DNA from: Spirochaetales bacterium | Lineage (GTDB): Bacteria > Spirochaetota > Spirochaetia > Sphaerochaetales > Sphaerochaetaceae | Direction: 5' to 3' | Assembly (NCBI GenBank): GCA_017614375.1 | Contig: JAGABZ010000006.1 | Span: 62,001-126,000, forward strand | Length of the DNA: 64,000 bases | The notes under the pieces: model-generated | What the model was told of the DNA's origin: nothing | What the model saw: the letters and a program-made list of their open reading frames with translations, nothing else | Database searches by the model: none | Shown here: positions 1 to 64,000 of the stretch, piece after piece | Layout of the letters: each line of letters opens with the position of its first letter | Numbering within the stretch: position 1 is the first letter of the stretch | Translations under genes and position numbers: made by a program

Positions 1-191
1 GAATCCCCTGCGTGGGTTTCGGGCCGGGTGCCGAGTCACAGGCCCATGCCCCGAACGAGATAACCTGGAAGCAGGACCTGGTCGTATGTGCCGCGCTGTA
101 CGCCGTGGTTCCGATGCTCTACAGGCCCGGCGAAAAGCAGGAGAGCGCCACCTCGTTCCGCCAGGAACTTACCGGAAACGATATCCGCTGA
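1..191 (+). CDS. ygeY: YgeY-type M20 hydrolase, C-terminal fragment
   Basis: The reading frame enters from outside the window (first whole codon at base 3) and stops at 189-191. The 62 visible residues include [14 protein letters not shown] and the closing LYRPGEK stretch. They match the end of YgeY, an M20-family metallo-hydrolase of the anaerobic purine/selenium-linked ygeWXY locus; AHAPNE supplies the last metal-ligand His of the M20 fold. The gene for YgeW begins 33 bp downstream on the same strand, the pairing known from enterobacterial and gut-anaerobe clusters, which supports the call. The substrate cannot be read from this fragment. Confidence 0.8.
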
Positions 192-224
192 TTTGATGAT
201 GTAAACAATACAGGAGCAGAAACC

Positions 225-1415
225 ATGGCAAAGACCACCGAACTGGCAGCACATCTTAAGAGTCTCAACATCGCCTCGATGTATAAGAACGACTTTTTCT
301 GGACCTGGGACAAGACGGACGACGAAATCGACGCCGTGTTCACCGTCGCCGACGCACTGAGGGACCTCAGGGAGAGAAACAAGAGCATCCGCGTCTTTGA
401 CTCGGGGCTGGGCATCTCGATTTTCCGCGACAACTCGACCCGTACCCGCTTCTCCTTCGCCTCGGCGTGCAACCTCCTGGGGCTTGAGGAACAGGTGCTG
501 GATGAAAAGGTCAGCCAGATCGCCCACGGCGAGACGGTCCGCGAGACGGCCAACATGGTCAGCTTCATGGCCGACGTGGTCGGAATCCGCGACGACATGT
601 TCATCGGCGAGGGACACAAGTACCAGAAGACCTTCATCGACGCATGCGACTACGGCTACCGTCACGGCATCCTCGAGCAGCGTCCGACCCTGGTCAACCT
701 CCAGTGCGACGTCGACCATCCGACCCAGTGCATGGCCGATTTGCTCCATGTGATCCACACCTTCGGCGGTGTGGAAAACCTCAAGGGCAAAAAAGTCGCG
801 ATGACCTGGGCCTACAGCCCCTCCTACGGCAAGCCCTTGTCCGTCCCCCAGGGGGTGATCGGGCTTTTCACCCGCTTCGGCATGGACGTGACGCTGGCCC
901 ATCCCCAGGGCTACGAGGTGATGCCCGAGTGCATCGAGGTGGCAAAAAAGAACGCTGAGCACAGCGGCGGCAGTTTCAGGCAGTGTAACAGCATGGACGA
1001 GGCCTTCAGGGACGCCGACATCGTCTATCCGAAATCCTGGGCGCCGTTCGCCGCGATGGAGGAGCGTACCAGACTCTATCAGAAGGGGGACAAGGCCGGA
1101 ATCGACGCCCTCGAGAAACGGCTGCTTGCCCAGAACGCCGAGCACAAGGACTGGACCTGCAGCGAGGAAAAGATGAAGCTCACGCGCGACGGAAAGGCTC
1201 TGTATCTCCACTGCCTGCCGGCCGACATCTCGGGCCTGAGCTGCCCCGAGGGCGAGGTCGATTCCTCCGTCTTTGACCGCTACCTCGACCCGCTGTACAA
1301 GCAGGCGAGCTTCAAGCCCTACATAATCGCCGCCATGATCTTCCTCGCCCAGATCAAGGACCCCGCCCGGGCCCTGCTTGCCCTGGACAGCGCCCCGGAG
1401 CGCAAGAGGTTCTAG
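225..1415 (+). CDS. ygeW: Knotted carbamoyltransferase YgeW
   Basis: The 396-residue protein belongs to the aspartate/ornithine carbamoyltransferase superfamily, YgeW branch. The carbamoyl-phosphate loop reads FRDNSTRTRFSF (about residues 67-78). HPTQCMADL is the second phosphate-binding element, and WAYSPSYGKPLSVPQG is characteristic of YgeW. HCLPAD near the C terminus is the usual HCLP motif. Length fits the family. ATG at 225 follows a weak purine-rich stretch (caggagc). In gut anaerobes YgeW is encoded with ygeX, ygeY, hydA and ssnA in purine/urate degradation clusters; the natural acceptor is not settled. Only ygeY is visible as a neighbour. Confidence 0.93.
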   Translation: MAKTTELAAHLKSLNIASMYKNDFFWTWDKTDDEIDAVFTVADALRDLRERNKSIRVFDSGLGISIFRDNSTRTRFSFASACNLLGLEEQVLDEKVSQIAHGETVRETANMVSFMADVVGIRDDMFIGEGHKYQKTFIDACDYGYRHGILEQRPTLVNLQCDVDHPTQCMADLLHVIHTFGGVENLKGKKVAMTWAYSPSYGKPLSVPQGVIGLFTRFGMDVTLAHPQGYEVMPECIEVAKKNAEHSGGSFRQCNSMDEAFRDADIVYPKSWAPFAAMEERTRLYQKGDKAGIDALEKRLLAQNAEHKDWTCSEEKMKLTRDGKALYLHCLPADISGLSCPEGEVDSSVFDRYLDPLYKQASFKPYIIAAMIFLAQIKDPARALLALDSAPERKRF

Positions 1416-1431
1416 ATTCACCCGGGACGTG

Positions 1432-1460
1432 TTGAACAACACGGACCTTTCGGCTATAGT
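1432..1460 (+). promoter_or_regulatory. Promoter of the metK leader
   Basis: A -35 box TTGAAC (1432-1437) and a -10 box TATAGT (1455-1460) are separated by 17 bp. This places the transcription start near 1467, right at the 5' strand of the riboswitch P1 helix. The -35 box lies inside a 6-bp hairpin (CGTGTT...AACACG) that could weakly terminate ygeW. Confidence 0.7.
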
Positions 1461-1466
1461 TGGCTC

Positions 1467-1550
1467 ACCATTAAGAGTGTGCGAGAGACAAGCTCTGTGA
1501 CCACACAGCAACCTGCCCGGGGCAAGGTGCTAATGCTTGACGGCGATGGG
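1467..1550 (+). promoter_or_regulatory. S-box (SAM-I clan) riboswitch upstream of metK
   Basis: The conserved S-box core is readable: AAGAGTGTG, GAGAGAC, AGCTCTGTGACC, CAGCAACC, and AAGGTGCTAA after a short TGCC/GGCA P3 hairpin. GTGTG (1477-1481) pairs with CACAC (1502-1506) as P2. P1 can form between CCATT (1468-1472) and GATGG (1545-1549). The P4 hairpin expected after GGTGCTAA is missing or reduced to about 3 bp, more like the SAM-IV or SAM-I/IV variants. The downstream gene makes SAM, so the riboswitch should switch metK off when SAM is abundant. Confidence 0.88.
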
Positions 1551-1570
1551 AAGATTCAACTGTTGCTCGA

Positions 1571-1596
1571 CCCATCCGCCCGATGGGTTTCTTTTT
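1571..1596 (+). terminator. Riboswitch-controlled intrinsic terminator
   Basis: CCCATC (1571-1576) pairs with GATGGG (1582-1587), followed by TTTCTTTTT. The 5' arm CCCATC can pair instead with GATGGG at 1545-1550, the 3' strand of riboswitch P1. P1 formation with SAM bound frees the terminator; P1 opening gives the antiterminator. This is a complete attenuation switch. Confidence 0.85.
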
Positions 1597-1635
1597 GGGC
1601 TCGGGGGCCTGAGGCCCGCAACCTGGGAGGGAAAA

Positions 1636-2727
1636 GTGAGCAAAATCATTTCAAGTGAATCCGTAAACATCGGACATCCGGACAAGACCTGCGACACCAT
1701 CGCCGACGCGTTTCTCGACGAAGCGCTGAGGCAGGATCCCGACAGCCAGATGGCAGTCGAGTGCGCAATCAAGAGCGACAGGCTCTTTATCTACGGCGAA
1801 GCCACGACCAAGGCCAGCATCGACTACGAGGCCATAGCCCGCTCCGTGCTGAAGGACATCGGCTACAAGAACGAGTTCATAATCGACAAATACATAACGG
1901 AGCAGAGCCCCGACATCCATCAGGCAGTGGTCAAGACCGAGCTGATGGCCAACGACCAGGGCATGGTCTACGGCTATGCCACCGACGAGACCCCGCAGTT
2001 CATGCCGCTTCCGATCATGGTCGCCCACAGGCTGATGAGGCAGTACGATTCCTACCGCCGCACCACGGACGACCTGTTTCTGGCCGACGCCAAGTGCCAG
2101 ATCTCGGTGGACTACGACAACGGCATCGACCCGAAGCACATCGAGACGGTGCTGATTTCCGTATCCCACGACCCGTCGCTGGACAATGGGGAAATCCACC
2201 GCCTGATTACCGAAAACGTGATAAACCCGGTGCTCAGTGAGTACTCACAGTACGCCGATGAGAACACCATGCTGAAGATCAACCCCTCGGGCAAGTTCAC
2301 CATCTGGGGAAGCTTCAGCGACTCGGGCTGCACCGGACGCAAGATCGTCGTCGACACCTACGGCGGCATCGGCCGGGTGGGCGGGGGTTGCTTCAGCTCC
2401 AAAAACGCCACCAAAATCGACCGCAGCGCCGCCTATTACGCCCGCTACGTTGCGCGGAACATCGTCAGCCACCATCTGGCCCGCCGCTGCGAGATCCAGG
2501 TGGCCTATGCAATCGGCGAGGCGGACCCGGTGAGCATCTACTACGAGACCTTCGGCACCGAGTTGGTCCCGATTGCGCAGATAAAGAGCTATGTCGCGCA
2601 GAACTTCAGCTTCAGGCCTTCGGACATCATCCGGGAGCTGGGCCTGACCCGGCCGATCTTCAAGCCGACGGCGTGCTTCGGTCACTTCGGTCGTCCGGAG
2701 TTCCCCTGGGAGCAGGACAAGTCCTGA
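1636..2727 (+). CDS. metK: S-adenosylmethionine synthetase
   Basis: Makes SAM from methionine and ATP. GTG at 1636 is chosen because it follows a strong GGGAGGG site (1625-1631) and begins at the conserved N terminus (VSKIISSESVNIGHPDK); the open frame upstream is riboswitch. The product is 363 residues, slightly shorter than usual (about 380-400). Family motifs present are HPDK, DQG (NDQGMVYGYATDE), GRKIVVDTYGG and DRSAAYYARYVARNIV. The P-loop-like GGGAFSGKDPTK motif appears as GGGCFSSKNATK, and the segment before GRK is SFSDSGCT, so this is a divergent MetK. Its 3' end overlaps the convergent lnt by 68 bp. Expression is controlled by the upstream riboswitch. Confidence 0.93.
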   Translation: MSKIISSESVNIGHPDKTCDTIADAFLDEALRQDPDSQMAVECAIKSDRLFIYGEATTKASIDYEAIARSVLKDIGYKNEFIIDKYITEQSPDIHQAVVKTELMANDQGMVYGYATDETPQFMPLPIMVAHRLMRQYDSYRRTTDDLFLADAKCQISVDYDNGIDPKHIETVLISVSHDPSLDNGEIHRLITENVINPVLSEYSQYADENTMLKINPSGKFTIWGSFSDSGCTGRKIVVDTYGGIGRVGGGCFSSKNATKIDRSAAYYARYVARNIVSHHLARRCEIQVAYAIGEADPVSIYYETFGTELVPIAQIKSYVAQNFSFRPSDIIRELGLTRPIFKPTACFGHFGRPEFPWEQDKS

Positions 2728-4315
2728 CCGCCCTCACCGCCGCCAGGAGCAGAACCCCGGCTACCGATGCCAGACACATCCAGGCAAACCAGTCACCCAG
2801 GAGGGTGTACAGTGTCTTGCCCTGATATACCGCGACCTCATAGACAGCCCAACCCTCGGTGAACGGCTCGATGGTCCCGACCCGTTCGCCCCAGGGGGTT
2901 ATCATGCAGCTCATGCCGCTGTTGGTGCTGCGCACGGTCGTTTTCTTGTTTTCCACCGACCGGAACAGCCCCAGAAGCATGTGCTGCATCTGCGCCGAAA
3001 CCGCTCCGGACCAGCTGTCGTTGGAGAGGTTCAGAAGCAGGTCGGAGCCGGCGTGGACGAAGTTGCGGGAGATATAGCCGAATGTATCCTCAAAGCAGAT
3101 TGAGGTCGAGAACGTGTACCCGTCGTATTCGAAGACCTTGGACTCATGCCCTTCGAGCCACCACTGGAAGTCGTGGGAGCGCAGGAACTGAGTGAAGGCC
3201 GGCATCAGTTCCTGATAGGGGAAAAACTCGGTGAACGGCACAAGATGCTGCTTGCGGTAGGTCCCCAGAATCTGCCCGTCGGCAAAGAGGATGACGCTGT
3301 TGTAGTCGATGCGGTTCCAGTCGCCGTTCTGATCGTAGGGGCCCTGTTGCGGGTCGGCTATGACCCCTTCGGGATTGCCCGTTACCAGCGGGACACCCAG
3401 CTCCAGACCGAAGCGGACGAACTCGTCGACCATTTTGGCGGTGGCCTTGTGGCTGGGGTAGGCGGTGTGCCAGGCCACCGAGGGGACAAAAGCTGTCTCC
3501 GACCAGATCACCATGTCCGGCTCCTCCTGCATCGCCTCTTCCGTCAGCTTTTTAAGCAGTTCGAAGTTGTGCAGGTATTGGTCGTAACCGCCCTTCCATG
3601 TGTCGCTGTTGTGCTGTATCGCCGCCACCCGGATTACGGTCTGCGGCTCTCTGGATTTCCACACGGCGATGTCGATTGCGCCGTAGCCCAGACTCAGCAG
3701 CCAGATGCCGAGGATGCAGACCAGGTCAATCCAGCGCCTCCCCGGCGGTGTGCCTTGCGGGTCTTCGCACTCGGCAATCCTGCCGGCAACGAAGGTCTGG
3801 GGTAGCACGACCAGGAAGTTCAGCCCCCAGATTCCGGTGATGTCGGTAATCTGTATGGCAGGCAGTACGCTGTACAGGGCCGAGCCTGCCTGTCCGTAGG
3901 GGTAGGCCAGAAAGCCCACCTGGCAGAGGTAGGTCGCCGCCCCGTAGGCCAGTGCCTGGAAAAAGTAGCCCCAGCGCCCCGAACAGCGGTACACGGCTTT
4001 AAGCGCGTTGAAGATTATCGCGACCTCGATGCCCTTGCCGACGGCGCAGATGTAGATGGCCAGCTGGTGAAAGGTGCTGAGCCAGTAGTTGTAGATGCTG
4101 TAAAAACCGGCGCCGAAGGCCAGCCCGTACAGCCAGACGAGGGACCAAGGGGCGCGGTCGATGACGTAGAACACCGGCACGAGGGCCAGCAGGGCCAGTG
4201 CGGCGTTTCCCGAGTCGTCGTACATGCCGGGGAAGGCCCTGGCGTAAACCACCGCCGAGATTCCCAGCAAAACCAGTTCGTACACGAATGTCAGCAGAGT
4301 CCTGCGGTTCCTCAT
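2660..4315 (-). CDS. lnt: Apolipoprotein N-acyltransferase
   Basis: Transfers the third acyl chain to the N-terminal cysteine of lipoproteins in the inner membrane. The 551-residue protein starts with several hydrophobic segments (about residues 8-220). A periplasmic carbon-nitrogen hydrolase domain follows, carrying the triad Glu (WSETAF), Lys (YRKQHLVPFTEF) and Cys (SICFED), and a last membrane helix near the end. The ATG has no Shine-Dalgarno sequence and sits 6 nt after a -10-like box (leaderless candidate). The C terminus overlaps the end of metK on the opposite strand by 68 bp. It transcribes divergently from rubrerythrin across repeat array A. Confidence 0.93.
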   Translation of the reverse strand: MRNRRTLLTFVYELVLLGISAVVYARAFPGMYDDSGNAALALLALVPVFYVIDRAPWSLVWLYGLAFGAGFYSIYNYWLSTFHQLAIYICAVGKGIEVAIIFNALKAVYRCSGRWGYFFQALAYGAATYLCQVGFLAYPYGQAGSALYSVLPAIQITDITGIWGLNFLVVLPQTFVAGRIAECEDPQGTPPGRRWIDLVCILGIWLLSLGYGAIDIAVWKSREPQTVIRVAAIQHNSDTWKGGYDQYLHNFELLKKLTEEAMQEEPDMVIWSETAFVPSVAWHTAYPSHKATAKMVDEFVRFGLELGVPLVTGNPEGVIADPQQGPYDQNGDWNRIDYNSVILFADGQILGTYRKQHLVPFTEFFPYQELMPAFTQFLRSHDFQWWLEGHESKVFEYDGYTFSTSICFEDTFGYISRNFVHAGSDLLLNLSNDSWSGAVSAQMQHMLLGLFRSVENKKTTVRSTNSGMSCMITPWGERVGTIEPFTEGWAVYEVAVYQGKTLYTLLGDWFAWMCLASVAGVLLLAAVRAVRTCPAPRGTPDDRSDRSTPSA

Positions 4316-4321
4316 GGGGAT

Positions 4322-4350
4322 ACTATGACCCCAAATTCTCCGCCTTTCAA
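4322..4350 (-). promoter_or_regulatory. Leaderless-type promoter of lnt
   Basis: On the minus strand, -35 TTGAAA (4350-4345) and -10 CATAGT (4327-4322) are 17 bp apart. The -10 box ends exactly 6 nt before the lnt ATG (4315-4313), so the predicted transcript starts at or within 1-2 nt of the start codon. No ribosome-binding site is visible. Confidence 0.6.
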
Positions 4351-4370
4351 CACCTCTTGTCCGCCAGAGC

Positions 4371-4492
4371 TGGCCTCGTTTTGCAAGAATTGCAAAAAAG
4401 TGGCCAAATCATTGGCCTCTCTGTGACCAAAACGCAAAAACGAGGCCAGAAATTTGGCCTCGTTTTGTAAAAAGTGCTGAAAGTAGGCCAAA
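4371..4492. repeat. Array A: three tandem inverted-repeat units, 42-bp period
   Basis: GGCC cores start at 4372, 4402, 4414, 4444, 4456 and 4486: steps of 30 and 12 bp alternate exactly, giving a 42-bp period. Each unit is an inverted repeat (TGGCC...GGCCA; TTGGCCTC...GAGGCCA; TTGGCCT...AGGCCAA) with an A/T-rich interior of about 22-26 nt. Adjoining arms form two 16-bp palindromes (4402-4417, 4444-4459). The array fills the gap between divergent lnt and rbr. The last arm coincides with where the rbr -35 box should be. Confidence 0.85.
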
Positions 4493-4514
4493 CCCGGCCT
4501 TCGGATGCTATAAT
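4486..4514 (+). promoter_or_regulatory. Rubrerythrin promoter overlapping array A
   Basis: A perfect TATAAT is at 4509-4514. With a 17-bp spacer the -35 hexamer would be GGCCAA (4486-4491), which is the last arm of array A and a poor sigma-70 match. A bound array could block or activate this promoter; that is inference. Confidence 0.55.
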
Positions 4515-4552
4515 CCAAAGAGCAAGCGGCGGGAAGCCGCGTGGAGGGAAAC

Positions 4553-5092
4553 ATGGAACTCAAGGGATCAAAGACCGAACAGAATCTGAAAACAGCTTTC
4601 GCCGGTGAATCGCAGGCGAGAAACAAGTACACCTACTACGCTTCAAAGGCCAAGAAGGACGGCTACGAGCAGATTGCCCGGATTTTCACCGAGACTGCCG
4701 ACAACGAGAAGGAGCACGCCAAGATCTGGTTCAAACTGCTCAACGGAGGCAGCGTTCCATCTACCGAGGAGAATCTGCTTGAGGCGGCGGACGGCGAGAA
4801 CTATGAGTGGACGGACATGTACGCCACATTCGCCAAGGAGGCCAGGGAAGAGGGCTTTGACGACATCGCCGCCCTGTTTGAGGGTGTGGCGGCAATCGAA
4901 AAGCACCACGAGGAGCGCTACCGCAGACTGCTGCAGAATGTGAAGGAGGGTCTGGTCTTCTCCAAGGACGGGGACAGAGCCTGGATCTGCGCCAACTGCG
5001 GACACATCCACTTCGGAAAGGAAGCCCCGGAATCCTGCCCGGTCTGCAACCATCCCAGATCGTACTTCAGCCTGCTGAACGAGGAGTACTGA
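4553..5092 (+). CDS. rbr: Rubrerythrin
   Basis: Non-haem di-iron peroxidase that reduces hydrogen peroxide in anaerobes. The ATG at 4553 follows GGAGGG; a GTG at 4541 lies inside that ribosome-binding site and is rejected. The 179-residue protein has a four-helix ferritin-like domain (about 1-140) with [13 protein letters not shown], an EKEH motif, and EKHHEERY supplying di-iron ligands. A C-terminal rubredoxin-like domain binds one iron through CANC and CPVC. Full length for the family. It stands alone between array A and an ABC transporter operon. Confidence 0.96.
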
Positions 5093-5171
5093 ACCGCCTT
5101 TACAAAAGGGCCGGAAACGGGTATCCTCTGAATGATTCTATGCAAAAGAACATCTCAGAGGTTTTTTCCGT

Positions 5172-6131
5172 ATGATTGAAGGAATATTCGTTGACGGCCT
5201 GATTTTCTCCATCATGGTGCTCGGGGTGCTGATCAGCTTCCGCCTGATGGACCTGGCCGACCTGACCTGCGACGGCTCGTACGCCACCGGTGCCGCGGCC
5301 GCCGCCATGTGTCTCAAGTCCGGCTGGGGAATCGGGCTTTCGCTTTTGGCGGCATTCGCCGTGGGCATCCTCGCCGGAATCGTCACCGCCCTGATCCACA
5401 CCCGCCTCAAGGTCCCAGGGCTGCTGGCCGGCATCATCACGATGACGATGCTCTACTCGGTCAACATCCGCATCCTCGGCGGCGCCAACGTCCCGCTTCT
5501 GAACATCAACAAGTTCTACACGGTCGTCCCATCCTGGTTCCCGTTCCTGGGCAAGGTCTGGGCGTCTCTGGCGGGCACGGCCATTGTTGTCCTGGGAATC
5601 AAGGTCCTCTATGATCTGTTCTTCAAGACCGACCTCGGTGTGGCGATCGGGGCCATGGGCGCCAACGAGCAGGTTGTCATCAGCCAGGGGATGAACCCCG
5701 AGATTCTCAAGGTAATCGGTCTGGGCCTGTCTAACGGCCTGATTGCCCTTTCCGGCGGCCTGCTGGCACACTACCAGGGATTTGCCGACGCCAACCTGGG
5801 CACCGGCATGGTCGTCCAGGGCCTGGCGGCGATAATGCTCGGCGAGTTCCTTTTCTCGACCAACAAACTGCCCCTGCAGAGCCTGCGGGTCATGCTCGGA
5901 GCCCTGATTTACAAGGCCCTGATGTACTTCGGCCGCAAGTACGGATATCTGATCGGCATCACCCCGAACGACTTCAAGCTGCTGACCGGTGTGCTGGTCA
6001 TCATTTCGCTGATAATCGCCAAGTCCCGCACCAGCGCCTCCGACGCGGGAGCCCGGAAAAAGGCGATGACTGCCCTCTCCGGGGCAGGGCGGCCCTCCGG
6101 CACCGGAGCGGGGGAGGCGGACAATGCTTGA
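5172..6131 (+). CDS. TrpY-like ABC transporter permease (copy 1)
   Basis: Integral membrane subunit of 319 residues related to the TrpXYZ-type family (COG4120, branched-chain/sugar permease fold). The N-terminal RLMDLADLTCDGSYATGAA matches the copy at 8045 (DIADLTVDGSFATGGA). About eight to ten hydrophobic segments are seen, and the tail after residue 295 is charged and Gly/Ala-rich. An AGAGG site precedes the ATG. It overlaps the ATPase gene by 8 bp. This cassette has no binding protein of its own and probably shares the one at 7071. The substrate is unknown; amino acids or a purine-like solute are possible. Confidence 0.85.
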   Translation: MIEGIFVDGLIFSIMVLGVLISFRLMDLADLTCDGSYATGAAAAAMCLKSGWGIGLSLLAAFAVGILAGIVTALIHTRLKVPGLLAGIITMTMLYSVNIRILGGANVPLLNINKFYTVVPSWFPFLGKVWASLAGTAIVVLGIKVLYDLFFKTDLGVAIGAMGANEQVVISQGMNPEILKVIGLGLSNGLIALSGGLLAHYQGFADANLGTGMVVQGLAAIMLGEFLFSTNKLPLQSLRVMLGALIYKALMYFGRKYGYLIGITPNDFKLLTGVLVIISLIIAKSRTSASDAGARKKAMTALSGAGRPSGTGAGEADNA

Positions 6132-6912
6132 AATCTCCCATCTGACCAAAGTCTTCCACCCCGGAACGGTAAATGAAAAGGTCGCCCTGAATGACGTGAA
6201 CCTCCATGTCGGAGCGGGCGAGGTGGTCTGCATCATCGGCTCCAACGGAAGCGGAAAGAGCACCCTGTTCAACATGATCAGCGGTACCTATCCGGTCACC
6301 GGCGGAACCATCGTCCTCGACGGAAAGGACGTGACTTCCTCCGCGGAGTACAGACGAGCCTTTACCATCGGCCGGATATTCCAGGACCCGACAAAGGGCA
6401 CCGCGGGCAAGATGAGCATTGAGGACAACCTGATTACCGCCAGCCGAAAGGGAATGAGGGGCCTGAGAATCAGCCTGAATGACAGAAAGAGGGCTGAATT
6501 CAGGGCGCTGCTCGAGCCGATCGGGCTTCAGGACCGGCTGGGCGACAACGTAGGCCTGCTCTCCGGCGGCCAGCGCCAGGCTCTGACATTGCTGATGACC
6601 GTAATCTCAAATCCCAAACTGATTCTTCTGGACGAGCATACCGCCGCCCTCGACCCGGGCAACGCAGACACTGTGATGGCCCTGACGCAGAAGTACATCA
6701 GCCAGTATAACCTGACAGCCCTGATGGTGACGCACAACATGCAGCTGGCTATCGACTACGGTACCCGCCTGATCATGATGGACTCGGGCAGGATCATCCT
6801 CGATGTGCAGGGGGACGAGAAGCGCCGCCTGACGGTCGGGAGCCTGGTCGAGGTCTTCAGGAGCATCAAGAGCAGGGATTACGCCTCGGACAGGGGACTG
6901 CTGACAATCTGA
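6124..6912 (+). CDS. TrpZ-like ABC transporter ATP-binding protein (copy 1)
   Basis: Cytoplasmic ATPase of 262 residues paired with the preceding permease. Walker A is GSNGSGKST (about 39-47), the Q-loop is IFQDP, the signature is LLSGGQRQAL, Walker B with catalytic Glu is LILLDEHTAALDP, and the switch His is in MVTHNM. The opening MLEISHLTKVFHPGTVNEK is nearly identical to the copy at 8955, so the two cassettes come from a duplication. The family uses DEHTAALDP rather than DEPT. Confidence 0.9.
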   Translation: MLEISHLTKVFHPGTVNEKVALNDVNLHVGAGEVVCIIGSNGSGKSTLFNMISGTYPVTGGTIVLDGKDVTSSAEYRRAFTIGRIFQDPTKGTAGKMSIEDNLITASRKGMRGLRISLNDRKRAEFRALLEPIGLQDRLGDNVGLLSGGQRQALTLLMTVISNPKLILLDEHTAALDPGNADTVMALTQKYISQYNLTALMVTHNMQLAIDYGTRLIMMDSGRIILDVQGDEKRRLTVGSLVEVFRSIKSRDYASDRGLLTI

Positions 6913-7011
6913 GCTGATTTCGTAATTTGTTTAGATGGCAGGAGTTCTGATGATTGTTGCAACAGAAATGTATATTTTTTGTATTCTCATGCAGAAAAAT
7001 GTAAATACCTG

Positions 7012-7040
7012 TTGAAAAACTCCGGCCTGCGGATTAGAAT
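7012..7040 (+). promoter_or_regulatory. Promoter of the second TrpXYZ-like cassette
   Basis: TTGAAA (7012-7017), a 17-bp spacer and TAGAAT (7035-7040) lie 30 bp before the binding-protein ATG, with a GGGGG ribosome-binding site between. The 158-bp gap upstream (6913-7070) is A/T-rich and holds no gene; two ATG-rich stretches are not open frames. Confidence 0.75.
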
Positions 7041-7070
7041 CACAACATACTCACCATCAGGGGGATTATT

Positions 7071-8033
7071 ATGAAAAAACTGCTCGGAATCGTACTAGTA
7101 CTGGCACTGGTTATCGCGCCGGTGTTCGCCAAGGGTGACAAGGAAGCCCAGAATTCCGGAGCAAAGTATAAGGTCGGAGTCGTCCAGCTGGTGCAGCATC
7201 CTGCCCTGGATGCCGCCACCGAAGGCTTCAAGGAGGCCCTGAAGGCCGAATTCGGAGATGATGTGGCCTTTGCCGAAGGCAACGCCTCCGGCGACGTCAG
7301 CACCTGTTCGACCATCGTCAACGGTTTCATCGCCTCGGGTGTGGACCTGATCATGGCAAACGCCACTCCGGCCCTGCAGGCCGCAGCCGCGGCGACGGCG
7401 ACTATCCCGGTTCTGGGAACCTCGATCACCCACTACGCTCCGGCACTGGAACTGGACAGCTGGAACGGCACCGTCGGGACAAACGTCTCCGGGACCAGTG
7501 ACCTGGCTCCGCTCGATGCCCAGGCGGCGATGGTAAAGGAGTGGTTCCCCGATGCCAAGACCGTCGGACTGATCTACTGCTCCGCCGAGGCGAACAGCAT
7601 CTTCCAGATCGAGGAGGTGGAGAAGTACTTCAAGGAACTCGGGCTGGAGACCAGGCGCTTTGCCTTTACCGACACCAACGACATCGCCTCGGTGACCCAG
7701 AAGGCCGCCGACGCCTCGGACGTAATCTACATCCCGACTGACAACACCGCCGCCTCGAACACCGAAGCCATCGCCAACATCCTGGTGGCCTCGAAGACTC
7801 CGGCAATCTGCGGCGAGGAGGGCATCTGCGCCGGCTGCGGTGTGGCGACTCTCTCAATCAGCTACCATGACCTGGGAATCCTCACCGGACAGATGGCGGC
7901 GGCGATTCTCAAGGGCGAGCAGAAGGTCTCCGAGATGCCGATCGGCTATGCCTCTGCGACGAAGAAGTACAACCCGAAGATGTGTGAAGCCCTCGGAATC
8001 ACTCCGCTTGCGGGTTATGAGCCTATTGTATAA
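7071..8033 (+). CDS. TrpX-like ABC transporter substrate-binding protein
   Basis: Secreted solute receptor of 320 residues, COG2984 type (ABC_sub_bind). Residues 1-20 are a signal peptide, followed by KGDKEAQNSG, the charged start typical of spirochaete binding proteins; no lipobox Cys is present. Two Rossmann-like lobes follow, with YKVGVVQLVQHPALDAATEGF at the start and DVIYIPTDNTAASNTEAIAN in the second lobe, a family hallmark. It is the only receptor for two permease/ATPase pairs, at 5172 and 8045. Confidence 0.9.
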   Translation: MKKLLGIVLVLALVIAPVFAKGDKEAQNSGAKYKVGVVQLVQHPALDAATEGFKEALKAEFGDDVAFAEGNASGDVSTCSTIVNGFIASGVDLIMANATPALQAAAAATATIPVLGTSITHYAPALELDSWNGTVGTNVSGTSDLAPLDAQAAMVKEWFPDAKTVGLIYCSAEANSIFQIEEVEKYFKELGLETRRFAFTDTNDIASVTQKAADASDVIYIPTDNTAASNTEAIANILVASKTPAICGEEGICAGCGVATLSISYHDLGILTGQMAAAILKGEQKVSEMPIGYASATKKYNPKMCEALGITPLAGYEPIV

Positions 8034-8044
8034 GATAACGGACT

Positions 8045-8962
8045 GTGGAATTCCTGACTTCGCTTCTTAAAGCAACCCCCGGGGCGATAGCCCAGGGGAC
8101 CCTCTGGGGTATCATGGCTATCGGCGTGTTCATTACCTACAAGGTGATGGACATCGCCGATCTGACCGTCGACGGTTCTTTTGCCACCGGAGGGGCGGTC
8201 TGTGTCGTGCTTATCCGCGCAGGAGTGGGTGCCGTGCCCGCTGTTCTGGCGGCGATGCTCGCCGGTGCCCTGGCCGGATGCGTCACGGCCCTGCTTCACA
8301 CCCGCTGCGGAATCCCCGCCATCCTTTCGGGGATTCTTACCCAACTGGCTCTTTACTCGGTCAACCTGAGAATCATGGGCAGCAGGGCAAACACTCCGGT
8401 CAGCGTGGACAAGTACAGCCTCATCGTCTCCCAGCGCTACGTGCTGGAGGGCTCGTTCAGGAATCCCATCCCCATCGTGTTTCTCATCACCGCAGTGTTC
8501 ATCATGTTCCTCTACTGGTTCTTCGGAACCGAAAGAGGCTGCGGGATGAGAGCCTCCGGAGCCAATCCCCACATGGCCCGCGCCCAGGGAATCAACGTCA
8601 AGAACGACATAGTCCTGGCGCTGATGTTCTCAAACGCCCTGGTGGCCCTCTCCGGTGCCCTGCTGGCCCAGTATCAGGGCTCGGCGGACGTGAACATGGG
8701 ACGCGGAGCCATCGTCATCGGACTGGCCGCAGTCATCATCGGGACCAGTTTGTTCGGCAAGGTTTTCCGCAACTTCGCCCTCAGGCTCCTCGGTGTCTCC
8801 CTCGGGGCGATAATCTACTACATGGTCCTCCAGGTGACCCTCCAGCTGGGACTGGACACCAACGACCTCAAGCTGGTTTCGGCGGCCATCGTCGCAGTGT
8901 TCCTGTCGGTGCCGTATATTCAGAAGCACGTCAGACAGAGGGGAGGGCGCAGGCATGCTTGA
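8045..8962 (+). CDS. TrpY-like ABC transporter permease (copy 2)
   Basis: Membrane subunit of 305 residues with several hydrophobic segments; paralogue of the gene at 5172. The GTG at 8045 begins a protein with the expected N terminus (VEFLTSLLKATPGAIAQGTL). It sits 11 bp after the binding-protein gene and overlaps the ATPase gene by 8 bp. MDIADLTVDGSFATGGA and GSADVNMGRGAIVIGLAAVIIG are conserved between the copies. A basic tail (HVRQRGGRRHA) ends the protein. Confidence 0.88.
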   Translation: MEFLTSLLKATPGAIAQGTLWGIMAIGVFITYKVMDIADLTVDGSFATGGAVCVVLIRAGVGAVPAVLAAMLAGALAGCVTALLHTRCGIPAILSGILTQLALYSVNLRIMGSRANTPVSVDKYSLIVSQRYVLEGSFRNPIPIVFLITAVFIMFLYWFFGTERGCGMRASGANPHMARAQGINVKNDIVLALMFSNALVALSGALLAQYQGSADVNMGRGAIVIGLAAVIIGTSLFGKVFRNFALRLLGVSLGAIIYYMVLQVTLQLGLDTNDLKLVSAAIVAVFLSVPYIQKHVRQRGGRRHA

Positions 8963-9752
8963 GATCCGCAACCTCTCCAAGACCTTCCATCCCGGCACGG
9001 TCAACGAAAGGCTGGCCATCGACAATGTCTCGCTTACCCTCAACGACGGAGATTTCGTCACCGTCATCGGCGGGAACGGGGCGGGCAAGTCGACTCTGCT
9101 GAATCTGATTGCCGGTGTTTTCTTTCCGGATTCGGGGTCGATTGTCATCAACGGCCGCGACGTGACGGCTCTGCCCGAGTACAAGAGGGCGCCGTTTCTC
9201 GGCAGGGTATTCCAGGATCCGATGATGGGAACCAGCCCCACCATGCTCATCGAGGAGAATCTGGCCATAGCAAACCGACGCGGGCTTAGGCGCACTCTGA
9301 AGTGGGGAATAACCGAAAAGGAGAGGGAAGACTTCAAAAAGGCCCTAAAGGGGTTTGACCTGGGGCTTGAGGACCGCCTCACCTCAAAGGTCGGCCTGCT
9401 TTCCGGCGGCCAGCGTCAGGCCCTGACATTGCTGATGGCGGTGATGCGCCGTCCCGAGTTGCTGCTTTTGGACGAGCATACCGCGGCCCTTGATCCGAAA
9501 ACGGCGCAGAAGGTGCTCGGCATGACTGAAAAGATAGTCGGAAACGATACTCTGACGACGATAATGATCACCCACAACATGAAGGACGCCATCGAGCACG
9601 GCAACAGGCTGATCATGATGGACGCCGGCCGGATTGTCGCCGACATCAGCGGTGAGCAGAAGCGCAACCTCACAGTGCCCTATCTGATGGAGCTGTTCTC
9701 CTCCGTAAGCGGAAACGCCGAGGCGAACGACTCGCTGCTTTTGTCCAAGTAA
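8955..9752 (+). CDS. TrpZ-like ABC transporter ATP-binding protein (copy 2)
   Basis: ATPase of 265 residues with Walker A GGNGAGKST, signature LLSGGQRQAL, Walker B LLLLDEHTAALDP and switch His in MITHNM. It opens with MLEIRNLSKTFHPGTVNER, close to copy 1 at 6124, and ends the SBP-permease-ATPase operon. A convergent gene ends 19 bp after its stop, with no strong terminator hairpin in between. Confidence 0.9.
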   Translation: MLEIRNLSKTFHPGTVNERLAIDNVSLTLNDGDFVTVIGGNGAGKSTLLNLIAGVFFPDSGSIVINGRDVTALPEYKRAPFLGRVFQDPMMGTSPTMLIEENLAIANRRGLRRTLKWGITEKEREDFKKALKGFDLGLEDRLTSKVGLLSGGQRQALTLLMAVMRRPELLLLDEHTAALDPKTAQKVLGMTEKIVGNDTLTTIMITHNMKDAIEHGNRLIMMDAGRIVADISGEQKRNLTVPYLMELFSSVSGNAEANDSLLLSK

Positions 9753-9771
9753 AGGGGACGGAATCAGGATT

Positions 9772-10227
9772 CTATCTGAGTTTTGCTTCGAACTGCTTCC
9801 TGTCCAGAAGCTCGAAGAACAGTGTACGCCCGTCTTTGAGTCTGACCAGGGTGACCAGGCGGCGCAGGATTCTCTCCGCGGTCCCGGCGGGTTTCAGACA
9901 CTCGGGGTCTCCGGTGCGGAAAAACGATACTGCCCTGACTTTTGAGACTTCGGTGACCGATTCGACGTCGGCCGGGGTGAATGAGCCCTGAAGCTTCTCG
10001 TACTCAGGCTCGTTCTTTCTTTTGGGAAGTTTGTAGCCCAGCAGGGTCGGGCGGTGCTCGAAGTCCTCGTACCACAGGACAGAGTCGATTTCATAGAGGA
10101 AAACGCCGTACTCGCGGAGGTTCCTGCCGTCGCAGAACCATGTGCTGTAGGTTCTCCAGCCGACCTTGCCGCCGCGTCTGCTTTCGATTTCCGAGAGGAA
10201 GTCCGCGGGGTTGCTGTTGTCTGTCAT
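9772..10227 (-). CDS. Conserved hypothetical protein, 151 aa
   Basis: Not recognised. The start at 10227 (MTDNSNPADF) is preferred over longer frames because GGAG lies 8 nt upstream and the extension would run into the divergent promoter and gene. The protein is soluble, with no signal peptide, and rich in Glu, Arg and aromatic residues. Visible landmarks are GGKVGWRTYSTWFCDGRNL (a WRT-YST-W-D pattern) and a Lys/Arg-rich middle (YKLPKRKNEPEYEKL). It ends with a beta-rich segment (LVRLKDGRTLFFELLDRKQF). It lies divergent to the methyltransferase gene. Confidence 0.6.
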   Translation of the reverse strand: MTDNSNPADFLSEIESRRGGKVGWRTYSTWFCDGRNLREYGVFLYEIDSVLWYEDFEHRPTLLGYKLPKRKNEPEYEKLQGSFTPADVESVTEVSKVRAVSFFRTGDPECLKPAGTAERILRRLVTLVRLKDGRTLFFELLDRKQFEAKLR

Positions 10228-10254
10228 CTTCTTCTCCAAGTCCTTTGCTTTGTG

Positions 10255-10260
10255 TATAAT
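10255..10260 (+). promoter_or_regulatory. -10 box for the methyltransferase gene
   Basis: A perfect TATAAT in the 87-bp gap between the divergent genes at 10227 and 10315. The -35 region is weak. The start site would be about 10267, so the GTG at 10315 has a leader near 48 nt carrying CAGGA. Confidence 0.55.
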
Positions 10261-10314
10261 ACCACAGATGCCGCCGTCGGCGGAACAACGCAGTTCACTA
10301 TCAGGACCGAAGCG

Positions 10315-11973
10315 GTGGAATTCTTCGAAAAGGATTTCGGAAAGATACTCAAGCACAACGCGCTTCAGATGCGCCGGCTCTTTATCGCCACGGACACCGA
10401 CTGCGGTCGTGTTTATGACCGGAATCTGGAGCAGTATCCCGTGACGGTCGACCTATACGGTCCTTTTGTCCGCATCACCGACTACAGCGATTCCGGTCTG
10501 GACGATGAAAAGGCCGCCGAGGTCATCGATATCTGCCGGCGGATGCTTTATGTCGAAAAGGACCGGGTAATTCTCCAGCGCCGCCCGAAAAGGGAGGGCA
10601 GGGAGCAGCACGAACTGCAGGACGAACAGGCATTGACCGTGGACGTGAAGGAAAACGGCCTGACTTTCCGGGTGGACCTGACGAGCCATATCGACACCGG
10701 GCTTTTCCTGGACCAGGTGAAAAACCGGATGATGGTCCGCTCAAGAAGCGCCGGCGCTGACGTGCTGAATCTGTTCTCCTACACGGGAAGTTTCTCCGTC
10801 TATGCCGCTGCGGGGGGGGCCAGGTCGGTCACCTCTGTCGACTTGTCGAACACCTACACCGCCCAGGCGCGGGCTAATCTCGGCGCAAACGGTTACAGCG
10901 GAGACAATTACGCCTGTATCTGCGCCGACGCCCTTTCTTTCGTGACCGAGGCGGCGGCAGAGCACAGGAAATACGACATCATAGTCTTTGACCCGCCCTG
11001 CTTTTCAAACAGCAGGAAAATGGATTATGACTTTGATGTCCAAAGGGACTACGGGCGCTGGCTGGGAAAACTGTACGGGATCCTGCGAAAGGGGGGCTTC
11101 ATCCTCTTTTGCACGAACCTGACAGGGTTCCGGATGAACGCCGCGCTGAAGAAAAAAGCCGGGCTGAGGGAAATCACCGTCAGTTCCCGGGCTGAGGGAT
11201 TCACGCACCGCCAGGCTGCGGTGAGGAGTTGGATTTTGGAAAAGGATGATGATTATCTGACGCTGGACTGGGATGATGCAGAGCCGGCGGACGGTGCCGG
11301 CAGAGGCACATCGAAGGGAGGCCGGGTCAAGTCTTCACCGGACTACGGAAAGAACGAATGGAAACCGGATCGTCCCCGCCGTGACAATGACAGGCGGCCT
11401 GCTTACCGCGACCGCGATGACGGATACCGTGGCGACAGGCCCCGGCGCGACTACAGGCGTGAGGGCTCCGAGAGGGATTCATACCGCCGTGACGACAGGT
11501 ACCGCCGCGATGACCGCTCCAGGCGTGATGAAGGGGGACGTGATTCCTACCGGCGTGACGACGGCTACCGCAGGGATGAGCGCCGCCGGGACTATGACGC
11601 CCGTCCCCGCCGCGAAGGCTCTTCGTACAGGGACGATTACAAGAGAGACGGTTACAGGAGGGACGACTATAAGAGGGACGATTCCCGCCGCCGTGAGGAT
11701 TCCGGTGAATACAGAAACTCCGAGCGCCCCCGCAGGGACTACCGCCGCGATGACCGGGAACGCGACTTCCGGGAGCGCCCCTACAGCGACCGCCCGCGCC
11801 GCGAATACAGAGATTCCGACAGGCCTGCCCGCCGCGCCCAAGGCGGGGATGACAGAAAACCGGCGAAGCAGTCCAGACCGTACGGCTATGATTCGTTCAA
11901 GCCGGCCCGCGACCGGAAGGACTCCAAGATGTTCTTCTGGCTGGACGAGGAAGACGACAAGAAAGACAAGTAA
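10315..11973 (+). CDS. RlmK-like 23S rRNA methyltransferase with Arg/Asp/Tyr-rich tail
   Basis: A class I SAM-dependent methyltransferase resembling the C-terminal (RlmK) half of RlmL, which makes m7G2069. The frame is open far upstream, but GTG at 10315 follows AGGA and starts where the family does (EFFEKDFGKILKH). Landmarks are YDRNLEQYPVTVDLYG, HIDTGLFLDQ, the SAM loop LNLFSYTGSFSVYAA, VDLSNTY, and the catalytic FDPPCFSNS. Near residue 320 the domain ends. About 230 residues of low complexity follow, dominated by RRDD, YRRD and DRPRR blocks, then a short acidic end (FFWLDEEDDKK). The tail is probably disordered and RNA-binding (inference). glnS follows 25 bp later. Confidence 0.85.
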   Translation: MEFFEKDFGKILKHNALQMRRLFIATDTDCGRVYDRNLEQYPVTVDLYGPFVRITDYSDSGLDDEKAAEVIDICRRMLYVEKDRVILQRRPKREGREQHELQDEQALTVDVKENGLTFRVDLTSHIDTGLFLDQVKNRMMVRSRSAGADVLNLFSYTGSFSVYAAAGGARSVTSVDLSNTYTAQARANLGANGYSGDNYACICADALSFVTEAAAEHRKYDIIVFDPPCFSNSRKMDYDFDVQRDYGRWLGKLYGILRKGGFILFCTNLTGFRMNAALKKKAGLREITVSSRAEGFTHRQAAVRSWILEKDDDYLTLDWDDAEPADGAGRGTSKGGRVKSSPDYGKNEWKPDRPRRDNDRRPAYRDRDDGYRGDRPRRDYRREGSERDSYRRDDRYRRDDRSRRDEGGRDSYRRDDGYRRDERRRDYDARPRREGSSYRDDYKRDGYRRDDYKRDDSRRREDSGEYRNSERPRRDYRRDDRERDFRERPYSDRPRREYRDSDRPARRAQGGDDRKPAKQSRPYGYDSFKPARDRKDSKMFFWLDEEDDKKDK

Positions 11974-11998
11974 GACGGAAACACAGAGGCGCTGAAAT

Positions 11999-13684
11999 AT
12001 GGAAGAAGCTGGCAATTTCATCGAGAGAATCATTGAGGACGATCTGGCCTCGGGAAGGGTACCCGGCAACACCATCGTTACCCGCTTTCCCCCCGAACCG
12101 AACGGATATCTGCACATCGGTCACATCAAGTCGATCTGCCTGAACTTCGGACTTGCCCAGAAGTACAACGGCGTCTGCCACCTGCGTCTGGATGACACCA
12201 ACCCGGCCAAGGAGGAGACCGAGTATATCGACTCGATCAAGTCCGACATACGCTGGCTCGGTTTCGACTGGGGAGAGCACGAGTACTACGCCTCGGATTA
12301 CTACGACACCCTCTATGAAATCGCCGTCCGCCTGATAAAGGAGGGCAAGGCCTACGTCGACAGCCTCAGTCCGGAAGAGGTCAAGCTCTACCGCGGCACC
12401 CTGACCCAGCCGGGCAAGAACAGCCCCGACCGGGACCGCAGCGTCGAGGAGAACCTCCGTCTGTTCGAGGAGATGCGCCAGGGAAAGCATCCCGAGGGCA
12501 AATACGTGCTGCGCGCCAAACTCGACATGGCCAGTCCGAACATCAACATGCGCGACCCGGCCCTGTACCGGATCAAGTTCGAGAGCCATCCCCGCACCGG
12601 GGATAAGTGGTGCGTCTATCCGATGTACGACTTCACCCATCCGATAAGCGACGCCATCGAGGGCATCACCCACAGCATCTGCACCCTGGAGTTCGAGGAC
12701 CACAGGCCGGCGTACGACTGGGCCACCTCGATCGACGGCATCGAGCACACACCGCACCAGTACGAGTTTGCCCGCCTGAACATCAACCACATGGTCCTGA
12801 GCAAGCGCAAGCTCCTGCAGATGGTCAACATGGGGCTGGTCGACGGTTGGGACGACCCGAGAATGCCCACCGTCAGCGGAATCCGCCGCCGCGGATATTC
12901 TCCCGAGTCGATGCGCGACTTCGTCCGCCGCGTCGGGGTCGCCAAGGTCGAAAGCGTCGTCGACTACTCCCTGATGGAGTTCTGCGTCCGCGAGGACCTC
13001 AACAAGCGCGCCCGCCGCGTCATGGTCGTCCTTGACCCGATCAAGCTGGTCATCGACAACTATCCCGCCGGTCAGACCGAAATGATCGAGGCTGACAACA
13101 ACCCGGAGGACCCGTCCGCCGGAAAGCGCCTGATTCCCTTCTCCGGCGAGCTCTACATCGAGCGCGAGGACTTCGCCGTCGACCCGCCCAAGGGCTATCA
13201 CCGCCTGTACGTCGGAAACGAGATCCGCCTGAAGCACGCCTACTACGTCACCGCCACCGGTTATGAAACCGACGCGGACGGAAACGTGACGGTCGTCCAC
13301 TGCACCTATGACCCCGAGTCCCGCGGCGGCACCACACCCGACAACCGCAAGGTCCGGGGTACCAGCCACTGGGTCAGCGCAGATGCGGCCATCTCAGCCG
13401 AGATCCGCCAGTACGACAAGCTTTTTTCCGCCGAGGACCCGGGGGCGCGCACTGGAAACTACCTGGATGACCTCAACCCGGATTCGCTTAAGGTCCTGAC
13501 AGGCGCCAAGCTCGAGCCTTCGCTCGCCGATGCGGTACCCGGACAGTACCTGCAGTTCATGCGCAGCGGCTACTACATGGCCGACTCCAAAGACAGCAGG
13601 CCTGACCACCTGGTCTTCAACCGCACGGTGACCCTGAAGGACTCCTGGGAAAAGCTCAAGCAGAAGCTCAACTCACCCGCGTAA
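11999..13684 (+). CDS. glnS: Glutaminyl-tRNA synthetase
   Basis: Class I aminoacyl-tRNA synthetase charging tRNA-Gln, 561 residues, full length. The HIGH motif is in PPEPNGYLHIGH (about residues 31-42) and the KMSKS-like motif is VLSKRKL. LRLDDTNP and the C-terminal beta-barrel anticodon-binding half are present. A GAGGCG-type site lies a few bases before the ATG. Having GlnRS means the organism need not make Gln-tRNA by the GatCAB route. Array B begins 90 bp after the stop. Confidence 0.97.
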   Translation: MEEAGNFIERIIEDDLASGRVPGNTIVTRFPPEPNGYLHIGHIKSICLNFGLAQKYNGVCHLRLDDTNPAKEETEYIDSIKSDIRWLGFDWGEHEYYASDYYDTLYEIAVRLIKEGKAYVDSLSPEEVKLYRGTLTQPGKNSPDRDRSVEENLRLFEEMRQGKHPEGKYVLRAKLDMASPNINMRDPALYRIKFESHPRTGDKWCVYPMYDFTHPISDAIEGITHSICTLEFEDHRPAYDWATSIDGIEHTPHQYEFARLNINHMVLSKRKLLQMVNMGLVDGWDDPRMPTVSGIRRRGYSPESMRDFVRRVGVAKVESVVDYSLMEFCVREDLNKRARRVMVVLDPIKLVIDNYPAGQTEMIEADNNPEDPSAGKRLIPFSGELYIEREDFAVDPPKGYHRLYVGNEIRLKHAYYVTATGYETDADGNVTVVHCTYDPESRGGTTPDNRKVRGTSHWVSADAAISAEIRQYDKLFSAEDPGARTGNYLDDLNPDSLKVLTGAKLEPSLADAVPGQYLQFMRSGYYMADSKDSRPDHLVFNRTVTLKDSWEKLKQKLNSPA

Positions 13685-13773
13685 GAATTCTTCCTTAACT
13701 TCCCCGATCTTGCTGAACGGTTTTGTTTCCTGCGCCCGACAGGTGACGCTTGGTTTCGGTCAAACCTGGGCCG

Positions 13774-13901
13774 GAGTATCCGAGAAACGTCCTCGTACCC
13801 CTGAAAACGGATACTCGAGTATCCGAAAAACGCCCTGAGGCCCCCAAAAATGGATACTCCTGTATCCGGAAAACAGCCATGACACCGGTTTTTCGGATAC
13901 A
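13774..13901. repeat. Array B: three tandem inverted-repeat units, 43-bp period
   Basis: GTATCC starts at 13776, 13819 and 13862; GGATAC at 13809, 13852 and 13895. Steps of 33 and 10 alternate exactly. The outer arms are GAGTATCC/GGATACTC in units 1 and 2 and TGTATCCG/CGGATACA in unit 3, so the third unit changed on both sides together. Interiors are about 27 nt and related (GAGAAACGTCC, GAAAAACGCCC, GAAAACAGCC). It occupies the 343-bp gap between convergent glnS and the fused transporter gene, which otherwise holds only a hairpin at 13988-14015. Confidence 0.85.
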
Positions 13902-13987
13902 GCGACCACGCTTCGGTGCTCTCTTCAAAAACATGCAAGGGTACGGATGCTTCTACCTGAATTGATTTGAATGGTTAATCAAGTATG

Positions 13988-14015
13988 ACAAACCGGGGTA
14001 GTGCCCCCGGTTTGT
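13988..14015. terminator. Hairpin between convergent genes, likely terminator
   Basis: ACAAACCGGGG (13988-13998) pairs perfectly with CCCCGGTTTGT (14005-14015) around a 6-nt loop, 12 bp after the stop of the minus-strand gene. No long T run follows on either strand, so it may act as a bidirectional pause or RNA-stabilising stem rather than a classical terminator. Confidence 0.6.
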
Positions 14016-14027
14016 ATGGGTTTCCGC

Positions 14028-15587
14028 TCAGTCGATCTGCCGGATGCCTGCGAGGATTTTCTCCTGGGGGCGTCGGCGCGGGTCGATGCGGATCTCGACG
14101 CGGGAGACGACCCTGGTCAGGATGGCGGCGATGATGAAGTACATGATTGCCGTCAGGATCAGGGGGAAGAACGCCTCGTAGGTGCGGCTGCGGACCAGGT
14201 CGCTTATGCGGGTCAGGTCCAGTACGGAGATGTATCCGACGACGGCCGTTTCCTTGATCAGGGTGACGATTTCGTTACGGTACAGCGGCAGGAAGTGTCC
14301 GGCGGCCTGGGGGAGGATGATTCTGAAGAAGCTCTGGTTGTCGGAGTAGCCCAGGGCGGTGGAGGCCTCGTACTGGCCGCGGCCGACCGCGTTGGTTCCG
14401 ACGCGAAGCATCTCGAACACCGAGCAGGCGAAAATCAGGGAGAATCCGATGATCGAGATCCACATGCCGTCCAGACGGGAGCTGCCGAAGATGATGTAGT
14501 AGAGAATCATCAGCAGCAGGACTGTCGGCATGCCGTGTACCAGCCAGAGGAAAAATCCGGTGATCTTGTTGGGGATTACCCTGCCGTGACGGCAGAGCAT
14601 GAAGGCCCCGAAGCCGACCGCCGTGCCGATGATGATCGAAAGGATTGTAATGACCAGGGTCACGCCGATGCCCTGCAGGAAGAGCTTCCAGCGGTCCTCG
14701 CGGATGAACGTCTTGAAGAAGCTGTTTGCGATGCGCTGGAAGAAGTTCAGTTCGCTGGTGTCCTCGCCGAGGATGATGACCAGGACCGGGCAGGTGTAGT
14801 AGATGTCGGACAGGGTTCCCGTCTCGTTTCTTTCCTCACTGATGACGATGTTCATGCCGATGTCGAACTTGCCCGTCTCAACCCCCGGAGCGATGGCGTC
14901 GAAGGGGATTTCGGAGAAGTTCGGGGTGTAGCCGTACGCCCGGCAGAAACGGCAGACGAAGTCGACGTCGAATCCGGCCAGACGGCCGTTGCTGACAAAG
15001 GAGAACGGCTCATAGCCGCCCTCGACGGCTACGTTGATGATTCCGTTCTCGCCGGTGAAGTTGCCGATGTCACAGGTGTCGTTGACCGGGTCGAAGTCGG
15101 CAATCCAGTAGTCGTACAGCCAGTCGAGCAGGCCGTTGGCGCGGCTGTCCCGGATGAACTCGTTGAGCTGGGCCAGGAGGGTTGCCTGCTTGTCGTTGTT
15201 TCCGATGATGCAGCTGGCGTCGATGTATCCGGCCACTTCCTCAAGCCTGTCCAGCTCGGGGTGGTTCGCCTTCTGAACGCCGAAGCCGACCTCCTCGACG
15301 AGGTACGCCGAGACCTTGCCCGAGCGAAGCGCCTGAATCATGTCGTTGGGCATGGTGAAGTACTTGAACTCGGTGTCCGGGATGCGGTCCTTGATCAGCT
15401 CCTCATAGAGGACGCCGGTCTGGACCGCGATTTTCTTTCCGTTGAGGTCCTCAATGGTTTTGAACTCGGGAGTGTACTCCTCAGCTGTTTCTGCATCCGG
15501 GCTGTCCGCGGCGAAGAGGCAGACCGGCAGTAGGAGGATCAGGACTGCCAGAAGGGCTTTCTTTGCGATGTTGGAAATGCGTCTCAT
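14028..15587 (-). CDS. Amino-acid ABC transporter: binding-protein segments fused to permease
   Basis: One 519-residue polypeptide combines receptor and channel. Residues 1-26 are a signal/membrane anchor. Residues 43-162 look like the second lobe of a family-3 binding protein (DLNGKKIAVQTG, GLLDWLYDYW). Residues 183-270 look like the first lobe (NVAVEGGYEPFSFV, LAGFDVDF, FDIGMNIVISEERN). The order is thus reversed relative to a normal receptor: either a circular permutation or two truncated receptors. Residues about 300-505 are a His/Glu-type permease with the EAA-like ALGYSDNQSFFRIILPQA. The ATPase gene lies 11 bp upstream in the same operon. Substrate: probably a polar amino acid. Confidence 0.88.
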   Translation of the reverse strand: MRRISNIAKKALLAVLILLLPVCLFAADSPDAETAEEYTPEFKTIEDLNGKKIAVQTGVLYEELIKDRIPDTEFKYFTMPNDMIQALRSGKVSAYLVEEVGFGVQKANHPELDRLEEVAGYIDASCIIGNNDKQATLLAQLNEFIRDSRANGLLDWLYDYWIADFDPVNDTCDIGNFTGENGIINVAVEGGYEPFSFVSNGRLAGFDVDFVCRFCRAYGYTPNFSEIPFDAIAPGVETGKFDIGMNIVISEERNETGTLSDIYYTCPVLVIILGEDTSELNFFQRIANSFFKTFIREDRWKLFLQGIGVTLVITILSIIIGTAVGFGAFMLCRHGRVIPNKITGFFLWLVHGMPTVLLLMILYYIIFGSSRLDGMWISIIGFSLIFACSVFEMLRVGTNAVGRGQYEASTALGYSDNQSFFRIILPQAAGHFLPLYRNEIVTLIKETAVVGYISVLDLTRISDLVRSRTYEAFFPLILTAIMYFIIAAILTRVVSRVEIRIDPRRRPQEKILAGIRQID

Positions 15588-15598
15588 TCCGGGCCTCC

Positions 15599-16705
15599 TT
15601 ATTCCTCAACCCAGCCGAAGCTGATCTTGATTCTGCGCGAGAACCCGTCCGGGTCGTTCTCAAGTTCGGATTCGGTGTATGTGGTCGTCGGCTCCTGCAG
15701 GAGCAGCTGGAAGAGCTTGCTTTCCGACTCGGCAGCCTTGAACGGCTCGCCGTTGTAGCGTATGTCCATTGTCAGGGTGTCGAGTTTCTCGGAGTACTCG
15801 ACCTTTACGAAGATGTCCGGGGTGTCGGAGTAGGCGGCGATGTTGTTGATGCAGATTTCCTCCAGCGCCATGCTCAGCTTGCTCAGACGCTCGGCCTCGA
15901 TCAACAGCTTTTCGCCGTAGGCCTGGAGCTCCTCGTTGGTCGCCTCGACGTCGAAGTCGGTAGAGGTGATGCGGTAGGTCAGGCTCGAAAGGCGCTGGAT
16001 GAAGCGGCGGGTCTCCTCCTTTTGCGGATGCTCGAAGATCTGCTTCGGGGCGCCCTCCTCGTAGATGACTCCGTCGTGCATGAAGAGGATGCGGTTGGAG
16101 ATCTTGCGGGCGAAATCCATCTCGTGGGTGACGATCATCATGGTGCGGCCCGTCTTGGCCAGGAGCTTGATGACCGACTGGACTTCGCCGATCATGCTCG
16201 GGTCCAGGGCAGAGGTGGGCTCGTCAAAGAGGATGATGTCCGGATCCATCGCCAGGGTGCGGGCGATGGCGATTCTCTGCTGCTGGCCGCCGGACAGTTC
16301 GTCGGGGTAGGAGAAGACCTTTGTCACCAGTCCGACCTGCTGGAGCAGGTACATGGCCTTGTCGTAGGCCTCCTGCCTGCTGCGGCCGAGGAGGGTAATC
16401 TGGGGATTCATGATGTTCTCGATGACGGTCAGGTGCCCGAAGAGGTTGAACGACTGGAATACCATGCCGACCTTCTTGCGGATTTCGTTCAGGTCACAGC
16501 CGGGCTCGGTGATGTCCTGTCCGTCGACGATAATCTGGCCGGAGGTGGGCTCGATGAGCATGTTGATGCACCGAAGCAGGGTCGACTTGCCGGTGCCCGA
16601 GGGGCCGATAATCGAGATTACGTCCCCGTCGTTGATTGTGACATTGATGTCCTGAAGCGGAACGACGTCACCGAATTCCTTTCGCACATGTCTGAGTTCA
16701 ATCAT
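15599..16705 (-). CDS. GlnQ-like amino-acid ABC ATPase with C-terminal HATPase/RsbW-like domain
   Basis: Start taken at 16705 (MIELRHVRKEF), where homology begins; the frame extends to 16774 without conserved sequence. Residues 1-240 are a complete ATPase: Walker A GPSGTGKST (34-42), signature LSGGQQQR (137-144), Walker B ILFDEPTSALDP and switch His in VTHEM. Residues 245-368 are extra: LSKLSMALEEICINNIAAY (274-292) resembles the N-box helix of anti-sigma/HATPase domains. RYNGEPF (316-322) resembles a G1 box, but the G2 glycines are missing. It is cotranscribed with the fused receptor-permease. No clear ribosome-binding site precedes 16705. Confidence 0.85.
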   Translation of the reverse strand: MIELRHVRKEFGDVVPLQDINVTINDGDVISIIGPSGTGKSTLLRCINMLIEPTSGQIIVDGQDITEPGCDLNEIRKKVGMVFQSFNLFGHLTVIENIMNPQITLLGRSRQEAYDKAMYLLQQVGLVTKVFSYPDELSGGQQQRIAIARTLAMDPDIILFDEPTSALDPSMIGEVQSVIKLLAKTGRTMMIVTHEMDFARKISNRILFMHDGVIYEEGAPKQIFEHPQKEETRRFIQRLSSLTYRITSTDFDVEATNEELQAYGEKLLIEAERLSKLSMALEEICINNIAAYSDTPDIFVKVEYSEKLDTLTMDIRYNGEPFKAAESESKLFQLLLQEPTTTYTESELENDPDGFSRRIKISFGWVEE

Positions 16706-16845
16706 TTCGATTGCGTACCACGGCAACACGCGGGAAATCCGGCAACATGCAATCACGGCGCCTGCGCGCCGCAACCGTCAGTTGAACGTCATTCTCCACG
16801 GGATTTTCTGCATGTCACCAAACCCTTTTGTAAATTTGTAAGACC

Positions 16846-16874
16846 CTTATAACGGCAAATCCCCACAGGGTCAA
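16846..16874 (-). promoter_or_regulatory. Promoter of the 14-16.7 kb transporter operon
   Basis: On the minus strand, TTGACC (16874-16869) and TATAAG (16851-16846) are 17 bp apart. Just upstream are two CAATTG hexamers (in TACAATTGTTGACAATTGTC, about 16875-16894), a possible operator. The leader to the ATPase start is about 135 nt and includes a GGAGA followed by a four-codon open frame (ATG ACG TTC AAC TGA) around 16787-16801, noted without assigning a role. Confidence 0.6.
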
Positions 16875-16904
16875 TACAATTGTTGACAATTGTCGGAAAA
16901 AGAT

Positions 16905-17684
16905 TCAATCAGCCTGCCGGTTCCTTTTCAGCGGGACATAGAACAGGGCAATCAGCCCGAAGGCCAGGGCGACGAGTATGCCCGTGTAGAGGAACCAGTG
17001 CCACTTCTGTGTCAGGGCGATCCCGATCGGGGTGCGGTAGCTGAAGAAGAAGTTGGTCACATAGTCGACGCTGACCAGGTTTCCGTTTTCATAGGTCGGG
17101 CTGGCGAGCACCGAGTTGACGTAGAACGAGCAGAAGAACACCGCCCCCAGCAGGAGCATCGTCTGCCGGTAGGTCCTGCGGGAAAAAGCCACTTCGCCGC
17201 TTATGGGGATGTACAGGCCGAGCACGATGAGCATGCTGTGGTAGATGAAGGTCTGGTAGGCCACGGGGTGGGTGAACGCCTGATTCACGTTGATGGTCGT
17301 CTGGAAGATCGAGGGCAAGGCCAGGGCGAACGCCGCCCCGATGACGCAGGTCGGATACATAAAGGCCAGGATCGCCTGTTTGCGCGGGCTGTCGCTTATG
17401 GCCTGTTTGGAGAACGTGCAGTAGAAAATCAGCAGAAGCTGGATCGAGCAGAGGTGCAGCGGCAGGTGCTGGTTCTCCAGGTAGGGAAACAGCAGCGAGC
17501 CGTCGGAGGACGGAACGATCTCGATGCAGCTGAGGACCTTGACCAGTTCCGAGGCTATGCACACTGCGGTGCAGACCCGGAGCACCTCGAGCAGGGAGGG
17601 GTGCTTTCTGATGAGGCAAATCATCGAGACGACGATCAAGGTGATGCTGATTATCAGCCAGATGATGTGCTGAATTGAGAACAT
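16905..17684 (-). CDS. YwaF/TMEM164-family integral membrane protein
   Basis: A 259-residue polytopic membrane protein of the TIGR02206 (YwaF) family. Seven or so hydrophobic helices are visible. The conserved HLPLHLCSIQLLLI segment, a positively charged loop (SRRTYRQ) and the ending LFYVPLKRNRQAD fit. The ATG at 17684 follows GGAGGAACC. It is preceded by gtrA with 13 bp between them, so the two are probably cotranscribed. Function in bacteria is unknown; related eukaryotic TMEM164 acts in lipid acyl transfer, which should not be assumed here. Confidence 0.75.
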   Translation of the reverse strand: MFSIQHIIWLIISITLIVVSMICLIRKHPSLLEVLRVCTAVCIASELVKVLSCIEIVPSSDGSLLFPYLENQHLPLHLCSIQLLLIFYCTFSKQAISDSPRKQAILAFMYPTCVIGAAFALALPSIFQTTINVNQAFTHPVAYQTFIYHSMLIVLGLYIPISGEVAFSRRTYRQTMLLLGAVFFCSFYVNSVLASPTYENGNLVSVDYVTNFFFSYRTPIGIALTQKWHWFLYTGILVALAFGLIALFYVPLKRNRQAD

Positions 17685-17697
17685 TGGTTCCTCCTGC

Positions 17698-18147
17698 TCA
17701 GGTTTCTGCCGGGTTTTCCGTGCTCTTTCTCGGTTTGAGGGTATCTTCTGTCCGTCTGAAGACGATGAATTTGTAGACGCAGAACTCGGTTATGAGGTTG
17801 ATGAACATGGTCAGGATCAGAATCACATAGGGATTCCATCCGATTCCTTCGAGGGCATCTCCCCACCAGGTGGAAAGCGGGGTAAAGACGCAGTAGTAGG
17901 CCAGGATCTTCATCATCGCCACCGGTACGTTCGCCGCACTGCGGAAGGTGAAGTTGCGGTTCAGCGTGAAATTCCAGACGACCGAACAGATCAGGGCTAT
18001 GAGGTAGCAGGGCCAGTACCGCCGGCCGAATGCCTTGATGACGTCCATAAGGAGGGCAAAGACCCCGGCCTGGATCAGACCGGCGCTCGCGCTGAAGAGG
18101 ACGAACTTGATTGCCTGGATTACGGTCTTGCGCTTGTTGTTTTCCAT
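17698..18147 (-). CDS. GtrA-like membrane protein
   Basis: A 149-residue protein with four membrane helices and the GtrA pattern: KFVLFSASAGLIQAGVF at the start, WNFTLNRNFTF in the middle, and FVLYKF-like EFCVYKFIVFR at the end. GtrA proteins are thought to move or assist transfer of polyprenyl-linked sugars across the inner membrane. No glycosyltransferase is adjacent. The ATG lacks a Shine-Dalgarno sequence; a weak TTGTGC-17-TAATCT promoter would end 7 nt before it, so a leaderless mRNA is possible. Confidence 0.85.
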   Translation of the reverse strand: MENNKRKTVIQAIKFVLFSASAGLIQAGVFALLMDVIKAFGRRYWPCYLIALICSVVWNFTLNRNFTFRSAANVPVAMMKILAYYCVFTPLSTWWGDALEGIGWNPYVILILTMFINLITEFCVYKFIVFRRTEDTLKPRKSTENPAET

Positions 18148-18187
18148 GAGTCAGAGATTAACGCTTTCTTTATTATGGCACAAGGCA

Positions 18188-18193
18188 TATAAT
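18188..18193 (+). promoter_or_regulatory. -10 box for the AspT/YidE-like transporter
   Basis: TATAAT at 18188-18193 in the 69-bp gap between divergent gtrA and the transporter gene. The -35 region (TTTCTT, 18165-18170) is weak. A CCGGAGG ribosome-binding site follows before the ATG at 18217. Confidence 0.55.
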
Positions 18194-18216
18194 ACCGACG
18201 ACATCCGGAGGCTTAC

Positions 18217-19428
18217 ATGGTTCTTTTCGGCGGCGCGGTCAGCGTCAAGGGCATAGCGTTTCTCACATTCACGGTTTTCAGCATAGCGGCGGCGGGTTAC
18301 CTTCTGGGCAAGGTGACGATAAAGGGGGTCAACCTCGGGACCGCCGGGGTGTTCATCATAGCCCTGGTATTCGGCTGCTTCCTGTACTCCAACCTCGGCA
18401 GCCAGCTGATGCTGGGCGAGGCAACCTACGTTTCAAACGCCCTCAAGATAGTCGAGAACCTGGGACTGGTGCTGTTCGTCACCGCCGTCGGTTTCATAGC
18501 CGGACCGAACTTCTTCCGCAACCTGAAAAAGAACTTCAAGTCCTATGTGCTGATGGGCCTGCTTATAATCGGCGCGGCGACAGTCGTGACAATCGCCGTC
18601 ATCTATCTGGGACAGGAGAGCTCCGGGCTGACGATGGAGGAATTCAAGGCTATGGCCGTCGGCATCCTCTCCGGTGCCCTGACCAGCACCCCGGCCTTTT
18701 CCGCCACTAAAGAGGCCGTCGGGGACGCTGCCCTGGAGGATCTGGTGGCGGTCGGGCACGGGATTGCCTATCTTTTCGGCGTAATCGGAGTGGTTCTGTT
18801 CGTTCAGCTGATGCCCAAGTTCGAAAAGGTCGATATGCAGGAGGAGAGGGCAAAGCTCACCGCCGGTGCCGAGACCGAGAGAAAACTCCCGGACAATCTG
18901 ATCGAGCTGGACGGCTTCGGGTTCTGCGCCTTTTCGATTGCCACTCTGCTCGGAATCCTGGTGGGCTCGGTCAATTTCAAGGGCTTTTCGCTGACGACCA
19001 CCGGAGGTTGTCTGCTTGCAGCCCTGGTTTTCGGGCATTACGGCAGGATAGGACGGATCAGAATCGTACCCGGACCGGGAACGCTCAGGGTGTTCAGGGA
19101 ACTGGGTCTGATGCTCTTTCTCACCGGAGCCGGAGTCGCCGGCGGGGCGAGCTTTGTCAGATACTTCAAGCCGGTGTACTTCGTCTACGGTTTCGTGATG
19201 ACAATCGTCCCGATGGTAATAGGTTTCGTATTTGCCAAATACGTGCTGAAACTGCCGCTTCTGAACAACCTCGGTTCGATTACCGGCGGCATGACCAGCA
19301 CCCCGGCCCTCGGGACGCTGATCGGCACCGCGGGGACCGAGGATGTGGCTTCGGCCTATGCCGCGACCTATCCGATCGCCCTGATTTCCATAGTGATTGC
19401 CTCGAAGCTTATGATTCAGCTCTGCTGA
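18217..19428 (+). CDS. AspT/YidE/YbjL-family transporter (short form)
   Basis: A 403-residue membrane protein built from two related halves. Each half carries a GALTSTPAFSA / GGMTSTPALGT motif (about residues 148-158 and 357-367), diagnostic of the aspartate:alanine-exchanger repeat. Typical members are about 550 residues and hold cytoplasmic TrkA-C domains between the halves; here only a charged linker (KVDMQEERAKLTAGAETERKLPDN written in the region near 210-233) is present. It probably exchanges small carboxylates or amino acids, but the substrate is unknown. Confidence 0.85.
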   Translation: MVLFGGAVSVKGIAFLTFTVFSIAAAGYLLGKVTIKGVNLGTAGVFIIALVFGCFLYSNLGSQLMLGEATYVSNALKIVENLGLVLFVTAVGFIAGPNFFRNLKKNFKSYVLMGLLIIGAATVVTIAVIYLGQESSGLTMEEFKAMAVGILSGALTSTPAFSATKEAVGDAALEDLVAVGHGIAYLFGVIGVVLFVQLMPKFEKVDMQEERAKLTAGAETERKLPDNLIELDGFGFCAFSIATLLGILVGSVNFKGFSLTTTGGCLLAALVFGHYGRIGRIRIVPGPGTLRVFRELGLMLFLTGAGVAGGASFVRYFKPVYFVYGFVMTIVPMVIGFVFAKYVLKLPLLNNLGSITGGMTSTPALGTLIGTAGTEDVASAYAATYPIALISIVIASKLMIQLC

Positions 19429-19499
19429 ATGGCATAACCGGGCAAAAAGTTGTACAATACGAAAAACACGTAAAAACAATCCAACGGAGGTTTTTGTTT

Positions 19500-20279
19500 A
19501 TGAAAAAGTTCATCGTAATCATGCTGGCCGTTCTCATGGTCTTCGCTCTGGTTGCCTGTAAGGGCGATGTCCCCGATGAAGGTGAGCAGGATACACAGGT
19601 CTCCAAGAGCCAGGGAAAGGACAACCTGATCGCCCAGGGTTCGGCCGCGGGTTCAAAGGCCATTGACCACAAGGGATTCAGAGTCGTCTGCAACTTCACC
19701 GTAAGCGGAGAAAAGACCACCATCGAGCTCGGCGGAAAGGACAGCCTGTTCTGGCTGGGAACCAGTGAGGGCGGCGCCGCCATCACTGCCGATGCCATGA
19801 GCTTCTGGTATGAGAAGAAGGAATCCAACGATACCTATACCCTCAAAATCTATGATGATTCGGAGAACCAGTGGACTGCCCTGGAAGGTCTGAATTTCTC
19901 GATCAAGACTTTGGTGTTTGACGCGCTTGTCGACAACATCCTCTACATCTGGGATTCGATGACCACTTACTTCGCCGGAGCCACCCCGGTAAAGGCTGCC
20001 GTGGAGACCTACGGCGGCAGGACCTGCACCAAGTACACCGCCCAGTGGACCCTCGCCAGCCAGAAGCTGGCCGACATCACCCTCTGGGTTGACAATGAGT
20101 TCGGTGTCACGATGGGCATGACCTTTACTCCGACCGCAGCCCTGCAGGCCATGGCCGCTGCCGCCGGTGACGAGATGGTCGATTTCATCAACTATACCGC
20201 CACCCTTGACCTGGACCTCAGCGCCGCTGATCTCGCCGCGGTTCCCGGCTACGCCGCCGCCGCTGCCGCCCAGCACTGA
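19500..20279 (+). CDS. Secreted lipoprotein, function unknown
   Basis: A 259-residue protein with a lipoprotein signal peptide: MKKF..., a hydrophobic core, and lipobox LVAC with Cys20 as lipidation site. It then has an acidic linker and a beta-rich domain without a family I can name. The C terminus is strikingly Ala-rich (LAAVPGYAAAAAAQH). GGAGG lies 9 nt before the ATG, and a TACAAT -10 box is at 19453-19458. A strong terminator follows the stop. The long upstream open frame is out of register with this gene structure and was ignored. Confidence 0.8.
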   Translation: MKKFIVIMLAVLMVFALVACKGDVPDEGEQDTQVSKSQGKDNLIAQGSAAGSKAIDHKGFRVVCNFTVSGEKTTIELGGKDSLFWLGTSEGGAAITADAMSFWYEKKESNDTYTLKIYDDSENQWTALEGLNFSIKTLVFDALVDNILYIWDSMTTYFAGATPVKAAVETYGGRTCTKYTAQWTLASQKLADITLWVDNEFGVTMGMTFTPTAALQAMAAAAGDEMVDFINYTATLDLDLSAADLAAVPGYAAAAAAQH

Positions 20280-20309
20280 GAGTGACAGTCATTTGATTTA
20301 CCACACTGA

Positions 20310-20340
20310 CGCGGCTGCCTGATGACAGCCGCGTTTTTTT
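20310..20340 (+). terminator. Intrinsic terminator after the lipoprotein gene
   Basis: CGCGGCTG (20310-20317) pairs perfectly with CAGCCGCG (20326-20333) and is followed by seven T residues. The tldD ribosome-binding site (GGAGGAG) begins immediately after, so read-through here would feed tldD; no separate promoter is evident, making it a possible attenuator. Confidence 0.9.
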
Positions 20341-20350
20341 CGGAGGAGAA

Positions 20351-21736
20351 ATGCTTAACAAAAGTCTGATAAACGAGGTGCTGGGAGCCGCGCTGGCCAC
20401 CGGTGCCGATTTTGCCGAAGTGTTCCTCGAAACCACCGAGAACCGCGGAATCGGGTTGACGGACAACTCCGTCCACCGGATTTCCGGGGACGTGGTCAGC
20501 GGAATGGGTCTGAGGATCTACAAGGGACTGCGGGCTGTCTACGGTTCGACCGGAGACCTGAGCCGGAGCGGAGTGCTGAGCCTGGCCGCCAACGTGGCCG
20601 GAGTGTTTGCCGAGGCTCCCACCGTCGCCGCCGTTGAGCTCGTCGAGAGAATCCCTGCGAACATCAACCCTGTGAAGATCGTTCCCTCGTCCATCCCCAA
20701 CAAGGTCAAAATCGACCTGGTCAAAAAGGCCAACGACGCCGCCAGGAGCTACAACAGCGAGATTTCCCAGGTCATGGTCAATTTCATGGACACCGACCGC
20801 AGGATCTGGATTGCCAACAGCGAGGGCCTGTACACCTTTGACCGGCAGGTAAGAACCAGGATGGCGGTCTCAGCCACCGCGACCCGCGGGACCGAGAACC
20901 AGAGCGGTTTCCATGGCCCGGGAATGCAGGCGGGACTTGAGGTCTTCACCGAGACTTATGACCCGGCCGAAATCGGCCGTGAGGCCGCCCGCATGGCGAT
21001 GGTAAACCTCAACGCCGGTTACTGCCAGGCCGGTTCCTACCCGGTGGCAATCGAGAACGCGTTCGGCGGGGTCATCTTCCACGAGGCCACCGGACACAGC
21101 CTCGAGGCGACCCAGGTGGCCTACGGGGTTTCCGAGTTCTGCGGAAAGGTCGGACAGCAGGTGGCCAACCCGAAGGTCACCGCCATCGACGACGGAACCA
21201 TTCCCAACGCCTGGGGCAGCATCAACATCGACGACGAGGGCCGCCCGGGTCAGAGAAACGTCCTGATCGAGAACGGAATCCTCAAAGGATACATGATCGA
21301 CACGTTCAATGCCCGCAGGATGGAAGGCTTCAAGCCCACCGGAAACGCCCGGCGCCAGAACTTCCAGTTCGCCCCGACCTCGAGGATGACCAATACCTTC
21401 ATCGCCCCCGGAAACGACGAGGACGAGGACATCATCGGTTCGATCGAGTACGGCCTGTACGCCCGCAAGATGGGCGGCGGCAGCGTCAACCCGGCCAACG
21501 GCGCCTTTAACTTCTCCGTTGCCGAGTGCTACATTGTCCGCAACGGCAAGATCTTCGAGGCGGTCAGGGGGGCCACCCTCATCGGAAAGGGCTCCGAGAT
21601 CATCAAGGACATCGACATGGTCGGAAAGCATCTGGCACACGGTACCGGTATGTGCGGAAGCGTCAGCGGAAGCATTCCGGTCAACGTCGGCCAGCCGCTG
21701 ATCCGTGTCGCGAAAATCACCGTGGGAGGCAGATAA
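20351..21736 (+). CDS. tldD: TldD-family metalloprotease subunit
   Basis: Catalytic half of the TldD/TldE (PmbA) protease that unfolds and digests small peptides. The 461-residue protein carries the zinc motif HEATGH (HExxxH, in GVIFHEATGHSLEA). It also has DDEGRPGQRNVLIENG, GNARRQ and a C-terminal GMCGSVSGSIPVNVGQP with the conserved glycine-rich loop. A GGAGGAG site precedes the ATG. The stop overlaps the start of its partner pmbA by 1 nt (TAATG), suggesting coupled translation and equal amounts of the two subunits. Confidence 0.93.
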   Translation: MLNKSLINEVLGAALATGADFAEVFLETTENRGIGLTDNSVHRISGDVVSGMGLRIYKGLRAVYGSTGDLSRSGVLSLAANVAGVFAEAPTVAAVELVERIPANINPVKIVPSSIPNKVKIDLVKKANDAARSYNSEISQVMVNFMDTDRRIWIANSEGLYTFDRQVRTRMAVSATATRGTENQSGFHGPGMQAGLEVFTETYDPAEIGREAARMAMVNLNAGYCQAGSYPVAIENAFGGVIFHEATGHSLEATQVAYGVSEFCGKVGQQVANPKVTAIDDGTIPNAWGSINIDDEGRPGQRNVLIENGILKGYMIDTFNARRMEGFKPTGNARRQNFQFAPTSRMTNTFIAPGNDEDEDIIGSIEYGLYARKMGGGSVNPANGAFNFSVAECYIVRNGKIFEAVRGATLIGKGSEIIKDIDMVGKHLAHGTGMCGSVSGSIPVNVGQPLIRVAKITVGGR

Positions 21737-23061
21737 TGGAATTCAAACAGATAAAGCAAGCCATCGACGAAATCTGCGCCGACCGCGGATTGAAGGATTA
21801 CAAGCTGGTGTTCAGCCGTGGAAGCGAACTGAGCGCCTCCGCCTGCGGCAGGGAAATCACCGAGACAGCCATCGGAGTGTCGTCGGTCCTGACCCTGACC
21901 GCCGTAATCAACGAGCACGGCGGTTCGGCCAGCACCAACCTCTTTGACAGGGAGAACCTGGAGAGGATGGTCGATATGGCGATCGACAACGCTTCGCACC
22001 TGGAAGGCACCAACAAGTGCCGGATCTTCGCCGGCAGCCCCTCCTACGGCAAGACCTCCAACCCGGCTTACACCGAGCCGGCGATGAAGGACATCATTGC
22101 AAAGACGCTGGAGATCCAGAACCAGATGCTCGATGCCGACGCGAGGGTCCAAAGCGGCTCGGAGACCCAGGTCGGCTGCGAGAGCAGCGTGCTCTTTCTG
22201 GCAAACAGCAAGGGCCTCTGCCTGGAGAACCGGACCGGTTATACCATGTACTACCAGTCCGCCGTCGTGAAGGACGGCGATGATGTCAAGCTGGCGTACG
22301 ACTACAAGGTTCAGGACCTGGACAAGATCAAGCTCGACAAGTGCGTAAGCGAGGCCATCTCCAAACTGGGAGCCCTTCCCACACAGACCAGACAGGCCCC
22401 TGCGGTGTTCTCCTCGGACTGCATGAGGCAGATGCTCGGGGCGTTCATCCAGGTGTTCTTCGGCCGTAACGCCTATCTCGGACTGTCGCTTCTCAAGGAC
22501 AGGGAAGGCCAGAAGATCGCCTCGGAATGCGTCAACCTGATTGACGACCCGTTTGAGCCGTCCGGTGTCGCACAGATCCAGTTTGACGCCGACGGAGTGG
22601 CAACCTACCGCAAGGAAATCGTCAAAGCCGGCGAGCTGAAGACCCTGCTTTACAACCTCTCCTCGGCCGAGGAGTGCGGAAAGCAGACCACCGGAAACAG
22701 TGGACCGTTCCTCGGTTCGGCGGGCACGATGGTGTTCTCGCTGTATCTGGACAAGGGCGACTGCTCAAAGGACGAGCTGTACGCCCGGGCCGGGGACGGC
22801 GTCTACATCCAGGAGATGAAGGGCCTCCACGCCGGAGCCAACCCCAACAGCGGGGATTTCTCCATCGAGTGCGCCGGATTTGAGATTGTCGGCGGCAAGC
22901 TTGACCATCCGATCAAGAGCTTCACCATCTCGGGCAACTTCTACGACCTGCTTAACAAGGTCAAGGCCCTGTCCGACGAGGTCGAGTTCTCCCCGCCGCA
23001 CGGGTTCTCCCGCTTCGGCGCGCCGGAGGTTCTGGTCGAGTCGATCAGCATCGGCGCCTGA
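21736..23061 (+). CDS. pmbA: PmbA/TldE-family protease subunit
   Basis: Non-catalytic partner of TldD, 441 residues. It lacks the HExxxH zinc motif. It has the family landmarks SSVLTLTAVINEHGGSA, FDADGVATYRKEIVKAGELKTLLYNLSSA and the C-terminal IKSFTISGNFYDLLNKV. Start overlaps the tldD stop. TldD/E of E. coli also matures microcin B17 and degrades CcdA, but no toxin or peptide precursor is visible nearby, so a general peptidase role is the safer reading. A hairpin lies just after the stop. Confidence 0.92.
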   Translation: MEFKQIKQAIDEICADRGLKDYKLVFSRGSELSASACGREITETAIGVSSVLTLTAVINEHGGSASTNLFDRENLERMVDMAIDNASHLEGTNKCRIFAGSPSYGKTSNPAYTEPAMKDIIAKTLEIQNQMLDADARVQSGSETQVGCESSVLFLANSKGLCLENRTGYTMYYQSAVVKDGDDVKLAYDYKVQDLDKIKLDKCVSEAISKLGALPTQTRQAPAVFSSDCMRQMLGAFIQVFFGRNAYLGLSLLKDREGQKIASECVNLIDDPFEPSGVAQIQFDADGVATYRKEIVKAGELKTLLYNLSSAEECGKQTTGNSGPFLGSAGTMVFSLYLDKGDCSKDELYARAGDGVYIQEMKGLHAGANPNSGDFSIECAGFEIVGGKLDHPIKSFTISGNFYDLLNKVKALSDEVEFSPPHGFSRFGAPEVLVESISIGA

Positions 23062-23077
23062 AAAGGCACAGGACACC

Positions 23078-23106
23078 AACGGGGACTGCTCAGGCGGTCC
23101 CCGTTT
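23078..23106 (+). terminator. Probable terminator of tldD-pmbA
   Basis: AACGGGGAC (23078-23086) pairs with GTCCCCGTT (23097-23105), followed by only a short T run. The next gene's -35 box starts at 23111. Confidence 0.65.
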
Positions 23107-23110
23107 CATA

Positions 23111-23139
23111 TTGTCACAACGCCCGGCGGAGTCTAGAAT
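23111..23139 (+). promoter_or_regulatory. Leaderless-type promoter of the ECF ATPase gene
   Basis: TTGTCA (23111-23116), 17-bp spacer, TAGAAT (23134-23139); the ATG at 23146 follows exactly 6 nt later. There is no Shine-Dalgarno sequence before the ATG. Confidence 0.65.
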
Positions 23140-23145
23140 GACGGC

Positions 23146-24480
23146 ATGATTCTTCAGGTGCGAAATCTGGTTTTCTCATACCGGAACTACCAGAAGACCG
23201 GCGGGCCGTTTCTGCCCCCGACGCTGGACGGACTGAATCTGGACGTCCGGGAGGGTGAGCACGTCCTGATTCTCGGGGAGTGCGGTTCGGGCAAGACTAC
23301 ACTGACCCGCATTCTGACCGGCACCGTCCCCAAATACATCAACGGCAATCTCACCGGTTCAATAACTGTAAACACAAAGAACGTCCTGGAAACCCCTCCC
23401 TGGGAAATGACCGGCGACATCGGCCTGGTAGCCCAGAACTCCGACGAGCAGATCATCTGCCCCGTGGTGGCCGATGAGGTGGCCTTTGCCCTGCAGACGG
23501 CAGGCATAAAGCGTCCCGTCATGCTCAGGACGGTGGAAGATGCCCTGAGGAAAAACGGCCTGTCGGCAAAGGCAGAAGCCCCGACCGGCGTGCTTTCCGG
23601 AGGAGAGAAGAAGCGTCTGCTGCTGGCCTCACTTGATGCCGTCAACCCCGCTCTGAGAATTCTCGATGAGACCTTTGACGAACTGGACGGACAGGGAAAG
23701 GCTGACCTGGCACAAAGAATCCTCTCCGATGGCGGGGCCATCATCCTTCTGGCCTGCCGGCCTCAGGATGTGTACCGCGGAGTGTTCGACTCCTTCTACT
23801 TCCTGAAGGACGGAAGGCTTCAGAAGACGGACGAGGAGACCGCCCTCGCCGCGGGCGGCGGGGACTGGCCTGCCTTTGAGGACACAGGCGGGGAACAGTG
23901 TGTCGAGGCCTCGGGCGTGACCGTGGTCCGGGACGGCGGGTTCAGGGTAATTGTGCCGCGTTTTGTGTTCAGACAGGGCGAAGTCATCGCCCTCTGCGGC
24001 CCGAACGGGAGCGGCAAGACGAGTTTCGCCCGCGCATTGGTCGGACTGGATGATGTCCCCGAAGGCCGATTCTCCCTGGAAAAAGACCGGCGAACAGTAA
24101 CAATAGGCTATCTTTTTCAGAATCCGGATTACCAGCTGTTCCTGCCGACTGTCCGGGAGGAACTCTCCTGGCCGGACGGCAGGGGGGATGTTGACGGAGT
24201 CTGCGCTCAGCTGGGCCTGGACCCCTCGTCGGTGGCGGCGGTTCTCAGCTATCCGGAGCGCAAGCTGGTCCAGGTCGGGACCTACTGTCTGCTGAACAGG
24301 CCTTTCTACGTCCTTGACGAAGTTGAGGGCTCGCTCGGCTATGAAGACTGCCGCAGGATTATCTCGCTGCTTCGGAGAAACGGCGCGGGAATTCTTCTGA
24401 TCACCCATGACCCGGTAGTCGCCTCCTGGGCCGGCCGGCGGTATGTCATCACCGGCTCCGTGATGGAGGAGGCGCGATGA
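23146..24480 (+). CDS. ECF transporter ATPase, EcfA-EcfA' fusion
   Basis: A 444-residue protein with two ABC ATPase domains, the energising module of an energy-coupling-factor vitamin/metal transporter. Domain 1 (1-230) is complete: Walker A GECGSGKTT, Q-loop VAQNSDEQI, signature LSGGEKKRLLLASL and RILDETFDELD. Domain 2 (about 250-444) has Walker A CGPNGSGKTS and FQNPDYQLFLPTV typical of EcfA. Its signature reads LSYPERKLV and the Walker B is FYVLDEVEGSL, so one composite ATP site should be impaired. The next gene encodes EcfT, overlapping by 4 nt. No S-component is present, so this may be a shared (group II) module. Confidence 0.9.
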   Translation: MILQVRNLVFSYRNYQKTGGPFLPPTLDGLNLDVREGEHVLILGECGSGKTTLTRILTGTVPKYINGNLTGSITVNTKNVLETPPWEMTGDIGLVAQNSDEQIICPVVADEVAFALQTAGIKRPVMLRTVEDALRKNGLSAKAEAPTGVLSGGEKKRLLLASLDAVNPALRILDETFDELDGQGKADLAQRILSDGGAIILLACRPQDVYRGVFDSFYFLKDGRLQKTDEETALAAGGGDWPAFEDTGGEQCVEASGVTVVRDGGFRVIVPRFVFRQGEVIALCGPNGSGKTSFARALVGLDDVPEGRFSLEKDRRTVTIGYLFQNPDYQLFLPTVREELSWPDGRGDVDGVCAQLGLDPSSVAAVLSYPERKLVQVGTYCLLNRPFYVLDEVEGSLGYEDCRRIISLLRRNGAGILLITHDPVVASWAGRRYVITGSVMEEAR

Positions 24481-25226
24481 ACGGTTCCTCGAAAAACGGA
24501 GTTCTTTTCAGGGCCGACCCGAGATTGAAGATCATCTGCGTGATCATCCTGACGGTGATGACCTTTTTGCCGCTTCGAATCGCGGCCCCGCTGGGAATCA
24601 TGGTCCTGCTTTTTGTCGTTTCATGGTCGGCAGCAGGGCTGAAGGCCACACTGCGTACCATCCGATCCGTCCTGCCGGTGTTGATCGTCATGGCGCTGCT
24701 GTCTCCGCTGTCCGAGCGGGACGGGGAAGCGGCGGTGACAATAGGGGACTTCGTACTGCTGACCCGTCAGGCTCTGGACGGCCTGCTGACGATATCGGTG
24801 CGCTTCGTGATTCTGACTCTGGCCTTTTCCCTGCTTGTGAGGACGACCGACCAGAGTTCGCTGATTCTGGCCCTGCGCAGTTTCGGTCTGGGGTTCAGGG
24901 CAAGTCTGGCGGTGAGCCTGGCGCTGGGGTGGATTCCCGCCGTCTCGGAGACCTTCAGACGGATCGGGGAGAGCCACGCCCTGCGTCTGGACAGACCTCA
25001 GAGCAGGCGGCGCCCGGGACAGTGGATTCCGACTCTGGTCTCGGCCCTGGTGTTCGCCATCAGGCGCATCCCGCTGACTGCGTCCGTTCTGGAGCAGAGG
25101 GGGCTGGGCAGGGACGTCAGGCCCACTGACTTCCGCGCGCTCAGGCCGTTTTGCGCGTCGGTGATCCCGCTCCTGGCGGTGGGGGTCGGTGCGGCCTTGA
25201 CCGGAATCATTTTCTGGGCAGGCTGA
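24477..25226 (+). CDS. ecfT: ECF transporter T component
   Basis: Membrane scaffold of 249 residues linking the ATPases to interchangeable S-components. It has about five hydrophobic segments. A coupling-helix region (RLDRPQSRRRPGQWIPTLV, near residues 170-188) precedes the second conserved motif ALEQRG-like VLEQRGLGRDVRP. ATGA overlap with the ATPase gene argues for translational coupling. Terminator-like hairpin follows 29 bp after the stop. Confidence 0.85.
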   Translation: MNGSSKNGVLFRADPRLKIICVIILTVMTFLPLRIAAPLGIMVLLFVVSWSAAGLKATLRTIRSVLPVLIVMALLSPLSERDGEAAVTIGDFVLLTRQALDGLLTISVRFVILTLAFSLLVRTTDQSSLILALRSFGLGFRASLAVSLALGWIPAVSETFRRIGESHALRLDRPQSRRRPGQWIPTLVSALVFAIRRIPLTASVLEQRGLGRDVRPTDFRALRPFCASVIPLLAVGVGAALTGIIFWAG

Positions 25227-25254
25227 TAAAGCCGGACAATAATTGGAAAATGCG

Positions 25255-25283
25255 CGCGGGGTGTGGATAAAAGCCCGCGTTTT
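25255..25283 (+). terminator. Terminator after ecfT
   Basis: CGCGGG (25255-25260) pairs with CCCGCG (25274-25279) and TTTT follows. The tig promoter probably lies just downstream: TATATT at 25287-25292 is a plausible -10 box. Confidence 0.65.
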
Positions 25284-25326
25284 CTGTATATTTGCTAGAG
25301 GATAAAAACCACGAGAGGAAACAATA

Positions 25327-26748
25327 ATGGAAAATTACGAGAAGACGTTCGAAAAGCTTGAGAAATCGGCTGTGAAGATGACCCTGACCTTTCCCGCCGC
25401 CGCCGTGCAGGAGGCCTACGGAGCCGACCTGGCCAAGTACGCCAGGCAGCTGACCATCCCGGGCTTCAGAAAGGGCAAGGCTCCGGTTTCAATCATCGAA
25501 AGCAAGTTCGGCGATACCATCATCAACGAGACCTTCACCAACATGCTGGACAAGGCCGTCGAGGCCATCTTCTCCCCCAAGGAAGGGGAGAGCGAGGTCG
25601 AGGAGCAGTACAGGCCGCTCGACAACAGAGCCATGAATCTGGCCAACGAGGACGAAATCTTCCCGATCAAGAAGGGACAGGACATCGTCTGCCAGATCAA
25701 GTACGATGTCTATCCGCAGTTCGAGCTGGGAACCTACAAGGGGCTGACCGTCGAGTACCCGTTCACCGAGTATGACCCGAAATCCGAGGACGCCGAGATC
25801 GAGTCGATCCGCACCCGCAACGCCGTGATTCAGGAAAAGTCCGGTTCGGACGCCGCCGTCGGGGATATCGCCACCATCGACCTGGCCGAGCTGGCCGCCG
25901 ACGGGACCGAGATTGCCGACAGCAAAAAGGACGCCTATGTCTTTACCCTGTCCGACCCCGGGTCGGCTCCGTACGACTTCGACTCCGACATCGTCGGGAT
26001 GAAGGTCGGCGAGACGAAGCAGTTTGAAAAGACCTATGCCGAGCAGTCGGCCTGGCCCGGACAGACCAAGACCTGGAAGGTCACCCTGACCAAACTCAAG
26101 GTCCGCGTCCTGCCCGAACTGGACGACGATTTCGCCCAGGATGTCAGCGAGGATTACAAGACGATGGCCGACATGCGCGAGGCTGTCCACAAGAAGTGCT
26201 TCGAGCAGTACGAGGAGCAGGCCAAGGCCGCGAAGGTCGACGCAATCCTGACCGCCGTCGAGAAAGCCACCGCGATCGAGGTTCCCGAGCTGATGATTGC
26301 CAACTCCCTCGAGGAGAAGTGGTACGGATTCGTTCAGAACTTCACCGGAAACGGCCAGAGGAGCTTCGCCGACGCGGAGAAGTACCTCGAGGGCATGGGT
26401 ATGACCCGCGAGAGCTATGTCTCGATGATGGGCGAGCGCTTCGGCGAGGAGAATGTCTCGGAGATCAAGAAGAGCCTGATTCTGGAAAAAATCCAGCAGG
26501 TCGAGAAGACCGCCGAGGAGGACGAATCCAAGATCGACGCCTTCATCGCGGAGAACAAGATCGACGTCAAGCAGTACGGCGAAGCCTATGAGCCGATGGT
26601 CCGCGCCCAGATCAAGGAGCAGCTCGGCCGCGACAACGCCATCAAGCTGTTGACCGACAGCAACACCTTTGTCAGGGTCGATCCGAAGCCGATGGGCACC
26701 ACGCCTGAGAATGAGACCCAACCCGAATCCGCCGGAGAAGAGAACTGA
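25327..26748 (+). CDS. tig: Trigger factor
   Basis: Ribosome-associated chaperone and peptidyl-prolyl isomerase, 473 residues. The ribosome-docking loop [10 protein letters not shown] is at about residues 42-51. The FKBP-like domain follows (about 150-240; [11 protein letters not shown]) and then the long helical C-terminal arms. GAGAGGAA precedes the ATG. It is the first gene of a tig-clpP-clpX series, the order conserved in many bacteria, joining nascent-chain folding with proteolysis. Its stop overlaps clpP (TGATG). The tail ends in an acidic [13 protein letters not shown] stretch. Confidence 0.96.
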
Positions 26749-27344
26749 TGGACGAACGGATGATCAGCCTGATTCCCAACGTGATTGAGAATTCGGGCAA
26801 CGGTGAGAAGATTTTCGACATATACAGCAGACTCCTGCGGGAGAGGATCGTCTTCCTCGACGGGGAAATCAACGACGCCTCGGCCGACCTGGTCGTGGCC
26901 CAGTTGCTTTTCCTGGAGGCGGAGAACCCCCAGAAGGAAATCAGCCTGTATATCAACTCACCCGGAGGAAGCGTCACCGCCGGTCTGGCCATCTACGACA
27001 CGATGAACTACATCCGCAGCGACGTGTCGACCATCTGCATCGGCCAGGCCGCCTCGATGGCTTCGTTGATTCTAGCCGGGGGCAGGAAGGGCAGGCGCTT
27101 CGCGCTTCCCTCGTCGAGGGTGATGATCCACCAGCCTTCCGGCGGGGTCGAGGGGCAGACGAGCGACATAGCCATCCACGCCCGTGAGATTGCCCGGCTC
27201 AAGGACATGTTCATCACCTACCTCTCGGACTGCACGGGAAAGACCCCCGATGAAATCCGCTCGGATATGGAGCGCGACTATTTCATGTCCGCCTCCGACG
27301 CCGTCGGATACGGAATCGTCGACAGGGTGATGGGGAGACAGTAA
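26748..27344 (+). CDS. clpP: ATP-dependent Clp protease proteolytic subunit
   Basis: Serine peptidase of the ClpXP complex, 198 residues. Catalytic Ser is in GQAASMAS, His in MIHQPSGG, and Asp in [24 protein letters not shown] forms the substrate-binding strand. The family usually reads GQAASMGAFLL or GQAASMAAVLL, so [10 protein letters not shown] is a mild variant. Start overlaps tig by 1 nt and its stop overlaps clpX by 1 nt, so all three are tightly coupled. Confidence 0.97.
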
Positions 27345-28591
27345 TGGCCAGACGTTCAGCCTGTTCTTTTTGCGGAAGCACCACAAACACCCTGGTCACC
27401 GGTCCCGGCGGGATTGCCATCTGCGACGAGTGCGTCGAGCAGTGCAGGAAAATCCTCGGCGGCCTGACCCCGCATCAGGGCAGCACCGGCTCCTCAGGCT
27501 CCGACCTCGGAACCATCCCCACCCCCAAGGAGCTGTACGACTACATGAACCAGTACGTCGTCGGACAGCAGGACGCAAAGCGCGTCCTCTCCGTGGCCGT
27601 GTACAACCACTACAAGCGGGTGAAGTACTATCAGGAGCATCCGGACAGTGAGATCGAGATGGACAAGTCCAACATCCTCATCGTCGGACCGACGGGAACG
27701 GGCAAGACCTTGCTGGCCCGCACCCTGGCAAAGCGCCTCTCCGTGCCGTTCGCAATCGCTGACGCCACCACGCTGACCGAGGCCGGCTATGTGGGCGAGG
27801 ATGTGGAGAACATCCTGCTCAAGCTGATTCAGGCGGCGGACGACGATGTCTCAAAGGCCGAGCACGGCATCATCTTCATCGATGAAATCGACAAGATCGC
27901 CAAAAAAGGCGAGAACGTCTCCATCACCAGGGATGTCTCCGGCGAAGGTGTCCAGCAGGCCCTGCTGAAAATCATCGAGGGCACCGTTGCCAGCGTTCCT
28001 CCCCAGGGCGGCCGCAAACACCCCAACCAGGAGATGCTGAGAATCGACACGAGTAACATCCTCTTCATCTGCGGCGGGGCGTTCGTCGGACTGGACAAGC
28101 TGATTGAAAAGCGTCTGTCCACCTCCTCGATGGGCTTCGGCGCCGACGTGGTGCACAACACCGAGAAGAACCTCTCCGAGCTGTATGCCTCGATGCTTCC
28201 CGACGATCTGATCAAGTTCGGACTGATCCCCGAGTTCATCGGCCGTCTGCCGGTCCATGTGGGTCTGAACAACCTGACCCGGGAAGATCTCAAGAGAATC
28301 ATCACCGAGCCCAAAAACTCGATTATCCGCCAGTACGAGCAGTCGATGGAAATCGACGGGGTAAAACTCGACTTTCTCCCCGAGGCGGTCGAGGCCGTCG
28401 CCGACACCGCCTTCAGGCAGCAGACCGGCGCCCGCGGAATCCGCAGCATCGTCGAAACCGTGATGCTCGACATCATGTTTGACGTTCCTTCGCGCAAGGA
28501 AGCCGCCCGTGTCGTGGTCGACGCCCCCTGCATCCTCGAGGGCAAGCGCCCCGCCATGTACGACGCGGCTGGCAACCTCCTTTCGGCCTGA
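27344..28591 (+). CDS. clpX: ClpX ATPase, specificity subunit of ClpXP
   Basis: AAA+ unfoldase of 415 residues. The N-terminal zinc-binding domain has CSFCG and CDECVEQC (residues about 7-33). Walker A is [13 protein letters not shown], Walker B is [13 protein letters not shown], the ClpP-docking IGF-type loop falls near SSMGFGADV, and sensor 2 is GARGIRS. Full length. Follows clpP with TAATG overlap; the DHH phosphoesterase gene starts 2 bp after its stop. Confidence 0.97.
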
Positions 28592-28593
28592 CT

Positions 28594-29592
28594 ATGTTCC
28601 CGTCCTGTCCCCCCGAAGTCCTGGACCTCCTGCGCGCCGCCGGGGAAGTCATCATCATCGGCCACAAGGACCCCGACGGGGACTGCCTGTATTCAACCCT
28701 GGCCCTGGCCGAGTTGCTCCGCGGTATGGGAAAATCCTGCCTGACGGTCAACTCCGGCCCGTTCGACAAGCCGGAGACTGCCTCAGCCGCGCCGTCCTTC
28801 GTCACCTCTGTCGGCGATGAGGTTTACAGCCGCGACCCGCTTCTGGTTGTGCTGGACTGCTCATCGATGGACCGCACAGGAGACGCCCTGGACGCAGCAA
28901 AGGCCGGGAAACTGAGGACTGTGATAATCGACCATCACGCCAGCTTCGAGCAGTCCTCCGCGGCGTCGTACCGGGTGCCGCAGTCGATCTCGACAACCTT
29001 GCTGATTCTGCAGATCGCCAGACAGCTGGGCGCGGAGCTTACCAAAGGATTCGCCCGGTATGTTCTCCGCGGCTTCCTGACCGACTCAGGCTGTTTCCGG
29101 TTCCTGGGAAAGGACCAGGGTGACCAGCTGATGATGGTCGCCGATCTTATCGGCCGGTTCGGCCTGAGCATCAACTTCGAATGTGAGAGCCTGTTTTCAC
29201 ATGATGACCGGCGCTCCTGTATCTGGCTGTCGCGCCTGCTGGGCCGCACCGCCTGGTGCTGCGGCGGCTCTGTCGCGCTGTCATATGTCACCGAAGAGGA
29301 CATCAGGGAGTTCGACGGGATTGCATCCCCATCGTCGGACTACTACGCGCGGGTCATGAAGGTCGAAGGGATCAAGGTGGCGGTGCTTTTGAGATTTGAG
29401 GACGAGAACAGCACCAGCATCGGGCTTCGCTCGACCCACATGAGCAACTTCGACGTAGGCAGTCTGGCCCAGAACTTCCCCCGCCGGATTTCCGGCGGAG
29501 GGCACTTCCACGCAGCCGGCGGTCTGATGGGAGTGGGTCTGGAGCAGGCCGTCCCGGTGATTATCGGTGCCCTTGAGGCGGCCCTCGGCTGA
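28594..29592 (+). CDS. DHH/DHHA1 phosphoesterase, NrnA-like
   Basis: A 332-residue protein of the RecJ-like DHH superfamily that hydrolyses short RNA (nanoRNA), pAp or cyclic dinucleotides. Motif I is GHKDPDGDC (residues 22-30), close to the usual HxxPDGDA; motif II is VVLDCSS; the DHH motif is IIDHHAS. The DHHA1 substrate-binding motif is GGGHFHAAGG near the C terminus. It starts 2 bp after clpX, so it is translated from the clp transcript. Which substrate it prefers cannot be told from sequence. Confidence 0.88.
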   Translation: MFPSCPPEVLDLLRAAGEVIIIGHKDPDGDCLYSTLALAELLRGMGKSCLTVNSGPFDKPETASAAPSFVTSVGDEVYSRDPLLVVLDCSSMDRTGDALDAAKAGKLRTVIIDHHASFEQSSAASYRVPQSISTTLLILQIARQLGAELTKGFARYVLRGFLTDSGCFRFLGKDQGDQLMMVADLIGRFGLSINFECESLFSHDDRRSCIWLSRLLGRTAWCCGGSVALSYVTEEDIREFDGIASPSSDYYARVMKVEGIKVAVLLRFEDENSTSIGLRSTHMSNFDVGSLAQNFPRRISGGGHFHAAGGLMGVGLEQAVPVIIGALEAALG

Positions 29593-29599
29593 GGTGGGT

Positions 29600-30706
29600 A
29601 TGGACAGGACTTCAAAGATTGTCCGCACAAGCCTATTGGGAATAGCCGCCAACATCCTGCTGGCCGGTTTCAAGGCAGCCGCCGGTCTGGTTTCCGGCTC
29701 GATTGCCATCGTCATGGACGCGGTTAACAACCTCAGCGATGCCCTGAGCTCTCTGATTACCCTGATCGGGGCCAGAATCGCTGCCCGCAAGCCGGACAAA
29801 AAGCATCCGTTCGGCCACGGGAGGGTGGAGTACCTTACCGCCACGGTCATCGCCATCATCGTCCTTTACGCCGGTGTGACCTCGATGGTCGAGTCGGTGC
29901 GCAAGATAATCAACCCCATGGATCCGGAGTACCAGAGTTGGAACCTGATAGTCATCGCCGCGGCGGTGGTGGTCAAGGTCTTGCTCGGACGCCACGTGAA
30001 AAAGACCGGCGAGATGCTGGATTCGGCTTCGCTTCAGGCTTCGGGAAAGGACGCGCTGATGGACGCTGTGATTTCGGCGTCGACCCTGCTGGCGGCGTTC
30101 ATCTTCATTCACTTCGGAGTCAGTCTGGAGGCCTGGCTGGCTGCGGTGATTTCGCTGTTCATCCTGCGCACCGGCTGGGAGATTCTGACCGGGGCGCTGA
30201 GCGATATTCTCGGATCGAGGGTCGACCCGGAGCTGTCGCGGGCAATCAAGCAGACGATTCTGGGCTTTGACGGGGTGCACGGGGTGTATGACCTGGTTGT
30301 CACCAGTTACGGGCCGGAAAAGATGATTGCCTCTGTCCATATCGCGGTGGACGACACGATGACGGCCGATGTTCTGGACAAACTGCAGCGGGATATCGCA
30401 GTGGCTGTGCTTCAGAACCACGGTGTGATTGTCACGGGCGTTTCGGTCTACTCGGTCAGCACGAAGAACCCGGAGTACACGCAGATGCTCGACACCGTGA
30501 TGAAGATTGTCAGCGCCCATCCCGACATCCTCCAACTCCACGGCTTCTACGTGGACCCTGAAACAAAGCAGATGGGCTTTGATTTGGTTGTCAGCTTCGA
30601 TGCCCCCTCGGCGGAAAAACTTCTGGGCTCCATTAAATCCGAAGTCGAGTCGACCTATCCCGGCTACACGGTAAACATCACCCAGGACTACGATGTCTCC
30701 GACTGA
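29600..30706 (+). CDS. Cation diffusion facilitator family metal transporter
   Basis: Exports divalent metals (Zn, Fe, Mn, Cd) from the cytoplasm by proton exchange. The ATG at 29600 follows GAGGTGGG; an upstream in-frame start lies within the previous gene. The 368-residue protein has the family opening SGSIAIVMDAVNNLSDALSS, with metal ligands Asp and Asn/Asp in helix 2, and HPFGHGRVEYL at the start of helix 3. The helix-5 metal motif reads DALMDAV, with Asp in place of the common first His. An enlarged C-terminal domain of two ferredoxin-like repeats (about 205-368) contains DPETKQMGFDLVVSF. Confidence 0.9.
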   Translation: MDRTSKIVRTSLLGIAANILLAGFKAAAGLVSGSIAIVMDAVNNLSDALSSLITLIGARIAARKPDKKHPFGHGRVEYLTATVIAIIVLYAGVTSMVESVRKIINPMDPEYQSWNLIVIAAAVVVKVLLGRHVKKTGEMLDSASLQASGKDALMDAVISASTLLAAFIFIHFGVSLEAWLAAVISLFILRTGWEILTGALSDILGSRVDPELSRAIKQTILGFDGVHGVYDLVVTSYGPEKMIASVHIAVDDTMTADVLDKLQRDIAVAVLQNHGVIVTGVSVYSVSTKNPEYTQMLDTVMKIVSAHPDILQLHGFYVDPETKQMGFDLVVSFDAPSAEKLLGSIKSEVESTYPGYTVNITQDYDVSD

Positions 30707-30754
30707 GGTCCTGCTTGAAGACCAGCCCGGAAGGCACATCCTGTTTTCAGGGCT

Positions 30755-30877
30755 TTTCCGAATAAGAGGCCGAAAAACGGGGTTTGATTCTGAAATTTCC
30801 GAACTGGAGGGCCAATTTCAAGGTTTTATTCTGAAATTTCAGAATAAGAGTGCCAATTTCGAGGTTTTATTCTGAAA
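30755..30877. repeat. Array C: three tandem inverted-repeat units, 41-bp period
   Basis: Dyad centres fall at 30754.5, 30795.5, 30836.5 and 30877.5, exactly 41 bp apart. The central one (30826-30847) is a perfect 22-bp palindrome, TTATTCTGAAA plus its complement; the outermost two are half-sites. Unit 3 has perfect 11-bp arms, TTTCAGAATAA (30837-30847) and TTATTCTGAAA (30867-30877). Interiors are related (GAGTGCCAATTTCGAGG, GAGGGCCAATTTCAAGG, GAGGCCGAAAAACGGGG). The array lies 48 bp after the CDF gene and 46 bp before the PlsC-like promoter; the 252-bp gap holds no gene. Confidence 0.88.
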
Positions 30878-30923
30878 CCGGCGTTGCAGGCTCTGTAGGA
30901 GGAAAGGCAGCGAATTGTCAAAC

Positions 30924-30952
30924 TTGCCGCGGCCGGGAGTGTGGAGTAAAAT
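30924..30952 (+). promoter_or_regulatory. Leaderless-type promoter of the PlsC-like gene
   Basis: TTGCCG (30924-30929), 17-bp spacer, TAAAAT (30947-30952); the ATG at 30959 follows after exactly 6 nt. No Shine-Dalgarno sequence lies within the usual distance. Confidence 0.6.
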
Positions 30953-30958
30953 GCCCTT

Positions 30959-32146
30959 ATGGGACGTAACGGGAGAGGGCATTTCCCTTGGCTTATCAGG
31001 ATAGTTCGGGCGGTCTATGCCAGGCCGAAGATGAAGAAAAGAGGCGTCGAGGTTTTCGGGATGGAGAAGCTTGACAGCCTGGACGGGGGCTTTCTTGTTC
31101 TGTCAAACCATGTGCAGACCCTCGATCCGATTCTGATAAGCGCAGCGATGCCGTTTCACGTGCGCTGGGTGGCCGGGGCGTACCTTTTCAGGTTCAAAGG
31201 CCTGGGCTTCGTGCTCAGCAAGCTTGCCACCGCCATCCCCAAGCAGCAGGGTAAACAGGAATACGCAGTTCTGAAGACGATGCGCTCGGCGCTGCAGAAC
31301 AACGATGTTGTAGGCATCTTCCCCGAGGGAACCCGTACATGGGACGGGGACACGCTGGATCTTGATTACCGGACATTGGCCAAGATGGTCAGGCTTTTCA
31401 AGGCCCCCGTCTGCATAATCAACCTTGAGGGCGGCTATGCCCAGAAGCCCCGCTGGGCCGATGAGGAGCGCTCCTGCCCGATGAGAATCCATATCAAGGA
31501 CCTCATCATGCCCTCGGATTACGCCGAAGCCGGGGCGGGGGAACTGGAGCGAAGGCTCAGAGACGGTCTGGCCTTCTCCAGTGATATCTGGCAGGAGGAA
31601 AACGGCATCGAGGTGCAGTCGGACTGCAGGGCTGAGTACCTGGAGCGGCTGTTGTACCTCTGCCCGCAGTGCAACGCCGTGGCCTCGATAATGACCGACG
31701 GGAACCTCGTCCACTGCATGAAATGCGGCAGCCGGAGCTCAATCGACGGGAAGTACCGCCTCAGCGGGGACTTCAGGTTCAGCCGGATCGCCGACTGGGC
31801 CGGGTGGCAGCGCGGGGCAATCGGGGATATCGACTGTCTGCCGCCGGAGCCGGGTGTCCAGTTCAGGACGCTGCTTCACGGGCGGCGGATGAAGACCCTA
31901 AGCAAAAAGATTTCGGTGAGCGCCGACCCGGATTCGATGGTTGTGGTCGACGAGACCCGCAAGAGGACCTATTTCTTTCCGTGGGAGAACGTTTCCAGCC
32001 TGATAATCAACGCAAAGCAGACGATGGAGCTGATCTACAACGGGCAGGTCTGGCGGGTCAGGCTGGAAAAGTGTGCCAGCTCGCTTAAATACATGGAGTA
32101 TTACAAGGCCATCCGGGCCCGGGTTGATTCCGGGACGGCCGGCTGA
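30959..32146 (+). CDS. PlsC-like acyltransferase with zinc ribbon and PH-like C-terminal domain
   Basis: Residues 1-210 are a 1-acyl-glycerol-3-phosphate acyltransferase domain: the catalytic NHxxxxD motif is SNHVQTLDP, the acceptor-site motif is FPEGTRTW, and VCIINLEGG follows. Acyltransferases of this kind usually stop near 240 residues. Here the chain continues to 395 with a CPQC...CMKC zinc ribbon (about 237-259) and a beta-rich region (KKISVSADPDSMVVVDETRK, FPWENVSSLIINAKQTMEL) that resembles a PH-type fold by pattern only. It probably makes phosphatidic acid at the inner membrane face. No phospholipid gene is adjacent. Confidence 0.82.
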   Translation: MGRNGRGHFPWLIRIVRAVYARPKMKKRGVEVFGMEKLDSLDGGFLVLSNHVQTLDPILISAAMPFHVRWVAGAYLFRFKGLGFVLSKLATAIPKQQGKQEYAVLKTMRSALQNNDVVGIFPEGTRTWDGDTLDLDYRTLAKMVRLFKAPVCIINLEGGYAQKPRWADEERSCPMRIHIKDLIMPSDYAEAGAGELERRLRDGLAFSSDIWQEENGIEVQSDCRAEYLERLLYLCPQCNAVASIMTDGNLVHCMKCGSRSSIDGKYRLSGDFRFSRIADWAGWQRGAIGDIDCLPPEPGVQFRTLLHGRRMKTLSKKISVSADPDSMVVVDETRKRTYFFPWENVSSLIINAKQTMELIYNGQVWRVRLEKCASSLKYMEYYKAIRARVDSGTAG

Positions 32147-32155
32147 TTCCGGGAC

Positions 32156-32893
32156 TCAGCCCTTTCTGAAGCGATCGAGGAAGGCCCTTGTGGAATCCAT
32201 TTCGGGAGCGCCGAAGATTTTTGCCGGGGCTCCTTCTTCGCAGATCAGTCCGTTTTCCATGAAAATCACATGGTTCGAGACGTCCCGGGCAAAGGCCATT
32301 TCGTGGGTCACAATCAGCATCGTCCGGCCTTCGGAGGCCAGATCTCCGATGACCTGAAGCACTTCGCCGACCATCTGGGGGTCCAGAGCACTGGTCGGCT
32401 CGTCGAAAAGAAGGACTTCCGGCTGGATGGTCAGGGCGCGGGCGATTGCGGCCCTCTGCTTCTGGCCTCCGGAGAGCTGGCGCGGGCGGGCGTTGATGAA
32501 GTCCGCCATTCCGACCCTGCGAAGAAAGCCCATGGCCCGTTCGGTCGCCTCGGCCCGGGGAACCTTGAGGACCTTTACGGGGGCGATGATGCAGTTTTCC
32601 AGCACGTTCATGTTCTCAAAGAGGTTGAAGTTCTGAAAAACCATGCCGACCTTGGAGCGGTAGGCCGGGATATCTGTGCCTTTGGCCAGAATCGACCGGT
32701 CATGAAACAATATGTCTCCGCCGGTGGGGGTCTCGAGGAGGTTGATGCACCTTAGCAGGGTGGATTTGCCGGAGCCGGAGGCACCGATGATGGCCGTCAC
32801 GTCGCCGGAGTTCACCGAAAAGCTTATGTCGCGCAGCACGCTGTGGTTGCCGAAGTCCTTTTTGAGGTGTTCGATTCTGAGGATGTCCGCCAT
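32156..32893 (-). CDS. Amino-acid ABC transporter ATP-binding protein
   Basis: GlnQ/HisP-type ATPase, 245 residues, the standard length (contrast the extended homologue at 15599). Start at 32893 gives MADILRIEHLKKDFG and overlaps the permease stop by 1 nt (TAATG). Walker A is GASGSGKST, signature LSGGQKQR, Walker B VLLFDEPTSALDP and switch His in VTHEM. Last gene of a receptor-permease-ATPase operon read leftward. It ends convergently 9 bp from the PlsC-like gene. Confidence 0.93.
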   Translation of the reverse strand: MADILRIEHLKKDFGNHSVLRDISFSVNSGDVTAIIGASGSGKSTLLRCINLLETPTGGDILFHDRSILAKGTDIPAYRSKVGMVFQNFNLFENMNVLENCIIAPVKVLKVPRAEATERAMGFLRRVGMADFINARPRQLSGGQKQRAAIARALTIQPEVLLFDEPTSALDPQMVGEVLQVIGDLASEGRTMLIVTHEMAFARDVSNHVIFMENGLICEEGAPAKIFGAPEMDSTRAFLDRFRKG

Positions 32894-33693
32894 TACCTGC
32901 TCCTCTGCCTGTCTGGCGTGGTCAGCATTCCGCTGGTGTAGGCCAACGTGTCCGTAGTGGCCAGGTCGTAGTTCGCCGGTCCGTCCATGTGCTTCTCCCA
33001 CAGCCGAAGCAGCCTGGATGCGGCGACCGTCATGGTCAGGTACAGAGCCATGGCGATTGTCATCGACTCGAAATAGGTGTAGTAGGTCCCCGCCACAGAT
33101 TTTGAGGCGAAGAACAGTTCTACGGTGCCGATTACGGACAGGACGCATGTGTCCTTGATGTTGATTATCAGGTTGTTGCCGATCTGGGGCATGATGTTGC
33201 GCAGGGCCTGGGGAATCAGGACATGGTTCATTGCCTTTACCGGGGTCATGCCGACGGCCAGGGCGCCCTCGGTCTGTCCGATGTCGATCGAGATGATTCC
33301 GCCGCGGACCGTTTCGGCCATGTACGCCCCGGTGTTGATCGAGACGATGAAAAATGCGGCGAACCACATGCTCATCCTGAGGTTCAGCACCTGCGAGGCT
33401 CCGTAGTAGATGAACATCGCCTGAACCATCATTGGTGTGCCGCGGAAAACTTCGACGTAGATGTTCATCACGGCTTTGGCGATGCGGAGCAGGATCTTCT
33501 TATAGAGCCTGTCGCCCTTTTCGATGGGGATGTACTGGACCACCCCGACCCCGAATCCGATGATGCATCCGATCAGGGTGGCTACCAGAGAAATCACCAG
33601 CGTCGTACCGGCTCCCTTGAGGTAGCTCAGTCCGTAACGCTGGATGATGAAAACTATTCTTCCCCAGAAGTCGGCTGGCAGGCTTGTCTTCAT
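32893..33693 (-). CDS. Amino-acid ABC transporter permease
   Basis: His/Glu/Gln-type permease of 266 residues with about five membrane helices. The coupling motif is EGALAVGMTPVKAMNHVLIPQALRNI, the expected EAA loop. The chain carries a longer than usual C-terminal tail (KHMDGPANYDLATTDTLAYTSG). It lies 15 bp downstream of the binding-protein gene in the same operon. YVEVFRGTPMMVQAMFIYYG is diagnostic of polar amino-acid permeases. Confidence 0.93.
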   Translation of the reverse strand: MKTSLPADFWGRIVFIIQRYGLSYLKGAGTTLVISLVATLIGCIIGFGVGVVQYIPIEKGDRLYKKILLRIAKAVMNIYVEVFRGTPMMVQAMFIYYGASQVLNLRMSMWFAAFFIVSINTGAYMAETVRGGIISIDIGQTEGALAVGMTPVKAMNHVLIPQALRNIMPQIGNNLIINIKDTCVLSVIGTVELFFASKSVAGTYYTYFESMTIAMALYLTMTVAASRLLRLWEKHMDGPANYDLATTDTLAYTSGMLTTPDRQRSR

Positions 33694-33708
33694 TTCAGAT
33701 ACGCCTCA

Positions 33709-34536
33709 TCAGTTGGACAGGGGCTGGACTTCGATGGCCTGGTTCATCATGGACGTGAAGTCATCGACGGTCAGCTTTGCCAGGGCGGCGTTGATTCCGT
33801 CAAGCAGGGTGCCGTTGTTCTTGCGCACGGCGATTCCGATGTTGATCTCCTCCTCGGAGACGGTGAAGTTGTCGGCGCTGTTGGTGAAGTCGAGCATCAC
33901 CATGTTGGGATAGGCCATGCAGGCGGCCAGAGCGGTGGGCTGGTCGGTGACGACCAGGTCGCAGACGCCTGAGTTGAGGGCGACGAGCATTGCCGGTGCG
34001 GACTCCTGTGCTGTGAGAATCTTGGCGTTGGAAATCTGCGGGAGGCAGACGTCGTACCAGACTGTGTTCAGCTGCGAGGTGCACACCGCGCCGGAGAGGG
34101 CGCTCAGTCCTGTGGCCTGGGCATAGGGGGAGTCGGAGCGGGTCAGGGCGACAATCGAGGCGTAGTAGTACGGGGTGGAGAAGTCGATGGTCTGCTGCCT
34201 TTCGGCGGTTATGGACATGCCGCAGATTGCGCAGTCGATTGTTCCGGCCTGAACCGCGACGGGAATCGAATCCCAGTCAAGCTTGACAATCTCCAGTTCC
34301 ATTCCGAGCTCTTCGGCGATGAACTTGGCCATCATGACGTCGTAGCCGTAGGCGTAGTCGTTGCTCCCGCTGATGGGGACGGCTCCGTTTGAGGCATCGC
34401 TCTGGGCCCAGTTGTACGGGGCATAGGCGCATTCCATTCCGACGCGCAGGGTGTTGGAGGACTCCTTCTTTCCCTGGGCGAAAAGGCTGCAGGCGAGCAT
34501 CAGGATGAGAATTGTAGTGAACAGGATTCTTTTCAT
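33709..34536 (-). CDS. Amino-acid ABC transporter substrate-binding protein
   Basis: Family-3 receptor of 275 residues with signal peptide (1-20) and mature start QGKKESSNTLRVGMECAYAPYNW. The charged KKES after the signal is spirochaete-like; a Cys at residue 16 (LACSLFAQ) could be a lipobox, though its position is poor. Both lobes are in the normal order: AYGYDVMMAKFIAEELG, then GTIDCAICGMSITAERQQTIDFSTPYY, then the second lobe. First gene of its operon; GGAGA precedes the ATG. Promoter at 34567-34596. Confidence 0.92.
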   Translation of the reverse strand: MKRILFTTILILMLACSLFAQGKKESSNTLRVGMECAYAPYNWAQSDASNGAVPISGSNDYAYGYDVMMAKFIAEELGMELEIVKLDWDSIPVAVQAGTIDCAICGMSITAERQQTIDFSTPYYYASIVALTRSDSPYAQATGLSALSGAVCTSQLNTVWYDVCLPQISNAKILTAQESAPAMLVALNSGVCDLVVTDQPTALAACMAYPNMVMLDFTNSADNFTVSEEEINIGIAVRKNNGTLLDGINAALAKLTVDDFTSMMNQAIEVQPLSN

Positions 34537-34566
34537 AGCGGGTCTCCTTGATTGTCAATTGCGCTG

Positions 34567-34596
34567 AACATACCGCGAAGTGGCGTTATTGTTCAA
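34567..34596 (-). promoter_or_regulatory. Promoter of the amino-acid ABC operon
   Basis: On the minus strand, TTGAAC (34596-34591) and TATGTT (34572-34567) are 18 bp apart, with a leader of about 25 nt carrying GGAGA. The A/T-rich block upstream (34600-34665) could serve as an UP element. Confidence 0.55.
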
Positions 34597-34625
34597 GGGT
34601 TTTTGTGAAAATAGTACGAAAAACT

Positions 34626-34663
34626 TTAAAATATCAACAAAAATGTTAAAATCATAACAAAAA
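34626..34663. repeat. A/T-rich 20-bp direct repeat, two copies
   Basis: TTAAAATATCAACAAAAA (from 34626) and TTAAAATCATAACAAAAA (from 34646) repeat with a 20-bp period, about two helical turns, in the divergent gap between the amino-acid operon and mrp. Candidate regulator or RNA polymerase alpha-subunit contact site. Confidence 0.5.
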
Positions 34664-34688
34664 CACCGGCGGCGGAGAGTGGTTCCGG

Positions 34689-34717
34689 TGGACAGCGGGT
34701 AAACTTTCAACTATAGT
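34689..34717 (+). promoter_or_regulatory. Promoter of mrp
   Basis: TGGACA (34689-34694), 17-bp spacer, TATAGT (34712-34717). The leader of about 40 nt contains a small CGGGC-CTT-GCCCG hairpin and a GAGAG ribosome-binding site before the ATG at 34765. Confidence 0.7.
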
Positions 34718-34764
34718 GGGGTCGGTCGGGCCTTGCCCGTCAACAATCAATAGAGAGTGTGAAT

Positions 34765-35574
34765 ATGAGCGAATGCAACCATGACTGTTCCAGCTGCGCC
34801 GAAAACTGCGCTTCCCGTACCGCCCCGCAGAATCTGAAGGTTCCGACAAACGAGTACTCCGCTATCAACAAGGTAATCGGGGTTGTCAGCGGAAAGGGGG
34901 GCGTGGGCAAGTCCCTGGTGACCTCCCTGCTTGCAATCCAGGCCCACAGAAAGGGGCTTCGCTCGGCCATTCTCGACGCGGACATCACCGGGCCGTCGAT
35001 TCCGAAGGCTTTCGGGCTGACGGAGCGCGCCCAGACCAACGGCAAGATGCTGTTCCCCTCCGAGTCCTTAGGCGGGGTCAAGATCATGTCGATCAACCTC
35101 CTGTTGGAGGATCCCTCACAGCCGGTGATCTGGCGCGGGCCGATTCTCGCGGGTACTGTGAAGCAGTTCTGGACCGATGTGGCCTGGGACGCGGTGGACT
35201 GGATGTTCGTCGATATGCCTCCGGGAACGGGCGATGTGCCGCTGACTGTGTTCCAGTCCCTGCCTGTGGACGGGATTGTCATAGTCACCTCCCCGCAGGA
35301 CCTGGTTTCGATGATTGTCTCAAAGGCGGTCAACATGGCCCGGGCGATGGATATCCCCATCCTGGGCATCGTGGAGAACTACTCTTATTTCGAGTGCCCC
35401 TCATGCGGGCAGCGGCACAACATCTTCGGTGAGAGCCGGCTGGAGAAAACGGCGACGGAGTTCGCCATCCCCCGCATCGCCCGCCTCCCCATCGATCCGG
35501 AGCTGGCCGCGCTGTGCGACAGCGGCCGCATCGAGGACGTCAAAAAGGACTACCTCTCCGGCTTCCTCTTCTGA
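34765..35574 (+). CDS. mrp: Mrp/NBP35-type Fe-S cluster carrier ATPase
   Basis: P-loop scaffold that carries iron-sulphur clusters to apoproteins. ATG at 34765 is preferred to the GTG at 34759 because of spacing to GAGAG. The N terminus has four cysteines (CNHDCSSCAENC, residues 4-15), as in NBP35/Cfd1-type proteins. The deviant Walker A is SGKGGVGKSLV. Then DADITGPSIPK, IWRGPILAGTVKQFW, DMPPGTGDVPLT, and the C-terminal CPSCG pair that bridges the dimer cluster. The 269-residue protein is full length. Monocistronic by position. Confidence 0.94.
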   Translation: MSECNHDCSSCAENCASRTAPQNLKVPTNEYSAINKVIGVVSGKGGVGKSLVTSLLAIQAHRKGLRSAILDADITGPSIPKAFGLTERAQTNGKMLFPSESLGGVKIMSINLLLEDPSQPVIWRGPILAGTVKQFWTDVAWDAVDWMFVDMPPGTGDVPLTVFQSLPVDGIVIVTSPQDLVSMIVSKAVNMARAMDIPILGIVENYSYFECPSCGQRHNIFGESRLEKTATEFAIPRIARLPIDPELAALCDSGRIEDVKKDYLSGFLF

Positions 35575-35619
35575 TTTTTTCAACTTTTTCGCGTTTTATC
35601 TCAGCGATTACGCCCCCCG

Positions 35620-35664
35620 CTCCGTTTGTGTACATGAGTGATTCCGATTCGGACACAAACGGAG
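35620..35664 (+). promoter_or_regulatory. Perfect 12-bp inverted repeat enclosing the ribosome-binding site
   Basis: CTCCGTTTGTGT (35620-35631) is the exact reverse complement of ACACAAACGGAG (35653-35664), with a 21-nt loop. The 3' arm contains GGAG of the ribosome-binding site (GGAGGA, 35661-35666) for the gene starting at 35672. In RNA the stem would hide that site. As DNA the dyad could also be an operator. Confidence 0.8.
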
Positions 35665-35671
35665 GATTATC

Positions 35672-36448
35672 ATGCATTCAGAAGCTATCCGTCTTTTGGA
35701 AGAGAAACTTGCGGAAACCGAGGCGATTCTGTCCCGGCGGGTGCCGGCAGTCGATGGTGAGCTGGAGGTTACCCGGGATGGCAAGAAACTCAGATTCTTC
35801 AGGTGCCTTCCCTCAGGCAGGGAGTACCTGGGCAGAAAGCAGGAAAAGGAAATCGCCCTGCTTGCCCAGAAAAAGTACGAGCTTGCCCTGGGGAGAGCTG
35901 CTTTCAGGGACTGCAAAAGGCTCCGTTGCGCGCTCTCAATACTGTCGGAGATCGGGTCCCCGCGGCAGGTGTTTGATTGCATGCCTGAGGCCGTCAAGCC
36001 CTTGCTCACCCCTTACGGAGGCAGGGACGAGGACTATGTGAAAGCGTGGCTCAAGGCCAATGGCAAACAGACCCCGGAAGACAAGTACCACGTATTTGAG
36101 ACTCTCAAAGGAGACTTTGTACGGTCAAAGAGCGAGGTGATAATCGCTGACCGGTTATGGCAGTCCGCAATACCCTATGTCTATGAGTTTGAACTGGACT
36201 TCGGGGAGGACGGCCGGTACTACCCGGACTTCCTCGCTCTCAACAAGAGGACCCGGAGCATCTTCTGGTGGGAGCATTTAGGCTGGCTGGATGATGACCG
36301 GTACGGCCTCAAGACAATCCGCAAACTCTGCACATATGCCGAACACGGCATCACCCTGTCCGGGAATCTCCTGCTTACATACGAAACCGAGGAGTGCAGA
36401 TTCGACACCGGCTCGATTGACCGGTTGATAAACCGGTTCCTGCTTTAG
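35672..36448 (+). CDS. Orphan PD-(D/E)XK nuclease-like protein
   Basis: A 258-residue protein I place only tentatively. An N-terminal helical part (1-130) is rich in Lys/Glu/Arg. Residues 150-205 carry RSKSEVIIADRL (E155), YYPDF (D186) and FWWEHLGW (E201 followed by His). That spacing resembles the E...D...ExK core of restriction-endonuclease-fold enzymes, with His where Lys is usual. No methylase, transposase or toxin partner is adjacent. Translation seems controlled by the hairpin at 35620-35664, and array D begins 4 bp after the stop. It could act on DNA at repeats, but that is speculation. Confidence 0.6.
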   Translation: MHSEAIRLLEEKLAETEAILSRRVPAVDGELEVTRDGKKLRFFRCLPSGREYLGRKQEKEIALLAQKKYELALGRAAFRDCKRLRCALSILSEIGSPRQVFDCMPEAVKPLLTPYGGRDEDYVKAWLKANGKQTPEDKYHVFETLKGDFVRSKSEVIIADRLWQSAIPYVYEFELDFGEDGRYYPDFLALNKRTRSIFWWEHLGWLDDDRYGLKTIRKLCTYAEHGITLSGNLLLTYETEECRFDTGSIDRLINRFLL

Positions 36449-36452
36449 TGCG

Positions 36453-36575
36453 TTGGGTGCAAAATCGCGTTTTTTGCAAATCGCTACCCACTATTTTGGG
36501 TATGAAAAATGAATTTTGCCCAAAAAAGTCCAACGGATTGGGTAGAAAAATGAAAAACAAGGGAAAAAAGTCCAA
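36453..36575. repeat. Array D: three tandem inverted-repeat units, 42/43-bp period
   Basis: TTGGGT occurs at 36453, 36496 and 36538; its partners ACCCA at 36486 and GTCCAA at 36528 and 36570. Dyad centres between units are at 36493.5 and 36535.5, within 16-bp palindromes (36486-36501, 36528-36543). Interiors are A-rich (TATGAAAAATGAATTTTG, TAGAAAAATGAAAAACAAG). The array fills the 170-bp gap between the convergent nuclease-like gene and mnmA. Confidence 0.82.
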
Positions 36576-36618
36576 TTTTCAGACTCCTGCCCGGTCGTGA
36601 GGTTCGGGCAAGGCCTTG

Positions 36619-37698
36619 TCAGCCCGCGTATTCGATGATCCCTCCGCAGAGGATGGAGTCGTTGTCGTAGATTACGAGGCTCTGCCCGCAGGCGGGGGAG
36701 AGGACCGGCTCGTCAAAGCGGAAGCTGAGCAGAGCGCCCTCCATGCAGACTGTGCCCGGGGCGGGCGAACCGGTGGAGCGGACCTTTGCCGAGGCGCGCA
36801 GCGGCGTGGCCAGGGCCTCAGGGCCGGGGAGGCTCACCCAGTTGATCTGTGAGGCCTTTACCAGGGTGCAGCGGGCCAGGTTGGCTTCGCCGACTATGAC
36901 CCTGTTGGCCTTGATGTCGAGCCCGATGACGTACAGGGGGTTCGGGGCGGCTATGCCCAGTCCCCGGCGCTGGCCGATTGTGTAGTTCCAGGCGCCGTTG
37001 TGGTGGCCCAGGACCCGGCCCGAGGTGTCGACTATGTCGCCGGGCGCCGGCTCGACATCCAAAAGGTCGGAGTAGGGCCCGCTGTAGAAATCCTGGCTCT
37101 CATCCTGGTCCGCGGAGTGCAGGCCGAGGCGGACATCTATGGCGCGGACAGCCTTTTTGGTCATGTTGCCCAGGGGAAACAGGGTCCGGGAGAGCTGCGC
37201 CTGGGACAGCCGGTACAGAAAGTAGCTCTGGTCCTTGAGCGGGTCGGCGCCGCGCATCAGGCACAGGCGGCCGCCGCGGTTTTCGATGCGGGCGTAGTGG
37301 CCTGTGGCGAAGAAGTCGAACTTAAGTCCGGCCGTCCGGGCGTAGTCGACCATGGCGCCGAACTTGATTATGGGGTTGCACCAGATGCAGGGGTTCGGGG
37401 TGCGGCCGCTGAGGTATTCATCGCGGAAGTTTCTGAGGACCGTCGATTCGTAGAGGTCGGAAATGTCGAGGACGGTGTGCTGAATACCCAGCGCGGCGCA
37501 GACGGCGGCAGCTTTGCGGATTTCCTCTTCTTTGTTGGGGGAAAAGCAGGCGTCTTTTGTCATGTCGCCGTGAAAGGCCCGCCCCTCTTTCCACAGAGAC
37601 ATCGTCACGCCGCGGACGGTGTGGCCTTGCCCAAGAAGAATGGAAGCGGCGACGGAGGAGTCGATTCCGCCGCTCATACCGACAAGCACATCTGACAT
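36619..37698 (-). CDS. mnmA: tRNA 2-thiouridylase MnmA (CxxC variant)
   Basis: Thiolates U34 of tRNA-Lys/Glu/Gln. Start at 37698 gives MSDVLVGMSGGIDSS with the PP-loop (residues 9-15); the upstream open frame has no conservation. The 359-residue protein keeps ATGHYARI, KDQSYFLY and NYTIGQRRGLGI. The first catalytic cysteine region reads GRTPNPCIWCNPIIKFG, giving C104xxC107. The site of the second catalytic cysteine (ESxDICF in classical MnmA) reads ESQDFYSG (200-207) with no Cys. A variant chemistry, perhaps with an iron-sulphur cluster, is possible. The ATG lacks a ribosome-binding site (leaderless candidate). Confidence 0.88.
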   Translation of the reverse strand: MSDVLVGMSGGIDSSVAASILLGQGHTVRGVTMSLWKEGRAFHGDMTKDACFSPNKEEEIRKAAAVCAALGIQHTVLDISDLYESTVLRNFRDEYLSGRTPNPCIWCNPIIKFGAMVDYARTAGLKFDFFATGHYARIENRGGRLCLMRGADPLKDQSYFLYRLSQAQLSRTLFPLGNMTKKAVRAIDVRLGLHSADQDESQDFYSGPYSDLLDVEPAPGDIVDTSGRVLGHHNGAWNYTIGQRRGLGIAAPNPLYVIGLDIKANRVIVGEANLARCTLVKASQINWVSLPGPEALATPLRASAKVRSTGSPAPGTVCMEGALLSFRFDEPVLSPACGQSLVIYDNDSILCGGIIEYAG

Positions 37699-37704
37699 GG
37701 CCCG

Positions 37705-37737
37705 ATGATACCATAAGGCGGTGTTTTGTGCTATTAT
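37705..37737. promoter_or_regulatory. Divergent promoter region mnmA / M29 aminopeptidase
   Basis: For mnmA, minus strand, TATCAT (37710-37705) ends exactly 6 nt before the ATG at 37698; its -35 hexamer (TAGCAC) is poor. For the aminopeptidase, plus strand, TATTAT (37732-37737) is the -10 box, followed by a CCGGAGG ribosome-binding site. The two promoters overlap, so they may exclude each other. Confidence 0.5.
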
Positions 37738-37756
37738 CCTTATCCGGAGGCACAAG

Positions 37757-38977
37757 ATGAAGAAAACACGCATCAGAAGTTACGCGCGCCTGATCGCCAG
37801 GTGCGGAGTCAATATCCACAAGGGACAGGATGTGGTCATCAGGGCTGAACTCGACCAGCCTGAGTTCATTACGATGCTCGTCGACGAGTGCTACAAGGCC
37901 GGCGCCCGCTCGGTCCGGGTCGAATGGGAGCACCAGCCGCTGGCAAAGCTTCATGTCCGCCACATGAGCGTCAAGACCCTCGGAACCGTCGACAAGTGGC
38001 AGGAGGCCAAGCTCCAGCACTATGTCGATACTCTTCCGTGCAGAATCATCATCGAGTCGGAGGACCCGGACGGGCTTAAGGGCATCAACCAGAAGAAGAT
38101 GGTCCAGGGCAACCGGATGATATTCCCGGTTATCAAGAAGTACCGCGACCAGATGTCGAACAAGTATCAGTGGTGCATCGCCGCCGTTCCCGGAGAGAAG
38201 TGGGCGCAGAAGCTTTTCCCCGAGCTGTCGAAGCATCAGGCGGTCGAGAAACTCTGGGAGGCGATTCTGGCCACCAGCAGGGTCGATGATGACCCGGTAA
38301 AGGCGTGGGAAGAGCACAATGCCGACATCCAGAAGCACTGTGACTATCTGACCTCCCTGGGCATCGACAGCCTCCACTACAAGTCTTCCAACGGAACCGA
38401 TTTCACTGTGGGACTGATTGAGAATTCCCGGTTCTGCGGAGGCGGGGAGACAAGCCTCAAGGGTATATTCTTCAATCCCAACATCCCTACCGAGGAGTGC
38501 TTCACCTCTCCGATGCGCGGCAGGGCCGATGGCATCGTCTATGCCACAAAGCCCCTTTCCCGTCAGGGACAGCTGATCGAGAACTTCTGGATCCGCTTCA
38601 AGGACGGAAAGGCCGTCGAGTGGGACGCGCAGAAGAACAAGGACCTGCTGACCGAGACGCTGACGATGGACGAAGGCGCCGCGTATCTGGGTGAGTGCGC
38701 CCTGGTACCGTGGGATTCGCCGATAAACAACAGCGGAATCCTCTTCTACAATACCCTGTTCGACGAGAACGCCTGCTGCCACCTGGCCATCGGGCACGGA
38801 TTCCCCGACACGATAAAGGACTTTGAGAAGTACACCCTCGAGCAGACCCACGAGATGGGAATCAACGATTCGATGATCCACGTCGACTTCATGATCGGCA
38901 GCCCCGATCTGGAAATCACCGCCCACTGCCGCGACGGCAGACAGGTGACGATCTTCCGCAACGGAAACTGGGCATAA
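37757..38977 (+). CDS. M29-family (AmpS/thermophilic) aminopeptidase
   Basis: Metal-dependent cytosolic aminopeptidase, 406 residues. ATG at 37757 follows CCGGAGG; an upstream in-frame ATG lies in the promoter. Family landmarks are NIPTEECFTSP, a catalytic-type Glu in YLGECALVPWDSP, HLAIGHGFP, and the C-terminal HVDFMIGSPDLEI with metal-binding His and Asp. It is followed 10 bp later by a phosphodiesterase-like gene, suggesting cotranscription. Confidence 0.92.
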   Translation: MKKTRIRSYARLIARCGVNIHKGQDVVIRAELDQPEFITMLVDECYKAGARSVRVEWEHQPLAKLHVRHMSVKTLGTVDKWQEAKLQHYVDTLPCRIIIESEDPDGLKGINQKKMVQGNRMIFPVIKKYRDQMSNKYQWCIAAVPGEKWAQKLFPELSKHQAVEKLWEAILATSRVDDDPVKAWEEHNADIQKHCDYLTSLGIDSLHYKSSNGTDFTVGLIENSRFCGGGETSLKGIFFNPNIPTEECFTSPMRGRADGIVYATKPLSRQGQLIENFWIRFKDGKAVEWDAQKNKDLLTETLTMDEGAAYLGECALVPWDSPINNSGILFYNTLFDENACCHLAIGHGFPDTIKDFEKYTLEQTHEMGINDSMIHVDFMIGSPDLEITAHCRDGRQVTIFRNGNWA

Positions 38978-38987
38978 GGAAACTCTG

Positions 38988-40265
38988 ATGGCCGGCAAGC
39001 ATCTGGTTGTTGTCTCGTTCGACGCGATGGTCGGGGAGGATCTGGACCTGCTCAGGGAGGACCCGGTCTTTGCCGAACTTCTTGAGAAGGGCGCACGGGT
39101 CAACAGGATCCGTACGGTCTATCCCTCGCTGACCTATCCGGCCCACACCAGCATGCTCACCGGAGCCCGCTGCGGGAAGCACGGGGTGGTCAACAACGAG
39201 CCTGCCGACCCGGGAAACCTCAAGTGCCCGTGGTACTGGTTCCATGACCCGGTGAGGATTCCCGACATCCACGATGCCGCCAAGCAGGCCGGACTGGTTA
39301 CCGCGTCGGTCTTCTGGCCTGTGACCGGCGGCCACCGGAGTATCGATCATCTGGTGGCGGAGTACTGGGCCCAGGGTCCGGACGATACCCTGGAGAGGGC
39401 ATACAAGAGGGCAGGGACAAGTAATGAGCTGTATCAGGACATCATCCGCCCGCTTGAAAGCACCCTTTCCTCCTGGGATTCCACAGTCACCGATGACGCG
39501 AAAGTCCAGATCGCCTGCGAGATGATCCGCCGCTACAGGCCCAACCTGCTTACAGTCCACCTCGGCCAGATCGACAGCCTGAGGCACAAGTACGGAATCT
39601 TCAACGACAAAGTCGCAGCCGGAGTCCTCAAATCGGGTGCTTTCATGGGACGCATCATGCAGGCCGCCCGGGACGCCGGGACCTTTGCTGACACCGATTT
39701 TGTGGTTTGCAGCGACCACGGTCAGATCAACTACACCCGCAGGATGAACCTCAACGCTCTCTTTGTCGGCCAGGGCCTGACCGACACCTCCTGGCGGGTC
39801 TGGGCCAAGACGGCAAACTTCAGTGCCCAGGTTTACCTGTCCGACCCGAAGGACAAGGCCTTGGAAGAGCAGGTGTCCCGATTCCTGCACCGCTGCTGCG
39901 AAGAGGGCGACAAGGGTATAGGGCGCGTGCTTGACGCAAAACAGGCGCGGGATGATTACGGCCTGTACGGGGATTTCTCGTTCGTGATCGAGAGCGATGG
40001 CTCGACGCTGTTCCTCTCCGACTGGAAGGAGCCGCTTTTCTCCCCGGCCAAGTGCGAGCCGGGATATCAGAGGGCCAGCCACGGTCATGACCCGTCAACC
40101 GGCCCCCAGCCGGTGTTTGTCGGCTGCGGTCCGCACTTCAGACGGGGCGTCCTCCTGAGCCGGGCAGACATCATCGACGAGGCTCCGACCTACGCCCGGA
40201 TCCTGGGGGTGAAACTGCCCCAGGCGGAGGGCCGGCCGATGACCGCTCTTCTGGAAAAAACTTGA
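38988..40265 (+). CDS. Alkaline-phosphatase-superfamily phosphodiesterase (NPP-like)
   Basis: A 425-residue enzyme of the nucleotide pyrophosphatase/phosphodiesterase group. The first metal Asp is in VVVSFDAM, the nucleophile Thr in YPSLTYPAHTSMLTG, further ligands in GQIDSLRHKYG and CSDHGQ, and the last His in ASHGHDP. No signal peptide is present, so it acts in the cytoplasm, unlike many NPPs. It probably hydrolyses phosphodiesters or pyrophosphates of nucleotides or lipids; substrate unknown. Its stop codon overlaps the -35 box of ygjV. Confidence 0.86.
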   Translation: MAGKHLVVVSFDAMVGEDLDLLREDPVFAELLEKGARVNRIRTVYPSLTYPAHTSMLTGARCGKHGVVNNEPADPGNLKCPWYWFHDPVRIPDIHDAAKQAGLVTASVFWPVTGGHRSIDHLVAEYWAQGPDDTLERAYKRAGTSNELYQDIIRPLESTLSSWDSTVTDDAKVQIACEMIRRYRPNLLTVHLGQIDSLRHKYGIFNDKVAAGVLKSGAFMGRIMQAARDAGTFADTDFVVCSDHGQINYTRRMNLNALFVGQGLTDTSWRVWAKTANFSAQVYLSDPKDKALEEQVSRFLHRCCEEGDKGIGRVLDAKQARDDYGLYGDFSFVIESDGSTLFLSDWKEPLFSPAKCEPGYQRASHGHDPSTGPQPVFVGCGPHFRRGVLLSRADIIDEAPTYARILGVKLPQAEGRPMTALLEKT

Positions 40266-40290
40266 CACCGGATAGGCCCCGTGCTAGCCT
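40262..40290 (+). promoter_or_regulatory. Promoter of ygjV
   Basis: Perfect TTGACA (40262-40267) and TAGCCT (40285-40290), 17 bp apart. The -35 box contains the TGA stop of the upstream gene. Leader about 30 nt with AGAGG. Confidence 0.7.
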
Positions 40291-40326
40291 TCTTTTGAAT
40301 TCCGGAGACTCGAAAAGAGGTGTTTT

Positions 40327-40881
40327 GTGAATGATTTGACAGCACAGGTTCTTGGGATTCTCGCACTGGTTGCGATGGTGCTGTCCTATCAGCAGAAGGA
40401 CCGCAAGAGACTGCTTTGGTTCCAGTTGGCTTCCAACGCCCTCTTTGTGGCTCACTACTACCTGATTGATGCCCCGACAATGTCGGTGATGTGCATCGTC
40501 AATGTGGCCAGGTCCTTTGTGTTTTCACAGAACGACACGCGCTGGGGAACGAGCCGGCTCTGGCTGTACCTTTTCCTGGCCCTTACGCTGGCTGGCGGAA
40601 TATGGATGTGGGAGGGTCCTTTGAGTCTGCTGGTAATAGTGGCGACGCTGCTGCTTACCGTGACTCTCTATTCCGACAACCTTGCCTTCATGCGGAAGAT
40701 GTTCCTTGTGGTTCCGCTTCTTTACATCGCCTACAACATCGCCAGCGGTTCGGTGGGCGGAATCGGGAACGACGTTTTCTGCATTATTTCCGCATTGATT
40801 GCAATCTGGCGCTTTGACATCAGAAAAAAAGCTTCGGAGGAGGCCTCCGGCACCGAGCCGGACAAATCCGAAGAGGCGTAA
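40327..40881 (+). CDS. ygjV: YgjV-family inner membrane protein
   Basis: A 184-residue membrane protein with about six hydrophobic helices. The opening VLGILALVAMVLSYQQKDRKRLL, with QxKxRKxLL after helix 1, and LFVAHYYLIDA are typical of YgjV. The C-terminal 20 residues are charged and probably cytoplasmic. GTG at 40327 has AGAGG upstream. Function unknown; the fold resembles small solute or sugar transporters, which is only an analogy. Confidence 0.78.
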   Translation: MNDLTAQVLGILALVAMVLSYQQKDRKRLLWFQLASNALFVAHYYLIDAPTMSVMCIVNVARSFVFSQNDTRWGTSRLWLYLFLALTLAGGIWMWEGPLSLLVIVATLLLTVTLYSDNLAFMRKMFLVVPLLYIAYNIASGSVGGIGNDVFCIISALIAIWRFDIRKKASEEASGTEPDKSEEA

Positions 40882-41002
40882 GTAAACCGATTGTATGACC
40901 CTGGAGCGTCCCCGTAGGGGATGGCGAGAGGAAAGCCCTGATCGTTTCGCTGAGAACCGACGGGGCTTTTTTGCTAAAGAGAATGCTTTTTTGGAGGAAA
41001 AT
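40882..41002 (+). promoter_or_regulatory. Structured leader of the catabolic operon (possible riboswitch/attenuator)
   Basis: This 121-nt gap contains a perfect TCCCC-GTA-GGGGA hairpin (40909-40921), then AAAGCCC (40932-40938) pairing with GGGCTTT (40963-40969) with T6 (40967-40972): a terminator-like stem ending 31 nt before the dehydrogenase ATG. A second T6 and GGAGG follow. It could simply terminate ygjV, or attenuate the operon. No known riboswitch class matched by eye. Confidence 0.55.
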
Positions 41003-42058
41003 ATGGCTGAGAAGATGAAGGTGTTGGCAATCACCGGAGCAAAGCAGACCGAAATCGTAGAAGTGAACCGCCCTGTTCCCGGACCGGAGCAGGTCCTGGT
41101 CAGAATCGACGGGACGGCCATCTGCACCTGGGAGCAGCGGGTTTACATGACGGGCAAGTTCAAGATGCCCTTCCTCGGAGGCCACGAAGTCGTCGGCCAC
41201 GTGGTTGAACTCGGCTCCAAGGTAAGAACCAGGGAATTCAAGCCCGGCGACAGGGTCGCCCTGAGCGTAATCAACACCTGCGGAACCTGCTACTACTGCA
41301 GAAGGGGCGAGGAGAACCTCTGCGTGGACTCCTACGCCAACCTCAGCGAGGACCTCGGAATGAACGGCCCAGGAGGGTTCGCCCAGTACAAGGTCCTGCC
41401 GCCATCGAAGATCTGGAAACTCAGGGATGATCTTCCGTGGGTTTACGGCACCTTTGCCGAACCTCTGGCCTGTGTCTGCAACAGTGTGAAAAAGGCCGGC
41501 ATCCGCCTCGGAGACGACGTGGTCGTCATCGGCGGCGGAATCATGGGCATGTTCCACATGATGGTCGCCAAGCTTTCCGGTGCCCGGGTGATAATGAGCG
41601 AAATCGACGAATCCCGCCGCAAACTGGCCGAGGAACTCGGTTGCGACATCACCTTTTCCCCGAAGGAGCATGACGCAGTTGCCTACGTCAGGGAACTGAC
41701 CGACGGACGCGGAGCCGATGTCGTATTCGACACGACCGTGCTCCCCGCCGTGGCCGCCCAGGCAATCGATATGGCCGGCAAGATGGGCAGGGTGGTGATG
41801 TATTCATCCGTCATCCCCGCCGACCCGATTCCGCTGGACGCCAACGCCCTCCACGGAAACGAAAAGGTCATCACCGGTTCGGTCAGCCCGTCGATCCAGT
41901 CGTTCGACACCGCCGTGCGCCTGCTCAACAAGGGGCTGATCAACCCGGAGAAACTGCTTTACGGTATTTATCCGATGGAAAAGGCAGTCGAGGCATTTGA
42001 GGCTTCGATCCGCCCGGACACCTACAGGGTGGTGATCAGTTTCGGGGAAGACCGGTGA
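41003..42058 (+). CDS. Zinc-dependent medium-chain alcohol/polyol dehydrogenase
   Basis: NAD(P)-linked dehydrogenase of 351 residues (MDR superfamily, sorbitol/threonine dehydrogenase type). Catalytic zinc ligands are Cys in GTAICTWE and His/Glu in GGHEVVG. The structural zinc loop is CGTCYYCRRGEENLC. The Rossmann motif is VIGGGIMGMFH. Strong TTGGAGG before the ATG at 41003; the frame upstream is leader RNA. First gene of an operon running to 50763. The next gene overlaps by 4 nt. Substrate: probably a sugar alcohol or hydroxy-acid (inference). Confidence 0.9.
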   Translation: MAEKMKVLAITGAKQTEIVEVNRPVPGPEQVLVRIDGTAICTWEQRVYMTGKFKMPFLGGHEVVGHVVELGSKVRTREFKPGDRVALSVINTCGTCYYCRRGEENLCVDSYANLSEDLGMNGPGGFAQYKVLPPSKIWKLRDDLPWVYGTFAEPLACVCNSVKKAGIRLGDDVVVIGGGIMGMFHMMVAKLSGARVIMSEIDESRRKLAEELGCDITFSPKEHDAVAYVRELTDGRGADVVFDTTVLPAVAAQAIDMAGKMGRVVMYSSVIPADPIPLDANALHGNEKVITGSVSPSIQSFDTAVRLLNKGLINPEKLLYGIYPMEKAVEAFEASIRPDTYRVVISFGEDR

Positions 42059-43230
42059 AGGATTTCTCGTTCTGCATTCCGACGCGCTTCATAGTAGGCA
42101 GAGACAGCCCGGCCCGGGTGGGTGAGGCAATAGCTTCCTGCGGCGGAACCAGGGTGCTGATCGTCGAGGACGGCGGGGCATATCTGGAAAAACTGCTGGA
42201 AACCGTGCGCCTGTCCATAGCCGATGCCGGACTGGTCCCGCTTCAGATGGAGCGCAAGGCCGTCAGCCCGACTCTGTCCTATGTGACCGAGGGGGTGCGG
42301 TTCTGCCGTGAGAACGGTGTGGACTTCGTCCTGGCCGTCGGAGGCGGGACCGTGATGGACAGCGCCAAGGCCATAGCCTTTTTCTGCGAGAACGAGGGTG
42401 ACCTGACCGAGTACGTCCTGTACAGGAAGGCCTCCCCGAAATGCATGAAGACAGGCTCGGTGGTGACCCTCAGCGGCACGGGAAGCGAGGTTTCCGCCAC
42501 GGCGATGATCATCGACGACCGCACCGGGCCGGGGATAAAGTATCCTCTGTTCCAGGACTCAATCCGCTTCCGTTTTTCCGTGATGGACCCGTCGCTGACG
42601 GTCAGCCTGCCGCTTCGCATCACCATGGCCGGCGCCTTTGACGCGGTGACCCATATCATGGAGCACTATTTCAACGGCGAGAGCGGCTATGACATGCAGG
42701 ACCGCCTGTGCGAAGCGGTGATGACCTCAATCATGGTCAACATGCGCGCTGTGATGGAGAATCCCGGGGATTACGGGACCAGGGCCCAGTTGCAGATGGG
42801 TTCCACTTTGGCCAACAGCACCCTTCTGGGGCTGGGATGCGACAGCGACTGGGCGGTGCATTACATGGAGAACCCGGTCACGACGATGACCCACAACCCC
42901 CACGGAAGCACTTTGGCGATTATCGCACCCGCCTGGATGAGATACTGCTATAATAGGGACATCGCCAAGGCGGTCAACTTCGCCGTGCGGGTCATGGGTG
43001 TGACACCCGCCGCTTCCGATGAGGAAACTGCCGTCAGAGGGATTGATGCCCTGGAGGCTTTTCTGGCCGGGGTCGGGCTGCCGGTCCGGCTTTCGCAGAT
43101 CGGGGTGGGGCCGGAGAGTTTCGCCGACCTGGCCGACAGGGCTCTGCAGACTGCCGGAAGCGATGCGGTCGGCGGGGTTTCCCGTCTGACCCGGGATGAT
43201 GTGATAAGGATTTATGAACTTGCCCGATAA
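42055..43230 (+). CDS. Iron-containing alcohol dehydrogenase
   Basis: Group III dehydrogenase of 391 residues. Nucleotide loop GGGTVMDSAKA; TLSGTGSEVSATAMI; metal ligands include Asp/His in AFDAVTHIMEHYF and a further His in MTHNPHG. GTG at 42055 overlaps the previous stop (GTGA), implying coupled translation. With the neighbouring MDR enzyme and class II aldolase it suggests a pathway that oxidises a polyol, phosphorylates elsewhere, then cleaves, or reduces the aldehyde product. The order of steps is not shown by sequence. Confidence 0.92.
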   Translation: MKDFSFCIPTRFIVGRDSPARVGEAIASCGGTRVLIVEDGGAYLEKLLETVRLSIADAGLVPLQMERKAVSPTLSYVTEGVRFCRENGVDFVLAVGGGTVMDSAKAIAFFCENEGDLTEYVLYRKASPKCMKTGSVVTLSGTGSEVSATAMIIDDRTGPGIKYPLFQDSIRFRFSVMDPSLTVSLPLRITMAGAFDAVTHIMEHYFNGESGYDMQDRLCEAVMTSIMVNMRAVMENPGDYGTRAQLQMGSTLANSTLLGLGCDSDWAVHYMENPVTTMTHNPHGSTLAIIAPAWMRYCYNRDIAKAVNFAVRVMGVTPAASDEETAVRGIDALEAFLAGVGLPVRLSQIGVGPESFADLADRALQTAGSDAVGGVSRLTRDDVIRIYELAR

Positions 43231-43245
43231 CCGGAGGTATGGACA

Positions 43246-44118
43246 ATGCTGGTAAGTATCAATGAAATGCTCGGCCGCGCAAAGGCCGAGGGGTACGGGG
43301 TTCCCGCCGTTTCGGCAGGAAACGAGGTGACGCTTCGCGCGAGCATCGAAGAGGCGGAGAAGGCGAACTCCCCGCTGATCGTCCTGGTCGGCTACTACAT
43401 GACCGACGCGGTCAACTACTATGCCAGGTTGATCGAGGATTTCTCAAAGGCCGCCAGCGTTCCGGTGACTGCCATGTGGGACCACTCGTCCAACTTCAAG
43501 CAGTCGGTGCGCGGAATCCGCGCCGGATTCCCGTCGATCATGGTGGACCGCTCTTCGCTTCCCTATGAGGAAAACGCCGCCCAGGTCGCCGAGATGGTGC
43601 GCTTCGCCCACGCAGTGGACATCGGGGTCGAGGCTGAAATAGGTCACGTAGGCGGAGCCGACGAGAACATGGGCGAAAACAGCGATTCCGCCCTGACTGT
43701 TCCCGAGGAGGCCGTACGCTTCGTCAAGGACACCGACTGTGACTGTCTGGCTGTGGCAATCGGAACCGCCCACGGGGTGTACAAGGGCGAGCCGAAGCTT
43801 CGGTTCGACCTGCTCAAGGAGCTTGCACAGAAGGTTCCCGTTCCCCTGGTACTTCACGGGGGCAGCGGCACAGGCGACGAGAACATCTCCAAAGCCTGCC
43901 GTATGGGTATCTGCAAGGTCAACGTCGCCAACGAGCTGATGAAGGCCAGTTACGACGCCCTGATCGAGTCCGGGATGGAGGGCAACAAACTCTACCAGTT
44001 CTGGCCGGTCCTGGAGAAGGGCTACAGAAAGCATGTGGCCCATCTGTTCGAAGTCTGCGGGTGCGCCGGAAAGGCCTGGAAGGCCGACCAGCATCTGACG
44101 GCGAAACTGATGAAATAG
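43246..44118 (+). CDS. Class II (ketose-bisphosphate) aldolase
   Basis: Zinc-dependent aldolase of 290 residues, FbaA/KbaY/GatY/IolJ group. Zinc ligands fit His in MWDHSSN, His in GTAHGVYKG and His in LHGGSG; the phosphate loop is GGSGTGDENI and NVANEL. It cleaves a ketose 1-phosphate or 1,6-bisphosphate into dihydroxyacetone phosphate and an aldehyde; the exact sugar is unknown. A GGAGG site precedes the ATG. It sits between the dehydrogenases and an oligopeptide-type ABC transporter, so the transporter may import the sugar or glycoside. Confidence 0.9.
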   Translation: MLVSINEMLGRAKAEGYGVPAVSAGNEVTLRASIEEAEKANSPLIVLVGYYMTDAVNYYARLIEDFSKAASVPVTAMWDHSSNFKQSVRGIRAGFPSIMVDRSSLPYEENAAQVAEMVRFAHAVDIGVEAEIGHVGGADENMGENSDSALTVPEEAVRFVKDTDCDCLAVAIGTAHGVYKGEPKLRFDLLKELAQKVPVPLVLHGGSGTGDENISKACRMGICKVNVANELMKASYDALIESGMEGNKLYQFWPVLEKGYRKHVAHLFEVCGCAGKAWKADQHLTAKLMK

Positions 44119-44125
44119 GATTCGG

Positions 44126-44139
44126 CGGTCCGCGGACCG
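44126..44139. promoter_or_regulatory. 14-bp GC-rich palindrome
   Basis: CGGTCCG followed by its complement CGGACCG forms a perfect 14-bp dyad in the 58-bp gap between the aldolase and the binding-protein gene. GATATAGAC directly after could hold a -10 box. Candidate operator, possibly for an internal promoter that raises binding-protein expression. Confidence 0.5.
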
Positions 44140-44176
44140 TTGATATAGACAGAAAATCTTTACAAAGGAGAAAAAG

Positions 44177-45721
44177 ATGAAAAAACTGCTTACCGTTCTG
44201 CTGATTCTCGCAATCGCGGTATCGTCCGGTTTTGCAAAGGGTGCGCCTGAAGCCCAGCAGACCGACGCGGTCACCTACAAGGACCAGGTTGTCATCGGCT
44301 TCCAGTCGAAGACCTCCAGCACCAATCCGACCGCCCAGACGAGCGTCGCCCACAGGATTTTCTTCAACCTGACCCATGACACCCTGGTGGATTACAATGA
44401 ATCCTCCCAGGAAATCGTTCCGGGTCTGGCCACCGAATGGAAATCCAGCGCAGACTTCAAGGTCTGGACATTCACCCTCAGGGACAACGTGTTTTTCCAC
44501 AACGGTGAGAAGTTCACCGCCGACGATGTGGTATTCACCTGGGAATGGGCAAAGGAGAATGCATCCAACTCGAACGTCAAGAACTTCTATGCAAAGACAA
44601 TCGCCGAAGTGAAGGCCCTTGACGACACCCACGTGGAAATCACTCTGGCCAGCGGCAACATCGACTTCCTCTACTTGTATTCCAACGAGTACTACTCGGT
44701 ACTCAACCGGGAGGCTGTCACCGCCGACGCCGCCAACGGCCCGTCCATCGGAACCGGCCCGTACAAGAACGTCGAGTTCGTAGTCAGCGACCACACCCTC
44801 CTGGAGAGGTTCGACCAGTACTGGGGACAGCTGCCGACCACCAAGTCCCTCCTGTTCAGGTATATCTCCGACGGTTCGACCAGACTTGCCGCCCTTGAGG
44901 CCGGTGAGATTGACGTCTGCCAGGCTCCGAACAACACCGAACTGTCCATCATCCGCGCAAACGAAGACCTCGGACTGACCACCTATCAGGCCCAGGCTCT
45001 GACCTTCCTGGCGTTCAACCAGGAGATTCCGGCCCTCCAGGACCAGAACCTGCGCCTGGCAATCGCCTACGCTGTAAACAGCCAGGAAATCATCGACGGC
45101 GCAGCCAGCGGACAGGGCGGAGTCGCCAACGGAATGTGGGGCTATTTCGAGTACGGATACTTCGATGACTGGGCTTCAGTCGGACAGACTCCGTACAACC
45201 CGGTGAACCTGGAGAAGGCAAAGGAGTATATGGCCAAGTCCGCCTATCCGAACGGCCTGACCATCAAGTTCACCGCCGCAAGCGCGTGGACGGTCAACGC
45301 CCTTCAGATCATTCAGGCCCAGCTCAAGCCGCTGAACATCAACGTCGAAATCGAGCAGCTTGACGCCGCCGGATTCGGCAACCTGACCAAGGAAAAGAAG
45401 CACGAGGTCGTCATCTACTCGGTGACCTTCACCGCCGCCGGAAGCGATGCCGCCAGGATCTACACCCCGGGCAACAGCGTCAACTACGCTTCGTACAACA
45501 ACGCCAGAGTCAATGAACTGTTCACCCTGGCCGCTGCCGAAACCAACGATGCCACCAGAAAGGCCTACTACAAGGAAATCCAGGAAATCGTGCACGCCGA
45601 GTGCCCGTACATCCCCCTGTACTACGCCAACTCCGGTGCCGCCTACACCAAGAAACTCTCCGGTGCTGTGTTCAACAACTCCGGAAAGTTCGACTACTCG
45701 CAGGTCAAGGTCGAGAACTGA
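44177..45721 (+). CDS. Peptide/glycoside ABC transporter substrate-binding protein (family 5)
   Basis: Receptor of 514 residues, DppA/OppA type. Signal peptide 1-20 ends in SSGFA, and the mature protein starts KGAPEAQQ; there is no lipobox. Family-5 landmarks are GLATEWKSS, FTLRDNVFFHNGEKFTADDVVFT, GTGPYKNVEF, LRLAIAYAVNSQEII and ECPYIPLYY. AAAGGAG precedes the ATG. It is first of five transporter genes. Because it lies behind dehydrogenases and an aldolase, the ligand may be a sugar or polyol conjugate rather than a peptide; the M20 hydrolase at the end keeps peptide or amide substrates possible. Confidence 0.92.
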   Translation: MKKLLTVLLILAIAVSSGFAKGAPEAQQTDAVTYKDQVVIGFQSKTSSTNPTAQTSVAHRIFFNLTHDTLVDYNESSQEIVPGLATEWKSSADFKVWTFTLRDNVFFHNGEKFTADDVVFTWEWAKENASNSNVKNFYAKTIAEVKALDDTHVEITLASGNIDFLYLYSNEYYSVLNREAVTADAANGPSIGTGPYKNVEFVVSDHTLLERFDQYWGQLPTTKSLLFRYISDGSTRLAALEAGEIDVCQAPNNTELSIIRANEDLGLTTYQAQALTFLAFNQEIPALQDQNLRLAIAYAVNSQEIIDGAASGQGGVANGMWGYFEYGYFDDWASVGQTPYNPVNLEKAKEYMAKSAYPNGLTIKFTAASAWTVNALQIIQAQLKPLNINVEIEQLDAAGFGNLTKEKKHEVVIYSVTFTAAGSDAARIYTPGNSVNYASYNNARVNELFTLAAAETNDATRKAYYKEIQEIVHAECPYIPLYYANSGAAYTKKLSGAVFNNSGKFDYSQVKVEN

Positions 45722-45738
45722 CCTCTCCCGCAGGCTCT

Positions 45739-45773
45739 GCCGGGTGCCCCGCGCGCCCGGCGGGCTTTTTATT
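45739..45773 (+). terminator. Intra-operon terminator/attenuator
   Basis: GCCGGG (45739-45744) pairs with CCCGGC (45756-45761), then GGGCTTTTTATT. It is placed between the receptor and the first permease gene, the usual spot for partial termination that yields excess receptor. Confidence 0.75.
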
Positions 45774-45787
45774 CGGAGGTATGAAAG

Positions 45788-46738
45788 ATGCTGAGGTACG
45801 CCATCAAGCGTCTGCTTCTGATGATTCCGGTCATCATAGGAGTGTCATTCCTGATTTTCTTCATCATGGACCTCGCTCCGGGAAACATCATCGATTCCCA
45901 GATAGCCGAAGAGGGCATGACTGCCGAGCAGGCCGAAGCCCTGCGCGAGCAGTACAACCTCAACGGTAGCCTGATGAGCCGGTACTTCAAATACATGGCA
46001 GGTCTTCTGCGGGGTGATCTGGGCACGTCCTACATCACGCACAAACCGGTTCTTGCGACCTATCTGGAAAAGATGCCGGCTACCATAGTCCTGGCCGCCG
46101 CCTCTATTCTGGTATCCGTCATCATCTCAATACCTCTGGGAATCTACTCCGCCATCAAGCGGGGTACATTCACCGACAACACCTGCATGGTCCTGAGCTT
46201 TCTCGGACTCTCGATTCCGAACTTCTGGCTGGGACTGGTGCTCATCATAGTAATCGCCCTCAACGTAAAATGGATTCCGACCAGCGGTTTCAAGGGCATT
46301 GCCAGCGTGATTCTTCCGGCAATCACCGTCGGAACGGGACTGACCGCCACGTTGGCCCGGACGACCCGCTCATCCATGCTCGATGTTCTCAATCAGGATT
46401 ATCTGAGGACCGAGAGGGCAAAGGGAAACAGCGAGTTCAAGGTCGTCATGCGCTACGCCCTGGTCAACGCCCTGATCCCCATCATCACGATAGCCGGAGG
46501 ACAGTTCGCGGCCTGTCTGGGGGGCTCGGTACTCACCGAGACGATTTTCGCCTGGCCCGGAGTCGGACGACTGATTATTGACAGCGTCAACTCCCGAGAC
46601 GTGCCGATGGTCGTCGGCTGCATAATCCTCAAATCGTTCAGCATCGGTCTGGTCGTCCTGATAGTCGATTTGCTGTACGCCGTCATCGACCCCAGAATCA
46701 AAGCGATGTACGCCAGAGGCAGAAGGAGGAGCAAATGA
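45788..46738 (+). CDS. Peptide-type ABC transporter permease, DppB-like
   Basis: Membrane subunit of 316 residues. An N-terminal helix with LLMIPVIIGVSFLIFFI is followed by a periplasmic loop and five more helices. The coupling motif is YLRTERAKGNSEFKVVMRYALVNAL and ETIFAWPGVGRL is diagnostic. It ends with a basic tail (YARGRRRSK) and overlaps the next permease by 4 nt (ATGA). Confidence 0.93.
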   Translation: MLRYAIKRLLLMIPVIIGVSFLIFFIMDLAPGNIIDSQIAEEGMTAEQAEALREQYNLNGSLMSRYFKYMAGLLRGDLGTSYITHKPVLATYLEKMPATIVLAAASILVSVIISIPLGIYSAIKRGTFTDNTCMVLSFLGLSIPNFWLGLVLIIVIALNVKWIPTSGFKGIASVILPAITVGTGLTATLARTTRSSMLDVLNQDYLRTERAKGNSEFKVVMRYALVNALIPIITIAGGQFAACLGGSVLTETIFAWPGVGRLIIDSVNSRDVPMVVGCIILKSFSIGLVVLIVDLLYAVIDPRIKAMYARGRRRSK

Positions 46739-47634
46739 AGAAAGCAGAAACCTCCCCGGTGCTTCTCACCTCGAAAAAGTACGTCAAGCAAAGCCAGATC
46801 CGCATCATCCTCCACAACCTGCGAAAGAACACCGGCGCGATGATAGGTCTGGGTATAATCCTTTCTCTGATAATAGTTTCCTGCCTTTCCGACATCATAT
46901 TCGACTATGATACCGAGATTGCGGGAATCAACATAGCAGACAAACTGATCCGTCCGTGCAGGGAGCACATCTTCGGAACCGATGACCTGGGACGCGACAT
47001 TTTCAAGCGGGTTCTCTACGGGGCCAAGTATTCCCTCGGAGTCGGATTCGCCGCCACGATGATCGGCATGTTCATCGGGGTGATCTTCGGTTCCATCGCC
47101 GGCTACTACTGCGGACTGGCCGAAGACATCATCATGAGGTGCAACGACGTCCTCTCCGCCGTCCCCTCGATTCTCATGGGAATCGTCATTGTTTCCGCCC
47201 TCGGAGCCTCGACCTTCAACCTGATGCTGGCCATCGGGATTACCAGCGTGCCGCAGTTCGTCCGCATCACACGCGCCGCCGTTCTGTCGGTACGCAACCA
47301 GGAGTACGTCGAGGCCCTCAAGGCCACCGGGATGTCCGAAGCGCGGATCATAGCCTTTCACATCATTCCCAACTGCATGTCCCCGATAATCGTCCAGATC
47401 ACTCTCAGAATCGCGTCTGCCATCATCGCCGCCTCTTCACTGAGCTTTCTAGGACTGGGTGTTCCCGTACCGGCACCGGAGTGGGGCAGCATGCTCAACC
47501 TGGGCCGCCAGTATGTCCGCACCGCGTCCTACCTGACGATTTTCCCGGGCCTGGCAATTCTCATCACAGTCCTGGCGTTCAACCTCCTCGGAGACGGCCT
47601 GCGCGACGCCCTTGACCCGAAGCTGAGGAAGTAG
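46735..47634 (+). CDS. Peptide-type ABC transporter permease, DppC-like
   Basis: Second membrane subunit, 299 residues, with FGTDDLGRDIFKRVLYGAKYSL (written here in two parts as FGTDDLGRDIF and KRVLYGAKYSL), a family hallmark. The coupling loop is YVEALKATGMSEARIIAFHIIPN. The end LGDGLRDALDPKLRK is the typical terminus. Forms a heterodimer channel with the preceding gene product. Confidence 0.93.
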   Translation: MKKAETSPVLLTSKKYVKQSQIRIILHNLRKNTGAMIGLGIILSLIIVSCLSDIIFDYDTEIAGINIADKLIRPCREHIFGTDDLGRDIFKRVLYGAKYSLGVGFAATMIGMFIGVIFGSIAGYYCGLAEDIIMRCNDVLSAVPSILMGIVIVSALGASTFNLMLAIGITSVPQFVRITRAAVLSVRNQEYVEALKATGMSEARIIAFHIIPNCMSPIIVQITLRIASAIIAASSLSFLGLGVPVPAPEWGSMLNLGRQYVRTASYLTIFPGLAILITVLAFNLLGDGLRDALDPKLRK

Positions 47635-47643
47635 GAGGCCCGT

Positions 47644-48663
47644 ATGGAAGAAACCGTGAAAACCACAAACGACGATATCGTACTCGAACTTGAAAACCTC
47701 AGGGTGAAATTCGTCCTTGAAACGGAAACGGTCGAGGCGGTCAACGGAATCAGCATCTCGCTCAGACGCGGACGGACCCTCGGTCTGGCAGGTGAGACAG
47801 GCGCGGGCAAGACCACGACGGCTCTCTCCCTGCTGCGGCTCGTGCCCTATCCGGGCAGGGTTGAATGCGACAAGCTGGTTGTTGAGGGGCATGATGTACT
47901 GAAAATGTCCCAGAAGGAACTTGAGAAGTACCGCGGAGCGGACCTGGCGATGATCTTCCAGGACCCGATGACCTCGCTCAACCCGGTCTTTACCGTGGGG
48001 CAGCAGATTGCCGACACGATAATGCTCCACGACCCGACCACCCGCGAAGACGCGATGAAAAAGGCCGAAGCGATGCTCGAACTGGTAGGCATACCCGCCG
48101 CCAGGGCGGTGGAGTACCCCCACCAGTTCTCCGGCGGAATGAAGCAGCGGGTCGTCATAGCCATAGCTCTGGCCTGCAACCCCGGGGTTCTGATTGCAGA
48201 CGAGCCGACCACCGCATTGGATGTGACGATCCAGGCCCAGGTTCTGGCATTGATGAAGAAACTCAGGGATGAACGCGGTATGTCGATGATCATGATCACC
48301 CACGATCTGGGAATCATCGCCGACGTCTGCGACGAGGTGGCCATCATGTACGCCGGACGGATAATCGAATACGGCACCCTGCGCGATGTGTTCAACCACA
48401 CCAGACATCCTTACACCGAGGGGCTGTTCAACTCGCTGCCCAACATCCGCAGCCGCCGGGAAAAGCTCAAGCCCATCCCCGGGCTGATGCCGGACCCGTC
48501 CAATCTGCCCAAGGGCTGCGCCTTCGCTCCGCGGTGCCGGTACGCCACCGATGCCTGCCGTGCGGAAAGGCCGGCCGACCGGATGCTTTCGGATACCCAT
48601 ATGGTCGCCTGCACCCGCTATGACGAGCCGGGTTTCAGAATCGACCGCCCGGACAGGGACTGA
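47644..48663 (+). CDS. Peptide-type ABC transporter ATPase, DppD-like
   Basis: ATPase of 339 residues. Walker A GETGAGKTT, Q-loop MIFQDPMTSLNP, signature FSGGMKQRVV, Walker B VLIADEPTTALDV, switch His ITHDLG. The C-terminal oligopeptide domain has CAFAPRCRYATDAC, four cysteines that in relatives bind an iron-sulphur cluster. GGAGG overlaps the upstream stop. Confidence 0.94.
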   Translation: MEETVKTTNDDIVLELENLRVKFVLETETVEAVNGISISLRRGRTLGLAGETGAGKTTTALSLLRLVPYPGRVECDKLVVEGHDVLKMSQKELEKYRGADLAMIFQDPMTSLNPVFTVGQQIADTIMLHDPTTREDAMKKAEAMLELVGIPAARAVEYPHQFSGGMKQRVVIAIALACNPGVLIADEPTTALDVTIQAQVLALMKKLRDERGMSMIMITHDLGIIADVCDEVAIMYAGRIIEYGTLRDVFNHTRHPYTEGLFNSLPNIRSRREKLKPIPGLMPDPSNLPKGCAFAPRCRYATDACRAERPADRMLSDTHMVACTRYDEPGFRIDRPDRD

Positions 48664-48673
48664 GAGGAAAGCC

Positions 48674-49630
48674 ATGGCTGAAACGATACTGGAAGTAAGA
48701 AATCTCAAGAAATACTTCAAGACCGCCAGGGGCATGCTCCACGCCGTCGATGACGTGAGCTTCTCAATCGAGAAGGGGCATACCCTGGGCATAGTGGGCG
48801 AATCGGGATGCGGAAAGACCACAACCGGCAGATGCATCCTCAGACTGGTGGAGCCGACAAGCGGTGAGATTTATTTTGAGGGCAAGGACATACTCTCTCT
48901 TAACCGCTCGGAGATGAAGAGCATCCGAAAGGATATGCAGATCATCTTCCAGGACCCGTTCTCCTCGCTGGACCCCCGCTACACGATCAACCAGGCCCTG
49001 TCCGAGACGCTCAGGGTCAACCGGATCCGCACGGGGAAAAAGGCCATCGAGGACCGCGTTCTGGAACTGATGGAGACAGTCGGACTGGCCGAGAGGCTGA
49101 TCAACACCTATCCCCACGAACTGGACGGCGGCCGGCGCCAGAGAATCGGAATCGCCCGCGCCCTGGCGATGGAGCCGAAGTTCATAGTCTGCGACGAGCC
49201 GGTCTCTGCGCTTGATGTTTCCATCCAGGCCCAGATTCTGAACCTGCTGGAGGACCTGCAGGAAAAGCTCGGGCTGTCCTACATCTTCATCACCCACGAC
49301 CTGGCGGTGGTGAACCACTTCGCCGACGAGATCGCGGTCATGTACCTCGGTCAGATTGTAGAGAAGGCTCCCACCGAGGAGCTCTTTGACAATCCCGTGC
49401 ACCCGTACACCAGGGCCCTGCTGTCTGCCATCCCGATTCCGGAGGTCATGGAGAACCGGCCGCAGACCTTGCTTACAGGCGAGATCTCGTCCCCGATCAA
49501 TCCGGGCAACGAGTGCCGTTTCGCCAAACGCTGCCGTTTCGCCTGCGAGGGTTGCCGTCAGCACTGTCCCGAGCTTGTCCAGATCAAGCCGGGACACTTC
49601 GTCGCATGCAGCCGCACAGGTGAGGTCTGA
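48674..49630 (+). CDS. Peptide-type ABC transporter ATPase, DppF-like
   Basis: ATPase of 318 residues. ATG at 48674 follows GAGAGGAAA; the longer frame is antisense to nothing and lies inside dppD. Walker A GESGCGKTTTGR, IIFQDPFSSLDPR, Walker B FIVCDEPVSALDV, switch His ITHDLAV. The signature reads LDGGRRQRIG rather than LSGGQRQR, a mild deviation. C-terminal CRFAKRCRFACEGC is conserved. Pairs with the DppD-like subunit. Confidence 0.93.
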   Translation: MAETILEVRNLKKYFKTARGMLHAVDDVSFSIEKGHTLGIVGESGCGKTTTGRCILRLVEPTSGEIYFEGKDILSLNRSEMKSIRKDMQIIFQDPFSSLDPRYTINQALSETLRVNRIRTGKKAIEDRVLELMETVGLAERLINTYPHELDGGRRQRIGIARALAMEPKFIVCDEPVSALDVSIQAQILNLLEDLQEKLGLSYIFITHDLAVVNHFADEIAVMYLGQIVEKAPTEELFDNPVHPYTRALLSAIPIPEVMENRPQTLLTGEISSPINPGNECRFAKRCRFACEGCRQHCPELVQIKPGHFVACSRTGEV

Positions 49631-49638
49631 GGACAACA

Positions 49639-50763
49639 GTGAAGCAGTCAGTATACGAACAGTACATCAAAGACCTGCGGTATCTGGTCAACATCGACAG
49701 CTGTCAGGACAGTCCTGAGGGTCTGCGGCGGATCATAGCTTTTTTCGAGAAGGAATTCTCCTCCATGGGCTGGTATACCGAAAAGGTCGACGTCGGTGCC
49801 GTGACTCCTTGCCTGACAGCGTACAACCGCCCCTGTGAGCACTATGACTTTTTCATAACCGGGCACATGGACACGGTCTTTCCCAAGGGAACAGCGGCGG
49901 AGCGCCCGTTCTCGATCGACGGCAACGTGGCCCGGGGCCCGGGAGTGTGCGACATGAAGCACGGGCTGCTGAGTACGCTCTATGCTGTGCGCTCAATCGC
50001 GCCGGAGGTGCTTGAAAAGCGCGGCGTGATTGTCGTCTTCCAGCCGGACGAGGAAATCGGCTCACCGCATTCGAGGGCCTATCTCCAGCAAATCGCCCAG
50101 AAAAGCGGGGTGTGTCTGGTTACCGAGGCAGCCGAAAACGATGACAAGCCCATTCACTGCATCCAGCGCAAGGGGATGATCAAGTTCTGCTTTGAGTTCA
50201 CCGGACGGGCGGGACACGCCGGGGCGATGTTCACCAACGGCTCGGTTTCGGCAATCACCGAGATGGCTTACTGGATCAACAGCATCATGTCCCTGGCCGA
50301 CCGGGAGCGTGAAACGACGGCCAACATAGGCCTGGTCAGCGGCGGAACGGCATCAAACGTCGTGGCACAGGATGCTAAGATGACCGGCGAGGTCAGGTTC
50401 GAGCACCCTGATGAGGCCGACAAGGCCCGGGCTTTGATTGCCTCACTGTATGAGCACGCAGCCGCATCCGGGGTTCAGGTCAGAAGGACATTGGACCGGT
50501 TCGAGCCGCCGATGAAACCCACAGCACAGACCGAGGCCTTCGTCGCCCGGCTGAGGGAGATGGCATCCGAGGAGGGCAGGGAGTTCGAGGTCCGGAAGCG
50601 CGGGGGGCTGTCGGCGGCGAACTTCATCAGTCCGTTCATCCCTGTCTGCGTCGACGGTATGGGGCCGGCGGGCAACGGCGCCCACTCGGACAGGGAGTAC
50701 CTCAATCTGGATTCCATAGGCCCCGATACCGATTTTCTGGCCCGGATCATCAGCGAGTGCTGA
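49639..50763 (+). CDS. M20-family metallopeptidase/deacylase
   Basis: A 374-residue dinuclear zinc hydrolase of the glutamate carboxypeptidase (CPG2)/ArgE group. The first zinc motif is TGHMDTVFPKG, the bridging Asp in GPGVCDMKHG, and catalytic Glu plus ligand in QPDEEIGSPHSR. The dimerisation domain starts near FTGRAGHAGAMF, and the final His is in NGAHSDREYL. GTG at 49639 follows GAGGACA. It closes the transporter operon and probably cleaves an imported amide or peptide, giving the product used by the upstream enzymes (inference). Confidence 0.9.
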   Translation: MKQSVYEQYIKDLRYLVNIDSCQDSPEGLRRIIAFFEKEFSSMGWYTEKVDVGAVTPCLTAYNRPCEHYDFFITGHMDTVFPKGTAAERPFSIDGNVARGPGVCDMKHGLLSTLYAVRSIAPEVLEKRGVIVVFQPDEEIGSPHSRAYLQQIAQKSGVCLVTEAAENDDKPIHCIQRKGMIKFCFEFTGRAGHAGAMFTNGSVSAITEMAYWINSIMSLADRERETTANIGLVSGGTASNVVAQDAKMTGEVRFEHPDEADKARALIASLYEHAAASGVQVRRTLDRFEPPMKPTAQTEAFVARLREMASEEGREFEVRKRGGLSAANFISPFIPVCVDGMGPAGNGAHSDREYLNLDSIGPDTDFLARIISEC

Positions 50764-50767
50764 TTCC

Positions 50768-51346
50768 CTATACAGCTATCAGGGCGCAGAATCCTTCGCA
50801 GAGGCGGTCGACTTCCCAGGCAAACTCGTCCCAGCGCTCGCCGCTGGCCTGACGCATCAGAAAGCGGCTGATGGAGTTCTCGATTCCATCGCAGAAAAAC
50901 ACCGCGGCGGTGCGGGTGTCTTCGACTTTCACCTTGCCTTTGTTCGACAGGCGGTCCAGCAGGACCTCGACTCTGGCTGTGAGCATGTTCGTGATGCGCT
51001 GTGCTGTCCCGGCGGCCTTGAGGTTTCTCAGCTTTTCGGACTGAATCAGGCGGTAGCAGGTTCCGCAGTCGCTCTGGCTGAAGATGTCGTAGAGGAAGTA
51101 TGCAGTATCCCCGAGTCCCGTCAGGGCGTCGTTTCCCTCCGGACGGAGGGTGTCGATTTCCCCGGTCAGCGTCTTCGCGCAGTATTCCAGAACCGAATCG
51201 ATGATGTCCTGCTTTGAGGAAAAGTGGCTGTAGAGGGATGATTTGCGCAGGTTACAGCCGGCAGCCAGGGTGGATATGCTCATTTCGTCCAGGCCGATCG
51301 AACAGGCCAGAGAGCAGGCCTTGCGGATGATTTCAGACTTTGTCAT
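50768..51346 (-). CDS. TetR-family transcriptional regulator
   Basis: A 192-residue repressor. The helix-turn-helix is at about 24-46 (MSISTLAAGCNLRKSSLYSHFSSKQDII). The C-terminal ligand domain has several cysteines (SDCGTCYRL). It faces the M20 gene, ending 5 bp from it, so it may regulate the catabolic operon although that promoter is 10 kb away. Its own promoter contains a 14-bp palindrome, so autorepression is likely. No Shine-Dalgarno sequence precedes the ATG; the promoter geometry predicts a leaderless mRNA. Confidence 0.9.
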   Translation of the reverse strand: MTKSEIIRKACSLACSIGLDEMSISTLAAGCNLRKSSLYSHFSSKQDIIDSVLEYCAKTLTGEIDTLRPEGNDALTGLGDTAYFLYDIFSQSDCGTCYRLIQSEKLRNLKAAGTAQRITNMLTARVEVLLDRLSNKGKVKVEDTRTAAVFFCDGIENSISRFLMRQASGERWDEFAWEVDRLCEGFCALIAV

Positions 51347-51352
51347 GTGGAC

Positions 51353-51381
51353 ATTATTACGAACGAACGTTCGTTTGTCAA
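51353..51381 (-). promoter_or_regulatory. tetR promoter with embedded operator, leaderless type
   Basis: Minus strand: perfect TTGACA (51381-51376), 17-bp spacer, AATAAT (51358-51353), then exactly 6 nt to the ATG (51346). The palindrome AACGAAC/GTTCGTT (51362-51375) fills the spacer, where a bound TetR dimer would exclude RNA polymerase. Confidence 0.78.
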
Positions 51382-51414
51382 ACGGAGTTTCGGTCTTTTT
51401 TCAGGCGCAGGCTG

Positions 51415-51444
51415 TTGAAAGAGTTGCACCCGAAGTGTTAGAAA
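51415..51444 (+). promoter_or_regulatory. Possible promoter of rplU
   Basis: TTGAAA (51415-51420) and TAGAAA (51439-51444), 18 bp apart, 32 bp before the rplU ATG. Moderate match only. Confidence 0.45.
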
Positions 51445-51476
51445 CGGGTATCCTATTTCAAAAGGAAGAAGAAACA

Positions 51477-51788
51477 ATGTACGCACTGGTTGAAATTCTT
51501 GGCAAGCAGTACAAGGCCGAGGTCGGCGGAACCCTTCAGGTTGACCGCATCCGCAAAGAAGCGGGCGAGACCGTCGAGTTCGAGACTGTGCTTGCCGTCG
51601 TCGACGGAGAGAACGTCAGATTCGGAACACCCTATGTCGAGGGTGCAAAGGTCGTGGCTTCTGTTGAAGAGGAGACCAAGGGTGAAAAGATCCGGGTCTA
51701 CAAGTTCAAGAGAAGAAAGGGCTACCGCAGGACCCAGGGACACCGCGAGAAGTACTCGATCATAAAGGTCAGCGCGATCAACGCGTAA
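51477..51788 (+). CDS. rplU: 50S ribosomal protein L21
   Basis: A 103-residue protein with the full L21 pattern: MYALVEILGKQYK start and KRRKGYRRTQGHREKYS near the C terminus, which contacts 23S rRNA. ATG at 51477 follows AAGGAAG; the longer frame upstream crosses the tetR promoter and is not coding. It heads the conserved order rplU-rpmA-obgE. The Prp protease gene often found between rplU and rpmA is absent. Confidence 0.97.
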   Translation: MYALVEILGKQYKAEVGGTLQVDRIRKEAGETVEFETVLAVVDGENVRFGTPYVEGAKVVASVEEETKGEKIRVYKFKRRKGYRRTQGHREKYSIIKVSAINA

Positions 51789-51803
51789 GAGAGGGGGCAG
51801 AAT

Positions 51804-52055
51804 ATGGCACATAAGAAAGGTGGCGGAAGCTCCAGAAACGGAAGAGACTCCAATGCCCAGAGACTGGGCGTCAAGCGGTTCGGCGGTCAGGCTGTAAAGG
51901 CCGGCGAAATCATCGTCCGCCAGCACGGAACCCGGATCCATCCGGGTGTCAACGTGGGACTGGGACGTGACTACACCCTCTTTGCCCTTACGGCCGGGAA
52001 GGTCCGCTTCTACAGCAGAAACAACCGCAACTACGTCGGAATCGACGTCGAGTAA
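51804..52055 (+). CDS. rpmA: 50S ribosomal protein L27
   Basis: 83 residues beginning [20 protein letters not shown], the standard L27 N terminus that reaches the peptidyl-transferase centre. There is no Prp-cleaved extension, consistent with the missing prp gene. Fifteen bp after rplU, with GAGGGGG upstream. Confidence 0.98.
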
Positions 52056-52076
52056 AACCCTCGGGGCACGACCGCT

Positions 52077-53132
52077 ATGATCGGCTTTTCCGACGAAACC
52101 TACATTGACGTCGCCTCCGGACACGGGGGAGCCGGCTGTGTTTCTTTCAGAAGGGAAAAGTTCGTGCCCAAAGGCGGACCGGACGGCGGTGACGGAGGCA
52201 AGGGCGGCGATGTCGTCTTTGTGGTCAACCCCAGCCTGAGAACCCTGGACTATCTGAAGATGAAGCGATCCTTCATCGCCGAAAACGGTCAGAACGGTCA
52301 GGGTGCCCGCTGCTACGGCAGGGCAGGCAGGGATGTTGAGATTCCCGTACCGCCGGGAACGGTCATCAAAGACGCACAGACCGGAGAGATCCTGGCGGAC
52401 CTTTCCGGTTTGTCACGTTATGTGTTCTTAAAGGGCGGCGAAGGCGGGCTGGGAAACTGGCATTTCCGAACCGCAACCCGGCAGACCCCCCGTTTTGCCC
52501 AGCCGGGCGGCGAGGGGGTGAGCATGAGAATCGGCGTCGAGCTGCTGATAATAGCCGATATCGGCTTCGTCGGTTTCCCCAACGCCGGAAAAAGCTCGCT
52601 TCTGAACATGCTGACCAACGCCAGGAGCAAGGTCGCCGACTATCCGTTCACCACGAAGATCCCCCAGCTGGGGATGATGCGCTACGGTGACCAGGATCTG
52701 GTTCTGGCCGACATTCCCGGCATCATCGAGGGCGCCAGCCAGGGTCTGGGGATGGGAATCAAGTTCCTCAAACACATCTCACGGACCAGCGGTCTGGCAT
52801 TTCTCATCGACCTGACCGGAGACAACTATCTGGACGCGTTCGGAATCCTGCGCGGAGAGCTGGAGGCGTTTGCTCCGGAGCTTTTGGACAAGCCCTTTGT
52901 GATCATCGGCACAAAGACCGATGAACCCGACACGGCCGGCCGCCTGGCCAATCTTAAGGCCAAGTACCCCGATTACAAGGTTCTGGGTCTTTCCGTCTAC
53001 ATCGACGAGGCTGTGGAAAAGGTCAAGCAGGCCTTCATTGAGCTGGTTTCCAAGCAGCCGGAGCGGGGCTTTTCCAGCGTTATGGATACCGATGCCGTCT
53101 ACAGCGACGTCCACTGGTCGGAGGAGAGCTGA
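52077..53132 (+). CDS. obgE: GTPase Obg/CgtA
   Basis: Ribosome-assembly and stress GTPase of 351 residues. The glycine-rich Obg fold (1-158) contains SGHGGAGCVSFRREKFVPKGGPDGGDGG (seen as consecutive shorter repeats). G1 is GFPNAGKSS, G3 is DIPGII, and G4 is TKTD. The C terminus is short, without the large acidic extension of some species. The start overlaps no gene, and the stop overlaps nadD by 1 nt. Confidence 0.96.
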   Translation: MIGFSDETYIDVASGHGGAGCVSFRREKFVPKGGPDGGDGGKGGDVVFVVNPSLRTLDYLKMKRSFIAENGQNGQGARCYGRAGRDVEIPVPPGTVIKDAQTGEILADLSGLSRYVFLKGGEGGLGNWHFRTATRQTPRFAQPGGEGVSMRIGVELLIIADIGFVGFPNAGKSSLLNMLTNARSKVADYPFTTKIPQLGMMRYGDQDLVLADIPGIIEGASQGLGMGIKFLKHISRTSGLAFLIDLTGDNYLDAFGILRGELEAFAPELLDKPFVIIGTKTDEPDTAGRLANLKAKYPDYKVLGLSVYIDEAVEKVKQAFIELVSKQPERGFSSVMDTDAVYSDVHWSEES

Positions 53133-53734
53133 TGTCGGTGGCCATCCTCGGCGGGAGCTTCGACCCCGTTCACAACGGACACCTGCACCTGCTTTCCTGC
53201 CTGCTCAGATACACTTCCTGCGGGACTGTGCTGATTGTCCCGGCCAACGAGAGCAATTTCAAGCGTGACTGCCCGGCAGTGGCCACGGCGGCTCAGCGGC
53301 TGGAGATGCTCTCCCTGGCGCTGAAGGATTTCGTCAAATCCGATCCGAAGCTGGTCCGCGGCCGGAATCTGGTCATAGACGATTTCGAACTGCGCCGCGG
53401 CGGGGTGTCCTACACTTCGGAGACGGTGCGCGATATACGGGAGCGCTTCGGACCGGACGAGGAGCTGTACCTGGCCATAGGAGACGACCACCTGCCCAGG
53501 CTGGGGCAGTGGCACGACTTTGATTATCTGCGGCAGAACGTTGTTTTCGTCGTTTTCCGACGCCTGGGCTCGGACCTGAATGGGCCTGAGGGCGCAAAAT
53601 GCGTCTTTATCAACAACCCGGTCTACGACGGGTCGGCCAGCGAGATCCGCAGGGGGGAGCGTTTTGAGCAGCTGCTTCCGCCCTCGGTTGCCGCATACGC
53701 GAGGAAGCATGGGCTGTACTGTAGAGCAGATTGA
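53132..53734 (+). CDS. nadD: Nicotinate-nucleotide adenylyltransferase
   Basis: Makes deamido-NAD from nicotinate mononucleotide and ATP. The 200-residue protein has GGSFDPVHNGHL (nucleotidyltransferase HxGH motif), GDDHLPRLGQWHDF and the C-terminal SASEIRRG (ISSTxIR equivalent). Starts in the TGATG overlap with obgE. The obg-nadD-yqeK-rsfS order is common in Firmicutes and spirochaetes. Confidence 0.94.
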   Translation: MSVAILGGSFDPVHNGHLHLLSCLLRYTSCGTVLIVPANESNFKRDCPAVATAAQRLEMLSLALKDFVKSDPKLVRGRNLVIDDFELRRGGVSYTSETVRDIRERFGPDEELYLAIGDDHLPRLGQWHDFDYLRQNVVFVVFRRLGSDLNGPEGAKCVFINNPVYDGSASEIRRGERFEQLLPPSVAAYARKHGLYCRAD

Positions 53735-54323
53735 CGCTTTCGTCGCTTCACATGTCAGTCCGGGGCGGCTGGAGCATTGCCGCGGGGTGGCTTCGACGAT
53801 GAGGGCCCTGTTCGAACGTTTCGGGTGGCCCGGTGCAGGGGAGAAATCCTTTGAAGGTCTGGATGTGTGCACCGTCGTCGGTCTGATGCACGACTGTGCC
53901 AGGGAGGAGTCCGATGAGCGCCTCCTGCAGCTGGCCGGGGAAAGCGGGATGGAGATCATCCCCCGGATGAGGGATTGCCCGATGCTTGCCCACGGAATCG
54001 CCGCGGGCGTGATGACACGCTCCCTGGTCGGCGATGTTCCCCGGGGATGGCTCGAGGCCATGGCCTGGCACACCCTGGGCAGCATGAGGATGGGGTACAC
54101 GGGCCTGTGCCTGTTCTGCGCTGACTTCACCGAACCGGGGCGCAGGTACCTGACGGACACGCAGCGCCGGGGGTATTGGGACAGGGACAGCCTTGAGGCG
54201 GTCTGCAGTGCCGTCCTGGACGACAGGATCGCCCATTGGCGCTCCAAGGGATTCGTCCCGGACACATGTTCGCTTCAGTTGCAGGATTTCCTGCACAGCG
54301 GCGGCAAAATGAAAAGGAATTGA
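53709..54323 (+). CDS. yqeK: YqeK-like HD-domain dinucleoside tetraphosphatase
   Basis: A 204-residue HD-superfamily protein. ATG at 53709 follows GAGGAAG and overlaps nadD by 26 nt; the frame upstream is shadowed by nadD. Metal ligands: His in RLEHCRGVAS, His-Asp in LMHDCAREE, His in LAHGIAAG and AWHTLGS, and Asp in FCADFTEPGR. In relatives this enzyme cleaves Ap4A to two ADP. Three Cys (CTV, CRG, CPM) are extra. Neighbours support the call. Confidence 0.88.
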   Translation: MGCTVEQIDAFVASHVSPGRLEHCRGVASTMRALFERFGWPGAGEKSFEGLDVCTVVGLMHDCAREESDERLLQLAGESGMEIIPRMRDCPMLAHGIAAGVMTRSLVGDVPRGWLEAMAWHTLGSMRMGYTGLCLFCADFTEPGRRYLTDTQRRGYWDRDSLEAVCSAVLDDRIAHWRSKGFVPDTCSLQLQDFLHSGGKMKRN

Positions 54324-54334
54324 ACGGAGGATAT

Positions 54335-54739
54335 ATGGAAACCGAAGCTGAAGTCATAGAAGAACTCAGGGCAAAGGCACAACACATAGCTGACTTTCTG
54401 ACCGAGCGCAAGGGCATGGATACGGCGGTTGTGGATGTCACCGGACGCTGCAACTGGGCGGATTTCTTCGTAATCACCACCGTAAACAGCGTCGGACATC
54501 TGCGCGGTCTGGTCCACGACCTGTGGGAGGAAATCGACAGCCTGGAGCTGACGGTCCGCAACCGGCACAAGGCCCTCGGCATCGACGGATGGGAGCTGAT
54601 CGACTGCGGCCAGATCATCATCCACCTGATGAGCGCCGAACTGAGGGGATTCTACAGTCTGGAAAAGCTCTGGTCCGGTCCCGTTCCTGCAGATGCTGAA
54701 ATCATCCCCGATGCTCCGGACGGGACGGATCCGGAATAA
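54335..54739 (+). CDS. rsfS: Ribosomal silencing factor RsfS
   Basis: A 134-residue protein that binds L14 and prevents subunit joining. ATG at 54335 follows GGAGG. Landmarks are VVDVTGRCNWADFFVI, usually DVSxxSSxxDYFVI, GWELIDCGQIIIHLM and FYSLEKLWS. C-terminal tail acidic. Twelve bp after yqeK, in the conserved cluster. Confidence 0.93.
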   Translation: METEAEVIEELRAKAQHIADFLTERKGMDTAVVDVTGRCNWADFFVITTVNSVGHLRGLVHDLWEEIDSLELTVRNRHKALGIDGWELIDCGQIIIHLMSAELRGFYSLEKLWSGPVPADAEIIPDAPDGTDPE

Positions 54740-54743
54740 GGCA

Positions 54744-55715
54744 ATGAAGAAAGCCGGAAGGGTCCTCTTTGCCCTGATTGCGGTCCTCTGCGTCATTTTC
54801 GCGGTTTCGTGCAGGTCTTTGCCCGTTTCCGGCGGGGAAGTGGTGATCCGTTTCATGGATTCATCCGTCCGCGCCTGGGGGGATTGCACCCTGATCGAGT
54901 TTCCCGACGGTCAGCGGATGCTGATCGACGCGGGACTGCAAAAGGCGGGCGCGGAGATTCTTCAGGACCTCAAAGCGATGGGTATCAGCAGGATCGACTA
55001 TCTGGTGATTACCCATTACCACAACGACCACGTCGCCGGACTGAAGGAGATTCTCCCGCAGATTCACTTCGACCGGGCATGGGTCACGGGCTATTTCCCG
55101 ACGGATTTCGCGTGGGTGGAGTCCACTCTGGCCTATTACGGGACTGAGATAGTGTACGTGAAGGCGGGCGACAGCTTCGAAATCGGCGGAGCGCGGATCG
55201 ATGTGCTCTGGCCGACGGCGGATGCCGTAGCGGTCCGTCCGGAAGGAACGAGCAAGGCAACTTCCGGCCCGGGAAGCACATACGACATGAACTGTCATTC
55301 GATGGTGCTGAAGCTTACCTACGGGAACAACACAGCCCTGTTTACCGGCGACATCTACGTAGAGGCGGAAAAGAACCTGATCGGTCTCTTGTCCGAAGAC
55401 CTGTCGGTCCTGGACTGCGACATCCTTAAAATCATGCACCACGGCTACAATACTTCATCTTCAGAGGACTTCATCAACGCGGTCTCTCCGAAGTATGCCT
55501 TCTCGATGGGAACACAGGTGATGGACAACAACATCTACCTGTTTTACTACAAGGTCGGCGCCGAGGTCTTCATGAGCTGGCAGAACGGCAGATCCACAGT
55601 CAGGATGAACCGCACCGGCATCACCGTGGAAAACGAAAAGCCGGGGGTGAACTCCGCCTATACCAAATACGTCGAGGCCTGGGAAACGGTTCAGGGCATA
55701 CGACAGGGGCAGTAG
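54744..55715 (+). CDS. Lipoprotein metallo-beta-lactamase-fold hydrolase (ComEC C-terminal-like)
   Basis: A 323-residue exported hydrolase. ATG at 54744 gives a lipoprotein signal (MKKAGRVLFALIAVLCVIFAVSC, lipobox AVSC). The zinc motif is THYHNDHVAG (HxHxDH), further ligands in NCHSMVLKL, FTGDIYVEAE and IMHHGYNTSSSEDF. This pattern matches ComEC/Rec2-like MBL domains and secreted MBL hydrolases. It may cleave extracellular DNA or phosphodiesters outside the inner membrane (inference). Four bp after rsfS, so probably on the same transcript. Confidence 0.87.
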   Translation: MKKAGRVLFALIAVLCVIFAVSCRSLPVSGGEVVIRFMDSSVRAWGDCTLIEFPDGQRMLIDAGLQKAGAEILQDLKAMGISRIDYLVITHYHNDHVAGLKEILPQIHFDRAWVTGYFPTDFAWVESTLAYYGTEIVYVKAGDSFEIGGARIDVLWPTADAVAVRPEGTSKATSGPGSTYDMNCHSMVLKLTYGNNTALFTGDIYVEAEKNLIGLLSEDLSVLDCDILKIMHHGYNTSSSEDFINAVSPKYAFSMGTQVMDNNIYLFYYKVGAEVFMSWQNGRSTVRMNRTGITVENEKPGVNSAYTKYVEAWETVQGIRQGQ

Positions 55716-55717
55716 TC

Positions 55718-56530
55718 TCAGTTTTCCTTGGCTTTGATTAGAAGGTTTATCAGCAGAGAGACGAGGTTCTGGTAGTTTCCCCGGGTTCCGGTGGCCGCCA
55801 GGGCAGCTTTGAGTTCGTCCAGGTTCTCAGGCGGGAAGTCGACCATCGGATAGCCTTCGCACCTGAGCATGGCCTGCATGGCACAGACGGCGGTGGCCCC
55901 GTTTGCTTTGACAAAAGGCCTGATCCTGAGCATTTCACCCAGCAGAAAGGCCGAGCGGGCTATCGGGTGGAGTGAGCCCCAGTCCCTGCGGCACTGAAGC
56001 ATCAGCGTCGTAAAGAGGTTCTGCTGTCCTTCCGCCCTGAAGACCCCGCGTTTTGAATTGTCCACCGAGCGCAGAATCAGGCTGTTGGTCTGGCGGACCG
56101 AATAATCGTTTATCGCCTCTGCATCGTCGTTGAGGATGGTGGCGATGTTTCTGATCAGGATGTGTGAGGACAAATCCAGGTCGGGAACCACCGAGCCGGA
56201 GAGGACGGCGTTGACCTGGGCGGCCGTGACCGGAGTTTCATCAAAGTCCATGGCGGCGACGATGCTGTCGGCCACGGCAATGACGCTGGAAGGTGTACCT
56301 TTTACAAAGTCGGCCCTGTCGTAGTGCTGGACTCCGGCGCGGAAACTGGTGTTCTTGATGAACCTCAGCGAGCGTCCGTCGGCGGGGCGCTGGGTGTTGG
56401 CCGGGATGCTCCAGGCCCAGTCGCCGTGTCTGGCGGCGCCTTCGATTCTTCCCTCCGCGCACAGTGTGCGTACCCTTCTTTCGGTTATCCCCCAGGCCTT
56501 TGCGGCCTCTTTGACGCTGATGTAATCCAT
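55718..56530 (-). CDS. HTH protein with degenerate Fic-like domain
   Basis: A 270-residue protein. Residues 1-50 form an excisionase/MerR-like helix-turn-helix (ISVKEAAKAWGITERRVRTLCAEGRIEG then GDWAWSIPANTQRP). The rest is Fic-like: the central motif reads RPFVKANGATA (204-214), where active Fic enzymes have HPFxxGNGRxxR. The catalytic His and the Arg after NG are missing, so AMP transfer is unlikely. It may be a regulator that senses through a dead Fic fold. The ATG has no ribosome-binding site, and the promoter spacer holds a 14-bp palindrome. Convergent with the MBL gene, 2 bp apart. Confidence 0.72.
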   Translation of the reverse strand: MDYISVKEAAKAWGITERRVRTLCAEGRIEGAARHGDWAWSIPANTQRPADGRSLRFIKNTSFRAGVQHYDRADFVKGTPSSVIAVADSIVAAMDFDETPVTAAQVNAVLSGSVVPDLDLSSHILIRNIATILNDDAEAINDYSVRQTNSLILRSVDNSKRGVFRAEGQQNLFTTLMLQCRRDWGSLHPIARSAFLLGEMLRIRPFVKANGATAVCAMQAMLRCEGYPMVDFPPENLDELKAALAATGTRGNYQNLVSLLINLLIKAKEN

Positions 56531-56536
56531 GCTTTG

Positions 56537-56565
56537 AGTGTATTCCGAACTCGGAACCCAATCAA
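56537..56565 (-). promoter_or_regulatory. HTH-Fic gene promoter with embedded palindrome, leaderless type
   Basis: Minus strand: TTGATT (56565-56560), 17-bp spacer, TACACT (56542-56537), then exactly 6 nt to the ATG (56530). TTCCGA-AC-TCGGAA (56543-56556) is a palindrome within the spacer, as in the tetR promoter, so autorepression by the HTH domain is likely. Confidence 0.65.
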
Positions 56566-56599
56566 GGGCCGCCGGAAGATTCTCTGATTGTTTATCAAC

Positions 56600-56627
56600 A
56601 AAAACTGTCCAAAGTTGGACGGTTTTT
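56600..56627. promoter_or_regulatory. 28-bp inverted repeat between hth-fic and the Crp/Fnr gene
   Basis: AAAAACTGTCCAA (56600-56612) and TTGGACGGTTTTT (56615-56627) are complementary except one position, around AG. It ends 1 bp before the -35 box of the regulator gene. It could be a regulator binding site or a bidirectional hairpin; between divergent genes an operator is more sensible. Confidence 0.6.
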
Positions 56628-56628
56628 C

Positions 56629-56657
56629 TTGATTATTCCTGACATTTGATGTATTTT
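56629..56657 (+). promoter_or_regulatory. Promoter of the Crp/Fnr-ABC operon
   Basis: TTGATT (56629-56634), 17-bp spacer, TATTTT (56652-56657), then CCGGAGG before the ATG at 56676. Confidence 0.6.
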
Positions 56658-56675
56658 CTTCCCCGGAGGACGCAA

Positions 56676-57320
56676 ATGACGAAGACGCAGGTTCTGGTCC
56701 GCGAGGCGATGGGCAAATCCCCCCTTTTCTGCCGCCTGAATCCTGAATCCCGGGAGCTGAAGACAATCACTGCTACCCGCAACCGGGAAATCGATGCGCT
56801 TGCCTGCTGCAACGTGATTTTAGTGTGCAGCGGAGAGTTTGAGGTCTTCAATTCCGGCAACGGGGGACGGGTGCTGATTTCGGTCCTGCGCGAGGGTGAC
56901 TGCTTCGGAATCAACAGCCTCTATCTGAGGCGGGAGGATACCGGTTCGGTTATCCGCTGCCGAAAGGGCGGAGTGCTTCTCTGCATGGACGCCGGAGCAT
57001 ACAGAAAACACCTGGCCTCAGTCCCTGAGGCGATGGAGGCCTATGCCCGCTTCTGCAATGAGAAGATCCACTTCCTGCTGGGCAGAATCGCCGATCTGAG
57101 CGTGCCCAACTCCAAAGACAGGCTGCTCTGCTACCTGAGAACCGTTGCCGCTCCGGACGGCACCGTGGTGCTGCCCGGTTCGAAGGAAGGCCTGGCTAGG
57201 AAACTCAACATGAGCAGGGCGGCGCTGTTTGCCCAGCTGGCCAGACTGCAGGAAGACGGCGTTCTCAGCTGTGAGGACGGCAGGTACTGTCTGAAAAAAG
57301 AATTTGTCACGGAGGAATGA
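56676..57320 (+). CDS. Crp/Fnr-family transcriptional regulator
   Basis: A 214-residue regulator. The cyclic-nucleotide-binding-like beta roll (about 20-110) contains LVCSGEFEVFNSGNGGRVLISVLREGDCFGINSLY, seen as consecutive pieces. A dimer helix follows, and a C-terminal winged helix with GLARKLNMSRAALFAQLARLQEDG (about 175-198). It lacks the N-terminal Cys cluster of Fnr and the exact cAMP pocket, so the ligand is unknown. ATG at 56676 follows CCGGAGG. It leads an operon with an ABC transporter, which it probably controls. Confidence 0.9.
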   Translation: MTKTQVLVREAMGKSPLFCRLNPESRELKTITATRNREIDALACCNVILVCSGEFEVFNSGNGGRVLISVLREGDCFGINSLYLRREDTGSVIRCRKGGVLLCMDAGAYRKHLASVPEAMEAYARFCNEKIHFLLGRIADLSVPNSKDRLLCYLRTVAAPDGTVVLPGSKEGLARKLNMSRAALFAQLARLQEDGVLSCEDGRYCLKKEFVTEE

Positions 57321-57321
57321 T

Positions 57322-58299
57322 ATGAAAAGGTTTTTCGCTGTAATTACGGTATCCGCGCTGGTGCTGGCGGCACTTTTTGCCCGGCCCGCGTCGGAGGTCC
57401 AGAACACGGTAAACGTAATGGCCCTCAAAGGGCCGACAGGCATGGGACTGTCCAAACTGATGGCCGACAGCGCCGCAGGTGAGACGGGCAGCAACATCTA
57501 CAACTTCACCCTCACAGGTGCGGTTGACGAGGTCACGGCCAAACTTGTCAAGGGCGAGGCGGACATCGCCGCGGTTCCGGCCAACCTGGCCAGTGTCCTT
57601 TACAACAAGACCGGCGGAGAGATCCAGGTCCTGGCGGTAAACACCCTCGGGGTAATCTACATCCTCGAAAAAGGCGATACGATCCACAGTGTCGAAGACC
57701 TCCGGGGCAGGACGATTTACGCCAGCGGAAAGGGGGCAACCCCCGAGTACAGCCTGAACTACATCCTGCTGGCACACGGGATCGACCCTGTGAAGGATGT
57801 GGACATCCAGTACAAGAGCGAGCATGCCGAATGTGCAGCCGCCCTGGCTGCCAACGACGGGGCTGTGGCGATGCTGCCCGAGCCCTTTGTCACCACCTCC
57901 AGGATGAACAACCCCGAGGTCCGCATCGCTTTGGACCTGACAAAGGAGTGGAACGACCTGCAGACCACGGAGGGAAGCGCCCTGCTGACCGGGGTAATCG
58001 TCGCCCGGAAGGCGTGGGTTGAGGACAACCCCTACGCGGTAAGCCTGTTTATGAACCAGTACAAAGCTTCGGTTGAATTCGTGAACTCCGACATCGACCG
58101 GGCCGCCGGAATCATCGGAAGCTTCGGAATAGTCGCCGAAGCCGTGGCCAGACAGGCTATCCCGCGGTGCAACATAGTCTTTATCGAAGGCGACCGGATG
58201 AAGGCGGCTCTGGGCGGCTACCTCGGCGAGTTGTTTGCCCAGAACCCGGCCTCGGTCGGAGGGAAACTCCCCGAAGATGACTTCTATTTCAAACGGTAG
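57322..58299 (+). CDS. ABC transporter substrate-binding protein (NMT1/TauA-like)
   Basis: A 325-residue secreted receptor with signal peptide 1-20 and mature start RPASEVQNTVNV. Features include ALKGPTGMGLSKLM, KGEADIAAVPANLASVLYN and YILEKG...SVEDLRGRTIYASGKGATPEY, matching the aliphatic sulfonate/nitrate/thiamine-precursor receptor fold. GGAGG lies upstream, directly after the regulator stop. Ligand unknown. The permease gene overlaps its end by 23 nt. Confidence 0.88.
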   Translation: MKRFFAVITVSALVLAALFARPASEVQNTVNVMALKGPTGMGLSKLMADSAAGETGSNIYNFTLTGAVDEVTAKLVKGEADIAAVPANLASVLYNKTGGEIQVLAVNTLGVIYILEKGDTIHSVEDLRGRTIYASGKGATPEYSLNYILLAHGIDPVKDVDIQYKSEHAECAAALAANDGAVAMLPEPFVTTSRMNNPEVRIALDLTKEWNDLQTTEGSALLTGVIVARKAWVEDNPYAVSLFMNQYKASVEFVNSDIDRAAGIIGSFGIVAEAVARQAIPRCNIVFIEGDRMKAALGGYLGELFAQNPASVGGKLPEDDFYFKR

Positions 58300-59041
58300 G
58301 AAAAAATCCGGACTGGCCTGGTGGTCGGTGGCGGTCTGGCTCTGCATCTGGCAGCTGGCCGCCATGGCAATCGGCAGGAACGTGCTTCTGGCCTCTCCGG
58401 TTCTTGTGGCCAGGACCCTCTTTGCCCTGGCCGGGACAAGGACGTTCTACAGCGCGGTCCTCTTTTCGCTGACGAGGATTGCCCTGGGGTTCTTCATCGC
58501 CTGCGTCCTGGGACTGGCCCTGGCGATCGGATCCTACCGCCACCGTTTTTTCGAACAACTCACCGAGCCTGCCATAAGGGTGATCAAAAGCATCCCGGTA
58601 GCCTCATTCATCATTCTTGTACTGGTCTGGGTCTCTTCAAAGAACCTTTCGGTCATCATTTCGCTTCTGATAGTCCTGCCTGTCATCTACTCGAACACCC
58701 TCGAAGGCCTGCGCCGGACCGATGAAAAACTGCTGGAGATGGCCAGGGTCTTCCGGGTCCGCCCGCTTCAGAAGGTCCGGTACATCTATGTCCCGCAGAC
58801 CTTCGGATACTTCAAAAGCGGCTGCAGCATCGCTCTCGGACTGGCCTGGAAAAGCGGAATAGCCGCCGAGGTCATAGGGATGCCGCTGGGGTCGATGGGC
58901 GAGCAGCTCTACCAGTCAAAGGTTTTCCTCGACACTCCGCAGCTGATGGCCTGGACCGTCGCGCTTGTGGCCCTGAGCTTCGCCTTTGAAAAACTCGTCA
59001 TGGCCCTGCTGGACCTGGCCCAGGGGAGGGTCGAACGATGA
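58277..59041 (+). CDS. ABC transporter permease (TauC/SsuC-like)
   Basis: A 254-residue membrane subunit with about six helices. ATG at 58277 lies inside the end of the receptor gene, with GAAGA nearby. PAIRVIKSIPVASFIILVLVW and the coupling loop MARVFRVRPLQKVRYIYVPQT are typical. It overlaps the ATPase by 4 nt (ATGA). Confidence 0.9.
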   Translation: MTSISNGRKKSGLAWWSVAVWLCIWQLAAMAIGRNVLLASPVLVARTLFALAGTRTFYSAVLFSLTRIALGFFIACVLGLALAIGSYRHRFFEQLTEPAIRVIKSIPVASFIILVLVWVSSKNLSVIISLLIVLPVIYSNTLEGLRRTDEKLLEMARVFRVRPLQKVRYIYVPQTFGYFKSGCSIALGLAWKSGIAAEVIGMPLGSMGEQLYQSKVFLDTPQLMAWTVALVALSFAFEKLVMALLDLAQGRVER

Positions 59042-59625
59042 ACGACATCATCATCCGGAACCTGTCGCTGAGCTTCGGCGAAAAGAATGTCCTTAAGGAT
59101 TTCTCCGCCGTCATTCCTGCGGGTAAGACCACATGCGTCACCGGTCCCTCAGGTTCGGGCAAGACCTCTTTGACCCGGATTCTGTGCGGCCTTGCCCGGC
59201 CGGACTCGGGTACCGTGGAAGGGATGCAGGGCGTCAGGACGGCCGTAGTGTTCCAGGAGGACCGCCTGTGTCCGAACATCTCCGCCCTGACCAACGTCTG
59301 CTTCGTCGCTTCGGTGACAAAAGCCGAGGCCTCCGAGGCCCTTTCCAGACTGGGGCTCGGGCAGGAGACGCTTCAGATTGCCGGCACGCTTTCCGGCGGA
59401 CAGCTTAGGAGGGTGGCAATCGCCCGCGCCCTGGTCTCGGACTGGGACGTGCTTGTCATGGACGAGCCTTTCAAGGGGCTGGACGAGCGGACAAAATTCT
59501 CGGTGATGGAATGGGTGAGGGAGAAAAGCCGCGGAAAGACGGTGATTCTGATTTCCCACGACAACTCGGAGTGCGCTTTCTTCGAACCGGAAAAAACAAT
59601 CAGCCTAGGTTCAGTTGACCAGTGA
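59038..59625 (+). CDS. ABC transporter ATPase (TauB/SsuB-like, short)
   Basis: Only 195 residues, against about 240-260 for the family; the usual C-terminal part after the switch region is missing. The core is intact: Walker A GPSGSGKTS, Q-loop VFQEDRLCPNIS, signature LSGGQLRR, Walker B VLVMDEPFKGLD and switch His LISHDN. Its last 15 bp overlap the convergent ybaK-like gene. Confidence 0.9.
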   Translation: MNDIIIRNLSLSFGEKNVLKDFSAVIPAGKTTCVTGPSGSGKTSLTRILCGLARPDSGTVEGMQGVRTAVVFQEDRLCPNISALTNVCFVASVTKAEASEALSRLGLGQETLQIAGTLSGGQLRRVAIARALVSDWDVLVMDEPFKGLDERTKFSVMEWVREKSRGKTVILISHDNSECAFFEPEKTISLGSVDQ

Positions 59626-60084
59626 CGTAAACTGCGCCTGGGCGGCCCGGGCCAGGTCCTGTGGCCTCAGCCTCAGCGACAGGCCCCTCTGACCGCCGCT
59701 TACGCAGATCGTGTCCTCAAGCAGGGCCAGTTCCTCTATGAAGGTCGGAAAGTGCCTCTTCATCCCCAGCGGGGAACAGCCGCCCCGGATGTAGCCGGTC
59801 AGACCCAGCAGCTGGTCCTGCTTTATCAGGTCAATCTGGCTGCACCCCGCCGCTTGTTTCGCCTTTTTCAGGCTGACTTCGAACAGGGCCGGAACGCAGA
59901 ATACGAAGTAGTTCTTCGCCTCGCTGACCATGACGAGGGTCTTGTAGGTCTGCTCCTCCGGGATGCCCAGGATCCGGGCGCTGTGCAGGGCGATGTCGGT
60001 GTTCATCTCAGGGGATATTTCGTAGTAGAGGCTCTCGTACTCAATGCCCATCGAGTCGAGGATGCGCATCGCGTTTGTTTTCAT
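59611..60084 (-). CDS. ybaK: YbaK/EbsC-family Cys-tRNA(Pro) deacylase
   Basis: Removes Cys mischarged on tRNA-Pro. ATG at 60084 follows AAGGAAG and overlaps the zntA stop (ATGA). The 157-residue protein has the YbaK sequence TYKTLVMVSEAKNYFVFCVPALFEVSLKKAA-like and the substrate motif GYIRGGCSPLGMKR, where Lys is catalytic in the family. End overlaps the convergent ABC ATPase. Its place in a metal-export operon is unusual; cysteine metabolism under metal stress is one guess. Confidence 0.92.
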   Translation of the reverse strand: MKTNAMRILDSMGIEYESLYYEISPEMNTDIALHSARILGIPEEQTYKTLVMVSEAKNYFVFCVPALFEVSLKKAKQAAGCSQIDLIKQDQLLGLTGYIRGGCSPLGMKRHFPTFIEELALLEDTICVSGGQRGLSLRLRPQDLARAAQAQFTSLVN

Positions 60085-62000
60085 CTGACTTCCTTTCTGC
60101 CTGACCACAGAATCCGCATGGCATTGAGAACCGCCAGGAGCATAACACCGACGTCGGCGAAGACGGCCGGCCACATTCCGGCAACTCCGAACATTCCCAG
60201 CAGCAGGATCAGCATCTTCACCCCGATAGCAAAGACTATGTTCTGTTTTACGATTTTCATCGTCCTGCGCGACAGCCTGATGGCCTCGGGCAGTTTTGAG
60301 AGCCTGTCATCCATCAGCACGACGTCGGCGGACTCGATGGCGCTGTCGCTGCCGAGGGCTCCCATCGCGATTCCGATATCCGCCCGGGCCAGAACCGGCG
60401 CGTCGTTGATTCCGTCCCCGACAAAGGCCACGGTGCTCCCCGGGCCGAGGAGGGACTCGACCTGGGCGACCTTGTCATCCGGAAGCAGTCCGGCCCGGAA
60501 TCCGTCCAGACCGGCCTGGGCGGCAACCTGCGCCGCCGCACCTTCGTTGTCCCCGGTCAGCATCATGGTCTGTTTCACGCCCAGGGCCCTGAGCTGTTCC
60601 ATTGCCTGAGGGGCTTCGGCCTTGAGACTGTCCTCAATCAATATACATCCCAGGTACAGCCCCTCGCGGGCGAGGTGAATCGCCGTCTTGCCCGGCACGG
60701 TTTCGGGGTGGGGAACCGAGAAGCGTTCCATCAGTTTTGTGTTTCCGGCCAGACAGCTTTGGCCGTCGACTGTGGCGCTGATGCCCATGCCGGGGATTTC
60801 CTGGACCCCGGACAGACGACCCGGATCGATGGTTTTTGCCCAAGCCTGCCTGACGCAAACCGCCACAGGGTGGGAGGAGTGGCTTTCGATGGCGGCGCAG
60901 AGTTCAAGCAGGGAGTCTTTTCCGATTTCCCCGGCGTTGATGACATCGGAGACTTTCAGACGGCCTTCGGTCAGCGTCCCGGTCTTGTCAAACACGACGG
61001 TGTCCATCTTTGCCAGACGCTCGAGGTAAACCGAGCCCTTGATGAGGATGCCGCGGGAAGAGGCTTTCCCGATTCCGCCGAAGAACGACATCGGGATGGA
61101 GATGACCAAAGCGCAGGGGCAGGACACGACCAGAAACACCAGGGCCCTGCGGATCCACTCTGCCCAGTTTCCTCCGGTCACAAGCGGCGGGATTATTGCC
61201 AGAACCAGGGCGCTGATGACGACACAGGGTGTGTAGACCTTTGAAAACCGGGTGATGAAGCGCTCCGATTGAGCCTTTCTGCTTCCTGAGCTGTGCACCA
61301 GTTCCAGAATCCTCGAGACGGTGCTGGACTCATAATCCGAGGTCGAGCGGACCGTGATGACTCCGGTGAGGTTGACCGTTCCGCTGATTACAGCGTCACC
61401 CGGCCCCCTGTCCTCGGGGAGGCTTTCACCGGTGAGGGCAGAGGCGTCGATGCTCGAACTGCCTTCGGTGATTATTCCGTCCAGCGGGATGCGCTCTCCG
61501 GGGCGGACCAGAAGCAGTTCGCCTTTGTGCACTTCCTGCGGGGTGGTTTGTATGTTCTCCCCGTCACGGATAACCGTGGCCCGGTCAGGGCGTATGTCCA
61601 TCAGATCCTCGATTGAGTCGCGGGCGCGGTCCGAGGCCAGGTCCTCTATCAGTTCCCCGAGCTGGAAGAAGAGCATCACTGCCACGGCCTCGGGATACTC
61701 TCCGATTGCGAAGGCCCCGATTGTGGCTATGACCATAAGAAAGGCCTCCCCGAACACTTCGCCGTGGATTATGTTCTCAAAAGATTCAATCAGGACATCG
61801 TATCCGATGATCAGGTACGGGATGAGAAAGGCCGCCAAAGCAAACCAGCCGTCAAGCTTGAGAAGTACGGCAGTGCCCAGAAGCAGGGCGCTGAGAATCA
61901 GGCGGATGATGATCAGGGTGTTTTCGCCATGTCCGTCATGCTCATGGTGTTCATGAACATCGCAATGTCCGTGTTTTTCGGTGGCGCAGGAGCAGCTCAT
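60081..62000 (-). CDS. zntA: P1B-type heavy-metal ATPase (ZntA/CadA-like)
   Basis: Exports Zn/Cd/Pb by ATP hydrolysis; 639 residues. The N terminus is a short metal-binding tail rich in His and Cys (SCSCATEKHGHCDVHEHHEHDG) in place of the usual GMTCxxC domain. The transmembrane metal motif is SCPCAL, the phosphorylation site DKTGTLTEG, the HP locus SHSSHPVAV, the ATP site GDGINDAP, and the last helices carry the Zn-type Asp (FADVGVML). Overlaps arsR by 4 nt upstream. Confidence 0.93.
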   Translation of the reverse strand: MSCSCATEKHGHCDVHEHHEHDGHGENTLIIIRLILSALLLGTAVLLKLDGWFALAAFLIPYLIIGYDVLIESFENIIHGEVFGEAFLMVIATIGAFAIGEYPEAVAVMLFFQLGELIEDLASDRARDSIEDLMDIRPDRATVIRDGENIQTTPQEVHKGELLLVRPGERIPLDGIITEGSSSIDASALTGESLPEDRGPGDAVISGTVNLTGVITVRSTSDYESSTVSRILELVHSSGSRKAQSERFITRFSKVYTPCVVISALVLAIIPPLVTGGNWAEWIRRALVFLVVSCPCALVISIPMSFFGGIGKASSRGILIKGSVYLERLAKMDTVVFDKTGTLTEGRLKVSDVINAGEIGKDSLLELCAAIESHSSHPVAVCVRQAWAKTIDPGRLSGVQEIPGMGISATVDGQSCLAGNTKLMERFSVPHPETVPGKTAIHLAREGLYLGCILIEDSLKAEAPQAMEQLRALGVKQTMMLTGDNEGAAAQVAAQAGLDGFRAGLLPDDKVAQVESLLGPGSTVAFVGDGINDAPVLARADIGIAMGALGSDSAIESADVVLMDDRLSKLPEAIRLSRRTMKIVKQNIVFAIGVKMLILLLGMFGVAGMWPAVFADVGVMLLAVLNAMRILWSGRKEVR

Positions 62001-62335
62001 CTTGTCTCCTCCATCAGGTGCTCGGAACCCTGGCCTATGATTGTCCGCACATGGTCGTCGGCGAGGAAGTAGTAAATCGTCTTGCCCTCCCGGCGGTTGC
62101 CGACGAGGTTTCCTGCCTTGAGGACCTTCAGCTGGTGGGAGATGGCGGACTGGGTCATGCCCAGAAGTTCTGCTATCGCGCAGACGCAGAGCTCCGATTC
62201 AAACAGCGAGTAGAGGATTCTCAGTCGGGTGTTGTCCCCGAAAAGCTTGAACAGGTCGGACAGATCGGCGAGGAACTCTTCTTTGGGAAGCTGGCTGCGG
62301 ACTGAATTGAGAAGTGAATCATGATTGTGCGGCAT
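61997..62335 (-). CDS. ArsR/SmtB-family metal-responsive repressor (CadC-like)
   Basis: A 112-residue repressor. The start MPHNHDS at 62335 is preferred because AAAGGA lies 9 nt upstream. An in-frame ATG at 62353 lies inside the operator. The metal-sensing alpha-3 motif is ELCVCAIAELL (Cys-x-Cys), followed by the helix-turn-helix MTQSAISHQLKVLKAGNLV. The N-terminal His residues could be further ligands. It precedes zntA with ATGA overlap and should release the operator when Zn/Cd binds. Confidence 0.92.
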   Translation of the reverse strand: MPHNHDSLLNSVRSQLPKEEFLADLSDLFKLFGDNTRLRILYSLFESELCVCAIAELLGMTQSAISHQLKVLKAGNLVGNRREGKTIYYFLADDHVRTIIGQGSEHLMEETR

Positions 62336-62351
62336 GTCTGAACATCCTTTC

Positions 62352-62399
62352 ATATGAATTGACGCTCATATGATTGCCTGTTCATGTGTTTTTTGTCAA
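62352..62399 (-). promoter_or_regulatory. arsR-zntA-ybaK promoter and metal-repressor operator
   Basis: ATATGA (62352-62357) and TCATAT (62366-62371) form an inverted repeat with an 8-bp gap, as in SmtB/CadC sites. On the minus strand TTGACA is at 62399-62394, and AATCAT near 62375-62370 is a possible -10 box overlapped by the operator. A further TGTTCA/TGAACA pair flanks it. Confidence 0.7.
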
Positions 62400-62418
62400 G
62401 CGGTTAGGAAAAGGGATT

Positions 62419-62844
62419 TCAGCGGACGATGTTGATCGATACGATTTGCAGGCTTTCGCCGTCCAGCAGAAAGGTCAGTATCCTTCCCGGTCCGGGGAAA
62501 TAGACTCCCACCGAGCAAAGCCCGTTGCTCAGTGTCAACTCTGAGAAAACCGCGTCGCGGCAGGGGAGGAGGTCGGCGAGGATCTCGGTGTAGAGATAGG
62601 CCAGGACCTTCCGGTTGTCTGGGGCGAAGTGCTCATCGGTCCACTTTGCTCCGAAATCCTCGGCGAGGGCCCTTTTCAGGGCGGCAACAGCCCCGGCGCC
62701 GGTGGATGGATTGGCCGTAAAGGTTCCGCAGACGCTCGGCATCAGCGGCGTCCTGAAAAGCGAAGCGAGGCCGGCCTCGGTGTCCCCGGCCCAGAGGGGG
62801 CAGAGGAGGAGCATGAGAACCAGAATCACCGCGGCTTTTTTCAT
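62419..62844 (-). CDS. Small secreted protein, function unknown
   Basis: A 141-residue protein with signal peptide MKKAAVILVLMLLLCPLWAG, cleavage after WAG; a Cys at 15 is too early for a lipobox. The mature part is 120 residues, with two Cys pairs (SVCGTF, LPCRDAV, GLCSVGV) and a C-terminal beta segment. No family recognised. Start at 62844 fits the signal peptide; no ribosome-binding site is present and the promoter predicts a leaderless mRNA. Confidence 0.65.
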   Translation of the reverse strand: MKKAAVILVLMLLLCPLWAGDTEAGLASLFRTPLMPSVCGTFTANPSTGAGAVAALKRALAEDFGAKWTDEHFAPDNRKVLAYLYTEILADLLPCRDAVFSELTLSNGLCSVGVYFPGPGRILTFLLDGESLQIVSINIVR

Positions 62845-62850
62845 AGTTAA

Positions 62851-62879
62851 AATATCCGCCTTCCCGGGGATTTTGTAAA
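62851..62879 (-). promoter_or_regulatory. Leaderless-type promoter of the small secreted protein
   Basis: Minus strand: TTTACA (62879-62874), 17-bp spacer, GATATT (62856-62851), then exactly 6 nt to the ATG (62844). Confidence 0.6.
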
Positions 62880-62910
62880 GTGCGATGTGGTCAGTGAGGG
62901 TGCGATGTTC

Positions 62911-62916
62911 TATAAT
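62911..62916 (+). promoter_or_regulatory. -10 box of the exonuclease III gene
   Basis: Perfect TATAAT (62911-62916); a -35 TGGTCA (62888-62893) is 17 bp upstream. GAAGGAG gives a ribosome-binding site before the ATG at 62934. Confidence 0.7.
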
Positions 62917-62933
62917 GTATGAAGGAGAAAACG

Positions 62934-63674
62934 ATGAAACTGGCCTCATGGAATGTCAACGGACTGCGCGCCTGCCTGGCAAAGGGTGATTTCGACGCTT
63001 ATCTGGAACGGGAGCGGCCCGACGTGCTCTGCCTGCAGGAGATCAAGCTTTCCGAAGGGCAGTTGGACAGGACCTTTGACGGTTGGCACTCCTTTTGGAA
63101 CTACGCTCAGAAAAAAGGTTACTCCGGTACCGCTCTTATGAGCCGGACCGAGCCCCTGTCGGTCGGTTTCGGACCGGACAGCGAGGGGCGGGTGATCGAG
63201 GCCGAGTACCCCGATTTCTACGTCGTCAATGTCTATACTCCCAACTCCCAGGAGGGACTTGCCCGGTTGGACTTCAGGATGGAGTGGGACAGCGCCTTCA
63301 GGGCCCGGATGAAGGAACTCGACAGCAAAAAGCCCGTCCTGATCTGCGGTGACATGAACGTGGCCCGGGGGCCGGAAGAACTTGCCAACCCAAAGAGCAA
63401 CGAACACAACGCCGGGTACACCATCCAGGAGCGGGAGGGCATGAAGGCCTTGCTCGAAGCCGGATTCGTTGATACTTTCAGACACTTCCATCCTGATGCC
63501 CGGGGGGCGTACTCGTGGTGGTCGTACCGCTTCCGGGCCCGCGAACGGAACGCGGGGTGGAGAATCGACTACTGGCTCTGCTCCGAGCGTCTGACAGGAC
63601 GCCTGCACGACAGCCTGATCCGAAGCGATGTGTTCGGCTCGGACCACTGCCCGGTGGTGCTGCTTGCGGACTGA
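62934..63674 (+). CDS. xth: Exodeoxyribonuclease III (AP endonuclease)
   Basis: Base-excision repair enzyme, 246 residues. ATG at 62934 follows GGAGAAAACG; an in-frame ATG at 62919 precedes the ribosome-binding site. Conserved motifs: SWNVNGLRA, LCLQEIKL, GYSGTALMSR, GDMNVARGPEELANPKSN, WWSYRFRARERNAGWRIDYW and GSDHCPVVLL with the catalytic His. Full length. Confidence 0.96.
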   Translation: MKLASWNVNGLRACLAKGDFDAYLERERPDVLCLQEIKLSEGQLDRTFDGWHSFWNYAQKKGYSGTALMSRTEPLSVGFGPDSEGRVIEAEYPDFYVVNVYTPNSQEGLARLDFRMEWDSAFRARMKELDSKKPVLICGDMNVARGPEELANPKSNEHNAGYTIQEREGMKALLEAGFVDTFRHFHPDARGAYSWWSYRFRARERNAGWRIDYWLCSERLTGRLHDSLIRSDVFGSDHCPVVLLAD

Positions 63675-63707
63675 TTGTGTGGAAAAATGAAGAAAAACCG
63701 GCCGTAT

Positions 63708-63736
63708 TGCACAACGGCGTTTTGATATAGTAGGTT
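63708..63736 (+). promoter_or_regulatory. Possible leaderless-type promoter at the window end
   Basis: TTGCAC (63708-63713), 17-bp spacer, TAGGTT (63731-63736), then 6 nt to the ATG at 63743. TATAGT (63726-63731) competes as a -10 box but has no -35 partner. Confidence 0.4.
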
Positions 63737-63742
63737 TCAGTC

Positions 63743-64000
63743 ATGACAGGGTTCTTTTTCAAGAAAGCGTTCTTCGACGGGTGGGACAACTTCTTCCCGC
63801 TCATGCTGATGAACCTCGGCTATGTTCTTCTGGTCCTGGCCGTGCTGGGCGTCATCAGCCTCGTACTCCCCGCCTGGGCATACCTGCTGGCCTTCGCCGC
63901 CCTCGGACTGGTTTTCTCCGTGTACACCGGCGGCGTTTCCGGCATGGCCAACCGCATTTCCAGGTACTCAAAGGAGAACTTCAAGTACTTCCGCCAGTGC
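63743..64000 (+). CDS. Membrane protein, N-terminal fragment (DUF624-like)
   Basis: The first 86 residues are visible; the gene runs out of the window. MTGFFFKKAFFDGWDNFFPLMLMN is followed by two hydrophobic helices and a YTGGVSGMANRISRYSKENFKYFR loop. The WDN motif and FxxA pattern resemble DUF624/YesL-type membrane proteins, but the fragment is too short for certainty. Confidence 0.6.
   Translation, partial: MTGFFFKKAFFDGWDNFFPLMLMNLGYVLLVLAVLGVISLVLPAWAYLLAFAALGLVFSVYTGGVSGMANRISRYSKENFKYFRQC

Follow-up and report, generated by a model that had tools for sequence, protein, structure and literature searches.

The open frame at 10315–11973 on the plus strand of the window, by which is meant the whole 64,000-nucleotide stretch of DNA that was analysed, comprises 552 codons with a GTG start at 10315 and a stop codon at 11971–11973. 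An ATG is located at the position homologous to the GTG in the two relatives of the same genus that are named here (L004 and L005; one Spirochaetales MAG and one Sphaerochaetaceae MAG). The host genome is 1.54 Mb in 17 contigs and 98.4% complete. Downstream, glnS (11999–13684) begins 25 bases past the stop of the tailed gene, and in L004 and L005 its place is taken by ORFs of 413 and 414 codons respectively (amidohydrolase-like by eye); a long antisense ORF past the 413-codon ORF suggests that glnS of L004 is located further on. The divergent neighbour at 9772–10356 (minus strand, 194 codons) is without a Pfam match, and a similar ORF of 163 codons is found at its position in both L004 and L005.

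Residues 1–308 of the product (10315–11238, plus strand) constitute an RlmK-type SAM-dependent methyltransferase domain according to NCBIfam PRK11783, Pfam (PF10672 and PF03602) and the PDB entry 3v8v, where residues 394–699 are matched with an E value of 8.8e-54. The match to PRK11783 covers only the K half of the model (positions 396–702) with 268.8 bits, and the protein is therefore no full RlmKL, for which both halves are needed and the curated cut-off is 466 bits. Residues 7–308 of the protein align with the K domain of E. coli RlmKL in 3v8v, including the SAM-binding segment and DPPxFSNS..MDxxFDVQRD, so that the whole K domain is aligned with its SAM-binding and DPPxFSNS segments kept; the SAM-binding residues are those that we presume from this domain type. 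The protein differs from E. coli RlmKL in being without the RlmL half, in the added tail, and in its ending, where the FxRNxxIHxCW of E. coli RlmK is not kept and GFTHRQAAVRSW stands instead. A full RlmKL of 744 residues (L002), scoring 776.9 bits and thus above the cut-off, is coded elsewhere in the same genome and largely retains an ending of this type, the related RNRRIHYCF. Since the genome also has this separate RlmKL, the tailed gene is a paralogue, and the RlmK-like domain proposed in the initial annotation is borne out by all three sources as far as the fold is concerned. The K domain of RlmKL makes m7G2069, and separate RlmK and RlmL proteins occur in other bacteria, as described in the relevant part of PMC11194073. 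The RlmKL of the host may already make m7G at 23S rRNA position 2069, and the tailed enzyme probably methylates ribosomal RNA as well.

The tail consists of the 244 residues past residue 308 (R64, D52, Y20, G18, S17, E16, K15 and P14), with 26% Arg and 21% Asp, in agreement with the Arg/Asp/Tyr-rich extension that had been annotated here. The open frames of 100 codons or more in the 64-kb window gave 3234 slices of a hundred residues each. Ranked by R+D content, the top 16 were all located in or at the edge of the tail (0.43–0.61), the richest slice outside it reaching 0.37. Shortly after the domain there is a motif LTLDWDD (residues 315–321, 11257–11277, plus strand), evident from the alignment of the three same-genus proteins, which in many relatives comes just after the domain and in others after an acidic insert. 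It precedes an Arg/Asp-rich core of 195 residues (11293–11877, plus strand), delimited by composition, with 32% R, 19% D, a charged fraction of 0.62, a net charge per residue of +0.10, 0.5% aliphatic and 9.7% aromatic residues. Within the core, on the same strand, are a YGKNEW segment (11344–11361) that aligns with FGQNEW in both same-genus relatives, and an imperfect 15-bp tandem repeat (11629–11683; Tandem Repeats Finder, 3.7 copies with 77% match). The protein ends in a conserved peptide, PYGYDSFKPARDRKDSKMFFWLDEEDDKKDK (residues 522–552, 11878–11970, plus strand), defined by alignment and profile matches. Judged by its composition and a structure model of low confidence, the core is presumably disordered; the model, built from an alignment of three sequences (window, L004 and L005), is poor with a mean pLDDT of 43. 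The tail has no match in Pfam or PDB, and a search of the genome for a second copy returned only the tail itself at a meaningful E value, besides one weak match (E 0.056) with an internal stop.

The domain is matched in all 139 Sphaerochaetaceae genomes, a count that includes RlmKL, and 105 loci from 104 of these genomes were surveyed, G129 being counted twice (L084 and L181); in the remaining family genomes the locus was either not fetched or gave no hit at the orthologue level. A contig end cuts 17 of the loci, leaving 88 with an uncut frame. An uninterrupted R/D-type tail followed by the terminal peptide, as detected by regular expression, is present in 79 of the 88, and the tail is thus a real feature, as had been proposed, and not one that relatives lack and that a frameshift explains in the window. 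A frameshift or other artefact in the window was also considered directly and rejected, since the peptide at the far C-terminus is conserved in frame in the relatives. The other nine uncut loci are two with a variant terminal peptide (L080 and L092), two with undetermined bases (L047 and L070), four that are frameshifted (L055, L056, L084 and L181, with undetermined bases also in L056) and a sole intact orthologue without a tail, L111 of G017. In two of the 79, those of G028 and G062, the tail is short and rich in Lys but retains a PYGMD peptide at its end. The orthologues of G017, G028 and G062 sit on long branches, that of L111 being very long.

In Spirochaetota as a whole, 64 of 392 genomes contain a match with an E value of 1e-50 or better, 34 of 36 in the family and 30 of 356 outside it. 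In each of the 30 outgroup loci the protein stops no more than about 65 residues past the last aligned position. An R/D tail is absent from all of them, though at least five carry a short extension, mostly basic and very roughly 20–45 residues long. A quick tree was built from 76 rows, namely 45 loci of the family, 30 of the outgroup and one RlmKL. A single branch, with an SH-aLRT of 100, leads to the tailed loci, and the presence or absence of a tail requires two changes, which fits one gain and one loss. The arm and the peptide were added to the enzyme once, on the stem of the Sphaerochaetaceae. As the stand-alone enzymes of the outgroup are without an arm, catalysis is probably independent of it, and the retention of the domain-tail-peptide layout through the family suggests that the tail does a job.

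The consensus of the terminal peptide in the family is [K/R]PYG[Y/F]D.F...R.R, and an alignment of 20 C-termini reads K-P-Y-G-Y/F-D-x-F, then R-x-R, often with FFW near an acidic end. Among 75 compared tails the G is invariant and P, D, Y and the later R are kept in 72, 70, 69 and 68 respectively; a regular expression for the FFW-like part matched 44 of 77 tails. A profile of the peptide gives one strong match in each of 120 of the 139 family genomes, always in the tailed ORF or a contig fragment of it, and no match in the 356 Spirochaetota genomes outside the family. This single strong match per genome led us to reject the idea of a docking motif common to several proteins. Weak matches (E 0.001–0.05) were also seen in several genomes at positions 16–32 of an ORF of about 450–470 residues. 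Between pairs of loci the peptide is 84% identical where the domain identity is 70–80% and 90% identical where it is above 80%; in distant pairs peptide and domain are about equally conserved (53%), and throughout the core is less conserved than either. The conserved peptide, the restriction to a single family and the second, complete RlmKL were not part of the initial annotation.

The 79 complete tails range from 115 to 658 residues, in line with the earlier expectation that the tail changes in length. Their composition is much more uniform, with a charged fraction of 0.55 (sd 0.05) and a net charge per residue of +0.03 (sd 0.045). The share of Arg in Arg+Lys is 0.80 in the tail against 0.53 in the domain and is higher in the tail in 78 of 79 cases, down to a GC3 of 0.15, and GC bias was therefore rejected as the source of the Arg. 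For the cores, from which L112 and L113 were excluded as too short, the mean net charge per residue is +0.07 with a maximum of +0.13. Charges are better mixed than in shuffled sequences in 74 of 77 cores, with z below -2 in 53, and in 76 of 77 the aromatic residues are spaced more evenly than expected at random, although both properties partly follow from tandem repetition. Aliphatic residues make up 2.0% of the cores compared with 25.4% of the domain, whereas aromatics are nearly as frequent in the cores (9.7%) as in the domain (11.1%). Arg averages 28% of the core whatever codons are used (76 cores, one more locus being dropped from the codon and frame analysis), a constancy that is partly built in through the Arg threshold that defines the core; 86% of the Arg codons are AGA at GC3 0.15, shifting largely to CGC and AGG at GC3 0.74–0.85. 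Between species the composition is more alike in frame 0 than in frames 1 and 2. The composition is thus under constraint at the protein level, while sequence and length are free to drift.

The tails of RNA helicases and cold-shock proteins, to which the tail had initially been likened, are net basic and RGG-like. This likeness is not supported, the tail being a near-neutral, well-mixed Arg/Asp polyampholyte without the strong net positive charge of a basic DEAD-box-type tail. In the same genome, the main DEAD-box helicase (L037, G000:C17, 514 residues) itself has a Lys/Ala-rich C-terminal tail without R/D repeats. Bacterial SR-related and DEAD-box low-complexity proteins (PMC9479744) also carry an Arg-rich extension on an RNA enzyme, but SR-related proteins as defined there are Ser/Arg-rich with S+R of at least 70%, whereas here Asp balances Arg and the host is a methyltransferase. 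The composition agrees better with the arginine-enriched mixed-charge domains of eukaryotes as delimited in the relevant part of PMC9324279, that is R together with D, Arg over Lys, near-neutral and with mixed charges. The Arg/Asp domains described there go to nuclear speckles, and an increase in net charge per residue, up to +0.2, is reported there to strengthen their incorporation. The bacterial tail resembles them in being mainly R and D, well mixed, near-neutral and with Arg preferred over Lys; it differs in being bacterial, fused to a methyltransferase, about 10% aromatic and ended by a peptide, and no homology is claimed.

At the DNA level, the initial description of the tail as an imperfect repeat needs qualifying. 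In the window the tail DNA is only weakly repetitive, and Tandem Repeats Finder detects the one short array of 3.7 copies; near-perfect tail repeats are found in relatives of the genus g16. Several different codons are used to spell the RRDD and YRRD blocks in the window. The single-contig assembly of G110, also of genus g16, has more than one frameshift in the tail: at L055 (G110:C1:2835600-2840200) the tail passes through every one of the three frames on its way to the terminal peptide, and each frame holds stretches that code for R and D. The frameshifts of G110 may reflect decay or assembly error, and frameshifts, real or from assembly, are present in a few relatives (G110, G111 and G129). 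Contig ends fall inside the tail at 15 of the 105 loci and at or in the domain at two, a comparison in which domain-broken loci are under-sampled, so that contig ends in the tail are only suggestive of repeats. The near-perfect repeats of g16, the repeated frameshifts of G110 and the contig ends inside the tail might be taken to mean that the tail is without function, a product of DNA repeat expansion or of a frameshift past the true stop. This is very improbable, as the Arg content hardly changes between GC3 0.15 and 0.85 while the codons do, the composition is most alike between species in frame 0, and the far end carries a conserved in-frame peptide.

Our best explanation, which we put forward tentatively and at somewhat less than even confidence, is that a paralogous RlmK-type enzyme is held at the pre-50S particle by an adhesive arm and a docking hook. 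The initial annotation had already suggested that the tail might tether the enzyme to ribosome precursors or drive condensates. The enzyme, paralogous to the K half of RlmKL, would be an unfused RNA methyltransferase of the RlmK type, and the C-terminal peptide would be the hook for one partner, which could be a factor of ribosome assembly, a ribosomal protein or the domain of the enzyme itself. The arm would constitute a long, soluble linker that tolerates changes in length. Its Tyr/Phe and Arg residues, spaced at even intervals, could engage rRNA and other arms in weak multivalent contacts, and arm and peptide together would concentrate the enzyme locally on pre-50S particles. Against this explanation stand the tail-less orthologue of G017, the two short Lys-rich orthologues of G028 and G062, the outgroup enzymes that have no arm, the poor structure model, which carries no information on docking, and the 33 of 77 tails in which a regular expression did not detect the FFW-like part, besides the contribution of tandem repetition to the even spacing and mixing.

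The arm might instead be the driver of a condensate: an arginine-enriched mixed-charge domain in the full sense, associating with itself by way of Arg-Tyr and Arg-Asp contacts and forming or joining a ribosome-assembly condensate in the cell. The strong preference for Arg over Lys, the kept and evenly spaced aromatics, the removal of aliphatics and a composition like that of the R/D domains of PMC9324279, with a mean core net charge of +0.07, are in its favour, and we consider it unlikely but worth keeping in mind. In the peptide experiments of that paper the alternating peptides (DR)12 and (D4R4)3 did not phase separate, while the blocky D12R12 did and took up RNA, and the charges of the cores here are well mixed; the peptides were, however, without aromatics and the comparison is therefore imperfect. 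With the evenly spaced Tyr and Phe that the present tails have in addition, condensation is still conceivable. The same experiments speak against the idea of a plain RNA tether, where the tail would be a nonspecific RNA-binding extension comparable to the basic DEAD-box helicase tails, since well-mixed R/D peptides neither took up nor condensed with acidic partners in that work. The RNA methyltransferase context, the slightly positive core of the window and the short basic extensions of at least five of 30 outgroup loci, a possible precursor, are consistent with a tether, but the net charge is near neutral with Asp close to Arg throughout, and a purely RNA-binding tail leaves the conserved terminal peptide unexplained, which makes it rather improbable. 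In a further reading only the terminal peptide counts and the arm serves as an inert zwitterionic spacer, a passive linker or solubility bristle, and a length that varies from 115 to 658 residues while the ends are kept would suit this well; an inert spacer, however, needs neither Arg over Lys at low GC nor an even spacing of aromatics, and we hold this reading to be doubtful. A bolder proposal, that the arm is a bacterial counterpart of the eukaryotic Arg/Asp domains which evolved once on an RNA methyltransferase paralogue and gathers ribosome precursors in a condensate-like zone of assembly gated by the peptide, is likewise of low probability.

A folded RNA enzyme followed by a presumably disordered arm of variable length and a conserved peptide at the end has parallels in other bacterial proteins. 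E. coli SSB has a disordered linker and a conserved C-terminal tip (PMC12143593), and shares with the tailed enzyme a folded nucleic-acid domain, a variable disordered linker and a short conserved C-terminal peptide; the linker composition, the peptide sequence and the domain are all unrelated, and the analogy is one of layout only. Bacteroides Rho, as described in part of PMC13269538, has a disordered region that keeps its composition and not its length, with short conserved motifs that control condensation. It is likewise a bacterial RNA-related protein with conserved composition and short motifs, but its KE-rich and prion-like subdomains are internal, whereas the R/D tail here is C-terminal. 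No paper on the tail itself was found in a search of the open-access literature. The tail is a case of an Arg/Asp mixed-charge domain kept by bacteria, which have no nuclear speckles. Some eighty complete variants of it are available from nature, nearly constant in composition although their sequence has turned over, and they are a ready-made comparison set for asking what a disordered region must keep: its balance of charges, the preference for Arg over Lys, the spacing of its aromatics or its length. The short conserved peptide is in addition a concrete bait for a ribosome-assembly partner.

Two further tandem repeats are located in the window. About 2.6 copies of a 43-bp unit are found at 13774–13886, between glnS and the next gene; the ends of the unit are complementary (GAGTATCCG...CGGATACTC), and one more partial match of 73 bp (86%) is present in the genome on contig C1. 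The other, at 30781–30877, is a 41-bp repeat with 2.4 copies and 87% match.

Follow-up and report, generated by a model that had tools for sequence, protein, structure and literature searches.

The window, the whole 64,000-nucleotide stretch of DNA analysed here, comes from a gut-type spirochaete and holds a putative amino-acid importer whose receptor halves are exchanged along the chain. A permuted receptor-permease fusion of 519 aa is encoded at 14028..15587 by 519 codons without an internal stop. The gene lies on the minus strand, which the sequence-only reading had left unspecified. Its partner ABC ATPase gene (368 aa; 15599..16705) shares the minus strand and lies upstream, with 11 bases between its end and the permease gene. 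Opposite the permease and ATPase genes, the plus strand contains long antisense open reading frames at 14001-15533 and 15563-16852, which are probably shadow frames and not genes.

The fusion protein begins with a signal peptide or N-terminal membrane helix (aa 1-27; 15507..15587, minus strand, as are all features below), recognized by a predicted helix at residues 2-27 and a hydrophobic stretch. Lobe 2 of the receptor, here N-terminal, occupies aa 41-119 (15231..15467), from IEDLNGKKIAVQTG to AYLVEEVGF, and was placed by phmmer against the PDB, lobe profiles, AF2, and a rotated alignment. The single remaining hinge strand, predicted at aa 120-128 (15204..15230), leads from lobe 2 back to lobe 1, whose closing helices, the usual receptor C-terminus with an invariant W161, follow at aa 129-165 (15093..15203; phmmer and AF2). 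A bridge at aa 166-180 (15048..15092) joins the old C-terminus to the old N-terminus. The first half of lobe 1, the usual receptor start, spans aa 181-276 (14760..15047), from INVAVEGGYEPFSF to SEERNETGTLSDIYYTCPVLVII, as defined by Pfam, phmmer, and AF2, and contains the predicted ligand-pocket arginine, Arg253 (14829..14831).

A tether and juxtamembrane helix (aa 277-296, 14700..14759; predicted helix 282-296) run from lobe 1, at its hinge end, into the permease; in relatives the tether measures 10-41 aa. The permease domain is of the BPD_transp_1, HisM/GlnP type and extends over aa 297-515 (14043..14699), as identified by Pfam, NCBIfam, and the PDB match 4yms (E 4e-25). Pfam places BPD_transp_1 at aa 324-501 with 58 bits, above its cutoff, and NCBIfam amino-acid permease models reach E-values down to 2e-32, all below their equivalog cutoffs. 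The receptor is fused N-terminally to this permease, with the ATPase gene adjacent.

The partner ATPase bears a C-terminal extension of about 125 aa that is weakly GHKL (histidine-kinase-ATPase)-like. In the window protein the region lies at 15722..15952 (minus strand) and matches HATPase_c_2 at 21.3 bits, a weak score against a cutoff of 27.4; a match of 21 bits is found in 3 of 19 members. The extension is present in nearly all full-length ATPases beside the main fused family, which total 360-377 aa. ATPases beside ordinary receptors, free permuted receptors, and locus L096 end at about 240 aa.

Both receptor lobes are homologous to family-3 (SBP_bac_3, type II / Cluster F) receptors, and the usual lobe1-lobe2-lobe1 order with two hinge crossings is replaced by lobe2-lobe1-lobe1. 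Pfam aligns positions 1-94 of the 132-position SBP_bac_3 profile to aa 184-276 and finds no match in the N-terminal part, where lobe 2 is too diverged for detection. Comparison with AncQR (4zv1) by phmmer pairs query residues 181-272 with chain residues 9-102, and query residues 40-163 with chain residues 107-232. In the native order these are two swapped stretches (E 1e-19), the best of which covers one half only, whereas restoring the halves to normal order gives a single end-to-end stretch (query 2-220, chain 10-232, E 4e-24). At the level of sequence comparison, the reversed order of the receptor halves is confirmed as real and far beyond chance. Reversed binding-protein lobes fused to a permease had already been read from the letters, at residues 43-162 and 183-270; the swapped AncQR stretches and the rotated alignment bear this out, and the boundaries were correct to within a few residues.

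Reversed lobes may belong to one clamp or to two, and structure prediction of the receptor part had been set as the check between a permuted receptor and the remains of two receptors. For the receptor alone (aa 40-277, with 148 related units), AF2 predicts a single packed two-lobed domain with a pLDDT of 93.3, all five models exceeding 92, and a pTM of 0.88. The full protein, modelled with 77 relatives, has a pLDDT of 83, with the receptor part near 93. For a two-lobed chain of 238 residues, a pTM of 0.88 means that the relative placement of the lobes is confident. The model thus supports packing of the halves as one two-lobed hinged domain, a fold judged from pTM, pLDDT, and secondary structure; it is strong but not final, and AF2 may be biased toward the well-known receptor fold.

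The two lobes could instead be leftovers of two decayed receptors that form no single clamp, and one comparison favours this. The top PDB match of the unit profile (A2) is GlnPQ (6h30), matched at full length across the junction from SBD1 lobe 2 to SBD2 lobe 1, two lobes that are consecutive in the chain yet sit in different clamps. By Foldseek, 238 columns of the model align to this normal tandem with an rmsd of 20.6 A, so the model does not hold the lobes apart in that manner. Foldseek cannot align permuted chains, and TM-scores of about 0.5 therefore show lobe homology, not packing; none of its top PDB matches has the lobe order of the window protein. Against decay, in addition to the single packed domain, stand a receptor-region identity of about 70-75% among spirochaete relatives and the observations on free proteins, bridge length, and the pocket arginine described below, which together leave it very improbable.

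Free-standing versions of the permuted receptor also exist. Among 296 spirochaete genomes, full-length unit matches fall within open frames of 257-311 codons in 34 genomes, a tally of profile matches that normal tandems can also give, with the architecture verified for fetched loci only. All 10 such proteins that were read consist of lobe 2 then lobe 1 only, are small, and are secreted or lipoprotein-like; a permease gene adjoins 8 of the 10. They stop directly after the last lobe-1 strand (for example, ...ASEQVIIIRK), and their existence means that lobe2-lobe1 units are not explicable as pieces that require a neighbour, which argues against both decayed remnants and an exchange of lobes between chains. 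In such an exchange, each clamp of the transporter dimer would combine lobe 2 of one chain with lobe 1 of the other, as the 15-aa bridge would permit in principle. Since the monomer model is also confident, this arrangement is marginally less probable even than decay.

The normally ordered receptor L126 and the permuted receptors L128 (free) and L108 (fused) are mutually best or second-best relatives. After rotation, L126 is 54% identical to the permuted pair across both lobes, and in sequence terms this is the clearest single proof of rotation. On another contig, the window genome encodes a family-3 receptor of normal lobe order (L084 1387-2187, plus strand), accompanied by a permease and an ATPase of its own. 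Because the genome also contains this ordinary operon, the permuted system may have a special role.

A search of genome contigs yielded 80 relatives from Spirochaetales, Clostridia, and other groups, which were mapped using individual profiles of the two lobes and of the permease. Strict (lobe2-lobe1)n-permease alternation with n = 1-5 is found in 81 proteins, a few of them cut by contig ends. One unit is present in 35, two in 28, three in 12, four in 4, and five in 2. Lobe 2 directly follows the signal peptide and lobe 1 is last before the permease. Ten further relatives have n = 6-12; one of these lacks its start, where the contig ends. Larger arrays occur in the phylum of the L079 genome (Synergistales): several genomes there have n = 6 to 8, and L147 has n = 12, with an uninterrupted frame of 3252 codons (1349-11104, plus strand) that encodes twelve permuted receptors and one permease. 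Without exception, the arrays mapped over their whole length follow the (lobe2-lobe1)n-permease order, n spanning 1 to 12. In Pfam annotation they appear as normally ordered receptors with incomplete ends, or lobe 2 goes undetected.

Several variants of the layout were observed among the relatives. In L137 330-4523 (minus), L139 2110-4878 (plus), and L141 1112-3874 (minus), one or more permuted receptors, the permease, and the extended ATPase are fused into single-chain importers. A tblastn search of plasmids returned mostly ordinary receptors and permeases, together with a split relative on Selenomonas ruminantium plasmid pSRC1 (L134 2557-5273, plus), which comprises a free diverged lobe2-lobe1 receptor (WP_014431151.1), a separate permease, and an extended ATPase. 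L106 and L140 were considered as an intermediate lobe1-lobe2-lobe1-permease form and ruled out, their reading frame being cut by a contig end. The first units of many arrays (L034, L035, L049, L147) have diverged from the remaining units; several form a separate branch with a support of 100, and some members lack the pocket arginine. Such first units may have another ligand or a structural role.

Linker lengths indicate which lobes pair. Mapping 23 receptor domains of normal lobe order with the same profiles gave a lobe1-to-lobe2 junction of 1-5 residues (mean 2.3, sd 1.0), short because it is a hinge strand; between units of permuted arrays this junction measures 2-19 residues (mean 9.5, sd 3.6). 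The between-unit linkers are of low complexity, rich in A, S, P, T, and E, and reach 1-42 residues in giant arrays. Inside each unit, the lobe2-to-lobe1 bridge is held at 13-17 residues (sd 1.1), and a (G)ENGTL-like motif is conserved in it. A constant bridge within units and variable linkers between them imply that each lobe2-lobe1 unit is its own clamp, contrary to decay. Going by these lengths, the old hinge in arrays has become a free linker and the old inter-receptor gap an internal bridge. Least probable of all is an array in which the middle receptors run lobe1-lobe2, lobe 2 of the first unit pairs with lobe 1 of the last, and the one-unit window form is a special case: Pfam agrees with it, as in a full SBP_bac_3 match spanning a unit boundary in L037, but the junction it makes a hinge varies over 1-42 aa against a normal fixed 1-5 aa, the bridge is constant, and it is inapplicable to free forms.

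The receptor domain is very probably a naturally occurring, circularly permuted family-3 binding protein that forms a single clamp within the chain of an amino-acid-type ABC importer. The sequence-only reading had offered either a permuted receptor or the remains of two. The AF2 model, the free forms, and the array linkers support the first; the second very probably does not describe the present state and probably describes the origin.

Conservation of the pocket points to the class of ligand. Arg253, at the position following an ITxER motif, is presumably the residue that binds the ligand alpha-carboxylate in family-3, GlnBP-type receptors. This position is R in 143 of 149 units, a conservation that decayed remnants would not predict. 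At the alpha-amino site, where an acidic residue is expected, 125 of 149 units have D or E, and the window protein has E98. Given the conserved arginine and the acidic site, an amino acid is most likely the ligand of the window protein, and the chain would import an amino acid or amino-acid-like compound through an ABC importer. In the 12-unit L147 array, the pocket arginine is retained in 11 of 12 units but residues at the acidic amino-group site are widely variable, a pattern suggestive of different ligands for different units.

A mechanism can be proposed from the chain order, which runs through lobe 2, the hinge strand, the closing helices of lobe 1, the bridge, the first half of lobe 1, and the tether to the permease. 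By analogy with homologous permeases (4yms), the transporter would comprise two receptor-permease chains and two ATPases. Ligand would close the interlobe cleft, the closed receptor domain would dock on the permease, and uptake would be driven by ATP hydrolysis. The permutation is predicted to drop one of the two hinge crossings and to bring both chain ends to the hinge, so that the attachment of the receptor to the channel would be at the hinge edge of lobe 1 and not at a C-terminal helix. With both ends at the hinge, units could be chained or tethered without crossing the closing face of the clamp, a likely benefit for chaining. In relatives, one to twelve whole receptors on each chain would be strung together in this hinge-to-hinge fashion.

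Circular permutations classically arise by duplication followed by trimming of both ends. The full-length match of the unit profile across the 6h30 junction is what this route would leave; when matched to the ordinary single receptors within the 60 best PDB sequences, the same profile almost always gives two swapped stretches. The bridge of the permuted unit is also comparable in length to the natural 14-residue linker in GlnPQ (PMC8025302). A normal receptor tandem likely lost the first lobe of copy one and the last lobe of copy two. In trees of receptor units and of permeases, some permuted forms fall among normal ones, and a single clade of all permuted forms was rejected by an AU test (p 0.0025), subject to the presence of long branches and to a post hoc choice of the group from the tree. 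These results point to more than one event of permutation or of reversion. Tentatively, hinge permutation may be a repeatedly invented route to chainable family-3 receptors, with which some gut bacteria hang up to twelve different ones on a channel.

If this is true, up to twelve different receptors per chain, or 24 per dimer, would turn a single-substrate importer into a broad-catch one, and chain ends at the hinge would allow serial units without blocking closure. Type II receptors already serve the study of two-lobed clamp evolution and closure. The family provides a natural series of normal, permuted free, permuted fused, and permuted array forms, including the 54%-identical normal/permuted pair. 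The series makes it possible to test whether a single hinge strand suffices for closure, why permutation tends to accompany the tethering of receptors, and in what way a single channel serves many receptors. It is also a warning for annotation, since Pfam misreads the arrays or overlooks lobe 2. No report of permuted family-3 receptors was found in the open-access literature, which is weak evidence of absence, and the permuted family-3 receptor is a real, widespread, and apparently undescribed variant.

The family-3 binding proteins AncQR (4zv1) and GlnBP (1ggg/1wdn) share homologous lobes, pocket arginine, and fold with the window receptor and differ in lobe order. The window permease is 28% identical to the 4yms permease in a fold comparison; unlike the window protein, the 4yms permease chain has no fused receptor. 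GlnPQ-type fusions (6h30; PMC8025302) likewise place family-3 receptors N-terminal on a homologous permease with a separate ATPase, and tandems also occur among relatives of the window protein. GlnPQ has the normal lobe order and two receptors per chain, whereas in the permuted family every unit is permuted and there are 1 to 12. The window protein does not have the GlnPQ layout because it lacks the normal lobe order, and its permease stands apart from GlnPQ-like ones in trees. By analogy, the system would nevertheless work like GlnPQ.

Treponema pallidum provides the closest precedent, TpMglB-2 (Tp0684), a naturally permuted glucose receptor designated 'Type Ic / Cluster Bc', for which binding and closure have been measured (PMC4990184). 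Natural circular permutation of an ABC-importer receptor is common to both systems, in spirochaetes and Gram-positive bacteria. The chain of the window receptor is likewise rotated and its fold retained, according to AF2, the L126 pair, and the AncQR rotation. PDB matches of the window receptor are family-3 amino-acid receptors and reveal no homology to type I (Cluster B) sugar receptors. TpMglB-2 is a type I (Cluster B) free lipoprotein that is cut inside the N lobe and gains a hinge crossing, whereas the window receptor is a family-3 (type II) protein that is cut at the hinge, loses a crossing, is fused to a permease, and occurs in arrays. Tethering was suggested by the authors of the TpMglB-2 study to favour permutation (PMC4990184).
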